A stretch of 39,669 nt of DNA. Source: Deltaproteobacteria bacterium. Lineage in GTDB: Bacteria > Myxococcota_A > UBA9042 > DTJE01 > S145-11. The DNA lies in assembly GCA_015493765.1 (NCBI GenBank), contig WGCQ01000220.1:1-39669 (forward strand), written 5' to 3'. Under the pieces are notes generated by a model that saw nothing but the letters and a program-made list of their open reading frames with translations, did not search any database and was not told the origin of the DNA. The translations under genes were made by a program, and so were the position numbers. This document shows positions 1 to 39,669 of the stretch, piece after piece. Position 1 is the stretch's first letter. Every line of letters starts with the position of its first letter.

Positions 1-555
1 TATTTCCTGAAACACGGATGGTTCAACCTGAATCACCGCAACGACCCTGCGGATGTGGTGGGATATCCGGACAAAGTGGAACCGGTCAAGCTGGAAAACG
101 GCAGGACAGGTACACGGGTGGAAGGGTTCCTGATCAAGGGTTACGAGCCTGCGGAGAGGGTATGGGAACTGCTGAAGTCCCTGGACGGCAGGCCCAGGAG
201 TCTGGGGTTCAGCATCGAGGGAGAGGTGCTGGAACGTGAAGGTGCGGAAGGCAAGGTCATCAAAAGGGCATTGATCAGAAACGTGGCAATCACACCCAAC
301 CCCGTGAATCCCCAGGCCAGGATTGACATAGCGGCAAAGGCACTGGTCAAGGCTTTGACCGCCGGGCATCCGGAACCGGAAAAGGCGGAAAACGGGGCCG
401 CGCTGACCCGACAGGACCTGGACAACGAGGTCACAAGCATAGGGATAGACGATGCCGTGCTTCTGGTGTTGAAACGCAAACCGAAATGGACGTATGAGCG
501 GGCATTGGCCCTGGTCAAAAAGATATTTGCAAAAACAGGAGGTACAAATGGGTGA
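1..555 (+). CDS. Phage prohead (capsid maturation) protease, 5' partial
   Basis: The frame is open to the first base of the window, so the true start lies upstream; the first visible residues are YFLKHGWFNLNHRND. The GWFN.NH block resembles the segment carrying the catalytic His in HK97/U35-type prohead proteases, and RSLGFSIEGEV resembles the segment carrying the nucleophile Ser. The IKRALIRNVAITPNPVNP stretch is also characteristic of this family. These enzymes cleave the scaffold and capsid N-termini during head maturation. The gene lies just before a coiled-coil scaffold candidate and the major capsid gene, which fits. Its stop at 555 overlaps the next start at 548. The family call rests on motif recognition, not a search. 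Confidence 0.75.
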   Translation, partial: YFLKHGWFNLNHRNDPADVVGYPDKVEPVKLENGRTGTRVEGFLIKGYEPAERVWELLKSLDGRPRSLGFSIEGEVLEREGAEGKVIKRALIRNVAITPNPVNPQARIDIAAKALVKALTAGHPEPEKAENGAALTRQDLDNEVTSIGIDDAVLLVLKRKPKWTYERALALVKKIFAKTGGTNG

Positions 556-1072
556 GGAAAAAAAGGACAAGGTGGACAAGGAGACCTTTGAGAAGGAACT
601 CGGCAAGGAACTTGACCACGAAACCACCGTGGACGTGACCGGTGTGCTGGGGTACCTGGAAGGGCTGCCCGAGCAAATGGGAAAGGTCGCCGAAACCCTG
701 AAGGCGGTCAAAGAGGGGCTGGAAGGGGTCGAAAAGGCGATATCCGACCTGAAAGACGTCCAGAAGGGCATCCGGACCACCCTGGACGAGACAAAGAAAT
801 CCATGGACCGGGTGGCAGAGGTGAAACAGGAGGTCGAGGATGTCAAAAAATCCGTTGGCAAACCGGTGGACAGGAAATCCGTACAGGGGGCCGAACCGAT
901 CGAAAAGTCCGGGGACGGGCTGTCCAGGTACGAAATCCGGGAACGTATCATCAAGTCCCTGAACAAGGAACAGGACCCGCAGCGATACGCGACCCTGGGA
1001 CAAATGGTTGCCCTGGTGGAGGCAGGCGGCATGCCGGCACGGGAAGAACTGAAGGAATTCGGAATCATTTAA
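548..1072 (+). CDS. Coiled-coil protein, candidate capsid scaffold
   Basis: The chosen ATG at 548 follows AGGAGGT at 537-543 and gives 174 residues (MGEEKKDKVDKETFEKEL...). An ATG at 494 lies in frame but has no such site and sits deep inside the upstream gene. The protein is highly charged and rich in Lys and Glu. Residues about 35-110 have a long heptad-like helical pattern (LEGLPEQMGKVAETLKAVKEGL...), as expected for a coiled coil. Its position between protease and major capsid gene is that of a scaffolding protein, which is usually helical, expendable and proteolysed. I recognise no sequence family, so the role is inferred from position and composition. Confidence 0.55.
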   Translation: MGEEKKDKVDKETFEKELGKELDHETTVDVTGVLGYLEGLPEQMGKVAETLKAVKEGLEGVEKAISDLKDVQKGIRTTLDETKKSMDRVAEVKQEVEDVKKSVGKPVDRKSVQGAEPIEKSGDGLSRYEIRERIIKSLNKEQDPQRYATLGQMVALVEAGGMPAREELKEFGII

Positions 1073-1084
1073 CGGAGGTAAACA

Positions 1085-2479
1085 ATGATTAACGAGGGTT
1101 TCGGAGCAGTAAACGCAGTTGATTTCAGGAAACTGCGCGAGGAGCTGAGCCTGAACAAGGCACTGGAGGCCGGGCACGCGGTACCCGGCTACGAGGGAGG
1201 GGGCAGCGGTGCGGCATTGATCCCGCAGGACCTGGAAGGGACCATGGCGGCAATGCGGGTACCCACGGAAAAACAGATCAAGGTATGGTGGAGGCTGTTC
1301 AAGGACAAGGCGTTCAGTACCGTGGTGGAATACACTCGGTTGACCTCCCTGGGGGATGACACGGACGGATTCATTTCGGAGATGGACCTGCCCGCGGTCA
1401 CCAATTCCGAGTACGAAAGGGATTATGAAAAGGTGAAATACCTGGCCGTGCTGAGGCTGGTAAGCGATGTCATGGCGAGCGTAAAGACCATTGTGTCCCC
1501 CAATGCACTGGCAGAGGCCAGCCAGAGGGCCTTGCAGAAATTGCTGGTCCAGACGGAACGCGCCCTGTTTTTCGGGGATACCCGGGTCAACCGGTACGCA
1601 TGGAAAGGCATGATCCAGGCGGCCGAAGAAGCGGGGAATGCGGTGGACCTGCGCGGCAAGCCCCTGACCCCGGATGCGTTGGAGGACGCACTGGGCAGCC
1701 TGGTGGATGCGCCGAATTATGCGTCTCCGGATGCGGTGTACATGCCGTTTTTCGCACAAACGGACATGGGAAAAATCGGGGGTTCGAACCTGAGGTACGT
1801 GCCTGGCATGGGTCCGTCCCAGAATCAGGTGTTGCTGGGTGTGCGTCCCACTGCTATCCTGTCGCCCAACGGTGACGAGGTGAGCCTGGAGCCGCATGCG
1901 TTCCTGAAACCCGAGGGTGCACCCCCCGAAAGCGCGGTCGGTGAAGACCAGGTCGCGGCACCCTCCATTGCCGATGCGAGCGCCGCAAATGACGACGATT
2001 CGTTGTTCGGTACGAACGATGCCGGCACCTACACATACAAGGCCGTGGCAGTGGGGCTTAAGGGCCGGAGCGCAGCGGGGGCCCAGGCCAGCGTGAGTGT
2101 GGCGGCAGGCCAGAAGGTCAGTCTCACCATCCACGATGAAAATGCCAGCAAGGTCGAGTACTACAAGGTTTACAGGTCCGAAGCGGACAGCAGCGATGTC
2201 GCCTACATCGGTGCAATCGCCCAGGCACGGGATGCAAACGGCAATGCCACTGACACCGTATTCACGGACCGCAACGAGAGTTTGCCGGGGACCGGTGTGG
2301 CTGTGATTGCCCAGCACGACCCCCTGAGCATGAAGTTCAAGCAGTTGCTGCCCGTGTTCAGGCGTCCCATCCCGTACCAGGGGCTGGGTCAGTTGTTCGC
2401 GTTCCTGCTGTTCGGCACGCCGCTCTACGAAAACCCTGCGCATTTGATGGTGATCAAAAACATAGGGAGGGCAGAATGA
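1085..2479 (+). CDS. Major capsid protein with an inserted Ig/FN3-like domain
   Basis: The ATG at 1085 is preceded by ACGGAGGT at 1073-1080. The product has 464 residues. Residues 1-275 include a segment (about 110-170, VKYLAVLRLVSDVM...QTERALFFGD) typical of phage coat proteins, with the E-x-x-[FL]-F-G-[DN] type loop. Residues about 285-405 look like an inserted beta-sandwich: GTYTYKAVAVGLKG, then VSLTIHDENASKVEYYKVYRS, as in fibronectin type III or Ig-like repeats. The chain then returns to a coat-like C-terminus (DPLSMKFKQLLPVFRRPIPY). An exposed Ig-like domain on a coat protein would decorate the capsid surface. Position after the protease and scaffold genes supports the call. Confidence 0.75.
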   Translation: MINEGFGAVNAVDFRKLREELSLNKALEAGHAVPGYEGGGSGAALIPQDLEGTMAAMRVPTEKQIKVWWRLFKDKAFSTVVEYTRLTSLGDDTDGFISEMDLPAVTNSEYERDYEKVKYLAVLRLVSDVMASVKTIVSPNALAEASQRALQKLLVQTERALFFGDTRVNRYAWKGMIQAAEEAGNAVDLRGKPLTPDALEDALGSLVDAPNYASPDAVYMPFFAQTDMGKIGGSNLRYVPGMGPSQNQVLLGVRPTAILSPNGDEVSLEPHAFLKPEGAPPESAVGEDQVAAPSIADASAANDDDSLFGTNDAGTYTYKAVAVGLKGRSAAGAQASVSVAAGQKVSLTIHDENASKVEYYKVYRSEADSSDVAYIGAIAQARDANGNATDTVFTDRNESLPGTGVAVIAQHDPLSMKFKQLLPVFRRPIPYQGLGQLFAFLLFGTPLYENPAHLMVIKNIGRAE

Positions 2480-2685
2480 AGGTAAGGCATAAAAAACTCA
2501 GAAACGTCGCTCCCCTGTATGTGCAGGGTGAGAAAGGCAAGATTGACGCAGACGGGTTCGTGAAGGGACTGAAAACAAAGACCCTGGAATGGCTGGTAAA
2601 GCATGTGCCGGGGTATGAGGTGGTGAAAGAGGCTGACCCCACAAAAAAAGAGCCCAATTCCAAGGGTAATGGAGGCGCAAAATGA
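2476..2685 (+). CDS. Small phage head protein, unknown function
   Basis: A 69-residue, Lys-rich protein whose ATG overlaps the capsid stop (ATGA) and is preceded by GGGAGGG at 2464-2470. It begins MKVRHKKLRNVAPLYVQGEKG and includes a WLVKHVPGYEVVKE segment. Many tailed phages carry a short gene of this kind just after the coat gene, sometimes a head-tail or capsid accessory protein. I do not recognise a family. The tight overlap on both sides (stop at 2685, next start 2682) and its good Shine-Dalgarno site make it a real gene. Confidence 0.65.
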   Translation: MKVRHKKLRNVAPLYVQGEKGKIDADGFVKGLKTKTLEWLVKHVPGYEVVKEADPTKKEPNSKGNGGAK

Positions 2686-3101
2686 GTCTCGCAGGGGAAA
2701 AACTCAAGGCCGCCAACAGGGAAGTGTACGACCTTATGAAGAAGGTCTCACTGCAACTGGACAGGGGATTAAACGAGGAAAATTCCGATACGACGGCTGT
2801 GGATAGGGTGCGTGCCATGGGGAGTTTTTCCGGCACCATAAAGTCCTTTAAATTGATTATGGAGTCGGATATCTCAGGCACTGGAATCACGGTGGACCTG
2901 GTTCAATCGGATGCAGCCGGAAATACACATTCCATACTGGTTTCCCCTCTCAGCCTGGATGGGCATGTGGAGGGGGACATGATTACCGGGTCTCTCAATA
3001 CCACTGCAGTGGATGGAATACTGGCTGTGGTCATTCACCTGCCTGCAAACAACTCCGCAAAGTTTTTTGCTGAAGTTACAGGGGAGGTCATAGGTGACTG
3101 A
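2682..3101 (+). CDS. Phage head accessory protein, possible decoration protein
   Basis: The ATG at 2682 overlaps the previous stop and follows GGAGG at 2671-2675. The 139-residue product has a short helical N-terminus (about 1-30) followed by alternating beta-type segments (GSFSGTIKSFKLIMESDI, then NTHSILVSPLSLDGHVEGD). A small beta-rich protein encoded next to the coat gene is often a capsid cement or decoration protein. This is inferred from context; no family was recognised. Confidence 0.6.
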   Translation: MSLAGEKLKAANREVYDLMKKVSLQLDRGLNEENSDTTAVDRVRAMGSFSGTIKSFKLIMESDISGTGITVDLVQSDAAGNTHSILVSPLSLDGHVEGDMITGSLNTTAVDGILAVVIHLPANNSAKFFAEVTGEVIGD

Positions 3102-3492
3102 CCGCGGTATGCAGAGTGTTTCCACGGGCCTGGCGGTTGCCAGGACCTTCGAGCCGGGCGCAAATGCATGGGTAACGGGACAGGTTCCCCTGCCCGTACG
3201 TTACAAATGGGGCAAGTCCGTAACCGCGGATGATTCGGACCCGAATACCAACACCCCGTCAACGGAGGACCTGGTGCCTGCCGGTGCAACGGGTGGCAAG
3301 GTGGCTGTTTATGCCGACCGGGCCGTTACCGTCACGGTGTGGGCCGCAGTGGATGCGGACTGGGTCAAAACGGGTTCAAAGGCTATCGATGCATTCGAAG
3401 AGGCCGTTTTTGACACGGGTTACAGGAAACTGTTTATACAGGTGACGGGCGTGAGCGGCCAGACAACAGTGCGTGTGGCAGTCATAGGATGA
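3094..3492 (+). CDS. Phage head or neck protein, unknown function
   Basis: The start is GTG at 3094, with GGGGAGG at 3081-3087. The product has 132 residues and is predicted to be mostly beta-strand (GGKVAVYADRAVTVTVWAAVDADWV; KLFIQVTGVSGQTTVRVAVIG). The pattern resembles small beta-sandwich decoration or fibre proteins, but I recognise no family. It overlaps the upstream gene by 8 nt and the downstream gene by 4 nt, so it is translated as part of the same operon. Confidence 0.6.
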   Translation: MTDRGMQSVSTGLAVARTFEPGANAWVTGQVPLPVRYKWGKSVTADDSDPNTNTPSTEDLVPAGATGGKVAVYADRAVTVTVWAAVDADWVKTGSKAIDAFEEAVFDTGYRKLFIQVTGVSGQTTVRVAVIG

Positions 3493-4220
3493 GCGAACCC
3501 CTGACCAAAGAATGGCTGATTAATGTGTACCTGTTCGGTCTGGACCTGACGGATGACAACGGCAATCCGTTTCCGGATGACCTGTACGATATGGCGCTGA
3601 ATTCGGCCAGGGAATGGTTGCAGACCCAGGCGGGTGTGGTGGTCGGCCGTAAGGCTTTTACGGAGCGTCACGATTTCGACCCGCACCGCAATGATGCCTG
3701 GATCACCCTGAAGGTGGACAAACGACCGCTGAGGCATGTGAACAGTTTGAAATTCAGGTTCGGCGGACAGACAGTAATCGACGTTCCCGGGGATTGGATC
3801 GTCGAGGTATTGCCGGTGGCCGGACAGATCAACGTGGTGCCGGGTCAGGGCGGGCCAAAGATGTATCCGGCGATGCTGTGGCCTTATTTCGGCACTTCCA
3901 GGCCCGATATGACACCCGGATGGTACGAGGTGAATTACGATGCAGGCAGGGATATCAATGAAATGCCTGCCGACGAGCTGCATTTGATGGGCATGTACGC
4001 CGCGATGTTTGCGTTGAACCCAGCGGGTGACCTTCTGGGTGGTGCGGGCATTGCGTCCAGGTCCGTAAACCTGGACGGTGTCGGACAGTCGATCAGCACC
4101 ACATCCAGTGCCACGAATGCGGGATACGGCGCCAGAATCATACAGTACGAGAAAGACATCCGTTCGCTGTTGCCCAGGGTCAGGCGCAGGTATTACGGTG
4201 CCGGTCTGGAGGTGGTATGA
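3489..4220 (+). CDS. Head-tail connector (adaptor-like) protein
   Basis: A 243-residue protein starting at ATG 3489, overlapping the previous stop. The N-terminus (NSAREWLQTQAGVVVGRKAFTE) looks like the helical start of connector proteins that dock under the portal. The middle is beta-rich (ITLKVDKRPLRHVNSLKFRF) and the C-terminus is helical and basic (IIQYEKDIRSLLPRVRRRYYG). Its place between capsid and tail completion genes is that of the adaptor or head completion protein. The exact family is not certain. Confidence 0.6.
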   Translation: MSEPLTKEWLINVYLFGLDLTDDNGNPFPDDLYDMALNSAREWLQTQAGVVVGRKAFTERHDFDPHRNDAWITLKVDKRPLRHVNSLKFRFGGQTVIDVPGDWIVEVLPVAGQINVVPGQGGPKMYPAMLWPYFGTSRPDMTPGWYEVNYDAGRDINEMPADELHLMGMYAAMFALNPAGDLLGGAGIASRSVNLDGVGQSISTTSSATNAGYGARIIQYEKDIRSLLPRVRRRYYGAGLEVV

Positions 4221-4972
4221 AATTCCCCGTTTCCTGGCCAAAAAAATGCCAGCGTTCGGATTTCGACCCTGTGGGGATACAATGTGTCCTGATGACAAAA
4301 GGTCAGCGTGCCCGGTGGGAAAAGGCCCAGGCATGTGTGTGCACGGCCGTAAACAACGGTGTACCTGACGGAAGTTGTCCTGTTTGCGGTGGCACCGGCC
4401 GCGTGTATACGGACGGGGAAGAGGTCAGACTGCTCGTGGAGAGTGTGGAGATTGAACCCAGGCTGTACGAACGGTTCGGGCAGTGGGTACTGGGCACGGT
4501 CAAACTGACCCTGAGACCCGAACACCTGCCCGGATACCTGGATCGATTCACGCTACTGGATGCGGTAATGGTGGTCAGGGAAACGGCTGTTCGTCAAGGT
4601 CCGGTCCAAAGTCTGAAATATCCCGTGGCTGTCAGGAATATGACACTTGTACTGGACGGACAGGAACAACCGGTCGATGTCGGTGTGCTGTATATGGCCA
4701 GGTCTGACGGGACCAGGCTTGAACCTGCCACGGATTTTACCGTTACAGAAGACGGAGCGATTGACTGGACCCCAGGAGACCAGGCTGGCACCGCTCCGGA
4801 CGAGGAAGAGGGATTCGTGGTGACGTATTATGCCCATCCCAGGTATGTGACCACCGAATACCCGCACGCATCCAGAGTCACATACACGAAGATGAAAGGG
4901 ACAACCGAGAGGGTGCAATACTTGCCCGTGCAGGTCCTGGCCAGGCTGGAATACCAGGAGGCGAATGCGTGA
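4217..4972 (+). CDS. Head completion/stopper-like protein with a four-Cys motif
   Basis: The ATG at 4217 follows GGAGG at 4208-4212. The product has 251 residues. Near the N-terminus C40-x-C42 and C54-x-x-C57 followed by GGTGRV form a likely zinc knuckle of the CPxCGGTG type. The rest is beta-rich (VRLLVESVEIEPRLYERFGQW; GTVKLTLRPEHLPGYLDRF) and ends YLPVQVLARLEYQEANA. Position between adaptor and HK97-gp10-like genes suggests a stopper or neck protein that closes the head. The Cys motif is directly visible; the structural role is inferred. Confidence 0.55.
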   Translation: MKFPVSWPKKCQRSDFDPVGIQCVLMTKGQRARWEKAQACVCTAVNNGVPDGSCPVCGGTGRVYTDGEEVRLLVESVEIEPRLYERFGQWVLGTVKLTLRPEHLPGYLDRFTLLDAVMVVRETAVRQGPVQSLKYPVAVRNMTLVLDGQEQPVDVGVLYMARSDGTRLEPATDFTVTEDGAIDWTPGDQAGTAPDEEEGFVVTYYAHPRYVTTEYPHASRVTYTKMKGTTERVQYLPVQVLARLEYQEANA

Positions 4973-5723
4973 GGTCCGCATAGAGGCGCTACCGGGGGTG
5001 TTTGAGGCACTGGGATATACACCCGAGGCAGTGCAGACCCGCATAGGGATGCTTGGGGATGCGATACGTACTGCCTGGGTGACGGCTGCGCACAGGCGGC
5101 TGTTTACGTCCGAACGTGACTACATCAAGGCCATTACAAAGCCGGAGGTTGTGGCAGGCAGGCTGTTTGTCACGCTGGTAGGGGCGTTTCCCAACATGGT
5201 AGAGCACGGGGCAAGTTCCTGGGACCTCAGGGATACGATTCTGCAGTCATCAAAGGCCGGGACAAGCAAGGACGGGTACAGGTACCTGGCAGTCCCGTTC
5301 CGACACATGATGCCTGGGGCCACGGGACGAAATGCCCCTCCGGTGGGTTCGGCATACGCAAAGATCGACAGGGGGCTGGGTAAAACAGTTGCCAATGCCG
5401 TTTCATCCGCAATGAGAAGACTGGAGTCCTCCGTAAACAGCGGGGCCGGTTCCATGACCGTATGGGGCGGGAGACTTCAGGCAGGGCTTGCGCCAAAACT
5501 CAAACCCCACCACGTGGTGGACATCTACGCAGGCATGGTGAGGATGGCAAAGACGTATCAGGCAGCCACACATTATCAGTACAGGACCTGGCGCACAATA
5601 AGCGATAACCCTGCCACGAAACGAGCCGGGTCGTGGATACATCCGGGTATCAGGGCAAGGCACCTGGCAAATGATGTGAGCAGACAGATCCCGGATATGA
5701 CGGAGGCAATTTTTGGCAATTGA
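4965..5723 (+). CDS. Tail completion protein, HK97 gp10-like position
   Basis: The ATG at 4965 overlaps the previous stop by 8 nt and is preceded by AGGAGG. The 252-residue protein starts MREVRIEALPGVFEALGY and carries a segment AFPNMVEHGASSWDLRDTIL followed by GYRYLAVPFRHMMPG. The sense 'surface-exposed head-tail joining protein' fits both its place and the features of gp10-like proteins, which often have an N-terminal helix and a central 'VEHG' loop. Family assignment is moderate. Confidence 0.5.
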   Translation: MREVRIEALPGVFEALGYTPEAVQTRIGMLGDAIRTAWVTAAHRRLFTSERDYIKAITKPEVVAGRLFVTLVGAFPNMVEHGASSWDLRDTILQSSKAGTSKDGYRYLAVPFRHMMPGATGRNAPPVGSAYAKIDRGLGKTVANAVSSAMRRLESSVNSGAGSMTVWGGRLQAGLAPKLKPHHVVDIYAGMVRMAKTYQAATHYQYRTWRTISDNPATKRAGSWIHPGIRARHLANDVSRQIPDMTEAIFGN

Positions 5724-6318
5724 TGCGGACATACTGGTAACAGGTGCCATAAAAACGGGTATTGAGTACCTCAGGGACAATGAGGACGCTTTCCGGGGGC
5801 TGTTTGAGGATTATCCCGTTAAGACCGTGGACGGGATGTGGCTGCGTTGGCAGGCCATAAACCCTCTTGTTGTCGAGGGATACGCAAAGGCACAGGTACG
5901 CTTTCCCCTTATAGCCGTAATACTGCTGGGAGAGAAGGAAGAGCAAGGCTTTGAGGGCCAGATGACGGATGGGTACGGGGTCCTGCTTGCCCAGGAGGTC
6001 GGTGTGTTCGAGTATGCAATGCAACCCATGGACCTGAGGATGCTGCATGTGGCTGTACAGGCCTCGATTCTGGGGGCAAGGGAGACTTTTATACAGTCCG
6101 AGATTGCAGCCATGGAATATGTGGATGGCGGGGACGTTGAGCCTGTTCCGGAGCTGATGCCCCCGGGGGCGCTTGTGAGGCGCCAGGTGTGGAAGTTTAC
6201 GGGAATCCGAAGGAGTTATCAGGTGATCGAGGAATCCAGCCTGAAGAATATCTTTGTCTGGATGAATGACATCCGGGTGGGTGACATACATGGGAAGGTA
6301 ACACCAGAAGGAGGATAA
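5713..6318 (+). CDS. Tail terminator-like protein
   Basis: The start is a TTG at 5713, seven bases after GGAGG (5702-5706); no in-frame ATG exists nearby. The 201-residue product lies directly before the sheath gene, the normal place of the tail terminator that caps the tail and joins it to the head. It has an N-terminal helix (AIKTGIEYLRDNEDAFRGLF), then strand-rich sequence (QVRFPLIAVILLGEKEEQGFEG) and a conserved-looking GVFEYAMQPMDLRMLHVAVQ segment. The role is inferred mainly from position and general pattern. Confidence 0.55.
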   Translation: MAIDADILVTGAIKTGIEYLRDNEDAFRGLFEDYPVKTVDGMWLRWQAINPLVVEGYAKAQVRFPLIAVILLGEKEEQGFEGQMTDGYGVLLAQEVGVFEYAMQPMDLRMLHVAVQASILGARETFIQSEIAAMEYVDGGDVEPVPELMPPGALVRRQVWKFTGIRRSYQVIEESSLKNIFVWMNDIRVGDIHGKVTPEGG

Positions 6319-6319
6319 A

Positions 6320-8008
6320 ATGCCTACCGGTAGAAACATAGGGGGTGCTTACACACGCAGACCCGGCGTGTATTCCGTGATTGATGCGAGCAGTCTGGAC
6401 ACAGTGGGACCCGGTGCACGTGGTGTGGTGGCAATTCTGGGTGAGTGGAGCCGTGGCGGTGAGCCAAAGAAGGTCCAGGTAGTGACATCTGCAAGTCAAT
6501 TGCGACGCCTGATGCCCAACAATGATGGGGCGATTCTGTCCAAATTGCTGTTTTCGCCCTCTGCGGATGACCGGATAAAAGGCGGGGCGTCAAAGGCCCT
6601 GCTTGTAAGGGTCAATGGGTCTGAACGAGCATCCGCCACCTTGAAAGATGCAGATGGAGGGGATTCCCTCAAGGTGCTTGCAGCGGACTGGGGGGCTTAC
6701 GGCAATGCCATCACCGTCAAACTTGAGGAAGATGCAAGCGCAGGCATAAAGACCCTCACCGTGAAGGTCGGGGAGGATACAGAGGCAATAAGCATTGCAA
6801 AGGAAGGTACAACTTATGTGCCTGCCCTGAAGGTCACAAACAACGGGGATGCAGCGATGGATGTGAGCGTGGATGCAAACGGACTGCACGTTGGGACCAC
6901 CGTATTCGGACCTGAAACGAAACTCACCGATCTCAGCATGGATGGGGTGGCGTTTGAGGTGCAGACCCCGAAGGAGATGACAGTTGCAGACCTGGATGCA
7001 CTTGACAGCACCTCTTTGGCAGCCGGGGCATCGTCCACACTCACAGCCGAGGCTGCAAAATGGGAAGAGATGGGCAGTACGCTGGGTCTTGTGGTGATTG
7101 AGCGTGCCAGCACCCCGGCAAAGGCCCCGGCTGCAACAGACGAGACGAACCTAAGTGGCGGTACGAATGCCACTGCGGCACTGCCTGACTGGCAGGATGG
7201 GCTGGACCTGCTGAAGACGGAGTTTGTGAACATTGTGGTACCGCTGTGTACATCAGAGACCCTTGATACGGTCAAGGCAGTGGCCGACAAACTCAAGGAA
7301 CACTGCGAGTACATGGCAGGTCAGGGCAAGGACGAACGCAACGGATATGTGGGAATGACATCCGGTCCGTCTTTCAACGATGTAATCGGGGCAGCCCGGT
7401 ACCTGAACACCAGACACGTGAGCCTGCTGGCACAGCAGATTCAGCTCTATGACGAAAACGGCAATCCCGTATGGCTGCATCCTGCATACACGGGCTTGCT
7501 TGCAGCGGGAATGCAGGCCGGGAGGCCGGTTGGGGTGCCCCTGACCTGGAAGTACGTGGATGTACTGGCTGTGGATGACGGCAGCGACTGGACGGCAAAC
7601 GACAGGGTCGAGGACATGATCGCATCCGGAGTGATGCTGCTGACCAGGGATCACCTGGGCTGGAAGTGGGAGCGTTCCGTGACCACGTATGTGCGCACTG
7701 ACAATCCGATATTCAGCGAGGTCAGCGCAAACGAAAGTGCGAACGAAAGCGTGAAGGACCTGAGGCGCTATCTGGAACTGCTTATTGGAGACCCGATGTT
7801 TGCGGGTACTGCACAGACCGTAAAAGGTCTGGCTATGCAAAGGCTGGACCAGCAGGTCAGGGAAAATCTGATCAAGGCCTGGCAGAATCTGGAAATTGAG
7901 GATGTGGGTGACGGATTGAATATCGGGTATGAGGTTGCGGTGGTGGAACCGCTCAACTTCATTGTAATGACGGCCCATGTGGTACGAATTCCCGGGGTTG
8001 CAAAGTAA
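6320..8008 (+). CDS. Contractile tail sheath protein
   Basis: The 562-residue product starts at ATG 6320 after GGAGG (6310-6314). It has the hallmarks of gp18/FI-type sheath proteins: an N-terminal RRPGVYSVIDASS strand used for sheath-sheath linkage, a variable central domain (about 110-280), and a conserved C-terminal domain (SVTTYVRTDNPIFSEV; KDLRRYLELLIGDPMFAGTA; ENLIKAWQNLEIEDV; FIVMTAHVVRIPG). The sheath surrounds the tube and contracts to drive it through the host envelope. Its presence shows that the phage is contractile. The tube gene follows immediately, as usual. Confidence 0.93.
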   Translation: MPTGRNIGGAYTRRPGVYSVIDASSLDTVGPGARGVVAILGEWSRGGEPKKVQVVTSASQLRRLMPNNDGAILSKLLFSPSADDRIKGGASKALLVRVNGSERASATLKDADGGDSLKVLAADWGAYGNAITVKLEEDASAGIKTLTVKVGEDTEAISIAKEGTTYVPALKVTNNGDAAMDVSVDANGLHVGTTVFGPETKLTDLSMDGVAFEVQTPKEMTVADLDALDSTSLAAGASSTLTAEAAKWEEMGSTLGLVVIERASTPAKAPAATDETNLSGGTNATAALPDWQDGLDLLKTEFVNIVVPLCTSETLDTVKAVADKLKEHCEYMAGQGKDERNGYVGMTSGPSFNDVIGAARYLNTRHVSLLAQQIQLYDENGNPVWLHPAYTGLLAAGMQAGRPVGVPLTWKYVDVLAVDDGSDWTANDRVEDMIASGVMLLTRDHLGWKWERSVTTYVRTDNPIFSEVSANESANESVKDLRRYLELLIGDPMFAGTAQTVKGLAMQRLDQQVRENLIKAWQNLEIEDVGDGLNIGYEVAVVEPLNFIVMTAHVVRIPGVAK

Positions 8009-8020
8009 CAGGAGGTCGTG

Positions 8021-8437
8021 ATGGCAGAGATCTTCAGCGGTCTGAGGGCCATTTTATCCGTCAACGGAAAACGGATTGGTTGGTGTACGAATGTTTCGGG
8101 CAGTGAAGAAATCACCTATGACGAGGTCAATGTCATCGGTGACATGGAAACCCACTTTGTGCCGACGGGCAAACGGGTCACCCTGTCCGCGTCGTTTGTG
8201 AGGATTGTAAATGAGGACCTGGTTTCCGTGGGGCTGAGGCCACCTGCAACACTCGAGGACACAATAACCTGGCCTGCAATGACCATGCAGGTACTGGATG
8301 TGCACGGCAACGTGGTGTACCAGGCGGAAGAGGTAAAATTCCGTAGCCTCTCGTTTCGTGTTGACCCCCGCGCTGTGGTGGGTGTGGATGTGGAGTTTGT
8401 GGCACGCAGGATTAAGTCCACAACCGAGGTGGCCTGA
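8021..8437 (+). CDS. Tail tube protein
   Basis: ATG 8021 lies five bases after GGAGG (8011-8015) and is preferred over the GTG at 8018, which is too close. The 138-residue product is beta-rich (KRVTLSASFVRIVNEDLVSVGL; FRSLSFRVDPRAVVGVDVEFVARRI) and has the size and position of myovirus tube proteins, directly after the sheath gene and before the chaperone pair. It forms stacked hexamer rings that make the inner channel. The fold is inferred from pattern and synteny. Confidence 0.85.
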   Translation: MAEIFSGLRAILSVNGKRIGWCTNVSGSEEITYDEVNVIGDMETHFVPTGKRVTLSASFVRIVNEDLVSVGLRPPATLEDTITWPAMTMQVLDVHGNVVYQAEEVKFRSLSFRVDPRAVVGVDVEFVARRIKSTTEVA

Positions 8438-8955
8438 TGGAGCGTTTGAGTGACGTCAAAAAGGCTGCAAAAGAGGATGTGAAGCCCGAAAGGCCTGAAA
8501 TTGAGCCGGAAGAGTATGCATTCATAGTACGTTACAGGACCAGGGATGGGCAGGTGCTTGAGGGTGAGTTCGTGAGTCATGTCCTGACTGTCCAGGAAAT
8601 GATAGAGGTTGGCAGGGCAAAGGCCGTGCTTTCAGGTGGCCGTCCCTGGGAGGCGATTGACCCTGATACCCGTACTTTGATCGAAGCCACAGCCACGTGC
8701 TCAGTGGCGTTGAAAAAGCAACCCGGGTGGTTTGATACCCTGGCCATGAAGGACCCTCAGATTCTGCTTGCCGTGTATGGCGAGATCCTGGCCCACGAGC
8801 AGCGCTTTTTTCGCACAGGCCTTCGAGAGGGCAAAGAGGACCAGAATGCAGGGATGGTGGAGATTGTTCCACTGGTACTCGAAGACCCACGGGAAGGATT
8901 GGAGCAAGACAAATCCGGCCCGAATTCTGGAGGACTGGTTCGCAGGTCTGGATAA
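8437..8955 (+). CDS. Tail assembly chaperone, short (G-type) product
   Basis: A 172-residue protein starting at ATG 8437, overlapping the tube stop. It follows the tube gene and precedes the tape measure gene, where phages encode the chaperone pair gpG and gpGT. Residues about 25-125 (EYAFIVRYRTRDGQVLEGEFV; LTVQEMIEVGRAKAVLSGG) resemble the G domain. After the T6 run at 8806-8811 the zero frame runs on to 8955 (RTGLREGKEDQNAG...) while another frame carries a more protein-like sequence to 9070. The short product is the zero-frame form. Confidence 0.75.
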   Translation: MERLSDVKKAAKEDVKPERPEIEPEEYAFIVRYRTRDGQVLEGEFVSHVLTVQEMIEVGRAKAVLSGGRPWEAIDPDTRTLIEATATCSVALKKQPGWFDTLAMKDPQILLAVYGEILAHEQRFFRTGLREGKEDQNAGMVEIVPLVLEDPREGLEQDKSGPNSGGLVRRSG

Positions 8956-9070
8956 GGAAACCTTTGCCCGCATCAGGCTTGAAATAGAAGAGCCATCAGG
9001 GCTTGATGACCCCGTAATAGCCGAACTGGAGAGAGAAATTGCCCACTCAAGTGGTAAAGACAGTCATTGA
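8437..9070 (+). CDS. Tail assembly chaperone, frameshifted (GT-type) product
   Basis: Zero-frame translation from 8437 reaches CGC TTT TTT CGC at 8803-8814. Reading then continues in the frame shifted by +1 (equivalently -2), giving FAQAFERAKRTRMQGWWRL... through ILEDWFAGLDKETFARIRLEI to a stop at 9070. A -2 slip would give about 211 residues, a +1 slip about 210. The downstream frame is open over the whole overlap, has no start codon with a Shine-Dalgarno site, and looks like a real T domain. Phage tail chaperones often use such frameshifts, commonly -1; Mu-type phages use -2. The shift itself is predicted, not shown. The interval here contains the shift, so a plain translation will not give this product. 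Confidence 0.65.
8806..8811 (+). promoter_or_regulatory. Slippery T6 run, probable programmed frameshift site
   Basis: Six T residues form two Phe codons (TTT TTT) in the zero frame of the chaperone gene, just where a second open frame becomes protein-like. Slipping back two bases after the second TTT, or skipping one base after the first, both put TTC GCA next. The site lies about 150 nt before the zero-frame stop. Confidence 0.55.
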
Positions 9071-10763
9071 GGTCGAGGCACGTACAGGCGGCCTGGACAG
9101 GATGCTGGCGAAACTGCGGGATGTGCAGGAAGCAGCAAAAGAGGTCACACGGTTTCCCGCAAGGTATGAGGAGGCCCAGAAAAAAACCGCTGCTGCACAA
9201 TCTTCCGTCAGAATGCCGTCAATCCACAATCTGGTCCAATCCTGGGTACAAAAGGTGGGGAAAAATCGTCCGGAAATAGCCGGCATTCTGGGATACGGAT
9301 ATGCCAAGGCCGAAGGTGCCTTCAACCAGGTGGTATCGCAGTACCTGCAATCCTCTGTAATGGAGGCACAGGCACTTTCAAGCGGCAACCTCAGCGGCAC
9401 TCTTGGTGGATTGCTGCAGGCCAGGACACAGAGGCAGGCTGCCATTATACATGGTGGGGCATCGGTCGGAGGCAGCCTTGTTGGTGCGGTTCTTGGCGGG
9501 GTAATAGGGGGTCCGGTTGGTGCTACTTTGGGTGCAGGAATTGGTGGGGCCATTGGAACCTTTGGGGGCCAGATTGGTACTGCCGGTCTGCTCAAACTCA
9601 CCACAATGCAAAGCGCCACATTGAGCCACCTGGAGCGGCTTATGGGACGTGCCGAGCGAATGCAGAGGTTGCAGTTTGCTGCCGTGAGATACGGTGCCGG
9701 ACGGATAGTTGGTCTTGAAGAGGCGAAGCAGTTTTCCGGGTTGGGTTACACTCCCACAGAGGCCCAGCAGGCACAGGTGTCCATACAGGCCGCATCGGGT
9801 ATGCAGCAAAGGTCCGTTGACCTGAGGACAGCGCTGCTACTTGCAAGGGCCTTTCCTTCACTACGGCCAGAAGTCATGGGAGGGTTCCTGCGGCAGTTTG
9901 GTGCCGGGATGGGCGGGGTATATGCTGGCGGTACCACCAGGGTCCTGACGGATGCGGTGCGTACAGGTGTGAGTCTGGGAATCGGAGTTGGAAGACTGCC
10001 TGAATACCTCCAGGAAATTGCAGGATATACTGGCAGGCTGGCCAGCATGGGTATCCACGTGGATGTTGGGGACCTTCTGAGGGTCCAAAGGAGACTCGGG
10101 GCGGCTGGAGAGCCCTTTGCAGGCACAAGGGGTTTGTATGTCAGTGGCAGGTTGCGGGATGTGTGGCTGCAATCAGCAAACATGCTTAATCCTGTGCCTT
10201 CCGGTGCTGTACAGGGCCTGATTGTGCAGGCAGCACTCCAGAGGGCGGGCGGGGATTGGTGGAAAGCCAGAAAATGGCTGACAGAGGCCAAACCTTCCGA
10301 GCGTCTGGAGGTCACAAAGGCCACACTATTGAGGTACCTGGGACCTGAATATGCAAGATTCGCACTGGCAGGTATGGGGCTTGGCCCCCGGCAGGCAGAG
10401 ACACTGGTTAAGGAAATACCTGCTGCTCCTGCCAGGGCCTCGCAGCAGACCTGGCTGGCAGGAGTCCGGAGTTCCGTCCAGAACCTGATGCAGGGCATGA
10501 CATCCTGGATGAGCAGGACCCAGTCGGAAACAGCAAAGGACCTGTGGGCAGCGACACATGACTTCCGCCAGGCAGGTCAGGACCTGGTGAAGATTACCCG
10601 CAGGCTGCTCAACCTGGTCAGCCAGCACGAGGCCGGTGCCATGGGTAAAGCGGAGGAGAGGCTGCAAGAACTCGCACCTCAGCCATCCAGACTGCCGGCA
10701 CATACACAGGCAGTGAGATATTCCACTGACCAGGCTACATTGGATGTGTTTGACGTTGACTAA
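9039..10763 (+). CDS. Tail tape measure protein
   Basis: The start is taken as TTG 9039, five bases after GGAGAG (9028-9033); a GTG at 9051 is the alternative. The 574-residue product lies right after the chaperone pair and before the hub gene, as tape measures do. It starts with a helical, charged region (1-110), has a glycine-rich hydrophobic stretch at about 139-184 (GGSLVGAVLGGVIGGPVGAT...) that could cross the host membrane, and continues with mostly helical sequence. Tape measure length sets tail length; at roughly 1.5 Å per residue this predicts a short tail of 80-90 nm. That number is an estimate from length alone. Confidence 0.82.
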   Translation: MPTQVVKTVIEVEARTGGLDRMLAKLRDVQEAAKEVTRFPARYEEAQKKTAAAQSSVRMPSIHNLVQSWVQKVGKNRPEIAGILGYGYAKAEGAFNQVVSQYLQSSVMEAQALSSGNLSGTLGGLLQARTQRQAAIIHGGASVGGSLVGAVLGGVIGGPVGATLGAGIGGAIGTFGGQIGTAGLLKLTTMQSATLSHLERLMGRAERMQRLQFAAVRYGAGRIVGLEEAKQFSGLGYTPTEAQQAQVSIQAASGMQQRSVDLRTALLLARAFPSLRPEVMGGFLRQFGAGMGGVYAGGTTRVLTDAVRTGVSLGIGVGRLPEYLQEIAGYTGRLASMGIHVDVGDLLRVQRRLGAAGEPFAGTRGLYVSGRLRDVWLQSANMLNPVPSGAVQGLIVQAALQRAGGDWWKARKWLTEAKPSERLEVTKATLLRYLGPEYARFALAGMGLGPRQAETLVKEIPAAPARASQQTWLAGVRSSVQNLMQGMTSWMSRTQSETAKDLWAATHDFRQAGQDLVKITRRLLNLVSQHEAGAMGKAEERLQELAPQPSRLPAHTQAVRYSTDQATLDVFDVD

Positions 10764-13069
10764 TGCTGTTGGATTTTAAAATATACCGGCAAAACGGGGA
10801 AGGGAAAGACCTGACAGACCACCTGGTATCCCTGAGCATATCCAAAGGACTCTATGCACCTGCCGGTGTGTGGGAGGCAGTGGTCCTCGGGAAGGGACCG
10901 GAAGATATCTCACCGGGTGACTGGGCAGAAATAAAGGCGGGAACCCGCAAACTGCTTGAAGGGATGGTGGACTCTGTCTCCTGGAGTATGCATGTGGATC
11001 CCCGTAGCGGGACGATTACCAGGGGCTGGAGGCTGCGTGGCAGGGATTGGGCCGCCCTGATGAGTGACGGGGTCATCAAGGTGATGCCTCTGTGGCAGAG
11101 TGCCGGGTCTATTGTGCGGGGAGTTTCAGGCACCACATCCGGCAGTGCAGTGGACAGCCAGATGAGCACAGACCTGCCAACGAGGGGCAAGCGCAGCACC
11201 ACCCCGAAGATTGCAGTGCTCACCAGAATCGGGCCAGACGAGGACAGTGCCCTGAGGGGCCTGAAGCAGCGCAACATATCCGTGCACTATCTGGTCTTTG
11301 ATGACCACGTTGTGCAGTTGTTTGATACGGATACCATCCCGCAGCTCATCAGTGAGGATGCGGATAAGTTTTTAATCGGCATAGGCATAGCCGGCTTTTC
11401 AGGCGGAGTAAAGAAAAGACTCAACAGACTGCTGGAAGATCTGGGAATAAAAGCCCAGCCTCTGCCCAGGTACAAAAAAGCAAAGGGAGACGAAGCCCTG
11501 GCCAATATGCTGTATCCCACGCTAAAGGATGCCTGGCTGAGTCTGAAGACGGCTTTTGAGATGCAGTTTGCGGGCTACAGACTGCACCTGGCAGAAACAT
11601 ATCGAAGTTTGCAGGACCAGAAAAAGGCCCTGGCCAGGGGTACGAGCACGGTCAGGGTGGACGAGGGACACTGCAGTATGCACAACTTCAGGCCTGCCCT
11701 GGCCTTTGATGTGTGGATGCAGGGTCCCGGAGGCAGGGTGTCCACACGGACGCAAGATGATAAGTGGGACTGGCTGGCGAGCAAGGGCCAGGAACTGGGA
11801 CTCAGGCCCGGTCGTAAATACATAAAGATCGGGACCTGGCCGGATGGGTCTGACCACATGGATACCCCTCACTTTGATGCGGGATTTATGGTGGACGATT
11901 TAAGTAAGGAACTTCTCACATCAGGAGGGTTTTCCTCCTGGGATCAGGTTGCAGAGGCTTTTCAAATGTCAGGGGACCTGAAGTGGGGCGGAAAACTGCC
12001 CCTTGAGGGGTTCAGCAGATTGTATGTCCTCACACAGGGCGAGGGATATGTGGCCTATTCCGACGCAATGGCCTTGTGGGGAGGCCAGAGCGTGGAGCCT
12101 GACCCGGGGGCATACGCAGAGGTCAAAGGCCTTGGTAAACAGGAACAACAGACCGAAAGTACAGGGTCAGGAGCGTCCTGGGTGCCAGGAGTCCTGGCAG
12201 GCAAAGACTACACCCGGCTATTGAGGATTGCCGGGGTTGCATCAGGCATGCCCGCATCCCGGGTCCTCCCTGATGTCGTGTATCTGCTGCTCGGCAGGGA
12301 TAATCCTGCCTTCAGGTGGGGCTATCATCCCGGCCGCAGGCAGTATCTGGCCGAATTCCTGAAAATGGATATAAAAATCAACGAAAAACCCTGGGGGCTG
12401 GGCACGATTGCAGGGCCGGGGGTAATCACTGTGGACAGGGTCATCAGGACCCTGGCAGGACCGCTCAATGAGGTGATCTACACATACGACGATGACAACA
12501 ATCCCCTGGTTCTGGTCAGACCCAGGCCCTATGCCGACCTTGATAACCTGCCGCAGTTCGTGCCTGAATATATCCGGTCCATGGAACTGGTGCGCTCCGG
12601 AGCCGAGCGGTGGAACTACTTTGCTGCCACATCAAGCTGGCTGGGTTATGTACCGGTGCCCTTTGCGGACCCTGGCGGCAGGTTTCCCCTGGTGGATGTG
12701 GATAGTGCCGCGAGGTTCGGATTACGCCCTCTGGAGGTGCAGCTTCCCTTTGTGGGGGCGGTGAATGAAGCAAAAGGTTGGACAAGACAATTGTGGGACC
12801 AGGAGGTGATGAACCCTGAGCAGTACTCGGGTACGGTGGTGGTGACCGGAGGGGCACCGGACAACTGGACCGGATGGGCCATTGTGATGGATACGGAATT
12901 CGGCCAGATCGTAGGCTACATCACCTCTGTGGATCACAGAATGGCGGTGGATACAACCAGGGGTACGGTGAGAACACAGACCACTATCGGGTTCGTACGG
13001 GCAAGACCGACGGAGAAGAAAAAACCGGCTGCACCACGACCCTATTACGAGCAAAAGGAGAGACCATGA
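10763..13069 (+). CDS. Tail hub protein with embedded M15-type peptidase and amidase-like region
   Basis: A 768-residue protein. Residues 1-135 and about 470-768 look like the two halves of a gpD/gp27-type tail hub (DRVIRTLAGPLNEVIYTYDD; LVLVRPRPYADL; AARFGLRPLEVQLP). Between them lie two extra segments. Residues about 145-235 (NISVHYLVFDDHVVQLFDTD, then KFLIGIGIAGFSGG) resemble the core of an N-acetylmuramoyl-L-alanine amidase (Amidase_2) but lack the second Zn-binding His, so this part may be dead. Residues about 250-380 look like an M15 peptidase: S305-x-H307 with D316 (SMHNFRPALAFDV) and H370 (HMDTPHFD) form a plausible Zn site. The hub would therefore carry its own cell-wall-cutting activity for entry. 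The ATGA stop overlaps the spike start at 13,066. Confidence 0.8.
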   Translation: MLLDFKIYRQNGEGKDLTDHLVSLSISKGLYAPAGVWEAVVLGKGPEDISPGDWAEIKAGTRKLLEGMVDSVSWSMHVDPRSGTITRGWRLRGRDWAALMSDGVIKVMPLWQSAGSIVRGVSGTTSGSAVDSQMSTDLPTRGKRSTTPKIAVLTRIGPDEDSALRGLKQRNISVHYLVFDDHVVQLFDTDTIPQLISEDADKFLIGIGIAGFSGGVKKRLNRLLEDLGIKAQPLPRYKKAKGDEALANMLYPTLKDAWLSLKTAFEMQFAGYRLHLAETYRSLQDQKKALARGTSTVRVDEGHCSMHNFRPALAFDVWMQGPGGRVSTRTQDDKWDWLASKGQELGLRPGRKYIKIGTWPDGSDHMDTPHFDAGFMVDDLSKELLTSGGFSSWDQVAEAFQMSGDLKWGGKLPLEGFSRLYVLTQGEGYVAYSDAMALWGGQSVEPDPGAYAEVKGLGKQEQQTESTGSGASWVPGVLAGKDYTRLLRIAGVASGMPASRVLPDVVYLLLGRDNPAFRWGYHPGRRQYLAEFLKMDIKINEKPWGLGTIAGPGVITVDRVIRTLAGPLNEVIYTYDDDNNPLVLVRPRPYADLDNLPQFVPEYIRSMELVRSGAERWNYFAATSSWLGYVPVPFADPGGRFPLVDVDSAARFGLRPLEVQLPFVGAVNEAKGWTRQLWDQEVMNPEQYSGTVVVTGGAPDNWTGWAIVMDTEFGQIVGYITSVDHRMAVDTTRGTVRTQTTIGFVRARPTEKKKPAAPRPYYEQKERP

Positions 13070-13800
13070 GGCCAGTGGTACAACACCCGGATGGCGCAGT
13101 GGCAACCCCGGGATTAACCAATCCCGCTGACCATAAAAGGGGCATGAGAGCAGTAGGGGTGCTCATAACCGGTATTGTCCTGCATACGTATCCTGATGAT
13201 GAGAATGCACCCGTGCGTGGTGTGACCTGTGATGTGCTTACAGAGGTGGGAACAACCCTCAAACAGGTCCCTGTACTTCAGCACGGGGGCACAGAGGATG
13301 CGGCTCTGTGGTATCCGAAAGCGTCGAGTAATCCTGACCCTGCCAGGGCAATGCAGAACCCGGACGGCGAACGGGTTATTGTGGCCTACACCATGGGAGG
13401 GATGCCTGTGATCATCGGGGCCATGCAAAGCCATGGTCCCGCATTGCCAAAGGCTGAGTACGAAGACCAGAAGCCCGATGGGACATCACACCCCGCGGTG
13501 GCTGTACCGTACAGCAGGATGCTGGTGCACAGAGGGACAAAGATCGTAATTGACTCCGATGGTAATGTGGCGGTGGACTTTTCCGATTCCGGGGCAAAAC
13601 TGTACGTCCGGGCGGATGGCGGCGCGAGATTTAATTTCGGGGATGGGTATCTTGATCTGTCAGATGGACGGTTGGTGATTCATGCATCCAGGATGGAAGT
13701 GAAAGAGCCCGGAGGTGGTATGGTTGTAACCACAAACCATTTCTGTCCGTTTCTGGGCGGTCCGCATACGCAGGGTTCACCCAAAATAAAGGTGGTGTGA
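13066..13800 (+). CDS. Baseplate spike protein, gpV/gp5-like
   Basis: The ATG at 13,066 overlaps the hub stop and follows AGGAG at 13,056-13,060. An upstream in-frame opening to 12,874 lacks such a site. The 244-residue product has an N-terminal OB-fold-like part (MRAVGVLITGIVLHTYPDD; RGVTCDVLTEVGTTLKQVPVL) and GERVIVAYTMGGMPVIIGAM, a typical spike OB-fold segment. The C-terminal part (about 150-235) has short repetitive strands (GTKIVIDSDGNVAVDFSDSG, YLDLSDGRLVIHA), as in the triangular beta-helix of the spike needle. It follows the hub, its known partner. Confidence 0.8.
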   Translation: MRPVVQHPDGAVATPGLTNPADHKRGMRAVGVLITGIVLHTYPDDENAPVRGVTCDVLTEVGTTLKQVPVLQHGGTEDAALWYPKASSNPDPARAMQNPDGERVIVAYTMGGMPVIIGAMQSHGPALPKAEYEDQKPDGTSHPAVAVPYSRMLVHRGTKIVIDSDGNVAVDFSDSGAKLYVRADGGARFNFGDGYLDLSDGRLVIHASRMEVKEPGGGMVVTTNHFCPFLGGPHTQGSPKIKVV

Positions 13801-14060
13801 TGCTGGGAACCACTGACGAAGTTGACCGGATTGTCAGTACGGTAAAACAGAAAATCGAAGACAAGGCAAAGGCCGACGGCTTTAACCTGTCATTGAATGA
13901 CTCGCAGATGGAGGTCATCAGGAACATGGCCGAGGCAATCCTGGAGGTAATCAGGGAGCATACAATACACGTCACCACGACTGTTACAGGTACGTGCACC
14001 TGCGGGAGCACTACCGGGACAGTTACTGGCAGTGGTGACGGGACAGCGGAGTTTACATGA
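13800..14060 (+). CDS. Small baseplate-region protein, unknown
   Basis: The ATG at 13,800 overlaps the spike stop (13,798-13,800). An in-frame GTG at 13,797 is less likely. The 86-residue product has a helical N-terminal half (EVDRIVSTVKQKIEDKAKADG; MEVIRNMAEAILEVIREHT) and a Thr/Gly/Cys-rich tail (TCTCGSTTGTVTG). The tail resembles the short strands of a spike extension but lacks a PAAR-type metal motif that I can see. It sits between the spike and the wedge fusion, so it is likely to belong to the baseplate. The function is unknown. Confidence 0.55.
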   Translation: MLGTTDEVDRIVSTVKQKIEDKAKADGFNLSLNDSQMEVIRNMAEAILEVIREHTIHVTTTVTGTCTCGSTTGTVTGSGDGTAEFT

Positions 14061-15529
14061 GGTCTGAATATCTGCTCAACACAAAGGATACGGACCTGCT
14101 CATTCCCTGGGTGGAGGATGTGTCTGTTGAGTGGGAAAATGCCGTGGATGTATCCTTCACCTACCGCGATGTGGTGGTGCAACGCTCAGGTGTCAGGACA
14201 GCACAGATCCGGCTTGCGGGGAGTGCCGGGCCTCTGTCCGTATATATGAAAGGCCGTAAGGCCCTGGCAGACCCATGGGTGATGCTGGGCAAGGTGAAGG
14301 ATGCGCTTGAGGAGTGGGGAGAGAGTAGTGACCGAAGCCTTGCTCTTTACTCGTTGGCCGAAGACTGGGCCTTCGATGTGGTCCCGCTTGGCTATTCGTT
14401 CCGCAGGGGCACCAACTCCAGGCTCAGCGTGGATTATGACCTGCGATTTCGGGTGCTGCGTGGACTGGAGCCACGAAGCCTGGCCGCACAGGCGCAAAAA
14501 TTATCAAAACCCGGGAAGCCCTGTAATTTTGACTGCAAGATGAAGAAACTCAGGTCCAATGCGGACAGGATAAAGAAAAAAATAAAGCGGATTAAGGCCC
14601 ATATAGAGGCAATAAAGCAAAAAATCCACCAGGTGGAGGCTATGGTTGATGCGTACATCAGCATTGCCCAGGATGTGGCGGATATGGTGCTGGACAGTGT
14701 AAGGACGCTGAGGGACCTTTTGCACATGCCCGAACGGTTATTCAGGAGGATGCAGACCGTATGGGGCACCCTTCATGAGGCCTACCTGGAGGCAAAACAG
14801 ACCACCGTGGGATACTACAGGCGGCTGATGGGGGAAGGAAGGCCGGATGATGCAGCAGAGATCAGAACGCTCACCCAAAGCCTGACAGAGGTTCAGGATG
14901 CCTCGGACGAGGCAGTAGCATTGCTGAGGCAGACCCGGGGACAACCCGGTGTGATTCGGGTTGAGGCCATAAGACCGGGGGAGGACATCGTTGGTTTTGC
15001 GATGCGCACCACCGGGGACCCTGAAGCATGGAAACAGGTCGTTTCCCTGAATGGGCTCATACCGCCTTTTGTGAGTGATGCAGGACTGCCGGGGACCGTA
15101 AGGCCAGGGGATATACTGAAGGCGCCGGGGGACGTAAAGGCAAGCGATGCACGCCCATTGGACAGGGCAATGCTGGCAATGATCTACGGAAGGGACCTGC
15201 GGCTTGCAAAGGGGGATCTGGTATGGCAGGGGGATGACCTGGGCGTAGTGACCGGGGTGAATAATGTGGTCCAGTCCATCAGTATCAGATTGTCCACACC
15301 CAAGGGGAGTAACCTGCTATACCCATGGCTGGGACTGCCAGCCCGTGTAGGGGATGGTCTGGACCTGGCCACATACGGAAGATTCTCAAGGGAGTTTGCA
15401 GCCCAGATCCTGTCTGATGACAGGGTCGATAAGATAGAAGACCTCAATATCCGGGACACGGGGGATGGAGTAAGGGCAACGGCCGGAGTGGTACTCAAGG
15501 ACGGAACAAGACTGGAGGCAACAGCATGA
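14057..15529 (+). CDS. Tube-initiator/LysM/gp25-like fusion (baseplate protein)
   Basis: A 490-residue protein starting at ATG 14,057. Residues 1-140 are beta-rich and tail-tube-like (DVSFTYRDVVVQRSGVRTAQI; RLSVDYDLRFRVLRGLEP). Residues about 160-245 are strongly basic and form a predicted coiled coil (RIKKKIKRIKAHIEAIKQKI). Residues about 300-358 look like LysM (VEAIRPGEDIVGFAMRTTGD; TVRPGDILKAPG). Residues about 370-490 look like gp25/W sheath initiator (SNLLYPWLGLPARVGDGLDL; FSREFAAQILSDDRVDKIEDL; VLKDGTRLEATA). In T4 and injection systems these roles belong to separate proteins: gp54/Afp7-type initiator with LysM, and gp25. Here they seem to be one chain. Confidence 0.7.
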   Translation: MRSEYLLNTKDTDLLIPWVEDVSVEWENAVDVSFTYRDVVVQRSGVRTAQIRLAGSAGPLSVYMKGRKALADPWVMLGKVKDALEEWGESSDRSLALYSLAEDWAFDVVPLGYSFRRGTNSRLSVDYDLRFRVLRGLEPRSLAAQAQKLSKPGKPCNFDCKMKKLRSNADRIKKKIKRIKAHIEAIKQKIHQVEAMVDAYISIAQDVADMVLDSVRTLRDLLHMPERLFRRMQTVWGTLHEAYLEAKQTTVGYYRRLMGEGRPDDAAEIRTLTQSLTEVQDASDEAVALLRQTRGQPGVIRVEAIRPGEDIVGFAMRTTGDPEAWKQVVSLNGLIPPFVSDAGLPGTVRPGDILKAPGDVKASDARPLDRAMLAMIYGRDLRLAKGDLVWQGDDLGVVTGVNNVVQSISIRLSTPKGSNLLYPWLGLPARVGDGLDLATYGRFSREFAAQILSDDRVDKIEDLNIRDTGDGVRATAGVVLKDGTRLEATA

Positions 15530-16824
15530 GGGACGCCCGGCAGATAAAGGACGAGATTGTTGCAAGGCTGCTTGCGGCAACGGACATTACGGACATCAGG
15601 CCCGGGAGTGTGGCCGACCAGATCGTGGGGGCGATTGCCGCGGTGCTTGAGCAGGCCTATCTGGATATCGAGACCCTGAAGGACCTGTACTACTTTGATC
15701 GGCTGCACGCAGAGGAACTGGATGCAAGGGCTGCGGATATCCTGCCGGATGGTATGGAAAGACAAGAGGCAAGCAGAAGCCAGTCCCCTGCAGTGGTGGT
15801 GGTACGTAAAGAGGCCGGGAATGCCCTGGATATTCAGGATGGTATGGTACTGATAGAGTACCAGGGGCATCAATATCAAAACACAACCACAGTCCACTTT
15901 GATGCCGGAGAAACAAAATCAGGACCTGTCGGTTTCATTGCCCTTGAGCCCGGGAGTAACGGTAATCTGCCAGCAGGTACGACCTTCAAAGTGGTGTCCC
16001 CCGAGGGGATGCGGGAAGCATACTGCAACATGCCCTTTACGGGAGGCACGGACAGAGAGTCTGACGAGGCATTTCGGGCCAGAATCCGCGAGTATGCCAG
16101 GGGGCTGCACACGGCGACGGTCTATGCCCTGCAAAACGCAATCCGGAACCAGGAGTTTGCCTCTGGCAGGGTGAGGTTTGCAAGACTGGTTGAGTCATCC
16201 GGCGGGGTTACGATCTGGATCGATGATGGAAGCGGGAATCTGGATATGACCCGCAGCGCCACGGACGAAGAAAAAACGATCTGCGAACCCTGCGGAACAA
16301 CAAATTTTCTGTGGCTGCCTGTGTGGCCAATCAAAGAGGACGGAGGATTCACCGTATATGCAGACAGCACGGCCTATGCAATAGAAAACCTGGGATGGGA
16401 ACCCCAGTGGGGCAGGATAGAATTGCCCGGTAACGAAACAATTTCAAAGGCCTATGTGGATGGCAGCCTGAGCATCTATCTGGGGCTCGTGGCAGAGGTC
16501 CAGAAAGCGGTTGAGGCTGTCAGACCGGCAGGCATACCGGTAAGGGTCCTGCCCGCACAACGGAGGGGGGTGAGCATAAAGGTTCACGTGCTGTACGAGC
16601 AGGGTACGGATGTACCGGGTACTGCAACAAAAATCGAGCAGGCCATAACGGACTACGTGAACAACCTGGACATCGGAGAGCCGCTTTACCTTTCCTCCCT
16701 GATAGCCGTGGCCCGAATGGACGGTGTGGAGACCGTGCGCAGTGTACTGGTAAACGATAATCAGCAGGACATCAGACCTGCGATGAACGAAGTCGTACGA
16801 ATCGACAGTGTGGAGGTGATATGA
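15526..16824 (+). CDS. Baseplate wedge protein J
   Basis: A 432-residue protein starting at ATG 15,526 after GGAGG at 15,514-15,518. It has the main features of the baseplate_J family: N-terminal helices (DIRPGSVADQIVGAIAAVLEQ; LHAEELDARAADIL), the central GPVGFIALEPGSNGNLPAGT block (about 133-152) and the GGTDRESDEAFRARI segment (about 173-187). The C-terminus ends in VRIDSVEVI. The protein forms part of the wedge that surrounds the hub and links to the sheath initiator. It directly follows the gp25-like gene, as in P2- and Mu-like phages. Confidence 0.9.
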   Translation: MRDARQIKDEIVARLLAATDITDIRPGSVADQIVGAIAAVLEQAYLDIETLKDLYYFDRLHAEELDARAADILPDGMERQEASRSQSPAVVVVRKEAGNALDIQDGMVLIEYQGHQYQNTTTVHFDAGETKSGPVGFIALEPGSNGNLPAGTTFKVVSPEGMREAYCNMPFTGGTDRESDEAFRARIREYARGLHTATVYALQNAIRNQEFASGRVRFARLVESSGGVTIWIDDGSGNLDMTRSATDEEKTICEPCGTTNFLWLPVWPIKEDGGFTVYADSTAYAIENLGWEPQWGRIELPGNETISKAYVDGSLSIYLGLVAEVQKAVEAVRPAGIPVRVLPAQRRGVSIKVHVLYEQGTDVPGTATKIEQAITDYVNNLDIGEPLYLSSLIAVARMDGVETVRSVLVNDNQQDIRPAMNEVVRIDSVEVI

Positions 16825-17987
16825 AAAAGGTAAACTGGCAGTCGTATGAGCGCATAGACAGCAATGACCTCAAGGCCTTGGCAGACCTTACTGATGAGGC
16901 GTTGGGGAATGCCCTGAATGCGGTATTCGGGAGCATTACAGGGGTGCTTGTCAGCCAGGATCCGCCAACCGCGACACAGGCAGGGGATGGAACATATTCG
17001 GTGACCCTGCCGAAAGGCCTGGTGTTCTACTCGGGGGGCACCTTGATTAAACTTGCCAGGGTCTACCAGGTGACAGGCATTGTCCTGGACTCCAACCACA
17101 CCGATGCCTACATCACCCTGGAGATCAATCAGGCCGAGCCCCCCGACGAGTTGCACGCAAAGGAAAACCGGATATTCTGGGACGTACAGCAGGGCAAGGA
17201 GGTGGTTAATCAGGTCCAGACCCAGGTATGGCCTCTGCCTGCCTTTGGCTGGTCCTACCCCATGAAAGTGCCTGTGGGGGTGTATCCCAATATGACTTTT
17301 GTCGACTTTCCACCCGCAAATAGCGTGCTGTACCTCAACTATTCTTCCGGTACTGTAACCACCCAGTGGGTACAGGTCCTGCCCCAGCCTTCTCAGTGCG
17401 GTGTGGACACGGTTAATGCGCTGCTCGGGAAGATCACTACGGCTCTGGGGAATGCAATTCAGAGTGAATGGGACCAGTACAACAATGATAACCTGTTGAC
17501 GGCTGTGTCCTGGAGGTTGAGGGGGGTTATCGTACTTGAACCGGACGATGCCACAAGTTACGGTTTTGGAGGCCAGATAGTGGATGCAGAATGGATTGCT
17601 GCCTACTATGATTCGGCCAATGATGCGTATTACGCACCCGGATGGTCACTGACCTGGCGGGATGCCGGCGTGCCGCAACTACAGGATCCTTCTGCCGATC
17701 CGGCAAACTCATCGTTGTGGACCCCACGGCAACCGCTGGTACTTCCCGTGTTTTCCGATGAACTTGAAAATCCGGATCAACACCTGGGTGGACCGGATGG
17801 TGACCAGTATAGAATAGGAAATGCAAGCAATTTCAATACAGTAAAGAGTGTCCCCAGGATTACCTGGCTGTGGGGAAGCGCAAGCAATGGATACTACAAA
17901 GACCTGAAGGTCTGGGCATGGAAGGAAGGGCAAACGTGCCAGAATCTTCCCTGTTTTCCGGACAAAGTGGTTTTATTCATCTTTTAA
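16821..17987 (+). CDS. Baseplate or tail fibre protein, unknown family
   Basis: A 388-residue protein starting at ATG 16,821, overlapping the J stop by ATGA, with GGAGG upstream. The N-terminal 90 residues (MKKVNWQSYERIDSNDLKAL; GDGTYSVTLPKGLVFYSGG) look like the attachment domain of fibre-like proteins whose bodies vary. The rest is Trp- and Tyr-rich and probably beta-structured (SWRLRGVIVLEPDDATSYGF; PGWSLTWRDAGVPQLQDPS). In P2-type phages the I gene would stand here, but I do not see I-like sequence. Likely roles are fibre or tip protein that binds the host. Confidence 0.55.
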   Translation: MKKVNWQSYERIDSNDLKALADLTDEALGNALNAVFGSITGVLVSQDPPTATQAGDGTYSVTLPKGLVFYSGGTLIKLARVYQVTGIVLDSNHTDAYITLEINQAEPPDELHAKENRIFWDVQQGKEVVNQVQTQVWPLPAFGWSYPMKVPVGVYPNMTFVDFPPANSVLYLNYSSGTVTTQWVQVLPQPSQCGVDTVNALLGKITTALGNAIQSEWDQYNNDNLLTAVSWRLRGVIVLEPDDATSYGFGGQIVDAEWIAAYYDSANDAYYAPGWSLTWRDAGVPQLQDPSADPANSSLWTPRQPLVLPVFSDELENPDQHLGGPDGDQYRIGNASNFNTVKSVPRITWLWGSASNGYYKDLKVWAWKEGQTCQNLPCFPDKVVLFIF

Positions 17988-17996
17988 GGAGGTGAG

Positions 17997-18944
17997 ATGG
18001 TCCAGGCAAATGCCGGAAATGACGTAACTTATGACAGCCCACCGGGGAGCCTGCAGCTTGACGGGACGGCATCAAGCAGCCCTGGCCGACAGATTGTGTC
18101 ATACAAATGGTACATTGTGGACCAGCCTGAAGGGGCAAATGCTGCATTCGATGACGACACATCCAGCAAGCCGACCCTGAGCGGTATTGACAGGCCCGGG
18201 ACATACAGGGTGTTTCTGGTTGTAACGGACGACCTGGGGGACAAAAGCGAGGAAAACCCCTATGAAGCGCCTGAAGCGGCCTTTGCAAATATCATGGTAA
18301 AGACCGCATACAAAGGCCTGGTCATGCCTGCTGCCGGGCAGCGTAACTGGGACAGTTATGTGAATCAGGCTATCAACCAGTTGGACGAGACAGCCAATTA
18401 TGCCGAGACACACAAAATAGAGGACCACCCCAACTGTCAGGCCACAACCACCGAGCTCAATGAACTCACAGGCCACGCAGGAGCGTTCAACGCAGATGCC
18501 ATGCACCGGCACACGCACAGGTGGGTGATGGGTGCCAGGGGGCACAAGGCCGATACAGGGGCGCTTGAAGGGGGACTTGCCAGTGGCGTGTATGCGGCCG
18601 CGCGGGTGGCTGGCACGCTGACCATCAAGCGGGTCGGATACACCATGCTGGATGGTGGCAAACCGGATGATGACAACACAGCACAGTGGCAGTTCGGACT
18701 GTATAAGATTGGGACCACAGAGTTTGAAAGTGCTGCGTGGGCCCAGGCAAACGTAATTGCCACCTTTACACCACAGCCTCCATCCACACCTCATAGTCCC
18801 CTGCAGGGCACTACCGATGCCCTGGATGTGTCTGTTGGGCCTGATGAAATTCTGATTCTGAAGATTGACCAGGTACCCACGGGAACGAACGCCGAAACAG
18901 GAGACGGCCTTGATATCACTATTGAGGCGGAGGCAACCGGATAA
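17997..18944 (+). CDS. PKD-domain tail fibre or tip protein
   Basis: ATG 17,997 follows AAGGAGG (17,987-17,993). The 315-residue product starts with a clear PKD-like domain (about 3-100): VQANAGNDVTYDSPPGSLQL, IVSYKWYIVDQPEGAN and GTYRVFLVVTDDLG. Residues about 115-190 contain a short helical region with several His residues (HKIEDHPNCQA; MHRHTHRWVMGARGHK). The C-terminal half is beta-rich (GTLTIKRVGYTMLDGG; DEILILKIDQVPTG). PKD/Ig-like domains in phage tails often bind surface polysaccharide weakly. The gene follows the fibre-like gene and is likely to be a distal tail component. Confidence 0.6.
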   Translation: MVQANAGNDVTYDSPPGSLQLDGTASSSPGRQIVSYKWYIVDQPEGANAAFDDDTSSKPTLSGIDRPGTYRVFLVVTDDLGDKSEENPYEAPEAAFANIMVKTAYKGLVMPAAGQRNWDSYVNQAINQLDETANYAETHKIEDHPNCQATTTELNELTGHAGAFNADAMHRHTHRWVMGARGHKADTGALEGGLASGVYAAARVAGTLTIKRVGYTMLDGGKPDDDNTAQWQFGLYKIGTTEFESAAWAQANVIATFTPQPPSTPHSPLQGTTDALDVSVGPDEILILKIDQVPTGTNAETGDGLDITIEAEATG

Positions 18945-19372
18945 TGTACGGCAATCCTGAGCACGTGGGCTTTGGTGACCCATCAAGCCTGACAGGGATT
19001 GAGGGCACGCCCGAAGGTTTCGGCAGTCCTCAGCTTACCATGCTGGTCAGGAGCGGCCTGCTCGAGACGGAGGAGACCGGTGGCCAGGTAGTAATCGAGT
19101 CTTCAGCGGACTGGCCGGATGGACCTGTCCGGGTGTTTGCCCAGCCCACTGACACACAGGCTGTTATTGTGCAAAGGGACGAGGCGTTTCAAAATCGCTT
19201 GCTCGTTTATTTGCCCCCTTTGGCACCCGGCCGATATACACTGAAAATCGTTACAAAAAAAGGCTCGGCCGTGCTGTCGAATATCCTGTTTGTTCTGCCT
19301 GACCGGGAACATCCCCAGGTACTCATGTTGAGGGGATTCTTCCCTGCCCCGGTATATCTCCGCATGAATTGA
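18944..19372 (+). CDS. IPT/TIG-like small tail protein, last gene of the module
   Basis: ATG 18,944 overlaps the previous TAA by one base. The 142-residue product has an Ig-like pattern (VRVFAQPTDTQAVIVQRDEA; LLVYLPPLAPGRYTLKIVTKK; AVLSNILFVLPDREH) like IPT/TIG domains. It is the last gene of the late operon. After its stop at 19,372 there is no further phage gene before the tRNA. It could be a tip or fibre accessory protein. The function is not known. Confidence 0.55.
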   Translation: MYGNPEHVGFGDPSSLTGIEGTPEGFGSPQLTMLVRSGLLETEETGGQVVIESSADWPDGPVRVFAQPTDTQAVIVQRDEAFQNRLLVYLPPLAPGRYTLKIVTKKGSAVLSNILFVLPDREHPQVLMLRGFFPAPVYLRMN

Positions 19373-19449
19373 TGAACCACTTTCATCACCCTTTATCTTC
19401 GAATTAATCCGGCAATTCGGGTACTCTGTATTACCCTGACATGACACGT

Positions 19450-19473
19450 TTTTTCCCCAACTTTTTCCCCAAC
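19450..19473 (+). repeat. Tandem 12-bp direct repeat between prophage and tRNA
   Basis: TTTTTCCCCAAC occurs twice in tandem (19,450-19,461 and 19,462-19,473), 126 bp from the tRNA 3' end. Direct repeats of this kind next to an attachment site are often arm-type sites for integrase or excisionase. No coding function is seen. This role is a guess from position. Confidence 0.4.
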
Positions 19474-19550
19474 TACTGCGCACCAACCAATACAAAAGGA
19501 TGCTAAAACCCACTAATTACGTTGCAGGGTGTTTAAGCAAAAAGTGCACG

Positions 19551-19597
19551 AATATCAAGGGTTTTGATTCTATAAGCGTTTGAATTTTCTTGATATT
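19551..19597. repeat. 9-bp inverted repeat next to tRNA-Arg 3' end
   Basis: AATATCAAG (19,551-19,559) and CTTGATATT (19,589-19,597) form perfect inverted arms separated by 29 nt, directly beside the tRNA 3' end. It could be a recombinase site, or a loose stem in the tRNA 3' trailer. It is not a good Rho-independent terminator, as the loop is long and no T run follows on the - strand. Confidence 0.4.
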
Positions 19598-19598
19598 T

Positions 19599-19677
19599 TG
19601 GTGCCCCCGGCAGGATTCGAACCTGCGGCAGACAGGGATTAGGAATCCCCCGCTCTATCCATCTGAGCTACGGGGGC
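19599..19677 (-). tRNA. tRNA-Arg (anticodon CCT), probable prophage attachment site
   Basis: Reading the - strand, the acceptor arms GCCCCCG and CGGGGGC pair perfectly. The D arm is GCTC...GAGC. The anticodon stem GGGGA/TCCCT closes the loop TTCCTAA with anticodon CCT. The T arm is GCAGG-TTCGAAT-CCTGC. The discriminator is A and CCA is encoded (19,599-19,601). The 3' end points toward the prophage, which is the usual arrangement at a tRNA-integrated element. A promoter lies just upstream (19,693-19,719). Confidence 0.95.
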
Positions 19678-19692
19678 CTCAGACAGGGCTTT

Positions 19693-19719
19693 TTTATAAT
19701 AAACGCGTTATTTAGTCAA
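19693..19719 (-). promoter_or_regulatory. Promoter of tRNA-Arg
   Basis: On the - strand TTGACT (19,714-19,719) is followed after 15 nt by TATAAA (19,693-19,698), ending 15 nt before the tRNA 5' end. The spacing is one or two bases short of ideal, but both boxes are good and the position fits a tRNA gene. Confidence 0.55.
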
Positions 19720-19738
19720 GTCCAAAATTTGATTACAA

Positions 19739-20079
19739 ATTACCTGGCTAAATTCGGGAGTCCGGTAATTTGGGTTGTCATTCACCACGATATAGTCACC
19801 AGCGAAATGGGTGTAAAACCAAAAATTATGCACCACCTTAAAACCAGATAAAGTGCACCACTTTGAAGTGGTGTGGTAAGTGGTAAAAAAAGGGGCTCTT
19901 CCGGAATTAGCCTGGGTAATGGATCGGGATTTGAGTTTGATATGCTATGCATATCGGCTGATTGGGTCCCACTGTGGTCCTGACTCCCTGATTGCTCGCC
20001 GGCCTCGGCCTGCCCCGGGTCCCTCGATCAGATTTGGGAGTCGGTTGTTGTTAGCGACTCCCGAATTCAGTCAGGTAAT
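19739..20079. repeat. 341-bp intergenic element with 24-bp imperfect inverted ends
   Basis: The left arm 19,739-19,762 and the right arm 20,056-20,079 are inverted copies that match at 22 of 24 positions (ATTACCTG, then AATTCGGGAGTC in each). The heptamer GGGAGTC recurs in alternating orientation: + at 19,756, - at 19,982, + at 20,036 and - at 20,056. The last two form a hairpin with 8-bp arms GGGAGTCG/CGACTCCC and an 11-nt loop. No convincing gene lies inside. A non-autonomous mobile element or a structured remnant is the likeliest explanation. A related 11-base string GGTAATTTGGG occurs at 19,764, with one change at 20,074, and again at 33,740. Confidence 0.55.
19856..19873. promoter_or_regulatory. 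18-bp dyad, possible operator or transposon relic
   Basis: CACCACTTTGAAGTGGTG has 8-bp perfect arms around a 2-bp centre. It sits inside the 341-bp element. A degenerate half-site-like GTGGTAAGTGGT follows at once. Such a compact dyad is typical of a DNA-binding protein site, but no regulator gene is nearby. Confidence 0.35.
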
Positions 20080-20385
20080 CTGGGCGAAGACCCAATTATT
20101 TCCAGGTAAGGTATAATGTCTGTACTATACCCTATGCTATCATACTAACATGAACATTGGTTGTTACAGGAAATCGAATATTCAAACAAATGGGAACCGG
20201 GAAGATCTGTTCTATCTCTCATTTGGCAAGTCCTGCCAGAATTCGTATGTCTATCTAATGCCACGATCATTTTTTAATCATTATCTCCGGGAAATTTGTG
20301 ATGTATTCATAGCATTTAGAGATATTTCATCTAAGAGATATTACATCTATATACTATACTTTTGTAAATCGTTGTCGGGGGGTAT
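20080..20385 (+). promoter_or_regulatory. Upstream region of the cas operon with candidate promoters
   Basis: This 306-bp stretch holds no convincing gene. TATAAT at 20,112-20,117 lies within a small inverted repeat GGTATA (20,110-20,115)...TATACC (20,126-20,131), which would overlap the start of transcription from that box; no good -35 is visible. A second AT-rich block at about 20,345-20,358 (CTATATACTATAC) lies closer to cas3 and resembles the array promoter's ACTATATACT. The GGGGGG run at about 20,377-20,382 could act as a Shine-Dalgarno site for cas3. Confidence 0.35.
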
Positions 20386-22953
20386 ATGCATTTTAATAAA
20401 CCAAACACACACAGCAAACCGGTACCGGTCGTATCATACAAACGTTGCAAGGCCAAAACAAATCCTGATGGCTCACCCGGTATGACCGTTACCGAGCATT
20501 GCAGGATCGTGGGTGCGGTGGCAGAACAGATCCTGGAACAATTGCCTGGTTGGGTGAAGGGGCTCTTTCCCCAGGGGTCCGTGGCATTGGCCGCTGCACA
20601 TGATGTGGGTAAAATTTCACCCGGATTCCAGAAAAAATATTTCAATACATGGCTGCGTACCGTAAGCCCTGCTCTGGCAAAGATGGATGATGCTAATTTC
20701 GAGCAAAATCATGCGGTTATCAGTGAGGCTGCCCTGATATACTGGTACGCAAAACACGGTCTGGTAAAATGCAACGATTGGGCCCAGGTTGCGGGTTGGC
20801 ATCACGGCAAGCGTCAAAAACCCGATGTATCAACCATTGGACCTGTTCAGACGCCGCAGATATACGGTGGACAGGCATGGGAAAATGAACGCCAGGCCTT
20901 GTTGGAGGATCTGTTTCATACCTTTGGTGAGCCGCCGAATGTTACGCCTGATCTAATTAAAATCCTCGTTGCTTCAGGCCTGGTAACTGCTGCGGATTGG
21001 ATTGGGTCCAATGAAATCTTGTTTCCCGACGGTACGGATACTGAAAATAGGGACCATTTGATGCGTGTTGCGAACAACGCCCTATCAGCAATAGGATGGA
21101 CCCAGCCAAAGGTAAAAAAGGGCATGTCTTTCAAGGAAGTGTTCGGTTTTACACCCAACAGCATCCAAAAAGAGATGACAAACCTGGTAAAAGGACCTGG
21201 CCTGTATATTATCGAGGCCCCCATGGGCATGGGCAAAACCGAGGCGGCCCTGTACGCGGGGTACAGGCTGATGGAAACCGGGCAGGCCAGGGGCCTGTAT
21301 TTCGCGCTGCCCACCAGGTTGACCAGTAACCGTATCCATGACAGGGTGAACCGGTTCCTGAAAAACATCACGGATAAAAATGCCATGCTGATCCACTCGA
21401 CCTCCTGGTTGGAGGGATTGAATGATGCGCATAAAGGCGAAATGCAGGTCGGGCACTCCTGGTTTAACCCCAGGAAACGGGCCTTGTTGTATCCGTTTGG
21501 GGTTGGGACCATTGACCAGGCCCTGTTGTCCGTTTTACGGGTGAAGCATTTTTTCCTGCGCCTGTTCGGCCTGGCCGGCAAGGTCGTGATCCTGGACGAG
21601 GTGCATTCCTACGATATGTACACGGGTACGCTGCTTGACCTGCTGGTGAAACAGTTACTGGGCCTGGGAGCAACCGTGATCATCCTGTCCGCAACGCTGA
21701 CTGCTGAACGCAAAAAGGATTTTACAGGTGTTACGGCATCAAAACTTGATTTTCCACTACTCAGTGTGGCGTCCGATTCAAAGCCCTTGATAGAATCTTC
21801 GGCCCAACCGCCTGCCACAAAGAAAGTTTTATTGAGCCTTACGGATCAGGATGACACTACCGTGGCAAAACAGGCGGTTGCAAAGGCCGCACAGGGTTGC
21901 TGCGTGGTGTGGATACAGGACACGGTTCAGGCAGCGCAGGACGCCTATAACCTGGTAAAGGCCGAAATGTCAGAGGACCAGTTTGAGGTCGGCCTGTTGC
22001 ATTCCAGATTCCCGTTGTACCGCAGGAATGCCATAGAAAACAAGTGGTTACAATTACTGGGCAAGAATGGAAAACGATCTGAAAGAGGTGCCATTTTGAT
22101 TTCCACCCAGGTGGTTGAACAAAGCGTGGACATTGATGCGGATTTCATGATCACGGAAATAGCACCCATGGACATGATTCTTCAACGCATGGGCCGGCTG
22201 TGGAGGCATGAACGAAAACTCCGGCCCGTGGATTACCCAGAGGTGTGGGTGTTGACCAGGGGTGCCGAACATGCGGACAACGCCAGGGAATTCAAAAATC
22301 GGCTGAAATCCATTGGCAAGGTATATGCACCCTACGTGATCTGGCGAACCTTGGAGGTACTGGGCCAACAAACGGATATAGGATTACCCAATGATATTCG
22401 CGCCTTGCTGGCAAGCACTTATGAACAATCCCCAGGAACCGAACCTGACTGGGTAGAACAATTACGGCAGGAACTGGATAAAAACAAAGAGGACCTGCAA
22501 CGCATGGCATTGTCCATGACCGCCCAGGCTTTGCCGGCCCTTGATGACGACGAACGGGCAGCCACCAGGTACAGCACCATCCAATACAATCAGGTCCTAT
22601 TGGTAAGGTCATTTGATACCACTGGTGACAGGGTGGACATTACACTGGCCAGCAGGGACAAGGTCAGCGTGGAACGCGACCAGAGGGACCTTGGGGTCAT
22701 AAAAAAACTTTACGAAAACCTGGTTTCCGTGCCAGCATATTATTTGCCTGACCAGTGTAAGCCCATCGATCAAAAAGATGTGTTAAAAGACTGTTTTTAC
22801 ATGGATGTGTACGTATTAGAGATACACTCGGATGCCCGCTTGACCTGTCCGGGTTTTGGTGATACACCATTAATGTACACCGATGAACGGGGGGTGGAAA
22901 GGGACAATGAATACACCCAAAACACAGGAGATTACGATGAATTTGATTGGTGA
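20386..22953 (+). CDS. cas3: Cas3 helicase-nuclease (type I-E)
   Basis: An 855-residue protein with an N-terminal HD nuclease and an SF2 helicase. HD motifs: H38 (TEHCR), H72-D73 (AAHDVGK), H109 (QNHAV) and H139-H140 (WHHGK). Helicase motifs: Walker A at about 278-286 (APMGMGKTE), DEVH at 404-407, SAT at 435-437, motif V near 573-586 (STQVVEQSVDIDAD) and motif VI at 600-608 (QRMGRLWRH). All key residues are present. Cas3 is recruited by Cascade to a bound target, nicks and then degrades it. It is the first gene of the operon; its end overlaps the cas8e start by 17 nt. Confidence 0.96.
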   Translation: MHFNKPNTHSKPVPVVSYKRCKAKTNPDGSPGMTVTEHCRIVGAVAEQILEQLPGWVKGLFPQGSVALAAAHDVGKISPGFQKKYFNTWLRTVSPALAKMDDANFEQNHAVISEAALIYWYAKHGLVKCNDWAQVAGWHHGKRQKPDVSTIGPVQTPQIYGGQAWENERQALLEDLFHTFGEPPNVTPDLIKILVASGLVTAADWIGSNEILFPDGTDTENRDHLMRVANNALSAIGWTQPKVKKGMSFKEVFGFTPNSIQKEMTNLVKGPGLYIIEAPMGMGKTEAALYAGYRLMETGQARGLYFALPTRLTSNRIHDRVNRFLKNITDKNAMLIHSTSWLEGLNDAHKGEMQVGHSWFNPRKRALLYPFGVGTIDQALLSVLRVKHFFLRLFGLAGKVVILDEVHSYDMYTGTLLDLLVKQLLGLGATVIILSATLTAERKKDFTGVTASKLDFPLLSVASDSKPLIESSAQPPATKKVLLSLTDQDDTTVAKQAVAKAAQGCCVVWIQDTVQAAQDAYNLVKAEMSEDQFEVGLLHSRFPLYRRNAIENKWLQLLGKNGKRSERGAILISTQVVEQSVDIDADFMITEIAPMDMILQRMGRLWRHERKLRPVDYPEVWVLTRGAEHADNAREFKNRLKSIGKVYAPYVIWRTLEVLGQQTDIGLPNDIRALLASTYEQSPGTEPDWVEQLRQELDKNKEDLQRMALSMTAQALPALDDDERAATRYSTIQYNQVLLVRSFDTTGDRVDITLASRDKVSVERDQRDLGVIKKLYENLVSVPAYYLPDQCKPIDQKDVLKDCFYMDVYVLEIHSDARLTCPGFGDTPLMYTDERGVERDNEYTQNTGDYDEFDW

Positions 22954-24367
22954 TCCGTGGATACCTGTTGTCATGTGGGACGGGAAAGCCGTGATGAAGG
23001 GGCTGGCAGCCCTTTTTAAGGACGCGGAATCGATCCATGACCTTGTGATGAATCCCCTGCAGAGAATCGCGATCATGCGCCTGCTGATAGGGATCACCCA
23101 GGCCGCGCTGGATGGTCCCCAGGATGAAGACGATTGGGCCCAATCCAGGGACAGGATCCAATCTGCCGTGCAAAATTATTTGCAAAAACAATGGGATGCG
23201 TTCGAGTTGTTCGGACCAAGGCCCTTTTTGCAGGTGCCCACAACGCAAATCAATGGTATTCAATATAATGCAACCATTGACAAACTGGATTTTACCCTGG
23301 CTTCGGGTAATAACCCGACCTTGTTTGATCACCAGGCAAACGAAGACGGGAGGCAACATTCCCCGGCCTGGCTGGCCCTGAACCTGATTACATACCAGTG
23401 TTTTGACCCTGGAGGGCTGACATCCCAGGTCGAATGGAACGGCATGATGACACAAAGATCAGCCAACCAGGCCCCTTGCGCTGAAGGCTCGATGATCCAC
23501 CTGTTCATACAGCGGGACAACCTGCTGGACACGATCCACATGAACCTTCTGACCAGGGAACTGGTTGCAGCAACAAAACTGGAGTGGGGCAAACCGGTCT
23601 GGGAGATCACATCGGATTATGATGCACTGAAAAACACGTACCTTGGCCGGCTGACGCCTTTGTCCAGGCTGATAGCACTGAAACCTGATTCAACCAGGAT
23701 AATGATTGCAGAGGCAATCAGATTTCCCGGCCTGCCGACAAGGGACCCGTTTGGAACAGTAATAGCCAACAAAAAAGAGGAGTTAACTTATATTGGCATC
23801 CGGGCCGGCCGGCACCCATGGCGAGACCTGCATGCTGTGTTGTCCCTGGGTGGTCAGGGAAAGACCGGAGGTCCCCTGGTCCTGGAACACGTGAACAATC
23901 AGGGCAGTACGATGTTTGAGTTATGGACGGGTGGATTATTCAAATCTAAGGCCAAGTTGTTGGGCACCCCACAATGGATATTCAGAATACATACTACTTG
24001 GCTTGGCAAAAGTATGTTAAATTTGTATGAAAGCGGTGTCAAATTGGCCGATACCTGTGAAATAATGCTGAAAAAGGCTGTAAAGGCTTATGCATCTAAA
24101 CTCACGGCTGAAGCAGGTCCTTTTTCCAAACCCGCTACATCGTACTACTGGTATGCCCTGGATGCCAGGCACGAGGAACTGGAACATGCCGTGGATCAGG
24201 GGTCCCTGGATGAGTGGGAAAAAGCGGTCAGGAGCGTGATGCACCTGGCCTATGAATACGCCTGTCCCCACATTGACGCCAGGCAAATCCAGGCATTTGC
24301 TTGGGGCAGGAAGCATTTGCACTGTAAACTCAGTCAAAATTCCCAAAATGAGGAGGAGGAAGAATGA
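22937..24367 (+). CDS. cas8e: Cas8e (Cse1/CasA), large Cascade subunit
   Basis: The chosen ATG 22,937 has AGGAG at 22,926-22,930 and gives the typical beginning MNLIGDPWIPVVMWDGKAV. An upstream in-frame ATG at 22,883 would add 18 unrelated residues inside cas3. The product has 476 residues, normal for Cse1. Typical segments include FELFGPRPFLQVP and LGGQGKTGGPLVLEH. Cas8e recognises the PAM and recruits Cas3. The gene lies between cas3 and cse2, as in most I-E operons. The following start overlaps by ATGA. Confidence 0.93.
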   Translation: MNLIGDPWIPVVMWDGKAVMKGLAALFKDAESIHDLVMNPLQRIAIMRLLIGITQAALDGPQDEDDWAQSRDRIQSAVQNYLQKQWDAFELFGPRPFLQVPTTQINGIQYNATIDKLDFTLASGNNPTLFDHQANEDGRQHSPAWLALNLITYQCFDPGGLTSQVEWNGMMTQRSANQAPCAEGSMIHLFIQRDNLLDTIHMNLLTRELVAATKLEWGKPVWEITSDYDALKNTYLGRLTPLSRLIALKPDSTRIMIAEAIRFPGLPTRDPFGTVIANKKEELTYIGIRAGRHPWRDLHAVLSLGGQGKTGGPLVLEHVNNQGSTMFELWTGGLFKSKAKLLGTPQWIFRIHTTWLGKSMLNLYESGVKLADTCEIMLKKAVKAYASKLTAEAGPFSKPATSYYWYALDARHEELEHAVDQGSLDEWEKAVRSVMHLAYEYACPHIDARQIQAFAWGRKHLHCKLSQNSQNEEEEE

Positions 24368-24855
24368 AACCAGACCCAAAATATCTTCTCAAACAACTGA
24401 AAGGTCTGCAGGACGACCGTGGCGCAATGGCTGCCCTGCGCAAGGGCTTCAGCAAGGCCACGGAGGTCAGGGCCTGGCCCTATGTGGCCAGGTGGTGTAA
24501 CCTGGAAAACGATAAAGATCGCACCATTGTCCAGTTCATTGCCGCTGCCTATGCCCACCATCCCCAAAATGTTCCACACATGGATATGGGCACTGTGATG
24601 CGAAAGATCGCAACCGGCAGCGGTATGAAACAAAAGGATGCCCTGAATACATTTGAGGGGCGGTTCAGGCGCCTGCTGACGTGTCAGGGTTACGAGGACC
24701 TGTGTAAACTTTTACCCGGCGTAATTATCACGGCATCAAAAAAAGACATTGGTATTGATTACGTCCAATTGTTCAATGACCTGTGGTATTGGAACGACAA
24801 TACCAGGCTGCATTGGGCAGGTTCATACTGGAACGTCAAACAGGAGGACCAGTAA
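24364..24855 (+). CDS. cse2: Cse2 (Cas11/CasB), small Cascade subunit
   Basis: A 163-residue, mainly helical and basic protein that begins at ATG 24,364 with GAGGAGGAAGA just upstream. It carries features of the family: the start KYLLKQLKGLQDDRGAMAALRKGF, the middle SGMKQKDALNTFEGRFRRLL and the end NDLWYWNDNTRLHWAGSYW. Cse2 forms a dimer in Cascade and helps to hold the displaced strand. It lies between cas8e and the cas6e gene, and its last base is shared with the next start codon. Confidence 0.9.
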   Translation: MKPDPKYLLKQLKGLQDDRGAMAALRKGFSKATEVRAWPYVARWCNLENDKDRTIVQFIAAAYAHHPQNVPHMDMGTVMRKIATGSGMKQKDALNTFEGRFRRLLTCQGYEDLCKLLPGVIITASKKDIGIDYVQLFNDLWYWNDNTRLHWAGSYWNVKQEDQ

Positions 24856-25487
24856 TGTTTTTGTCAAGGGTGGTGATCTCAAGCAGGGACGCGGCAATGC
24901 ACAAATTGAGTGATCCAGGGGCGTGGCACCGACAATTGTGGGCCTGTTTCCCGGGGCGACCGGATGCAAAACGCGATTTTTTGTTCCGCGTGGAACACCG
25001 TGAAGGGGGGCTCCAGGTCCTGTTGCTGTCAAACATACGACCGACCATCCCCACCTGGGGTCAATGGCAGACAAAGGCCGTGGCTGAAACCTTCCTGGAC
25101 CATGATTTTTACATCTTTCAGTTGCTGGCCAATCCAACGATCAAACGAGTGGTCAGGGATGAACAGGGCAACCGACGTAAAAACGGCCGCAGGACAGGCA
25201 TTTATTCCATGGAGGAACTGAAAGCCTGGATCGAACGCAAGGCGTCGGATAGCGGGTTCAAACTGGTGCAACTACAATTCGAACCACCGGTTGATCACGT
25301 GTTTTTGCGTGGGCCCAAAAAGGTCAAGTACACGGGCGTTGAGTTCAAAGGTATATTAAAGGTCATTGACCACCGGGCGTTCCAGGACGCCTTTGTGCAC
25401 GGAATAGGTCCGGCAAAGGCGTTTGGATTCGGCATGCTGGTGGTCAAGCCTGTAGATTTTTCAGCAAACAACAAGGAGGAGTTATGA
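24855..25487 (+). CDS. cas6e: Cas6e (Cse3/CasE), crRNA-processing ribonuclease
   Basis: ATG 24,855 overlaps the previous TAA and follows GGAGG (24,843-24,847), giving 210 residues; an upstream in-frame start lies within cse2. The N-terminal MFLSRVVISSRDAAMHKLSD and PGAWHRQLW match the Cas6e start, with H25 the likely catalytic His. The C-terminal glycine-rich loop GIGPAKAFGFG (183-193) is typical. Cas6e cuts each repeat at the base of its hairpin to leave an 8-nt 5' handle. Its place before cas7e is not the E. coli order, where cas6e follows cas5e. Confidence 0.93.
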   Translation: MFLSRVVISSRDAAMHKLSDPGAWHRQLWACFPGRPDAKRDFLFRVEHREGGLQVLLLSNIRPTIPTWGQWQTKAVAETFLDHDFYIFQLLANPTIKRVVRDEQGNRRKNGRRTGIYSMEELKAWIERKASDSGFKLVQLQFEPPVDHVFLRGPKKVKYTGVEFKGILKVIDHRAFQDAFVHGIGPAKAFGFGMLVVKPVDFSANNKEEL

Positions 25488-26527
25488 AACTTATTGAACT
25501 GCACATCATCCAGTCATTCCCGGTGACCGCACTCAACCGTGATGACGTGGGTGCACCAAAATCGGCATTGTTCGGTGGCGTACCCAGGGCCAGGGTCAGC
25601 AGCCAGAGCTGGAAACGGGCGATCCGTGAACTGGCAAAACAGAACAATTCAGCGTTATTCCGGGGCAACAGGACGCTGTTCCTGATCGAGGAGTTGAGAA
25701 AAGCCTTGGAGAATCAGGGGTTTTCGATGCAGGACGCCGTGGATTGGGCCAAGGAAATTGCGGAACATATCGGGAATATAGACAACGATGTGAAAACCAA
25801 GGTGGCTTTGTTTTTCAGTCCCGGCGAACTGGAAATCATTGCCAAAAGGGCCAAAGAGACATTTGACCGCAATGAAAATGTAAAAAAAGTGATCAAAAAA
25901 TTGGTAAAAGGTCTGCATGCCAAGGACATCGCGGATATCGCCATATTCGGCCGCATGGTGGCAAATGATCACACTTTGACTGTTGAGGCAGCAGGCATGT
26001 TCAGCCATGCCTTGTCCACCCACAAGGTTCAAAACGAAATTGATTTCTTTTCCGCTGTGGATGACCTGAAACCAGTGGATGCCGAGGATGCCGGTGCCGG
26101 GCACATAGGTGTGCTGGAATTCAATTCCGCGTGTTATTACCGTTATATCGGGTTGAACGTGGACATGTTGAGGGATGAAAACCACTTGGGGCATATGGAT
26201 CCCAATGAATTCAATGCCGTGTTGGATGCCTTCATACGGGCCGCGATCATGGCAGTACCCAATGCACGGAAAAACACGATGTTCGGTTTTACACCGCCTG
26301 AATACGTACTGGGCCTGGTCAGGACAGGGCAGCCCGTGTCCCTGGTGAATGCGTTTGAAAAACCGGTGCGGTCAGGCAAAGGCTACGTGGTGGACTCGAT
26401 CAAGGCCTTGAATGAAAAATATGACCTCATATTTGAAAAATTCAGTCTGGGGACACCGGAGTTGAAAATAAACATACCTGACAAGGACCTGGATACGTTT
26501 TGTTCAGAGGTGATCAGCCATGTCTGA
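25484..26527 (+). CDS. cas7e: Cas7e (Cse4/CasC), Cascade backbone
   Basis: A 347-residue protein starting at ATG 25,484 after AGGAGG. The beginning (LIELHIIQSFPVTALNRDDVG; KSALFGGVPRARVSSQSWKR) is typical of Cas7e, including the conserved SSQSWKRA segment. GHIGVLEFNSACYYRYIGLNV and AVPNARKNTMFGFTPP are also family features. Six copies form the helical backbone that holds the spacer part of the crRNA. Cas7e overlaps both neighbours by 4-8 nt. Confidence 0.96.
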   Translation: MKLIELHIIQSFPVTALNRDDVGAPKSALFGGVPRARVSSQSWKRAIRELAKQNNSALFRGNRTLFLIEELRKALENQGFSMQDAVDWAKEIAEHIGNIDNDVKTKVALFFSPGELEIIAKRAKETFDRNENVKKVIKKLVKGLHAKDIADIAIFGRMVANDHTLTVEAAGMFSHALSTHKVQNEIDFFSAVDDLKPVDAEDAGAGHIGVLEFNSACYYRYIGLNVDMLRDENHLGHMDPNEFNAVLDAFIRAAIMAVPNARKNTMFGFTPPEYVLGLVRTGQPVSLVNAFEKPVRSGKGYVVDSIKALNEKYDLIFEKFSLGTPELKINIPDKDLDTFCSEVISHV

Positions 26528-27227
26528 TAAATACCTGGTATTGTACCTGGATGCCCCCATGCAGGCGTGGGGTGCAGACAGCAGGTTCGACAGGCGTAAC
26601 ACGTGGAATTTTCCCACAAAAAGCGGTGTGATTGGCATGCTGGCCGCGGCCATGGGTATAGACCGAAAGGACCAGGCAGGGCTGCGGGAGATCGCAAACC
26701 TGGCCATGAGAGTGGTCGCCCTGTCCCGTGCCACGGCTATTACGGATTACCAAACCATTGGCGGCGGGTATGACAGCAAGGTAGCACCGGATTCAATCCC
26801 ACGTCGTGCCACGGGAAAAAGCGGCAAAGATGCAGTTGTAAGTCCACGCGAATACCTTGTAAATGGCAAATTCGGTGTCTTTATCAAAGGGCCTGCGGAT
26901 ATCATGAAAAAATGCGCGGATGCCTTGGACAACCCTGTGTGGGGCATCTGGCTGGGCCGCAAGGCCTGCGTACCTGCGGAAAAGGTCTGCCTGGGGGTAT
27001 TCGATAATTTTTCGTCCGCGTTTGAACAGTTACGCAGGGTTTATAAAATGCTTTATTCCAGGGATCTGCCGGATACGCTACGGGTGGTGGATGAGGTAGG
27101 CCTGCTGGAAGGCACGGAAACGCTTTTTGACATACCCAGGGATTTTCATGAACGGATTTTTGATACCAGGCGCGTGGATGTGGCTAATGTAGATTATAAA
27201 TCTTTGGTAGAAAATGCCGATTTTTGA
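26520..27227 (+). CDS. cas5e: Cas5e (CasD), crRNA 5' handle-binding subunit
   Basis: A 235-residue protein starting at ATG 26,520, overlapping cas7e. Family features: LYLDAPMQAWGADSRFDRRN, PTKSGVIGMLAAAMGIDR and the later WGIWLGRKACVPAEKV. Cas5e caps the 5' handle of the crRNA and contacts Cas8e. The start codon overlaps the previous stop region, and the end overlaps the cas1 start by 14 nt. Size is normal. Confidence 0.95.
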   Translation: MSDKYLVLYLDAPMQAWGADSRFDRRNTWNFPTKSGVIGMLAAAMGIDRKDQAGLREIANLAMRVVALSRATAITDYQTIGGGYDSKVAPDSIPRRATGKSGKDAVVSPREYLVNGKFGVFIKGPADIMKKCADALDNPVWGIWLGRKACVPAEKVCLGVFDNFSSAFEQLRRVYKMLYSRDLPDTLRVVDEVGLLEGTETLFDIPRDFHERIFDTRRVDVANVDYKSLVENADF

Positions 27228-28047
27228 AAGACCCCCGCTTGAGACATTGACCCCGGCCAAGGACCGGTGGACGCCCCTTTACCTGGAACACGGTAGGCTG
27301 GAGGTGGATGACTCCAGTATAAAATGGATAGGCGCGGACAGGACGATTCTACGAATCCCCGTGGCCACAGTGAGCGTGTTGATGCTGGGGCCTGGTACGA
27401 CGGTGACCCATGCTGCGGTCAAGGCATGCAGTGACAGCAACACGCCGATTGCCTGGGTCGGCGCGGACGGGCTGCGTTTCTATGCGTTCGGGGTGACTCC
27501 CACGCATGACAACAAGCGCGCCAGGCACCAGGCTGCAATGCACGCATCGCCGAAAAAACGGGCGGAGGTGGCCAGGCGCATGTTTGCCAAGCGTTTCCCG
27601 GAAGCCGTGGTGCGTAGCAAAAGCATCAAGGAACTTATGGGCATGGAGGGTAAACGGGTAAAGGCATTATACGCTGATCTGGGCCACAAATACGGGGTTA
27701 CCTGGCGGGGCCGCAATTACAACCCGAACAATTGGGTGCTGGCCAACAATATAAACCGTGCCATATCTGCCGCTAATGCTGCATTGTATGCGTTGACCAC
27801 CGCGGTGGTCACGTCCATGGGATATGTGCCCAGTCTGGGCTTTATCCATTCAGGTGGGCAGATACCGTTCGTGTATGATGTGGCAGATATCTACAAACCG
27901 GAAACAACACTGGAGGCTGCTTTTCAAACAATAAGCATAAATCCCGACGCAAATGAACAGGATACCCTGGAACTGTTAAAAATCATCATAGAACAAACAC
28001 ATCTGATGCGCAGAATGCCCAAGGATATTCCGGAGTTATTATCATGA
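27214..28047 (+). CDS. cas1: Cas1, spacer integrase (type I-E)
   Basis: A 277-residue protein (E. coli Cas1 has 305). The three metal-binding residues are recognisable: E145 (GMEGKRVKALY), H212 (LGFIHSGG) and D222 (FVYDVADIYK, with D225 close). The beginning RWTPLYLEHGRLEVDDSSI is typical. With Cas2 it forms the complex that inserts new spacers next to the leader. The gene overlaps cas5e by 14 nt and cas2 by 4 nt, so the adaptation genes are translated together with the interference genes. Confidence 0.96.
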   Translation: MPIFERPPLETLTPAKDRWTPLYLEHGRLEVDDSSIKWIGADRTILRIPVATVSVLMLGPGTTVTHAAVKACSDSNTPIAWVGADGLRFYAFGVTPTHDNKRARHQAAMHASPKKRAEVARRMFAKRFPEAVVRSKSIKELMGMEGKRVKALYADLGHKYGVTWRGRNYNPNNWVLANNINRAISAANAALYALTTAVVTSMGYVPSLGFIHSGGQIPFVYDVADIYKPETTLEAAFQTISINPDANEQDTLELLKIIIEQTHLMRRMPKDIPELLS

Positions 28048-28337
28048 CTGTGATTATTGCGAACAACACGCCGCCCGCTATAAGAGGCATGTTGAAACGC
28101 TGGTTCATTGAACCCAGGCCTAATGTATTCGTGGGCACGGTAAACCGGAAAACACGTGACAAGACATTAGAGTACATCAGGCGTAACGCCCCGGAACTCG
28201 GATTGTTGATTATCGCATCCGATGACAGTTCCCAGGGTTTTTCCATCAAAACCTATGGAGAAACCAACCGGAAGGAAGTAAAGATATCCGGTCTTTTATT
28301 GATTGCGGAAAAATGGGAAGAGGATGGGATTGGATAG
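28044..28337 (+). CDS. cas2: Cas2 (type I-E), adaptation subunit
   Basis: A 97-residue protein with the I-E type beginning MTVIIANNTPPAIRGMLKRW and the FVGTVNRKTRDKT segment. It ends soon after LLLIAEKWEEDGIG, so it is not fused to a DnaQ domain as in some I-E systems. Instead a separate exonuclease gene starts 14 nt before its stop. Cas2 is the structural bridge of the Cas1-Cas2 integrase. Confidence 0.95.
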   Translation: MTVIIANNTPPAIRGMLKRWFIEPRPNVFVGTVNRKTRDKTLEYIRRNAPELGLLIIASDDSSQGFSIKTYGETNRKEVKISGLLLIAEKWEEDGIG

Positions 28338-29109
28338 CACTAAAGTTTATTCGGTACTGAAACGAACCTTTTGTCACCTTCCAGGAGTGAGTAAAAGTGC
28401 TGAACAACGCCTGTGGTCAAGGGGTATTATCGACTGGGATTGCTTTGAACGCCATGGCAGCACCATGTTTTCTCCTAAAAAATTCATCAGGGTAAGAAAT
28501 CAGTTATTGGAATCCAGAAAGGCCCTGAACAAAGGTAATATTCGCTATTTCATGGATCTTTTACCTCTTGAGGAACGTATCCGTGTATATCCTGATTTCA
28601 GGGACGCAGTTGTTTTTTTAGACATTGAAACAACGGGTTTGTCGCGCAAAAGCCAGATAACAACAATTGCCTTGTACGACGGCAACCAGGCCAGGACTTT
28701 TGTCAGGGACAAAAATCTGGATGACTTTGTGAAAGCGATTTTGGAGTACGATCTGATAGTTACCTATAACGGAACACGGTTCGACATTCCGTTTATCAGG
28801 AAAGAATTTGGCATAAAACTGGATATAGCACACCTTGACCTGCTTCCTGTACTGCACAAATTGGGTTATTTCGGCGGTCTGAAAAAGATCGAAAAGATAT
28901 TGGGCATAGTCAGGCAAGCCAAAGATATGAATGGTAAAGTAGCCATAGATCTATGGGATAAATACCAGAAACAAAAGGACATTCTTAGTCTGAAGAATCT
29001 ATTGGATTACAATATGGAAGACGCAAAAAATCTCGAAAAAATAATCAATTACATTTCCAATCGCTTTCTGAGAAATATTCCAGGTTATCGACGTATCGCG
29101 TTAAATTGA
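28324..29109 (+). CDS. DEDDy 3'-5' exonuclease (YprB/RNase_H_2-like), CRISPR-linked
   Basis: A 261-residue protein from ATG 28,324, preceded by GGGAAGAGG; TTG 28,303 and TTG 28,330 are alternatives. The first 45 residues look like a helix-hairpin-helix (CHLPGVSKSAEQRLWSRGII). The rest is an RNase H-like exonuclease with D100-x-E102 (FLDIETTG), D154 (YNGTRFDIPFI) and Y229-xxx-D233 (YNMEDAKNL), the DEDDy set. D172 lies in HLDLLPVL. The family is like YprB/RNase_H_2. The gene overlaps cas2 by 14 nt and ends 101 bp before the array, so it is co-translated with the adaptation genes. Trimming of prespacers is the likely role, by analogy with DnaQ/Cas4-type processing in other systems; this is inference. 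Confidence 0.85.
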   Translation: MGLDSTKVYSVLKRTFCHLPGVSKSAEQRLWSRGIIDWDCFERHGSTMFSPKKFIRVRNQLLESRKALNKGNIRYFMDLLPLEERIRVYPDFRDAVVFLDIETTGLSRKSQITTIALYDGNQARTFVRDKNLDDFVKAILEYDLIVTYNGTRFDIPFIRKEFGIKLDIAHLDLLPVLHKLGYFGGLKKIEKILGIVRQAKDMNGKVAIDLWDKYQKQKDILSLKNLLDYNMEDAKNLEKIINYISNRFLRNIPGYRRIALN

Positions 29110-29210
29110 TAAGTGTTCTTTGATAAATAAATCTGTTCTTAGCAAACGAACAAATCGTTGGAGGTACTACATGTAGCGGTTGACTTATCCTATAGGTACT
29201 ATATACTGCT
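29110..29210 (+). promoter_or_regulatory. CRISPR leader with promoter
   Basis: The 101 bp between the exonuclease stop and the first repeat. A good sigma70-type promoter lies at its end: TTGACT (29,180-29,185), 16 nt, TATACT (29,202-29,207). Transcription would start near or within the first repeat. A perfect 10-bp palindrome CTACATGTAG (29,167-29,176) lies just upstream of the -35 box. The leader is AT-rich at its start, and the array is oriented away from it, as expected from the 5' handle sequence. Confidence 0.75.
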
Positions 29211-31679
29211 CTTGTCCCCACACACGTGGGGATGTCCCGTCTATGCTTACCATGAGTAAAATTATCATAGTCTTGTCCCCACACACGTGGGGATGTCCCG
29301 GAATTATATAAAATCTGTCCATTTCAGGATTTCTTGTCCCCACACACGTGGGGATGTCCCGACAAAAGCCTTTATTTTAGAGAATGTAGAAGGCTTGTCC
29401 CCACACACGTGGGGATGTCCCGCCAATTGTTGGTGGTGTTTCCATGGCGTCAACCTTGTCCCCACACACGTGGGGATGTCCCTTCAAGATTTTATTAAAT
29501 TAGTACATAATATGACTTGTCCCCACACACGTGGGGATGTCCCGATTCTGCGCCTGTTAGGAGAGGCACTTCAGTTCTTGTCCCCACACACGTGGGGATG
29601 TCCCGGCATATAATTTAGGTAAAATCGAAACAAACTCCTTGTCCCCACACACGTGGGGATGTCCCGGCCGAGCCATGAAAAATTATTGCGTCTATGCACT
29701 TGTCCCCACACACGTGGGGATGTCCCGGCCGCGTTGGTTCATGTGCACGAATTGCGTGACTTGTCCCCACACACGTGGGGATGTCCCGGAAAATAAAAGA
29801 ATAAACCCATTAATAACTAACTTGTCCCCACACACGTGGGGATGTCCCGACCCCGGAGGATATAGCCAAATTCATGGCCAACTTGTCCCCACACACGTGG
29901 GGATGTCCCGGCGGTTAGGTCATGTGCTTGACCGCCTTGAATCTTGTCCCCACACACGTGGGGATGTCCCGGCGGTATAATATGAGTATTCCAACAATTT
30001 TCACTTGTCCCCACACACGTGGGGATGTCCCGTATCAGTTAAGGAAAAAACCTTATCTGATAATCTTGTCCCCACACACGTGGGGATGTCCCGATTAGAT
30101 GAAGTGAAGGGCTTGGATGGAAATGCTTGTCCCCACACACGTGGGGATGTCCCGTCGTCCGATATATCTGGGAATTCACCACAGACCTTGTCCCCACACA
30201 CGTGGGGATGTCCCGCGAATAGAGCATGGAAAATGCGTGATAGTAACCTTGTCCCCACACACGTGGGGATGTCCCGTATACGGACCAACAGGTCCAGGAG
30301 ATGCGGGCCTTGTCCCCACACACGTGGGGATGTCCCGAGAATTTTTAATATTGAAATTTAATGGGTTGGCTTGTCCCCACACACGTGGGGATGTCCCGTT
30401 ACGATCTATATCCAGGACGTGTGACCGGCCCTTGTCCCCACACACGTGGGGATGTCCCGTAATAGAAAATGAAGTAAGTCCGGTTGAAACACTTGTCCCC
30501 ACACACGTGGGGATGTCCCGAATTATATCCGTATTCATTTACGAAAGTGGACCTTGTCCCCACACACGTGGGGATGTCCCGCAAGAGAGATGAAACGGCT
30601 AACCGGCTATGGGCTTGTCCCCACACACGTGGGGATGTCCCGATTTGTAACCCCTAACAGGTAAACCCACGTTTCTTGTCCCCACACACGTGGGGATGTC
30701 CCGTTTTATCGGTCAATGTCCCTGTCCTGCTGATACTTGTCCCCACACACGTGGGGATGTCCCGGAAAATGTCTCAGCAGGAAATTCCGTTTCTAACTTG
30801 TCCCCACACACGTGGGGATGTCCCGTATATCAAGCCCCACCTTACCAAGAACATGAGCTTGTCCCCACACACGTGGGGATGTCCCGTTTCAATCTTTTCT
30901 GCAGGATATAGGTATGGACTTGTCCCCACACACGTGGGGATGTCCCGGGGAGGTCGATATGTTGTTACCACGGAAAATCCTTGTCCCCACACACGTGGGG
31001 ATGTCCCGCATCCAGCGCAGGCATCCAAAACAAATACTACCTTGTCCCCACACACGTGGGGATGTCCCGAGCAGAGCATTTACGAAGGTGGAGATCTTGA
31101 TCTTGTCCCCACACACGTGGGGATGTCCCGTCATATGACAAAAGCGGCGGTTGGTTCTGGTTCTTGTCCCCACACACGTGGGGATGTCCCGTAAAACCGG
31201 TTGAAACAGAGGTCGAGACAGAACTTGTCCCCACACACGTGGGGATGTCCCGCCCCTGAAAAACATGCCATGCGCTTTGCCCTGCTTGTCCCCACACACG
31301 TGGGGATGTCCCGGATCCAATGCGCCTGCCAAGGCTTAAGGCTGTCTTGTCCCCACACACGTGGGGATGTCCCGATTGTTGCAGTCCTTTGCAACATCGG
31401 ACCGGCCTTGTCCCCACACACGTGGGGATGTCCCGCATCCACAGTATAGGGATCGCCCTGCCCTACACTTGTCCCCACACACGTGGGGATGTCCCGCGTG
31501 AAATTCTCGAACATCTTAAAATGACGTTCTTGTCCCCACACACGTGGGGATGTCCCGAGATCAAACGACACGCTGGGATACGGGTCGTCCTTGTCCCCAC
31601 ACACGTGGGGATGTCCCGGACTTTGCTGATGGGTTTGCGTACCGATACCCCTTGTCCCCACACACGTGGGGATGTCCCG
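29211..31679 (+). CRISPR. Type I-E CRISPR array, 41 repeats and 40 spacers
   Basis: The 29-bp repeat begins CTTGTCCCCACACACG and ends GTGGGGATGTCCCG. It recurs with a 61-bp period from 29,211 to the last copy at 31,651; the distance 2,440 is exactly 40 periods, so spacers are 32 bp. The inner CCCCAC/GTGGGG arms form the hairpin cut by Cas6e, giving the handle ATGTCCCG, related to ATAAACCG of E. coli. The copies look identical except the fifth (29,455-29,483), whose last base is T. The + strand is the crRNA strand and the leader is at 29,110-29,210. No degenerate terminal repeat is seen. Confidence 0.98.
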
Positions 31680-31822
31680 TATTGTGTAGTATAACGACTT
31701 TTTCAACATACTCTGAAAGCCAGCAATCCCAGGATGGAGTTTGGAACAGCCTCATTAAGACTGCTCAATCCTTTTTGCATATGACCTGTCCACCCAGGAT
31801 AATGTTGGAGGAAGATTAGATT

Positions 31823-33535
31823 TTACTTGGTATGAGCGGTCCCGGCCCCGCCTCGGATTCTTTCCCACTTGCTCTTCAGCGAAACAATCCTGTTAAACAC
31901 AAACATATCAGGGGTACTATCTTCCGGGTCCAGGAAATAAAAACCTTTGCGCTCGAATTGAAACCGGGCACCCGGTTTACCCACATCCTTTATTGCCGGT
32001 TCTATCACAGCATTCCGTACGACCTCAAGAGAACTCGGATTGAGGTAATCCATGAAATTACCCCCTTCACCGGCAGGATTGGGGACTGTGAATAACCTGT
32101 CGTATAATTTCAATATCGCCGGTACACCCTGGTTCGCCGATACCCAGTGGATCGTGCCTTTGACCTTTCTGCCCACTGGCTTTTTCCCAAGGGAGTCAGG
32201 GTCGTACGTGCAATGCAGTTCAATGACCTCACCGGTTCGGGGGTCCTTGACCACATCCACGCACTTGATGATATAGGAAAACCTCAAGCGAACTTCCCTG
32301 CCCGGTGCCAGGCGGAAGAATTTCTTTGGCGGGTCCTCCATAAAGTCGTCCTGTTCAATGAATATCTCACGGGTGAAAGGTGTCTGGCGATACCCCATTT
32401 TTTCAGGGTCATTAGGGTAATACGGGGCTTTCATGTATTCCACCCGGGATTCCTCGTAGTTGTCGATCACAACCTTCAACGGTTTGTGTACACACATCAA
32501 CCTCGGGACCTTGGGGTCCAGGTCATCCCGGATTGCATTTTCCAGCATAGCCATATCAACTATACTGTTTGCCTTGGCCAGGCCTACGTCCTCACTGAAC
32601 TGCCTGATTGATTCCGGTGTATATCCACGTTTTCTCAACCCCTTGATCGTTGGCATCCTGGGGTCCCCCCAGCCTGTAACCACGCCTTCATCAATCAATT
32701 GCCTCAACATCCGCTTGCTGAGCACGGTATAGGAAATGTTAAGACGTGCAAATTCGATCTGTTGGGGGTGAGACGGGACATCCAATTGGTCCAGAAACCA
32801 GTCATAAAGTGGCCTGTGGTCCTCGAATTCCAAGGTACACAGGGAATGCGTAACACCCTCTATGGCGTCAGACAGGCAATGTGCAAAGTCGTACATTGGA
32901 TAAATGCACCATTTGTCCCCTGTCCTTGGATGCGGTTGTTTGCGGATACGGTACACCACGGGGTCACGCATGTTCAGATTGGGTGAGGCCATATCGATTT
33001 TGGCACGCAACACCCTGGTCCCTTCCGCGAATTCACCAGCCCTCATACGCCTGAACAGGTCCAGGCTTTCCCGGATCGGCCTGTTGCGGTATGGACTTTC
33101 CCGTCCCGGCTGCGTAGGTGTCCCTCGGTATTCCCGGATTTCATCCGGGCCAAGTTCACACACATAGGCCTTACCCTTCATAATGAGTTCCTCAGCGTAC
33201 TGGTAAAGACGCTCGAAATAGTCAGACGCATGGTATTCGTATTTGCCCCAGTCAAATCCCAGCCACCTCACGTCCTCTTTAATGGCCTCTATGAATTCCA
33301 CATCCTCCTTGATGGGGTTGGTATCATCAAAACGCAGGTGGCACCTGCCGTTGTAATCGGCTGCAAAACCAAAATTCAGGCAAATGGACTTGGCATGGCC
33401 TATGTGCAGATAGCCATTCGGCTCGGGTGGAAAACGCGTCACCACCTGTCCGTTGTTTTTTCCTTGTGCGATGTCCCTTTCAATAATCGTACGAATAAAA
33501 TTTCCGCGCTTGCGTGTGGGTTGTGTTTCGGGCAT
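31823..33535 (-). CDS. glnS: Glutaminyl-tRNA synthetase
   Basis: Reading the - strand, the chosen ATG at 33,535 has AGGTGA five bases upstream (33,546-33,541) and gives MPETQPTRKRGNFIRTIIE; a GTG at 33,544 would add three residues. The product has 570 residues, close to E. coli GlnRS (554). It contains the HIGH motif (PPEPNGYLHIGHAKSI), the KMSKS-type VLSKRML, and the GlnRS signature RFDDTNPIKEDVEF. It charges tRNA-Gln. The gene lies directly downstream of tRNA-Gln(CTG) on the same strand, and both share one promoter. Confidence 0.97.
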   Translation of the reverse strand: MPETQPTRKRGNFIRTIIERDIAQGKNNGQVVTRFPPEPNGYLHIGHAKSICLNFGFAADYNGRCHLRFDDTNPIKEDVEFIEAIKEDVRWLGFDWGKYEYHASDYFERLYQYAEELIMKGKAYVCELGPDEIREYRGTPTQPGRESPYRNRPIRESLDLFRRMRAGEFAEGTRVLRAKIDMASPNLNMRDPVVYRIRKQPHPRTGDKWCIYPMYDFAHCLSDAIEGVTHSLCTLEFEDHRPLYDWFLDQLDVPSHPQQIEFARLNISYTVLSKRMLRQLIDEGVVTGWGDPRMPTIKGLRKRGYTPESIRQFSEDVGLAKANSIVDMAMLENAIRDDLDPKVPRLMCVHKPLKVVIDNYEESRVEYMKAPYYPNDPEKMGYRQTPFTREIFIEQDDFMEDPPKKFFRLAPGREVRLRFSYIIKCVDVVKDPRTGEVIELHCTYDPDSLGKKPVGRKVKGTIHWVSANQGVPAILKLYDRLFTVPNPAGEGGNFMDYLNPSSLEVVRNAVIEPAIKDVGKPGARFQFERKGFYFLDPEDSTPDMFVFNRIVSLKSKWERIRGGAGTAHTK

Positions 33536-33581
33536 TACATTCACCTGTAGATTTCAAAGTAGGTTCAGGGCAAATAAGCGG

Positions 33582-33654
33582 CTGGGGTGGAGGGATTCGA
33601 ACCCCCGGTTCACGGAACCAGAATCCGCTGCCTTACCAACTTGGCCACACCCCA
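33582..33654 (-). tRNA. tRNA-Gln (anticodon CTG)
   Basis: On the - strand, acceptor arms TGGGGTG and CACCCCA pair, the anticodon stem GCGGA/TCCGT encloses TTCTGGT with anticodon CTG, and the T arm is GGGGG-TTCGAAT-CCCTC. The discriminator is G; CCA is not encoded (CCG follows). Seventy-three bases long. It lies about 45 bp upstream of glnS and behind a promoter. Confidence 0.95.
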
Positions 33655-33687
33655 ATCACGACGGATTGGCCGTCTAAAGTTGGGCAT

Positions 33688-33716
33688 ATTTTAGGGCAAG
33701 TATTCGGACATGTCAA
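33688..33716 (-). promoter_or_regulatory. Promoter of tRNA-Gln and glnS
   Basis: On the - strand TTGACA (33,711-33,716), a 17-nt spacer and TAAAAT (33,688-33,693) form a near-consensus sigma70 promoter. It lies 33 nt upstream of the tRNA-Gln 5' end. No separate promoter is visible between the tRNA and glnS, so both genes are probably read together. Confidence 0.8.
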
Positions 33717-33802
33717 GGCCTGTGTCCTCAAATTTGACAGGTAATTTGGGCCTCAAAAGCGACCGGTAATGGGAACAAAGGCCGATTCTCCAAGTGCCCA
33801 AC

Positions 33803-33915
33803 ATTATTGATGGACTCGTAATAAATCAAAATCGGTAAATCCATACCTAATAAAATCAAAGGGTTATAAAGAACAAAATGGCCAAAATCGGACTTTTTAC
33901 GAGTCCATCATTATT
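33803..33915. mobile_element. MITE-like element, 101 bp, with 13-bp TIRs and 6-bp TSD
   Basis: The core 33,809-33,909 begins GATGGACTCGTAA and ends TTACGAGTCCATC, perfect 13-bp terminal inverted repeats, with partial match for a few bases further in. Directly outside both ends lies ATTATT (33,803-33,808 and 33,910-33,915), as from a target-site duplication. Inside, CAAAATCGG occurs twice (33,827 and 33,883). No gene lies inside. Similar palindromes are common in deltaproteobacterial intergenic regions to my recollection; that is not checked. Confidence 0.65.
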
Positions 33916-33959
33916 TGCAAAAAAGTGAAGATTCCTGGAGAATTATCCAGGAGGCCGAT

Positions 33960-35333
33960 ATGCGACTAAGTGCTTGGATTTTAGCTGCCTTTTTGCCATT
34001 ATGGCCAATTATGGCCTATGGGGACGGCATAGTTGTACCAGATATTGCTCAGGTTGGTTCCACAAATGAAAACACTGTGCAGATCGGCAGCCAGCGAGCA
34101 GTCCTGTGGCGTGATGGAAAGGATATGGTGCTGGAAATAGAACCTGATTTCCAATGGAAGTCCGGTGGCGCGGCCTGGGTGATTCCACTGCCGGCAAAAC
34201 CCGAGGTTTTCATCGGTGATACCAGGTTTATAGACGACCTGGACTGGCTGACAAAACCCAGGTTTGTAGAGGCCACAAGCAAAGAGTCCTGTGGAGCCCA
34301 GTCGGCTGGGAGCAATGGCAACGCAACGCCCCGGGACGTGGCAGGTACGGTCCAGGTATGGGAAAGCGGGACCCTGGGCAACCTGGACTACGTGGTTCTG
34401 TCCGGGCAAAAAGGGGCCGATATCCTGATGTGGCTGGACAAAAATGGCTTTTTTGTACCTGACCGTGTAAAGGCGGGGTTCAAGGCGCTGAATACAAAGC
34501 AAACATGGTTCTTCGCCGCCAAACTGGCCAAACACCCGCGCAAAGGGCAGACAATCGGTGCTATAGGGTTCCGATTTCATGATTACAAAACCCCATTTTA
34601 CCCGGTGGCCTTGACTGCGTCCGGCCTGCGGGACGGACAGCACCTGGACGTATTTCTGGTGGTGCTTTGTCCCCTGGACCACGTTTGGGATTCAGGTAAG
34701 GGCAGCCAGACGGACATTGTACCCGGGATAAATGGGGCAGTAGCGGCTGAGGACATCTTTTCCGAAGAAAGTATCACCCGGAAGGATGCAGATGCATCGG
34801 GAGGGTCCTGGGTCAAGGCCTTGGCGTCCGGTTATGAAACTACAATTAATAATTACCTGGACAAACCGGGTGCCAATATACGTTCGGTACTGGAGTTTGC
34901 GATGTTCTGGGACATGCCGGTGGGCAAATTGCCAGGTCCGGTCCTGGCCCCTGGTTTCGGCCCGCAATACTGGATGTGGTCAATAATGCCCGATACCAAA
35001 CAAGGCGTTGAATTGGTAAGTCGGAATATCACAGACCCCGAGACAATAAAAATTTTGAAGACTCAATTATACATTCAGCGTTATCACATCCGTGTACATG
35101 CAGGGGCGGCAAAGGATATTGCCTGGGGTGACAAAAAAGTAATGTCGGAAATCACTGGTATTTACACACATTGGAAAATTGAGCATGCAGAGTGCGGTTG
35201 TACCATTGGTTACAGGCCCGGTCAGGCCTCCACCGTCATTTTAATGCTATGTTTTGTGCTTGTCCTGCTTGCAGCAAGGAAAAGGCTTTCTATACTGAAG
35301 GATACGCCATTGAAACGCGATGGGAAAAATTGA
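33960..35333 (+). CDS. DUF2330 family protein, membrane-anchored
   Basis: ATG 33,960 with GGAGG upstream (33,949-33,954) begins with a signal peptide (MRLSAWILAAFLPLWPIMA) and yields 457 residues; an upstream ATG at 33,915 would bury it. The body has the family features: DGIVVPDIAQVGSTNENTVQ, QRAVLWRDGKDMVLEIEPDF and AAWVIPLPAKPEVF. Two Cys residues (ECGC) lie near the C-terminus. One membrane helix (about 423-439) near the C-terminus (TVILMLCFVLVLLAA) is followed by a basic tail. The domain should lie outside the membrane. Its function is unknown. It stands alone between the MITE-like element and the - strand genes. Confidence 0.8.
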   Translation: MRLSAWILAAFLPLWPIMAYGDGIVVPDIAQVGSTNENTVQIGSQRAVLWRDGKDMVLEIEPDFQWKSGGAAWVIPLPAKPEVFIGDTRFIDDLDWLTKPRFVEATSKESCGAQSAGSNGNATPRDVAGTVQVWESGTLGNLDYVVLSGQKGADILMWLDKNGFFVPDRVKAGFKALNTKQTWFFAAKLAKHPRKGQTIGAIGFRFHDYKTPFYPVALTASGLRDGQHLDVFLVVLCPLDHVWDSGKGSQTDIVPGINGAVAAEDIFSEESITRKDADASGGSWVKALASGYETTINNYLDKPGANIRSVLEFAMFWDMPVGKLPGPVLAPGFGPQYWMWSIMPDTKQGVELVSRNITDPETIKILKTQLYIQRYHIRVHAGAAKDIAWGDKKVMSEITGIYTHWKIEHAECGCTIGYRPGQASTVILMLCFVLVLLAARKRLSILKDTPLKRDGKN

Positions 35334-35342
35334 TTATCCCAT

Positions 35343-36395
35343 TCAAATATACAGCGTATCCCCCCAACTGACCATCCAAACCCCTGGGTCCATCATTTCG
35401 TGTAATTGTACCCCGGGTATCAGTGGCTTCATTGTCAGGCGAATTTTGCGGGGCAGCAGCATGGCTGGGGCCTTCAAAAAGCCCTTTGCCATCAACGAAT
35501 CGGCCCACGTACAGGCAGGACCGGCAACCAACGAGACCGCGTCAGCCCCCATGCTAAGTGCAAAGTACGTAATACCGGATACAAGCCGGTCGAATGCATC
35601 GCTATCCTGGTGCGGCACCACCAGTTCCATCACGAATACTATGGTCAAACCCCACTTCATCTTGGTCCGCAGTATGGCATAGCCCTCCAATCCGGCAGGT
35701 CCCTGTACGGCCATCACTCGATACCCGCCACCTGGCCTGGCCGAGTAACGCCATGACAAAAATGTCGTATTCCTGGGCACGGCTATAGCGCGCTGATGCA
35801 TCACCCGTAACCACAAGTCCTCGTATGCCTGGTCAAACGCTATGGCTGGCATGGTTGGCAGGGGTGAAGCACCGTTACCAAAAACACGGGCAGCAGCGGA
35901 ATCCAGTGATTCCATGTACTTTGCCGCCGGCACCTTCAATGTACCCAACCGTATGGGATGCAAAGGCATGATGTACACGGGCAGGAGCCCTATTTCCTGG
36001 CGGCCGAGTCGCTGCAAGGCAGGGAATACCTGCTCCTGGTATGAAAATCCGTATATGATGTCGGCCCCTGACTGTAAGGTCTGTTTTTCCAGGACCTGCA
36101 TCATGTCCATGAACATGCCGGAACGCCTGTATTTCGAATCCACCATTGCATAAAACGAATGCAGGGCTGTGGAGGAACGGCCAAAATACACCATGGGTTT
36201 AAGCAAGCCCGACACATGGCCCACGATCTTGCCGTGCTGTTCGGCCACCACAATAACGGATGGATAGACCTGGTTCAGGTAAAGCCATTTCCAGCGGCTG
36301 TATTCGACCTCCCGGCCGAAGGTCCTCGCATACAAGGCGATAATACCCTGGGCATCGCCTGTTTTGTAAGGCCTTATACTGTATTCATTTTGCAT
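35343..36395 (-). CDS. GNAT-family N-acetyltransferase, probable two-domain type
   Basis: A 350-residue protein starting at ATG 36,395, whose first 11 bases overlap the end of the kelch-like gene, so it is probably translated by coupling; its own Shine-Dalgarno site is weak. Residues 1-140 look like a GNAT domain: SIRPYKTGDAQGIIALYARTF at the start and the acetyl-CoA-binding motif A near 84-105 (MVDSKYRRSGMFMDMMQVLEK). The second half (about 210-330) may be another GNAT-like lobe (TFLSWRYSARPGGGYRVMAVQ; GLEGYAILRTKMKWGL). The substrate is unknown. The stop at 35,343 faces the DUF2330 stop at 35,333, so the two genes converge. Confidence 0.72.
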   Translation of the reverse strand: MQNEYSIRPYKTGDAQGIIALYARTFGREVEYSRWKWLYLNQVYPSVIVVAEQHGKIVGHVSGLLKPMVYFGRSSTALHSFYAMVDSKYRRSGMFMDMMQVLEKQTLQSGADIIYGFSYQEQVFPALQRLGRQEIGLLPVYIMPLHPIRLGTLKVPAAKYMESLDSAAARVFGNGASPLPTMPAIAFDQAYEDLWLRVMHQRAIAVPRNTTFLSWRYSARPGGGYRVMAVQGPAGLEGYAILRTKMKWGLTIVFVMELVVPHQDSDAFDRLVSGITYFALSMGADAVSLVAGPACTWADSLMAKGFLKAPAMLLPRKIRLTMKPLIPGVQLHEMMDPGVWMVSWGDTLYI

Positions 36396-38208
36396 TTAAC
36401 GACTCTTTGCACATCTTGAGGAACGCCGGGGCCGGCTGGGTCAGCAACGTCACCTCCTTGGAGGGATGCGACGGTGGTGTCCGGCCCTCTGCATTTACCT
36501 GGATCCCCCCCATCAACAGCACGCGGTCGTCATCCAAGGACAAGGCTACTGCACCCAGTTTGGACGAGGTATCCCAAAATGATGTGTCCGTCTGAAGGCC
36601 GGCGTTTGTAATATTCAGGTCCAGCACCCTGATTGTTTTAGGCATACACACTGCCACCATCTTGTCGTCGGGGCCGTAACAATCCTGGGTCGCATTGGAG
36701 GATGAAAACGCCCGAAAGCCATATGCCAGCAGGGGCTTACCCGAAAGATTAGCCGTGGTGGCCATGCTGACCATTGTCCATGGGTCCTGTTTGTACTGCG
36801 TGTCAGGTGTTACATCCAGGTCTGTTACAGATACCTCGTATCCCTTATCGAAGGAACCATCGAGCGAGATCAGTTCCGCGCCCTTGCGGACGCCGGATAT
36901 TGCAGCAGGCCTGGACTGGTCACTGCCCGCTGGTGTTACCCGGTTGCCCCCTACAATCAACACCTTGCCCTTGGAAACGAGCCACGCGGCATGGAAGGCT
37001 GTCCATGGCATCTTTCTACTGGATGTCACATTAATTTTCAACGCCATGGTGGAACGTCCCTTGGGATCAACCAGTTCTATCGGCATGTCCTGCGCATTTT
37101 GTGAATAGCCACCGATTATCAGGACCTCCCCACTGTCCAGCAAGGTTGCCGAATGCCCGTAACGCGGGACATTCAAACCGATGTCCCTGACATGTACTAC
37201 GCTGCCCGACTTTTCCTGTAATACGGCACATGAACCGACCGCAGAGCCATCACCCTTCATCCCCCCGCACACCATGAACAAGCCTGCGCCCAGGTCCGTA
37301 ACACTTGAGTACGGATAGACGCCCTCGGGCAGTCTCAGGGTCCCGACCCCCTTGGCACTCAACAACAGGCCGGTCTTACGCAGACTTTCACCCTTTTCCA
37401 CTTTTAACATGACAGGTGGCTGTGTTCCGGGATATTTGGCTGGCCCCACTTCCCCGGACTGTACACCACCGACCATTACAACCCCGTCCCGTGTGCTGAT
37501 GCAATGCCCTGCGGCCCAGGGAACAGGCAATGACATCACCTTGCCATGGGCATCCACAGGCCTTACGAACAGCCCGAGGTCAGCCCTGTACTCCCATACC
37601 GCGGTACCGGCCGCCAACTGCCCCACCGCAGCCGTGGTATTGCCCGATATACTGTTGAAACCTCCCAGTACCCAGAACCTGTTGTCGTACCTTGCCGCGC
37701 ATGCAAATGCAGTCTGGGCGGTGTCGGAAAAACCGTCGCCTTTGAATTCCGGCACCAGGGGGCTGATGTTTGCACCACCCACACAGTTCATGGCCCCGAG
37801 TTTGGGCAAAAAGGCCCTGACCCTGGTCTTGCGGTTTTCAGCAACCACGACCGGACCTATGTGAGCACCGTACAGCGGACTGGAATTTTTACCGCAAGCA
37901 ACCAGGTCCATGGCGTATTTTCCAGGCTTCAGTTCAGGTACCAGCAAGCCCTGGCGCTCGAGTGACGCGGGGTCGATTGCCATGCGTTTGACAATGCTGC
38001 CCTTTGCATCCGACAGGTGCAGCACGATCCTGGCCACCCCGGCAGGCACGCCCTGCTCCATGAATGACCCGGCCCTGGTACAGGCATTGCCACTCAGGCC
38101 GAAAACCACCGATGCGGAGCCCGACTGTTGCTGCCGAACCTGTCCGCATCCGACCAGCACAAGTGCTGTGAACAACGCCATTGCGGCCATTTTTATCGAC
38201 GATTTCAA
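36385..38208 (-). CDS. Kelch-repeat-like lipoprotein
   Basis: The chosen start is TTG 38,208: GGAGGTGG lies just before it (38,217-38,210), and it gives a clean lipoprotein signal (LKSSIKMAAMALFTALVLVG-C21, lipobox LVGC). An upstream opening to 38,283 would put 25 residues before the signal. The protein has 607 residues. From about 170 on, the sequence contains repeated blocks of kelch type: RFWVLGGFNSISG, VVMVGGVQSGE, GEVLIIGGYSQN, KVLIVGGNRV and RVLLMGGIQVN. These suggest a beta-propeller. The Cys is likely to anchor it to the outer membrane or cell surface. It follows a second kelch-like gene by 50 bp. Confidence 0.8.
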   Translation of the reverse strand: MKSSIKMAAMALFTALVLVGCGQVRQQQSGSASVVFGLSGNACTRAGSFMEQGVPAGVARIVLHLSDAKGSIVKRMAIDPASLERQGLLVPELKPGKYAMDLVACGKNSSPLYGAHIGPVVVAENRKTRVRAFLPKLGAMNCVGGANISPLVPEFKGDGFSDTAQTAFACAARYDNRFWVLGGFNSISGNTTAAVGQLAAGTAVWEYRADLGLFVRPVDAHGKVMSLPVPWAAGHCISTRDGVVMVGGVQSGEVGPAKYPGTQPPVMLKVEKGESLRKTGLLLSAKGVGTLRLPEGVYPYSSVTDLGAGLFMVCGGMKGDGSAVGSCAVLQEKSGSVVHVRDIGLNVPRYGHSATLLDSGEVLIIGGYSQNAQDMPIELVDPKGRSTMALKINVTSSRKMPWTAFHAAWLVSKGKVLIVGGNRVTPAGSDQSRPAAISGVRKGAELISLDGSFDKGYEVSVTDLDVTPDTQYKQDPWTMVSMATTANLSGKPLLAYGFRAFSSSNATQDCYGPDDKMVAVCMPKTIRVLDLNITNAGLQTDTSFWDTSSKLGAVALSLDDDRVLLMGGIQVNAEGRTPPSHPSKEVTLLTQPAPAFLKMCKESLNAK

Positions 38209-38257
38209 ACCACCTCCATTTCCGACATAGCCCATCCGCAGGCAGACACCTGGTATC

Positions 38258-39669
38258 TTACTGGAACGTGTAAAGGTATGCATCCTGGTTCTGGGCCAAC
38301 GACCCGGTCAGGCCACCCAGGATCAAGGCACGATTGGTATTCAGCATTACCGCCATATTGCCCATCATGGCACTGGGCATAATGGCGCCGACAGGCCCGG
38401 TGTCGATCTTCAAACTGCCGCTCTGCGTCGGGATTTCAACCACAACCTCGGCGGAATCAGTGACCTTGGGCGACTGTCCCTTTGGAAACACGACCCCTCC
38501 TGCGATCAGCACCGTGTTCAGGCCATGCAGGTACTGTAGCGTGGCTGCACCCGCAGCCCTGGGCATGGCCAGGGTAAGGAACTGGGTCGGCGTCACATTG
38601 GCCGAGAAATTTCCCAGGGTCTCGCTGAACACGTCAACCCGGTTTGTCGCAGCGGAATAATCCTTTTTCGTAAAACCGCCAATCAAATAGAACATGCGAC
38701 GGCTGGGTTCATACACTGTTGAATGCCACGTGCGTCCTCCACCCGGTATCTTGATTGGTCCGGGGGACGGCTGACCTCCGAGTCCAGGATTCAAACAGGC
38801 GCCGGTTTTGTCCTCCGGCACATTATTCAGGTTGCAGTCCAGGTCGATCACATCGACCGTATCCAATACCTGGCTTGCATTTTCACCGCCCACCAGCAGC
38901 AATACCCGTTTTTGTACCGCCGCATTGTTGCTGCCGTAATGCTCCAGCAGCACAGCGGTGTGATTCCATCGCTGGGAAGACAGGTGTGTTCCGTACGCGA
39001 TATCGCCCTTGGCCGCAACATTGTATATCTCCCAGTTGGCCAGGCCGTGGTTTTTCATGTCGGTCACACCACCGGCAAACAACACGTTTGGTGCGTCGCC
39101 TGCCATGGTGCCCACCAGGGTGGCCGTGTGCATGGCCCTTGCGCCAAACCACATCCCGGTTGCCTTGCCGGTTTTCTCGTCGATCAGCGGGTTAAACTGG
39201 TTCGTTTCGGGGTTAAAGAACTCGCAGTACTTGGTCGGTGCCACGATCCCGCCCACGCTGGTGAATCCACCGCAAATAAACACCCTGCCATCCGGCAACA
39301 GCGTCATGGTGTGGTACGCCCTTGGCATGGTCATGCCCGTCGGAGTGGGCGTAAAGATGTTCAGGTTAGGGTCGTAGATCACTGCCGTATTTACCACGTG
39401 CTGGATATTTTCCGGTTTCAACGCGTCCGCATAGGTGGATGCCGAGGGCTTCATTATTGCGCCGCCTGTTATCAGTACGCGTCCATCCTTTAATACCACG
39501 GACCGGGCGCCCATCAATGCATTTACACCGGGTTTCGTTGGCTGTACCCCCTGTGTCTTGTAACTTGCGGCAGTCGGGCTGAAGTCGTCCACCAACGTTG
39601 TATATACGAAAATTTGCAGGCTGTCGTCACCGGGATGAACAGAGAAAGGAATGGAATATCCCTTTGCAA
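38258..39669 (-). CDS. Kelch-repeat-like protein, 5' end outside window
   Basis: The frame stays open to the last base of the window (AKGYSIPFSVHPGDDSLQIF... upstream of the first internal start), so the gene starts outside. About 470 residues are visible. Kelch-type blocks recur: DGRVLITGGAIM, DGRVFICGGFTS, APNVLFAGGVTD, RVLLLVGGENAS, MFYLIGGFTKK, NTVLIAGGVVF and RALILGGLTGS. This gives about seven blades of a beta-propeller. It is likely to be secreted or surface-located like its neighbour. It ends 50 bp before the lipoprotein start; the two genes are tandem relatives and probably one operon. Confidence 0.82.
   Translation of the reverse strand, partial: AKGYSIPFSVHPGDDSLQIFVYTTLVDDFSPTAASYKTQGVQPTKPGVNALMGARSVVLKDGRVLITGGAIMKPSASTYADALKPENIQHVVNTAVIYDPNLNIFTPTPTGMTMPRAYHTMTLLPDGRVFICGGFTSVGGIVAPTKYCEFFNPETNQFNPLIDEKTGKATGMWFGARAMHTATLVGTMAGDAPNVLFAGGVTDMKNHGLANWEIYNVAAKGDIAYGTHLSSQRWNHTAVLLEHYGSNNAAVQKRVLLLVGGENASQVLDTVDVIDLDCNLNNVPEDKTGACLNPGLGGQPSPGPIKIPGGGRTWHSTVYEPSRRMFYLIGGFTKKDYSAATNRVDVFSETLGNFSANVTPTQFLTLAMPRAAGAATLQYLHGLNTVLIAGGVVFPKGQSPKVTDSAEVVVEIPTQSGSLKIDTGPVGAIMPSAMMGNMAVMLNTNRALILGGLTGSLAQNQDAYLYTFQ

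Follow-up and report, generated by a model that had tools for sequence, protein, structure and literature searches.

A stand-alone DEDDy exonuclease gene directly after cas2e in one lineage of type I-E CRISPR-Cas loci

Which enzymes make the 3' ends of prespacers in type I-E systems that lack Cas4? In E. coli these enzymes have been described as yet to be determined, and both DnaQ and ExoT are dispensable there (PMC9699676). The lineage described here, in which a predicted exonuclease gene directly follows cas2e, bears on this question.

The locus and its exonuclease

The window (the whole stretch of DNA that was analyzed, 39,669 nt) carries a complete type I-E locus that runs from cas3 (from 20386) through cas2e (to 28337) and ends in a CRISPR array, all on the + strand. 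The genes are, in order, cas3 (HD nuclease-helicase, 20386-22953; PF18019, PF22590), cas8e (cse1, 22883-24367; PF09481, TIGR02547), cse2 (cas11e, 24364-24855; TIGR02548, PF09485), cas6e (24855-25487; TIGR01907), cas7e (25484-26527; TIGR01869), cas5e (26520-27227; TIGR01868), cas1e (27214-28047; TIGR03638, E=4e-94) and cas2e (28044-28337; PF09707, E=8e-25, and TIGR01873), followed by the exonuclease gene. The cas6e ORF opens at 24783, with the family match from residue 25 and an ATG at 24855. Cas2e is an unfused protein of 97 aa. All eight I-E cas genes together with a 29/32 array place the locus in type I-E, and there is no cas4 in it. Just upstream of cas3, ORFs at 16821-19372 resemble phage tail or structural genes by eye and hint at a prophage or mobile region adjoining the locus.

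The exonuclease gene (28324-29109, +; 261 aa) starts at the ATG at 28324 and stops at 29109, in a different frame from cas2e. It overlaps cas2e by exactly 14 nt; an alternative in-frame TTG at 28330 would reduce the overlap to 8 nt. A leader of 101 nt (29110-29210, +) separates its stop codon from the first repeat at 29211, where the array of 41 repeats of 29 nt and 40 spacers begins (29211-31679, +). The gene thus lies between cas2e and the leader, and its coordinates and overlap agree with those given in a preliminary description of this DNA.

The protein matches the Pfam family RNase_H_2 (PF13482) with E=5.7e-36 and 124 bits against a cut-off of 22; its match to RNase_T, at 15.9 bits, is below the cut-off of 24. 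In an alignment of 50 relatives, D100, E102, D154, Y229 and D233 are invariant, which is the DEDDy type. These residues form motif I (D100-I-E102, 28621-28629), motif II (D154 of NGTRFD, 28783-28785) and motif III (Y229-x3-D233, 29008-29022), all on the + strand. The DxE, D and YxxxD residues first read from the single sequence are therefore both present and invariant across the 50 homologues. The N-terminal helix-hairpin-helix proposed at the same time is borne out in part. The motif LPGVSKSAEQRLWSRG (residues 11-47; 28354-28464, +) reads as a helix-hairpin-helix, is conserved in the family and has predicted helices, but the Pfam HhH models do not match the N-terminus of the protein.

The AlphaFold2 model of the exonuclease has a mean pLDDT of 95, and the top solved neighbours found with it in Foldseek are family-B DNA polymerases, at TM-scores normalised by the query of about 0.45, so that only part of the chain is matched. 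Family-B DNA polymerases carry DEDDy proofreading domains. Judged by its sequence, the window protein is a predicted DEDDy 3'-5' exonuclease of the PF13482 family.

Recurrence of the linkage in one Cas1e group

Scans of genome contigs and viral contigs with the single protein gave no matches, and a profile was required. We scanned the genomes of 84,980 species with a profile and examined the nearest 80 of at least 275 confirmed relatives, searching the flanking DNA for repeat arrays and for matches to the eight Cas proteins of the window. Three of the 80 lie directly after cas2e in complete I-E operons: L063 (Eisenbacteria), L070 (Kiritimatiellia) and L082 (Lentisphaeria), whose contig ends within the exonuclease gene. 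No CRISPR linkage was seen for the remaining 77, and for 70 of these at least 600 nt of upstream sequence is available to judge. This distribution indicates that the family at large is chromosomal, that the linkage is a minority trait and that the ancestral role lay elsewhere. Relatives on haloarchaeal plasmids match over almost their full length (about 35% identity) and were set aside, as their neighbours in the three regions inspected are non-CRISPR genes; viral relatives are weak and mostly partial matches. Some relatives are larger proteins. For instance, L005:1504-2844 (+) has a C-terminal extension that looks BRCT-like by eye, and in L103, L107, L108 and L109 the relatives lie in ORFs of ~680-750 aa with ~400 further residues fused.

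Four more linked loci, L180 (L205), L182 (L207), L184 and L186 (L209), came to light when 338 genomes from the phylum of Kiritimatiellia were searched for Cas1e. Cas1e searches of genome groups centred on Desulfobacterota, Planctomycetota and Calditrichota gave no further linked copy; there, L224 has a close Cas1e (62%) but no exonuclease. The linkage thus occurs in eight genomes from at least three phyla (Eisenbacteria, Kiritimatiellia, Lentisphaeria, four genomes of the phylum group of the latter two, and the window), in every case with the exonuclease in the slot behind cas2e and on the same strand. In 8/8 the exonuclease start codon lies between 14 nt inside and 1 nt past the cas2e stop codon. 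The catalytic residues are kept in the linked copies, and one linked pair has a dN of 0.28 against a dS of 2.81, which indicates sequence constraint. The conservation of the cas2 linkage, which the preliminary description had proposed as a check, is therefore found, with intact active sites. That description had also held that the role would be in doubt if homologues occurred mostly away from CRISPR loci. This is literally the case for 77 of the nearest 80, yet the linked copies are coherent and track one group of Cas1e proteins.

The window Cas1e is 72% identical to that of L063, 70% to that of L082 and 64% to that of L070. Other I-E Cas1e proteins in the window's own phylum are about 40% or less identical to it, and their loci have a different gene order and no DEDDy gene after cas2. 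In the Cas1e tree all eight linked loci fall inside one group of 11 rows (93/85), with the gene order cas6e-cas7e-cas5e-cas1e-cas2e. Of the remaining three rows, L178 and L181 have the array directly after cas2 and no exonuclease there, and L187 (L210) was counted neither way because its contig ends at cas2. The exonuclease is thus not strictly required, since two loci of the same Cas1e group do without it at this place; it may be dispensable there or replaced by host enzymes. Other additions to these operons were seen as well. Two exonuclease-linked I-E operons encode a related extra protein between cas6e and cas7e (L204:3683-4717, -; L205:8951-9910, -), in which repeats resembling HEAT, a CxxC pair like that of a zinc ribbon and an end resembling restriction endonucleases can be made out by eye. 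Between cas8e and cse2, one exonuclease-free locus in this Cas1e group has a gene that looks DUF1016/PDDEXK-like by eye (L203:5093-6136, -).

In the tree of the exonuclease itself, six of the eight linked copies group together (93/83), and the window and L063 copies have long branches without a resolved position. A tree constrained to hold all eight in a single clade is 4.5 log units worse and is not rejected (p-AU 0.42); a single capture and several captures are both possible. One genome, G380, holds one linked and one unlinked copy. The window's genome has one other PF13482 match, which fits RNase_T better.

The slot after cas2e is also used by other enzymes. In a sister Cas1e group, L190 and L191 have a stand-alone DEDDh exonuclease of the RNase_T family (PF00929) at this position, starting 2 nt after cas2e in the first (L190:567-1133, -) and 6 nt after it in the second (L191:551-1141, -). 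More distant I-E loci of the Kiritimatiellia phylum (L198-L200) encode Cas2-DEDDh fusions, such as L198:2433-3299 (+), where the order is cas7e-cas5e-cas6e-cas1e, as seen in L221, the fuller L198 locus. A further candidate fusion, L201, was dropped, as its ORF runs into chorismate synthase at the contig end. The presence of different DEDD enzymes, DEDDy or DEDDh, at one position argues for a shared task. An I-E locus without an exonuclease there has an NA37-like nucleoid-associated protein (PF04245, at the cut-off) just after cas2e (L194:109-1116, -).

Spacer length and the probable role of the exonuclease

All 40 spacers of the window are 32 nt long, as first noted for the visible ones, and all 40 intervals have a 61-nt repeat-spacer unit. 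The suggestion that the exonuclease may set this length does not hold. I-E loci without an exonuclease at this place keep the 61-nt unit in 275 of 279 intervals, so that the length belongs to the Cas1-Cas2 ruler. In DEDDy-linked loci the unit is found in 236 of 255 intervals, and most exceptions come from L070, whose irregular spacing was set aside because of indels in its repeats. In this array (L070:10829-13935) the spacing ranges from 57 to 67 nt, for which the indels suggest an assembly error, and G and C are about equally frequent as the last repeat base.

The last repeat base in E. coli I-E derives from the PAM side of the prespacer. It is G in 40 of the 41 window repeats; in the exception, at 29455-29483, position 29 is T and all other repeat bases are identical. 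In other linked arrays it is G in 35/43 (L205) and 109/115 (L209) repeats, and in unlinked arrays in 53/53 (L211), 38/38 (L212) and 34/36 (L217); these are raw counts, and spacers within one array are not independent. The window array has no match among annotated phages, so the PAM is not readable from it.

We consider it likely that the protein is a dedicated 3'-5' DEDDy exonuclease of the I-E adaptation module, which trims Cas1-Cas2-held prespacers in trans. In such a module, a DEDDy exonuclease would have been recruited by one type I-E lineage and would be translated together with cas2e. It would contact Cas1-Cas2 and act in trans on the prespacers held there, digesting DNA from the 3' end and trimming the overhangs to the length that the Cas1-Cas2 ruler dictates; the overhang on the PAM side would probably be removed after the first integration step. 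There is precedent for both steps, as a fused DEDDh exonuclease trims prespacers bound to Cas1-Cas2 down to size and, once half-integration has taken place, removes the PAM end (PMC10284694). The complete DEDDy site, the confident model, the cas2e-coupled starts in 8/8 genomes, the absence of cas4 and a dN below dS all favour this role, as does the confinement of the eight linked loci to one Cas1e group although Cas1e proteins of the window's own phylum are only about 40% identical. Against it stand the two loci of this group without the gene, the unchanged spacer length where the exonuclease is absent and the 77 unlinked relatives among the nearest 80. In addition, removal of DnaQ and ExoT in E. 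coli changes prespacer ends little (PMC9699676). On balance the exonuclease probably acts with Cas1-Cas2 as a dedicated trimmer of prespacer 3' ends.

A broader reading is that I-E integrases have repeatedly acquired their own trimming exonuclease (DEDDy in the window lineage, stand-alone DEDDh in the sister lineage and Cas2-fused DEDDh elsewhere), and that in the DEDDy case the exonuclease is stably built, as a subunit, into a new type of Cas1-Cas2 trimmer-integrase, to which it brings its own helix-hairpin-helix DNA-binding domain. We put this forward tentatively, as somewhat short of an even chance.

The coupling to cas2 also bears on whether the enzyme might serve interference instead, degrading the single-stranded DNA that Cas3 and Cascade produce, or feeding fragments to adaptation generally, with co-expression as the sole reason for its place in the operon. 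Single-strand digestion is a general property of DEDD enzymes, and the gene is co-directional with the whole effector operon. However, in 8/8 genomes it is coupled to cas2 and not to cas3 or the Cascade genes, and the same slot in the sister loci holds an enzyme of a kind known to fuse to Cas2, which makes an interference role unlikely.

Could the gene be a passenger, that is, a housekeeping exonuclease for repair that became trapped next to the locus and spread with it by horizontal transfer? The chromosomal, unlinked position of most relatives, the absence of the gene from L178 and L181 within the same Cas1e group and the long branches of linked copies would all fit. We nevertheless regard this as quite improbable: the overlap and strand are the same in eight genomes of at least three phyla and were kept while Cas1e fell to 64% identity, the active site and coding sequence are under constraint, and G380 retains a separate unlinked copy. 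Least plausible is a function as an RNase in crRNA trimming or in processing of the array transcript. PF13482 and the DEDD superfamily do include RNases, and the substrate cannot be read from the family name; but Cas6e retains the 3' handle in I-E, crRNA trimming is not known there, and the nearest solved folds are DNA polymerases.

Comparison with known exonucleases

In the literature searched, we found no description of a DEDDy/RNase_H_2 gene at cas2, and an earlier mention in subscription papers is possible. The likely trimmer described here resembles DnaQ and ExoT of E. coli, which are stand-alone 3'-5' exonucleases and in vitro trim prespacers that Cas1-Cas2 has bound; these are encoded outside the cas operon and are dispensable in vivo (PMC9699676), whereas the window enzyme is encoded in the adaptation operon. 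It shares its full-length architecture, including the helix-hairpin-helix-like N-terminus, with the PF13482/YprB-like chromosomal exonucleases of haloarchaea, Desulfobacterota and others (31-44% identity), which lie outside CRISPR loci.

Stand-alone DEDDh exonucleases have been called "widespread ancillary components" (PMC10284694). Like the ancillary CRISPR exonuclease modelled by PADLOC PDLC01247, the window enzyme is a separate DEDD gene in a cas locus, and L190 and L191 have theirs in the same slot. The window protein reaches only 25 bits with this DEDDh model, its best stretch being model positions 1-26 of 139, against 90 bits for L190 and 63 for L191, and Y replaces H in its motif III.

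The closest parallel is the Cas1-Cas2/DEDDh trimmer-integrase (PMC10284694); Drabavicius 2018, cited in PMC9699676, also deals with a DnaQ-like fusion of Cas2. In both the trimmer-integrase and the window, a DEDD-superfamily 3'-5' exonuclease (predicted in our case) is coupled to Cas2e, and the I-E system lacks Cas4 and has a 61-nt unit. There the exonuclease is fused, whereas in the window it is a separate protein encoded in another frame with a 14-nt overlap; there it is DEDDh (H-x4-D, PF00929), here DEDDy (YxxxD, PF13482). The window protein also has the helix-hairpin-helix-like region at its N-terminus and belongs to a different Cas1e lineage and gene order. The distinction drawn at the outset between a stand-alone DEDDy protein coupled to cas2 and the Cas2-DEDDh fusion is upheld by the separate ORFs and the YxxxD motif. 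With no fusion and no DEDDh motif, the window exonuclease is outside the Cas2-DEDDh family.

A lineage with a separate, non-DEDDh exonuclease after cas2, and sister loci that have none or have a DEDDh enzyme, constitutes a natural experiment. Cas1, Cas2 and the exonuclease also form a compact set with which acquisition could be rebuilt in vitro, or DNA recording made independent of host nucleases. The window exonuclease probably works like Cas2-DEDDh, and it would be the stand-alone DEDDy counterpart of the Cas1-Cas2/DEDDh trimmer-integrase.
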